From the NCBI GenBank assembly GCA_025935735.1, contig JAICUS010000268.1, positions 1 through 7,969 on the forward strand: 7,969 nucleotides of DNA. The letters are read 5' to 3'. The notes below the pieces were generated by a model, which worked only from the letters and a program-made list of their open reading frames with translations, was not told the origin of the DNA and did not search any database. The DNA is from Solirubrobacteraceae bacterium. Lineage in GTDB: Bacteria; Actinomycetota; Thermoleophilia; Solirubrobacterales; Solirubrobacteraceae. This document shows, in pieces, positions 1 to 7,969 of the stretch; positions within the stretch are counted from its first letter, which is position 1, and each line of letters starts with the position of its first letter. Both the position numbers and the translations under genes were made by a program.

Positions 1-456
1 CGGCCGCAACGCCTCGTCATAGGCGCACTTGACCTCGACCGTCTCCCACGGCGCCGTGTGATCGGTGTGGTCGGCGAGCAGCCAGACCTCGTTGATGTCG
101 GTCCGCTCCGGGAGGTCCAGCATCTCGTAGAGCGCGCCGTAGTCCAGCGCCGCGCCGTCGCGGGGGAAGCGCACCGAGTTGCGGTCGTAGCGGCCGGCCG
201 GCTCGCTCAGGTCGACGTACTCGGCGATCCGGTACTCCAGGAACGCCGGCGCGTCCGGGTCGCGCCAGCCCTGCCAGCGCGAGGACTCGCGCAGCGCCGC
301 GATCAGCCGCTCCAGCAGAGCGCGGGCCTCGCCCTCGCCGAGGCCGTGGACGAAGTTGACCGCGAGCACCCGCGGCTCCATGCGCTCGATCCGGTCGTGG
401 TGCGCGACCAGCCAGGGGTCGGAGTTGGCGAAGCTCTCCTCGTTGGGCCAGATCAC
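1..456 (-). CDS. Unrecognised protein, 3' end beyond the window, overlapping the GH30 gene stop
   Basis: I do not recognise this protein. The minus strand is open from a GTG at 456-454 to the window edge (152 codons, no stop), with strong G/C bias at third positions. The product starts VIWPNEESFANSDPWLV and is rich in Trp, Tyr, His and acidic residues, including DINEVWLLADHTDHT near residues 124-138; its composition is that of a folded soluble protein. The GTG start overlaps the TGA stop of the GH30 gene as GTGA, a classic translational-coupling arrangement. No clear Shine-Dalgarno precedes the GTG, and the ATG at 381-379 is a weaker alternative because the 25 residues before it look genuinely coding. 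There is no signal peptide at this start, which is odd beside a secreted glycosidase. The reading frame also stays open upstream of the GTG, so a frameshifted C-terminal domain of the GH30 protein is an alternative. The plus-strand frame over the same bases is a shadow. Confidence 0.72.
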   Translation of the reverse strand, partial: MIWPNEESFANSDPWLVAHHDRIERMEPRVLAVNFVHGLGEGEARALLERLIAALRESSRWQGWRDPDAPAFLEYRIAEYVDLSEPAGRYDRNSVRFPRDGAALDYGALYEMLDLPERTDINEVWLLADHTDHTAPWETVEVKCAYDEALRP

Positions 457-2336
457 CAGCCGTAGACCCGGAGGTCCGCCACCGACCACCAGCTCCCCGA
501 GCTCCCGGTCTGGACGACCCGCAGCGCGCGGGCGAACGTGGGCCGGATGTCGATCGCGGTCAGCTGGCCGGTGCCGGCGCCGCTCGCCACCTTGGCGAAG
601 CTCGTCCCGTCGCGGCTCGCCCACAGCTCGTAGCCGCGCGGGAAGTCGCCGGTGTCCGCGCCGGTGTCGAGCACGACGCGGCGCACCAGCGCCGGGCGGC
701 CCAGCGCGACGGTCAGCGTCTGGCCGGGCGCCTGGGCGGTGCCGGACGTGTAGCGGGTGGTGGCGTCGTCGTCGACCGCGTCGGCCGCGCTGTCGCCGCC
801 GGCCGACGCGGTGGCCGTCATGCCGTGGAAGTCGAGCAGCCGCGGCCCGTGGTCATACGCCCGCCAGACGAAGGTGGCCAGCGCGCCGCCGGGCAGCGTG
901 TAGTCGAACGACTCGCCGCCGACGGCCACGGCGAAGCTGCGCGGATCGTCGTTCTCGTTGTGCACGACGAGCGCGGTCGAGCCGTCCGGGTTGCGGAACG
1001 CCACGTCCATGATCTGCCCGTTCCAGCCCGTGGTGCCGAACGACGTGCTGGCGATGCGCACGGCGCCCGGCTGGACGAACCGGGACAGGTGCCCGAGCGT
1101 GTAGTACTCGGCGTCGCGGGTGACGGTATCGCCCGGCCCGACGGTGACCACGCCGGTGCACGTGTCGCAGCCGCCGTTGTGCGGGCCGCCGCTGGGGTCG
1201 AGCGCCAGGTTCCAGTTCTCGGTGGTCATCGCCCAGTTGCGCGGGACCCCGATGGTGATGTTGCGCGCGTCCCACTTCAGCGTGTCCGAGAAGTACTGGG
1301 CCGGCGGGTCGGTCGGGCCGTGCGAGCCGGAGCACTCGGTGAACCAGATGCCCTTGTCCGGGAACGCGTCGTGCATCTGCGTCTGGCGGACCTGGTCGCC
1401 GGCGTAGCAGTGGAACGCCGTGCCGGCCAGCCAGCGGCCCGCCGGGGTGCGCATCAGGTCGAACGGATACTCGGTCTCGGGGTCCTCGCCGGGCGGCGTG
1501 TTGGCGACGTCGTTCGGGTGCTCGGACCAGTTGTGGTCATAGCCGAAGATCAGCGTGTGCAGGTGCGCCGCGCGCAGCTTCGGGCCGAGCGCCTCGATCA
1601 GCTTCGCCTCCTGCGCCACCGGCATGTCGGTGCCCGGGTAGGCGTTCGGGAAGCGGTTCTGCGGCTCGTTCTGCACGGTCACGGCGTAGATCGGCACGCC
1701 CGCGCGCCGGTAGGCCTCGATGAACGCGACGAAGTAGCGCGCGTACGCGTCGTAGATGCGCGGGTCGTCGATCAGCCGGCCGCCGACGAGCGACTGGCTC
1801 GTCTTCATCCAGGCCGGCGGGCTCCACGGCGTGGCCATCACCTTCAGCCGCGGGTTGAGCGCCAGCGCCTGGCGCAGCAGCGGCAGGATCTGCTTGCGGT
1901 CATGGGCGATGGAGAAGTGGCGCAGGCCGTAGTCTGTCTGGCCGGCGGGCACGTCGTCGTAGGTGTAGTGCGGGCCGTCGACGAAGTCCGAGGCGCCCAT
2001 CGGCTGGCGCAGGAACGACAGCCGGTCGCCGTCGCGGCCGAACAGGTCGGCCATGGTGGCGTCGCGCGTACGCTTGTCGAGGCGGTAGAGCACGGACGCC
2101 GAGGAGTCGGTGATCGACGCGCCGAAGCCGTCCATGCGCTGGTAGGCGCGGCTCGGGTCGACGGTGACGGTCAGGGCGCTCGAGCCGCCGGGATGGAAGG
2201 CGACGCTGCCCTGGTCGCTCATCCGCAGCGCCCCGTCGGGCGTGGTCACCCAGACGTGCGCGGACGGCTCGGCCGCCGCGGCGGGCGCGCAGGCGGCGAA
2301 GGCACAGACGACGGCAACGGCGATGCGCGAGAACAC
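453..2336 (-). CDS. Secreted GH30-family glycoside hydrolase with C-terminal F5/8-type C (discoidin) domain
   Basis: This is a retaining glycosidase of clan GH-A, family 30 (glucosylceramidase, beta-glucosidase, beta-xylosidase or beta-1,6-glucanase type), 627 residues from a GTG start. Residues 1-22 form a signal peptide ending in APAAAA, so the enzyme is exported. The catalytic barrel spans about 55-395: YQRMDGFGASITDSSA near 65-80, ATPWSPPAWMKTS near 168-180, VQNEP with the likely acid/base Glu224, and WFTEC with the likely nucleophile Glu334. The 110-residue gap between the two glutamates fits the family. A GH30C-type beta sandwich follows (about 420-492), then an F5/8 type C domain (about 503-627) ending WWSVADLRVYG, probably for glycan binding. 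The start is supported by GGAGG at 2350-2346, nine bases upstream. It lies 36 bp after the acetyltransferase-epimerase gene, and its stop overlaps the next gene. Family assignment is firm; the substrate is not determined. Confidence 0.93.
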   Translation of the reverse strand: MFSRIAVAVVCAFAACAPAAAAEPSAHVWVTTPDGALRMSDQGSVAFHPGGSSALTVTVDPSRAYQRMDGFGASITDSSASVLYRLDKRTRDATMADLFGRDGDRLSFLRQPMGASDFVDGPHYTYDDVPAGQTDYGLRHFSIAHDRKQILPLLRQALALNPRLKVMATPWSPPAWMKTSQSLVGGRLIDDPRIYDAYARYFVAFIEAYRRAGVPIYAVTVQNEPQNRFPNAYPGTDMPVAQEAKLIEALGPKLRAAHLHTLIFGYDHNWSEHPNDVANTPPGEDPETEYPFDLMRTPAGRWLAGTAFHCYAGDQVRQTQMHDAFPDKGIWFTECSGSHGPTDPPAQYFSDTLKWDARNITIGVPRNWAMTTENWNLALDPSGGPHNGGCDTCTGVVTVGPGDTVTRDAEYYTLGHLSRFVQPGAVRIASTSFGTTGWNGQIMDVAFRNPDGSTALVVHNENDDPRSFAVAVGGESFDYTLPGGALATFVWRAYDHGPRLLDFHGMTATASAGGDSAADAVDDDATTRYTSGTAQAPGQTLTVALGRPALVRRVVLDTGADTGDFPRGYELWASRDGTSFAKVASGAGTGQLTAIDIRPTFARALRVVQTGSSGSWWSVADLRVYGW

Positions 2337-2345
2337 TTCCGGCGA

Positions 2346-2350
2346 CCTCC
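2346..2350 (-). promoter_or_regulatory. Shine-Dalgarno site (GGAGG) of the GH30 gene
   Basis: On the minus strand GGAGG stands nine bases before the GTG at 2336-2334. It fixes the GTG as the start and places the signal peptide at the very N terminus. The 36-bp gap after the upstream gene shows no obvious promoter or terminator, so read-through from upstream is likely. Confidence 0.7.
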
Positions 2351-2372
2351 CCAGGCTCGAACTGCTGTCTGC

Positions 2373-3416
2373 CTACCCGTCCTCGACGAGATCGTAAATC
2401 CCGGACGCGGCGCCGAGCAGCGCGACCGTCCGCCGCGCTGCCTCGCCGACCGCGATCCGCGGGGGCGCCGGCGGGCCGTCCTCGTAGAACGTGCCCGGGC
2501 CGTAGAGCTGCCCGTAGCGCAGGACCACGCCGCCGGCGTCGAGCACCATCCGCTCGTGCGCGGCGATCGTGCCGGCCCGCTCGGGCGGCGTCTCCCAGGC
2601 GATGCTCTGCGCGTACACCTTCCGGCCGTCAGCCGCGGCGACCAGGTTGCGCGTGCCCTCGCGGCGGATGCGATCGTTGCGCGCGGCGAAGGCGCCGAGC
2701 TCGGAGCGGTCGTCGGGCAGGTCGGTGAGCTGGTGCATCACCACGTCGGCCCGTGACGCGGCCACGGCGTCCTTGAGGCCCTCGGCGTCGTACACGTCGC
2801 ACACCACCGGCTCCGCGCCGAGCCGCGCGAGCTCGGCGGTCCTGCCGGGGGAGCGGGTCATCGCCGCCACCTCGTGGTGCTGCGCCACCAGCAGCGGCAC
2901 GAGCCGGACGCCGAGCACCCCGGTCGCGCCCGCGAGGAAGATCCGCAGCGCGACGCGCGATAACACGATGACGTCGCTGCGGCGGTCGCCGAAGTCGGTG
3001 AAGTTGCGCAGCAGGCCCTCGCGGGTGAAGCCGGCGGAGGCGAGCAGGCGCTGCGAGCCGACGTTGCCCGGCGACACCCACGCCTCGACGCGTACCGTCC
3101 CGGGCTGCGCCAGCGCCCAGTCGGCGGCCAGCCGCACGGCGCGCGTCCCGACCCCGCGCCCGCGGGCGGGCGGCGCCACCCAGTACGCGATCCCGACGAC
3201 GCCGCGCTGCGGCCGGTCGGGCATGAAGACGAGCCCCAGCGGCTCGTCGCTCGCCGCGCCGGCGACGACCAGCGAGACGCCGTCCCCCCGGCGCAGCGCC
3301 CCGGCGAGCGTCAACCGCTCCCAGGGCGTCTCGCCGCGCGCCGCCTCGACGAAGGCGACGTCGCGCTCATTCCAGGCGCGCAGCCGGACGACGCCGTCGG
3401 TCAGCTCGGGCGGCAC
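2373..3416 (-). CDS. Fusion of GNAT N-acetyltransferase and NAD(P)-binding epimerase/dehydratase-like domain
   Basis: This 347-residue protein joins two enzymes usually found separately. Residues 1 to about 155 are a RimJ/RimL-like GNAT acetyltransferase: LTDGVVRLRAW at the start, IAYWVAPPARGRGVGTRA (77-94) with the acetyl-CoA-binding RGRGVG loop, and GSQRLLASAGFTREG (120-134). Residues 157-347 are an extended/atypical SDR Rossmann domain: RIFLAGATGVLG with the GxxGxxG dinucleotide loop at 163-169, then AAMTRSPG, CDVYD and VLRYGQLYGPGTFYEDG (298-314). No canonical YxxxK pair is visible, and the protein stops at YDLVEDG, shorter than many relatives. The linker is almost absent; VALRIFLAG sits where a stand-alone enzyme would begin with Met. 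A TTA leucine codon (residue 152, bases 2963-2961), unusual at this G+C, lies right at the junction. The start is GTG, 17 bp after the ferredoxin stop, without a well-spaced Shine-Dalgarno. The substrates are unknown. Confidence 0.87.
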   Translation of the reverse strand: MPPELTDGVVRLRAWNERDVAFVEAARGETPWERLTLAGALRRGDGVSLVVAGAASDEPLGLVFMPDRPQRGVVGIAYWVAPPARGRGVGTRAVRLAADWALAQPGTVRVEAWVSPGNVGSQRLLASAGFTREGLLRNFTDFGDRRSDVIVLSRVALRIFLAGATGVLGVRLVPLLVAQHHEVAAMTRSPGRTAELARLGAEPVVCDVYDAEGLKDAVAASRADVVMHQLTDLPDDRSELGAFAARNDRIRREGTRNLVAAADGRKVYAQSIAWETPPERAGTIAAHERMVLDAGGVVLRYGQLYGPGTFYEDGPPAPPRIAVGEAARRTVALLGAASGIYDLVEDG

Positions 3417-3433
3417 GCCTCACAGCATGCCTG

Positions 3434-3697
3434 CTACGCGGGGCGGTAGTAGGCGCGGTTGATCTCGATGTAGTGCTGCCACTCGGGCGGCACCTGGTCC
3501 TCGGAGGTGATGGCGTCGACGGGGCAGGCCTCCACGCAGGCGTCGCAGTCGATGCACTCGTCCGGGTCGATGTAGAGCTGCTCGTGCTGGTCGTAGTCGG
3601 GCTCGTCGGGCGTGGGGTGGATGCAGTCCACCGGGCACACCTCGACGCACGAGGTGTCCTTGGTCCCGATGCACGGCTCATTGATCACATAGGCCAT
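3434..3697 (-). CDS. fdxA: 7Fe-type ([3Fe-4S][4Fe-4S]) ferredoxin
   Basis: This small acidic cytosolic electron carrier of 87 residues has the complete cysteine pattern of the 7Fe ferredoxins (Azotobacter FdI type). By family analogy Cys9, Cys17 and Cys58 hold a [3Fe-4S] cluster and Cys21, Cys48, Cys51 and Cys54 a [4Fe-4S] cluster, with Cys25 the extra free cysteine. Visible motifs are [20 protein letters not shown] (9-28) and [16 protein letters not shown] (48-63). The C-terminal tail [17 protein letters not shown] is typical of the actinobacterial form. The ATG start is supported by AAAAGGAG at 3710-3703, five bases upstream. The gene is divergent from a regulator with SufR-like cysteines, and an inverted repeat overlaps its ribosome-binding site, so Fe-S- or redox-dependent control is plausible. 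It leads the minus-strand run that continues into the acetyltransferase-epimerase gene. Partner enzymes are not in the window. Confidence 0.95.
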
Positions 3698-3702
3698 CGC
3701 GG

Positions 3703-3710
3703 CTCCTTTT
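3703..3710 (-). promoter_or_regulatory. Shine-Dalgarno site (AAAAGGAG) of the ferredoxin gene
   Basis: AAAAGGAG on the minus strand ends five bases before the ferredoxin ATG and is the best ribosome-binding site in the window. Its first bases also form part of the left arm of the inverted repeat at 3707-3729, so a protein bound to that dyad would cover the start of the ferredoxin leader. Confidence 0.75.
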
Positions 3711-3729
3711 CACGGTCAGGGTGTGAAAA
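3707..3729. promoter_or_regulatory. Inverted repeat TTTTCAC-N9-GTGAAAA in the divergent intergenic region, candidate operator
   Basis: Perfect 7-bp arms, TTTTCAC (3707-3713) and GTGAAAA (3723-3729), are separated by nine bases in the 68-bp gap between the ferredoxin and the divergent regulator. The dyad is A/T-rich in an otherwise G/C-dominated window. A possible minus-strand -10 (TAGCTT, 3734-3729) touches its right arm, but I find no matching -35 and do not call a promoter. The obvious candidate ligand is the adjacent regulator. The symmetry is seen directly; the operator role is inference. Confidence 0.5.
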
Positions 3730-3765
3730 AGCTACCGCATTTTCCTAGCCGAGCTGTGCAAAGCT

Positions 3766-4455
3766 ATGGCGGTGGACGTTCCGACCCGGCCCGGCGACGC
3801 GCTGGCCCAGCCCACGCGGGCGCGGCTGTTCGCGCTGCTGGCGGAGCTGCGCCGCCCGGCGCACACCGAGGAGCTGGCCGAGCGGCTCGGGCTGCACCCG
3901 AACGGCGTGCGCACGCACCTGGAGCGCCTGCTCGAGGCCGGTTTGCTGGTGCGCGAGCGCGAGCGCCAGGCGCGCGGGCGCCCGCGGGACGCGTGGGCGC
4001 TCAGCCCCGACGCCCAGCCCGGCGGCGACCCGCCGACCGCCTACGCCGACCTGGCGCGCTGGCTCGTGCGCTCGCTGGTCGCCGGCCGCGCGCGGGTGGG
4101 CGACGTCGAGGCGGCCGGGCGGCGGATCGGCCGCGAGGTCGCCTCGGCGGACGCGGACGTCCCGGGCGAGCGGCGGATGCACGACGCGCTCGTGGCGCTC
4201 GGCTTCCAGCCCAGCCGCGAGCCCGCCGCCCCCGAGCGGCTGACCTACCGGCTGCGCAACTGCCCGTATCGCGACGCCGTGCGCGAGCGCCAGCCGCTGG
4301 TCTGCGGGCTGCACCGCGGGCTGACGCGGGGGATGCTCGACGCCATCGACCCCGCCACCCGGCTCGAGGGCTTCGTCCCGCACGACCCCGACGAGGCCGG
4401 CTGCCTGATCGAGCTGCGCGGGCCGATGGCCGCCGAGGCGGCGGTTGAGCACTAG
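3766..4455 (+). CDS. Winged-helix transcriptional regulator with SufR-like C-terminal cysteine motif
   Basis: This 229-residue DNA-binding regulator has an N-terminal winged helix at about 12-80: LAQPTRARLFALLAELRRP, then the helix-turn-helix HTEELAERLGLHPNGVRTHL (33-52) and the wing RERERQARGRPRDAWALS. The C-terminal half contains NCPYRDAVRERQPLVCGLHRG (165-185) and a later AGCLIEL, placing cysteines at 166, 180 and 213. That resembles the three cysteines that hold the Fe-S cluster in SufR repressors (C-x12-C-x27-C in the cyanobacterial protein; here C-x13-C-x32-C). It is probably an Fe-S-binding sensor of redox, iron or NO status; that is inference. It is divergent from a ferredoxin gene across a dyad and overlaps the downstream membrane-protein gene by 11 bases, so it likely controls both sides and itself. 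The ATG has no clear Shine-Dalgarno, so the message may be leaderless. No suf genes are adjacent, so I give no symbol. Confidence 0.85.
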   Translation: MAVDVPTRPGDALAQPTRARLFALLAELRRPAHTEELAERLGLHPNGVRTHLERLLEAGLLVRERERQARGRPRDAWALSPDAQPGGDPPTAYADLARWLVRSLVAGRARVGDVEAAGRRIGREVASADADVPGERRMHDALVALGFQPSREPAAPERLTYRLRNCPYRDAVRERQPLVCGLHRGLTRGMLDAIDPATRLEGFVPHDPDEAGCLIELRGPMAAEAAVEH

Positions 4456-5758
4456 CCTCGGCGACCCGTCCGACCGGGGCGTCCACCGGCCCGGCCTCGC
4501 GGGCCCCGCGGGTCGCCGCTGCCGCCCGCGGCGGCTCGATCCGTCCGGTCCGCGGCCGAGCGACCTGCTGGCTGCGTTCTTCGCCGCCGGGCTCGTCCTG
4601 CTCGCCGCCTCCGCCGTCGCGGCGGTTGCGCACGCCGTGACCGGCGACGCCCGCCTGCACTGGCTGGCGCTGCACCTCGCGCTGCTCGGCGGCGTGTCGC
4701 AGCTGGTGCTCGGCGCCGGGCAGTTCTTCGTTTGCGCGTTCCTGGCCACGACGCCGCCGTCGCGCCGGCTGGTCGCCGCGCAGCTGGCCGTCTGGAACGC
4801 CGGCACCGTGCTCGTGGCGGTCGCCGTGCCGCTGGACGCCGCGGTGCCGCTGGTGGCCGGCGGCGTGCTGATCGTGGCCGGCCTGGCGCTGTTCGCCGGG
4901 TCGATGGCCGCCATGCAGCGGCGCTCGCTGCAGCGGGCCCGCTGGGCCGTGCGCTGGTATCAGGGGTCGGCGGGCTGCCTGGTGGCCGGCGCGCTCGTCG
5001 GCGTGGCGCTCGGCCGCGGGGTGGGGTGGACACACGGCTCGCTGCTGGGCGCGCACCTCGCGCTCAACGTCGGCGGCTGGCTGGGAACGGCCATCGTCGG
5101 CACGCTGCACACGTTCTTCCCGTCGCTCACCGGCACCCAGCTGCGATTCGGGCGCCTGCAGGGACCGGTCTTCGTGCTGTGGGTCGCGGGGATCGTGGAG
5201 CTGGCGCTCGCCGCCGCGTTCGGTGCCGACCCCGTCGCCGCGCTGGCCTGGTTGCAGCTGACCGCGGCGGCCGGGCTGCTCGCGCTCAACCTGCTGGCCT
5301 CGCTGGCCGCTCGCGCGATCCCGCTGTCGCTGCCCGCGCGGCTGGTGGCGCTCGCGCAGCCGTTCATGGTCGCGGGGCTGCTGCTGGGCCTGGCGGCGAC
5401 GCTGGCGGACGGCACCGCCGGCCCGCTCGCCGCGGGCGTGCGGCCGGTGCTGGCCGTGCTGCTGCTCGCCGGCTGGGTCGCCCTGACCGTGGCCGGCTCG
5501 CTGCTGCACCTGCTCACCGTGCTCGCGCGGGTGCGGCGCTTCACGCTCGCCATGCCGGCGCCCCGCCCGGCCCGCGACCGCGCCGTGGCGGCGCTGGCGG
5601 GCACGGCGGCGGTGGTGTGGGCGCTCGCCGCGATCCCCGGGGCCGGGCCGCTGGGCCCGCCGGCGGTCGCGCTGCGGCTGGTGGCGGCGCTCGTTCTGGC
5701 CGCGCGCGTCGCCGCGGCGGCCCTGCGCGCCGTGCGTGCGCCTGCCCGCCGGGCGTGA
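4445..5758 (+). CDS. Polytopic membrane protein, about 12 helices with intramembrane histidines, function unassigned
   Basis: This 437-residue integral membrane protein has about 12 hydrophobic segments, roughly at 40-62, 72-98, 108-130, 132-152, 175-192, 200-226, 239-260, 262-290, 298-322, 332-362, 378-400 and 405-428, after a basic Arg/Pro-rich N-terminal tail. Histidines sit in or next to helices: LHWLALHLALLGG (His72, His77), SLLGAHLALNVGGWLG (His204), IVGTLHTFFPSLTGTQL (His222) and SLLHLL (His355). The helix count and His pattern recall heme-copper-oxidase-subunit-I-like or NnrS-like proteins. As I remember it, the HLxLNxxGWxGTxxxGTLxTFxP stretch is also seen in the membrane part of some actinobacterial multicopper-oxidase/nitrite-reductase proteins. 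None of these is proven, and the full heme-copper ligand set is not visible. The TTG start lies inside the regulator gene, six bases after GAGG (4435-4438), and no later in-frame ATG or GTG precedes the first helix. Co-transcription with the regulator is very likely. Confidence 0.88.
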   Translation: MSTSLGDPSDRGVHRPGLAGPAGRRCRPRRLDPSGPRPSDLLAAFFAAGLVLLAASAVAAVAHAVTGDARLHWLALHLALLGGVSQLVLGAGQFFVCAFLATTPPSRRLVAAQLAVWNAGTVLVAVAVPLDAAVPLVAGGVLIVAGLALFAGSMAAMQRRSLQRARWAVRWYQGSAGCLVAGALVGVALGRGVGWTHGSLLGAHLALNVGGWLGTAIVGTLHTFFPSLTGTQLRFGRLQGPVFVLWVAGIVELALAAAFGADPVAALAWLQLTAAAGLLALNLLASLAARAIPLSLPARLVALAQPFMVAGLLLGLAATLADGTAGPLAAGVRPVLAVLLLAGWVALTVAGSLLHLLTVLARVRRFTLAMPAPRPARDRAVAALAGTAAVVWALAAIPGAGPLGPPAVALRLVAALVLAARVAAAALRAVRAPARRA

Positions 5759-5773
5759 CAGGATGCCCGGGTC

Positions 5774-6583
5774 ATGATCGTCCTCGTCGCCGGAGCGAAC
5801 GGGCGGCTCGGCGGGCTGCTGGTCGCGCTGCTGCGCGGGCGCGGGCACGCCGTGCGCGGGCTCGTGCGCAGCGACGGCGAGGCGGCGGCGCTGGAGGAGC
5901 TGGGGGCAAAGGCGCTGGTCGGCGACCTCCGCGGCGACGTCGAGTGGGCCGCCGAGGGCTGCGACGCGGCGATCTTCGCCGCGGGCGCGCGCCATCGCTC
6001 AGAGCTCGGGGCGATCGACGGCGGCGGCGCGGCCAAGCTCGCCGAGGCGGCCGACCGCTACGAGCTTCGCCGCTTCATCCTGTGCAGCGCGGTCGGCGCG
6101 GGCGCGCCCGAGCGCCGCGACGGGCCGCTGCGCGAGTTCCTCGCCGCCAAGCACGCCGCCGAGCGCCGCCTCGCCAAGCTCGACCTGCCGTGGACGATCC
6201 TGCGCTTCGGCCGGCTGACCGACACCCGCGGGACCGGCCGGATCGCCACCGAGGTGCCGCCGGGGACCAATGTGACGCTGAGCCGCGACGACGCGGCGCT
6301 GGCCGTCGTCGAGGCGCTGGTCCGCGGGCACCTCGCGCGGCGCGTCGTGCACGTCATCGACGGCGAGCGCCACGTCGGCCCGGCGCTGGACTCCGTCGAG
6401 CCCGGCCCGCTGCCGCCGACGCGCAACACCGGCCTCGGCGCCGGCCAGACCGACAACCCGCCGCCCGCGCGCGACATGCTGGCGGCCGACGCCTCCCCGC
6501 TCGACGCCGACGTCGACTACGAGGGCGAGGGCCCGCTGCCGCCCGAGCTCACCGGCAACGACGACCCGGCGCCCGGCATCTAG
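5774..6583 (+). CDS. Atypical SDR, NAD(P)H-binding oxidoreductase-like protein with acidic/proline-rich tail
   Basis: This is a 269-residue cytosolic Rossmann-fold protein. MIVLVAGANGRLGG holds the GxxGxxG loop (Gly7, Gly10, Gly13); Arg32 in GLVRS suggests NADP(H) preference; Asp51 in LVGDLRGD follows the third strand; FILCSAVGAG (101-110) and AAKHAAERRL (124-133) match the atypical SDR_a5-like (YwnB/YhfK) NAD(P)-binding group, in which the classical YxxxK pair is often lost. Residues 138-200 (DLPWTILRFGRLTD and following) complete the fold. The last 60 or so residues are a Pro/Asp/Glu/Gly-rich, probably disordered extension (LPPTRNTG, NPPPARDMLAADASPLDADV, LPPELTGNDDPAPGI). The gene starts at ATG, 15 bp after the membrane-protein stop, with AGGA (5760-5763) ten bases upstream, so it is likely the third gene of that operon. 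Its stop shares CTAG with the convergent ArsR gene. The substrate is unknown. Confidence 0.88.
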   Translation: MIVLVAGANGRLGGLLVALLRGRGHAVRGLVRSDGEAAALEELGAKALVGDLRGDVEWAAEGCDAAIFAAGARHRSELGAIDGGGAAKLAEAADRYELRRFILCSAVGAGAPERRDGPLREFLAAKHAAERRLAKLDLPWTILRFGRLTDTRGTGRIATEVPPGTNVTLSRDDAALAVVEALVRGHLARRVVHVIDGERHVGPALDSVEPGPLPPTRNTGLGAGQTDNPPPARDMLAADASPLDADVDYEGEGPLPPELTGNDDPAPGI

Positions 6584-7158
6584 TTCCCCGACGGCGTGGG
6601 CGGGAGCGGGTGCCCGTGCGCGTAGAGGTGGACCGGCAGCGCTCCCTCGGGGCGCTCCGCCTTCTCGTCGCGACCGGCGTAGCGGTCCTGGATCGCGACG
6701 ATCTCCTCCATCACCGCCTGGAGCTCCTCGGCCGTCAGGTAGCGGACGGTGTCGGTCATGAAGTCCGCGTTGCGCCACTCGGCCGGATAGGCCGGACGCC
6801 GCGACATCCATTCCCGCGCCTGGTCGAAGCTGCGCTCCAGGAACGTCCGCGCGAGCGCCTCACCGGCGAGCTCAGCCTCCGGCTCCTGCTCGTCGGCGAT
6901 GAACTGCCGGGAACGGCTGGTGGCCCGCCACGGGCGGCTCCGTCCGCGGCCGTCGCCGGTCTCCTCGACGAAGCCGTACTTGGCCAGCGTCTGCAGGTGC
7001 CACGACATGTTCCCGGGGCTCTCGCCCAGCAGCTCGGCCGCGCGGGTGGCCGTGATCTCGCCGTCGCGGCGGACGGCCTCGAGCAGCGCCACGCGCACTG
7101 GGTGGGCCAGCGCCCGCATGGCCCGCGCGTCGGTGACGACGTCGCGCCGGCGCGTCAT
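6580..7158 (-). CDS. ArsR-type winged-helix transcriptional regulator, no cysteines
   Basis: This 192-residue helix-turn-helix regulator starts at the ATG at 7158-7156. DARAMRALAHPVRVALLEAV (10-29) and ITATRAAELLGESPGNMSWHLQTLAKYGFVEE (35-66) are the typical ArsR-like HTH, followed by a glycine/arginine-rich wing (TGDGRGRSRPWRA, 67-79). The C-terminal half (about 85-170) is helical and acidic and may bind a ligand or mediate dimerisation. It contains no cysteine, so it cannot use the classical ArsR/SmtB thiol metal sites. The frame is open further upstream to a TTG at 7314, but that extension is Arg/Pro-rich with poor third-position bias, and the ATG matches the family's start. The ATG overlaps the TGA of a 54-residue upstream frame as ATGA. 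A promoter within a dyad array lies about 165 bp upstream, making autoregulation attractive but unproven. Confidence 0.87.
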   Translation of the reverse strand: MTRRRDVVTDARAMRALAHPVRVALLEAVRRDGEITATRAAELLGESPGNMSWHLQTLAKYGFVEETGDGRGRSRPWRATSRSRQFIADEQEPEAELAGEALARTFLERSFDQAREWMSRRPAYPAEWRNADFMTDTVRYLTAEELQAVMEEIVAIQDRYAGRDEKAERPEGALPVHLYAHGHPLPPTPSGN

Positions 7159-7319
7159 CGCCCGAGCGCCAGCCTCAGGCCGACGTCGACCAGCAGCCAG
7201 CCGGTGCGGCGCCTGGCCGACCGAGCGGGACGGCGCCGGCCGCGGGCGCCGTGACGCAGCGCGACGACGCGGTCGCGGGCGACCGCTTGCGCGAGGATGG
7301 GGTGCGAATGACAAGACAT
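7155..7319 (-). CDS. Candidate small protein (54 aa) translationally coupled to the ArsR regulator
   Basis: The minus-strand ATG at 7319-7317 opens a 54-codon frame ending in TGA at 7157-7155, which overlaps the ArsR ATG as ATGA. Over its length the third codon positions are mostly G or C, unlike the other frames here, which favours real coding. The product starts MSCHSHPILAQAVARDRVVA, has an Arg-rich middle (RGRRRPARSARRRTG) and ends with an amphipathic stretch GWLLVDVGLRLALGR, resembling small uncharacterised actinobacterial proteins with a C-terminal GWxLVxxGLRLA-like motif (from memory). The ATG lies only about three bases downstream of the expected start of the promoter at 7329-7357, so the message may be almost leaderless. 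No Shine-Dalgarno is visible. Its function is unknown; it could simply be a leader for coupled translation of the regulator. Confidence 0.55.
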   Translation of the reverse strand: MSCHSHPILAQAVARDRVVALRHGARGRRRPARSARRRTGWLLVDVGLRLALGR

Positions 7320-7354
7320 CTTGTCACGAGAGTACTTGTCACAAGAACTCTTGT
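7309..7354. repeat. Array of three CTTGTCA-containing dyads with exact 15-bp period, candidate multi-site operator
   Basis: CTTGTCA occurs at 7320, 7335 and 7350, exactly 15 bp apart. Each repeat sits in a dyad. The first is TGACAAGA-CA-TCTTGTCA at 7309-7326, with perfect 8-bp arms. The second is degenerate (5 of 8 arm positions) around 7332/7333. The third is ACAAGA-AC-TCTTGT at 7341-7354, with perfect 6-bp arms. The dyad centres are also 15 bp apart. The tract is A/T-richer than its surroundings and coincides with a minus-strand promoter. Two or three bound dimers would cover the -35, the spacer, the -10 and the start site. The repeats are directly visible; binding by the downstream ArsR protein is inference. 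Confidence 0.8.
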
Positions 7355-7357
7355 CAA
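7329..7357 (-). promoter_or_regulatory. Sigma70-type promoter TTGACA-N17-TACTCT for the small ORF and ArsR gene
   Basis: On the minus strand a perfect -35 TTGACA (7357-7352) is followed after exactly 17 bases by TACTCT (7334-7329), a fair TANNNT -10. Transcription would start near 7322, at or just before the ATG at 7319. This is the clearest promoter in the window and lies 11 bp beyond the acyl-CoA dehydrogenase stop. The dyad array overlaps all of its elements, indicating repression by steric blocking. Confidence 0.65.
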
Positions 7358-7367
7358 GGGCCTGCAC

Positions 7368-7969
7368 CTAGCGCAGCTCGGCGCTCGTCTTGCCGAGCAG
7401 CTGGCGGGCGATGATCAGCAGCTGGATCTGCTGGGTGCCCTCGAAGATGTCGAGGATCTTGGCGTCGCGCGCCCACTTCTCCAGCAGCTCGTCCTCGCCG
7501 TAGCCGGTGGCGCCGCACAGCTCGATGCAGGCCAGGGCGACGTCGACGGCGGTGCGGCCGGCCTTCGCCTTGGCCATCGAGGCCTGCAGCGAGTTCGGGC
7601 GGCCGTTGTCGGCCAGCCAGGCGGCCTGGAGGGTCAGCAGGCGGGCCGCCTCGTAGTCGGCCTCGAGCTGCTGCAGGCGGGCGGCGGCGGCCGGCTGGCG
7701 CCAGGTGGCCGCGCGGTCGTCGAAGGTCACGCCGGCGCGCTGTAGCGCGTCGCGGGTGTGCTCCAGGCAGGCCCGGGTGACGCCGAGCGCCATCGCGGCC
7801 ACGAGCGGGCGCGTGTTGTCGAAGGTCTGCATCGCGCCGGCGAACGACTTGCGCGAGTCGATCTCCGGCGAGCCGAGCAGCGCGTCGGCGGGCACGCGGC
7901 AGTCCTGCAGGCGGAACGCGGCGGTGTCGGAGGCGCGGATGCCGAGCTTGTGCTCGACGCGCTCGAGGA
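7368..7969 (-). CDS. Acyl-CoA dehydrogenase, C-terminal part (5' end beyond the window)
   Basis: About 200 residues of an FAD-dependent acyl-CoA dehydrogenase remain; the frame is open to the right edge and ends with TAG at 7370-7368. At the cut edge ERVEHKLGIRASDTAAFRLQ leads into DCRVPADALLGSPE, the characteristic middle beta-domain. The C-terminal helical bundle follows: TFDNTRPLVAAMALGVTRA, LQASMAKAKAGRTAVDVALA, ELCGATGYGEDELLEKWARD and KILDIFEGTQQIQLLIIARQ. The Glu of FEGT aligns with the catalytic base of the medium-chain enzymes, so the protein appears catalytically intact in this part. It would oxidise an acyl-CoA to the enoyl-CoA and pass electrons to electron-transfer flavoprotein in fatty-acid or branched-chain amino-acid breakdown. 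The substrate cannot be told from this fragment. The GTG at 7895-7893 is an internal valine codon, not the start. No terminator follows; the dyad-embedded promoter begins 11 bp after the stop. Confidence 0.95.
   Translation of the reverse strand, partial: LERVEHKLGIRASDTAAFRLQDCRVPADALLGSPEIDSRKSFAGAMQTFDNTRPLVAAMALGVTRACLEHTRDALQRAGVTFDDRAATWRQPAAAARLQQLEADYEAARLLTLQAAWLADNGRPNSLQASMAKAKAGRTAVDVALACIELCGATGYGEDELLEKWARDAKILDIFEGTQQIQLLIIARQLLGKTSAELR

What the first reader, a model, noticed from the sequence alone, without database searches (positions are those of the whole stretch)
7309..7357. Promoter wholly embedded in three dyads phased at exactly 15 bp
CTTGTCA recurs at 7320, 7335 and 7350; the outer two dyads are perfect (8-bp and 6-bp arms, two-base centres) and the middle one degenerate. 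A TTGACA-N17-TACTCT promoter on the minus strand is overlaid so that the third dyad covers the -35, the middle dyad the spacer/-10 and the first dyad the start site and the small ORF's ATG. Such an array implies cooperative, tight repression by several dimers. Most ArsR-type operators are one or two dyads, so three units at 15 bp are unusual.
Basis: partly seen in the sequence, partly recalled or inferred. Interest (0 to 1): 0.72.

Follow-up and report, generated by a model that had tools for sequence, protein, structure and literature searches.

The report
Promoter tiled with phased repressor sites
A 48-base stretch of DNA carries three evenly spaced copies of a repressor-type binding site that overlap the promoter and start codon of a small gene and its ArsR-like regulator; the same tiled design, with 14- or 15-base spacing, recurs upstream of many related regulators in other Actinobacteria.

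Summary
Three 18-bp dyads (7309-7326, 7324-7341, 7339-7356) lie exactly 15 bp apart, between an acyl-CoA dehydrogenase stop codon and the first codons of a small ORF. TTGACA-N17-TACTCT lies inside them. 0 of 2,000 and 0 of 20,000 shuffles matched.

TGACAAG units at 15 bp with the same promoter overlay precede three of the four closest regulators found in genomes (L001-L003); L006 and L007 have two units. These five and the window form one clade. In the five whole genomes the motif occurs there and at one other place. Across 81 HTH_20 promoters 33 carry runs of AAG-N4-CTT units, all at 14 or 15 bp, against 1 of 1,216 controls. A fresh set gave 16 of 29 (13 at 14 or 15 bp) against 0 of 165. Operator letters largely follow the recognition helix. 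So "three units are unusual" needs softening.

Best reading: an autoregulatory operator array in which several dimers cover the core promoter; the small ORF is nearly leaderless. Binding and cooperativity are inferred. The protein has no cysteine, so it is not a classic metal-sensing ArsR.

The parts
7339..7356 (.). Operator unit 1 (upstream-most for the minus-strand promoter): TCACAAGA-AC-TCTTGTCA, covers most of the -35
7324..7341 (.). Operator unit 2, degenerate; holds the -10 hexamer
   Evidence: same position of the -10 in L001-L003
7309..7326 (.). Operator unit 3, near-perfect 18-bp dyad; holds the predicted start site and the ATG of the small ORF
7352..7357 (-). -35 hexamer TTGACA
   Evidence: sequence; identical in L001, L002, L003
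7329..7334 (-). -10 hexamer TACTCT (TANTCT in L001-L003), 17-nt spacer
   Evidence: sequence; TATTCT, TAGTCT, TAGTCT in L001-L003; not called by the generic scan
7155..7319 (-). Small ORF, 54 aa, near-leaderless; its stop overlaps the regulator's ATG (ATGA)
   Evidence: 7 homologues (including those 7); the MSCH start is shared by P0002, P0126 (internal), P0127 and P0130
6580..7158 (-). HTH_20 (PF12840) winged-helix regulator, 192 aa, presumed to bind the array

Best explanation
The 48-bp array is the autoregulatory operator of the two-gene operon small ORF-HTH_20 regulator. Dimers of the regulator bind each dyad (TGACAAG-N4-CTTGTSA). Units start every 15 bp and share 3 bp, so neighbouring dimers lie about 154 degrees apart, nearly on opposite faces of the helix, and can sit together. 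Unit 1 covers the -35, unit 2 the -10 and unit 3 the start site and ATG, so full occupancy shuts out RNA polymerase. Unit 2 is weak, in part because the first letter of the -10 conflicts with the dyad; it is probably filled with the help of its neighbours. An unknown small molecule (many relatives sit in operons with exporter-type genes) would release the dimers. Shown: array, promoter overlay, conservation, spacing that follows regulator clade, match between operator letters and recognition helix. Inferred: binding, cooperativity, repression, ligand.
For: Array beyond chance. Units at 15 bp upstream of L001, L002, L003 (three, L001's third degenerate) and L006, L007 (two); the five and the window form one clade with SH-aLRT 96, quick method. 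TTGACA-N17-TANTCT in the same phase in L001-L003. In 5 of 5 whole genomes carrying it, TGACAAGNNNNCTTGTSA with up to 1 mismatch occurs at the regulator's promoter and elsewhere once (G003:C457); the reversed control pattern matched 0 times in the five. Family-wide lattice: 33 of 81 promoters, period 14 (26) or 15 (7), against 1 of 1,216 control windows; fresh set 16 of 29 (12 at 14, 1 at 15, 2 at 13, 1 at 23) against 0 of 165. Recognition helix and operator arm largely go together: GNMSWHL with TGACAAG, [AS]N[CA]SFHLR mostly with TCGAAAG, VASCSFHLR with GCTAAAG, PSVTSWHLR with GTGAGAG. Of 35 loci given to the script 28 got a promoter call, and in 23 of the 28 the regulator's in-frame start lies 6-8 nt after the -10, a distance not used in the choice. 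P0126, another small-ORF protein, begins MCFSPLDKIPCDKYSCDKMSCH, which reads as the same three 15-bp units (its DNA not seen).
Against: No binding or expression data. L001's third unit is degenerate, and 48 of 81 promoters gave no AAG-N4-CTT run of score 5 or more (many belong to the GAGAG, 23-bp class). L006 and L007 have arrays but no promoter by my rule. 13 of 29 fresh loci gave no run of score 5 or more, and 3 of the 16 runs are at 13 or 23 bp. 20 of 81 rows gave no dyad at the cut, and some rows of one helix type have other arms (CTGAAAG, GTGAAAG, GCGAAAG). The core motif was chosen after looking at the first 80 loci, and the window scanned was longer (426 against 206 bp) for L001-L003. 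The sample of 80 was drawn with two peptide patterns, one in the recognition helix, so the helix-operator match is partly shared descent. L045 has a 15-bp pair but lies outside the clade.
Confidence: 0.8

Rival explanations
1. Only one or two dimers bind functionally; the other units are relics or serve the promoter (-10) alone, so there is no cooperative three-dimer complex.
For: The middle unit is degenerate (5 of 9 mirrored positions), L001's third unit is degenerate, and close relatives L006 and L007 have two units only.
Against: The 15-bp spacing is kept exactly through the weak middle unit in the window, L002 and L003, and runs of 3-4 units recur at 14 bp in L005/L015, in Jiangella (L026, L029, L031, L033, L041), weakly in L047, and in 5 of 29 fresh loci.
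Confidence: 0.25
2. A 15-bp minisatellite produced by replication slippage, with no regulatory role.
For: 15-bp tandem repeats of similar letters exist elsewhere, for example L099 and L101.
Against: Each unit is a dyad, the array sits at the promoter of related regulators and at almost no other place in five genomes, and spacing follows regulator clade.
Confidence: 0.03
3. The array is the operator of another regulator, for example one acting on the upstream acyl-CoA dehydrogenase, and the ArsR-like gene is only a target.
For: The array lies 11 bp past the stop codon of the acyl-CoA dehydrogenase gene (ends at 7368), which reads in the same direction.
Against: The array travels with this regulator family while the upstream neighbours differ among the 13 loci listed, and its letters largely track this regulator's own recognition helix.
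Confidence: 0.07

Closest known systems
ArsR-like autorepressors with multiple or cooperative operators: CmtR (Chauhan 2009; only its title seen, in reference lists), TtSmtB (PMC5658604, passages), Rv2034 (PMC3338718, passages)
   Same: Winged-helix dimer acting on a palindrome at its own promoter; Rv2034's footprinted palindrome also has a 4-nt spacer; TtSmtB binding is reported as cooperative with multiple complexes.
   Different: The passages I saw describe no 14/15-bp lattice tiling -35, -10 and start codon; SmtB-type sites are described there as imperfect 12-2-12 repeats, here 7-4-7.
MetJ met-box arrays (recalled, no call)
   Same: Tandem palindromes at fixed short spacing filled by adjacent dimers.
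   Different: MetJ is a ribbon-helix-helix protein with 8-bp units; here a winged-helix protein and 18-bp dyads overlapping by 3 bp.
DtxR/IdeR and QacR operators (recalled, no call)
   Same: Two dimers on nearly opposite faces of overlapping sites.
   Different: Usually one such pair; here up to three or four phased units.
Kfla_6221 (PDB 4g6q), PH1932 (1uly, 2cwe)
   Different: 16-17% identity; no operator known from any call here; the query model is of moderate confidence (pLDDT 75).

Membership tests
HTH_20 (PF12840) ArsR-like regulators | Pfam HTH_20 domain above its gathering score | tested here: met
   45.4 bits against cut-off 27
ArsR/SmtB metalloregulators | ArsR-type winged-helix fold | tested here: met
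ArsR/SmtB metalloregulators | NCBIfam HTH_metalloreg (NF033788) above cut-off | tested here: not met
   42.6 bits against cut-off 55
ArsR/SmtB metalloregulators | Metal box ELCV(C/G)D in the HTH | tested here: not met
   P0001 has no cysteine at all; motif as stated in a passage of PMC5658604
ArsR/SmtB metalloregulators | 12-2-12 imperfect inverted repeat operator | tested here: not met
   Units are 7-4-7 dyads at 15 bp; 12-2-12 as stated in a passage of PMC5658604
Tandem-operator cooperative repressors (works like MetJ) | Adjacent dimers binding cooperatively | not testable with these tools
   Needs footprinting or gel shift; only the phased sites are seen
Autoregulatory operator | Sites at the regulator's own promoter in relatives | tested here: met

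The most novel reading that the evidence does not exclude
Actinobacterial HTH_20 regulators use a lattice operator: dimers stack along the DNA at a clade-fixed step (14 or 15 bp, about 1.4 turns; 23 bp in the Streptomyces branch, which equals the -35 to -10 distance), and the DNA is coded three times over: operator, core promoter and, in eight cases seen here, the start codon at the centre of the last dyad. Unit number (2, 3 or 4) then tunes how tightly the promoter is shut, and operator letters can be read from the recognition helix.
Probability: 0.4. Interest if true: 0.65.

Novelty: new variant of a known kind. Interest (0 to 1): 0.5.

Why it matters
It would give a large, little-characterised family of repressors, many beside exporter-type genes, a predictable operator: from the protein's recognition helix one could guess the binding site, and from the site the promoter and start codon. 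It also offers natural 2-, 3- and 4-unit arrays for testing how the number of phased sites sets repression, and compact promoter parts for Actinobacteria.

Tried and rejected
Generic promoter scan found nothing at the array; kept as a result against the promoter. More orthologues by protein search: only G002 reached E 1e-50 among 399 class genomes and among 146 family genomes, so the closer homologues (71-98% identity among the best 120 listed of 2,821) could not be read as DNA. Pattern search for two joined units with up to 1 mismatch in 395 Acidimicrobiia: 9 genomes matched, fewer than the roughly 30 that the reversed control pattern matched, so at 1 mismatch this pattern is not specific; the only exact matches were G001's. 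Of its other loci I looked at 9 (L099-L104, L106, L107, L110) by sequence and longest ORFs, without a family search, and saw no such regulator. Paralogues outside the first sample: of three, one had a run of score 6, one of score 4, one none. First two-dyad scan without a preset motif: 26 of 80 above the control 99% level (6 at 14, 2 at 15, 16 at 23, 2 at 12 bp), against 2 of 308 controls; the two at 12 bp are GC-rich and look spurious. PDB search by sequence gave only weak wHTH matches. Literature: the listings showed no paper describing this lattice; several searches matched more papers than were listed, and the library holds open-licence papers only. RNA-hairpin explanation: rejected because only about 14 bp of the array lie downstream of the predicted start. 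Coding constraint (the LDKxxCDK frame): open in the window and L001 but closed by stops in L002 and L003, so rejected as the cause of the repeats. Link of 3 or more units with a small ORF: left as an observation, few lineages.

Full report
What is there. On the minus strand of this 75% GC window the order is: end of an acyl-CoA dehydrogenase gene (ends at 7368), a 48-bp gap, a 54-codon ORF (7319-7155) and a 192-codon HTH_20 regulator (7158-6580), the last two overlapping by ATGA. Most of the gap and the first codons of the ORF are taken up by three 18-bp dyads (7309-7356) that start every 15 bp and share 3 bp with each neighbour. The array is 41% GC against 82% in 7200-7308, and no shuffle of the region (0 of 2,000) or of its own bases (0 of 20,000) reaches its score.

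Promoter overlay. TTGACA (7357-7352), a 17-nt spacer and TACTCT (7334-7329) lie in the array. A standard sigma-70 scan misses it, as the -10 is poor by E. coli standards. Conservation supports it: L001, L002 and L003 have TTGACA-N17-TATTCT, -TAGTCT and -TAGTCT in the same phase to the dyads. In all four arrays the middle unit has T where dyad symmetry would want A, and that T is the first letter of the -10; this explains part of the middle dyad's degeneracy. L006 and L007, with two units, gave no promoter by my rule.

Conservation. A genome scan with an alignment of 23 sequences kept the best 80 of 334 related loci. TGACAAG units at 15 bp stand upstream of L001, L002, L003 (three units; L001's third is degenerate), L006 and L007 (two). 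These five and the window form one clade (96% SH-aLRT, quick method), and they are the rows among the 81 with a GNMSWHL recognition helix. In their five whole genomes the 18-bp motif with up to one mismatch occurs at this promoter and at one other place only, and the reversed control nowhere. So it looks like a local, self-directed operator.

A family-wide lattice. Counting AAG-N4-CTT units at any period from 12 to 25 bp, 33 of 81 promoters (80 loci and the window) have runs of score 5 or more: 26 at 14 bp and 7 at 15 bp, with two (22), three (7) or four (4) units; 1 of 1,216 control windows does, at 20 bp. The core was chosen after seeing these loci, so I tested 29 fresh loci, the best that a phylum search of 396 genomes handed out: 16 have runs, 12 at 14, 1 at 15, 2 at 13 and 1 at 23 bp, against 0 of 165 controls; two of the 16 (L126, L129) have the same array and L122 repeats that of L045. 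In Streptomyces and relatives the unit is GTGAGAG-N4-CTCTCAC and pairs stand 23 bp apart, one centred on TTGACT. On the tree the period (54 labelled rows of 81) changes 3 times, the least possible being 2.

Recognition letters. Operator arms largely follow the helix: GNMSWHL with TGACAAG, [AS]N[CA]SFHLR mostly with TCGAAAG, VASCSFHLR with GCTAAAG, QA[LS]CSFHLR with GCCAAAG, GTCAAAG or similar, PSVTSWHLR with GTGAGAG; 20 of 81 rows gave no dyad at the cut used and some rows have other arms. Part of this is shared descent, and the scan itself used a helix pattern. Still, it is what a cognate regulator-operator pair should show. Separate, non-overlapping units in the 23-bp class suggest that the dimer site is the arm-N4-arm dyad, not the CTTGTSACAAG junction.

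Start codons. Of 35 loci given to the script 28 got a promoter call, and in 23 of these the regulator's in-frame start is 6-8 nt after the -10, so these mRNAs should be leaderless; the other five are L001-L003 (small ORF in between), L004 and L047. In L005, L015, L016, L023, L028, L045 and L056 that ATG sits in the centre of the last dyad. In the window the small ORF's ATG sits there too, 9 nt after the -10. The MSCH start recurs in three database proteins: P0127 and P0130 begin with it, and P0126 reads into it from MCFSPLDKIPCDKYSCDK, which looks like a translation through the same three units (their DNA not seen).

Mechanism. 15 bp is about 1.43 turns, so neighbouring dimers would be about 154 degrees apart (reckoned from 10.5 bp per turn). 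This lets overlapping 18-bp sites be filled together from nearly opposite faces. Full occupancy covers -35, -10, start site and ATG. The weak middle site makes cooperativity likely but does not prove it. What releases the repressor is unknown. In 67 of 80 loci an ORF of 150 or more codons begins within -60 to +150 nt of the regulator's stop, 42 of them overlapping it by 4 bp. Of six downstream proteins scanned, L006, L007, L028, L041 and L049 are MFS exporters (in L041 behind a small ORF) and L022 is an alpha/beta hydrolase. In the window, L001, L002 and L003 no such gene follows.

What it is not. The protein has no cysteine, misses the NCBIfam metalloregulator cut-off and has a different operator layout, so it is ArsR-like in fold but not a metal-sensing ArsR/SmtB member.

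Verdict. The listings of my searches showed no description of it in print.

Noticed in passing
window 7155-7319 and L001-L003, L005, L015, L026, L029, L031, L033, L041: Of 12 arrays with three or more units (counting L001's degenerate third unit and the weak L047), 11 have a small ORF beside the regulator: upstream in the window and L001-L003, downstream in L005, L015 and five Jiangella loci (L026, L033 and L041 read by eye from DNA). Many two-unit relatives instead have a large gene overlapping the regulator's stop. Unit number changes 5 times on the tree, so few independent cases.
   Followed up: partly
window 3434-3697 (-) and 3766-4455 (+): A ferredoxin-like gene lies divergent to a second HTH_20-type regulator whose C-terminal part holds cysteines (NCPYRD...LVCGLHRG), possibly an iron-sulphur sensor.
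   Followed up: no
window 4445-5758 (+): A 437-aa protein, hydrophobic by eye, with no Pfam or NCBIfam match at E 0.001, directly after the second regulator.
   Followed up: no
window 2373-3416 (-): One frame joins an acetyltransferase domain to an NAD-binding domain, either a fusion or two genes read together.
   Followed up: no
L099 and L101: 15-bp tandem repeats with similar letters (TGACAGGTCTGCTTG and GTGACAAGGACCCCT) in Acidimicrobiia genomes, apparently unrelated.
   Followed up: no
window 6580-6583: The regulator's stop and the stop of the convergent NAD-binding gene (5774-6583) overlap by 4 bp, so the operon appears to end with the regulator.
   Followed up: no
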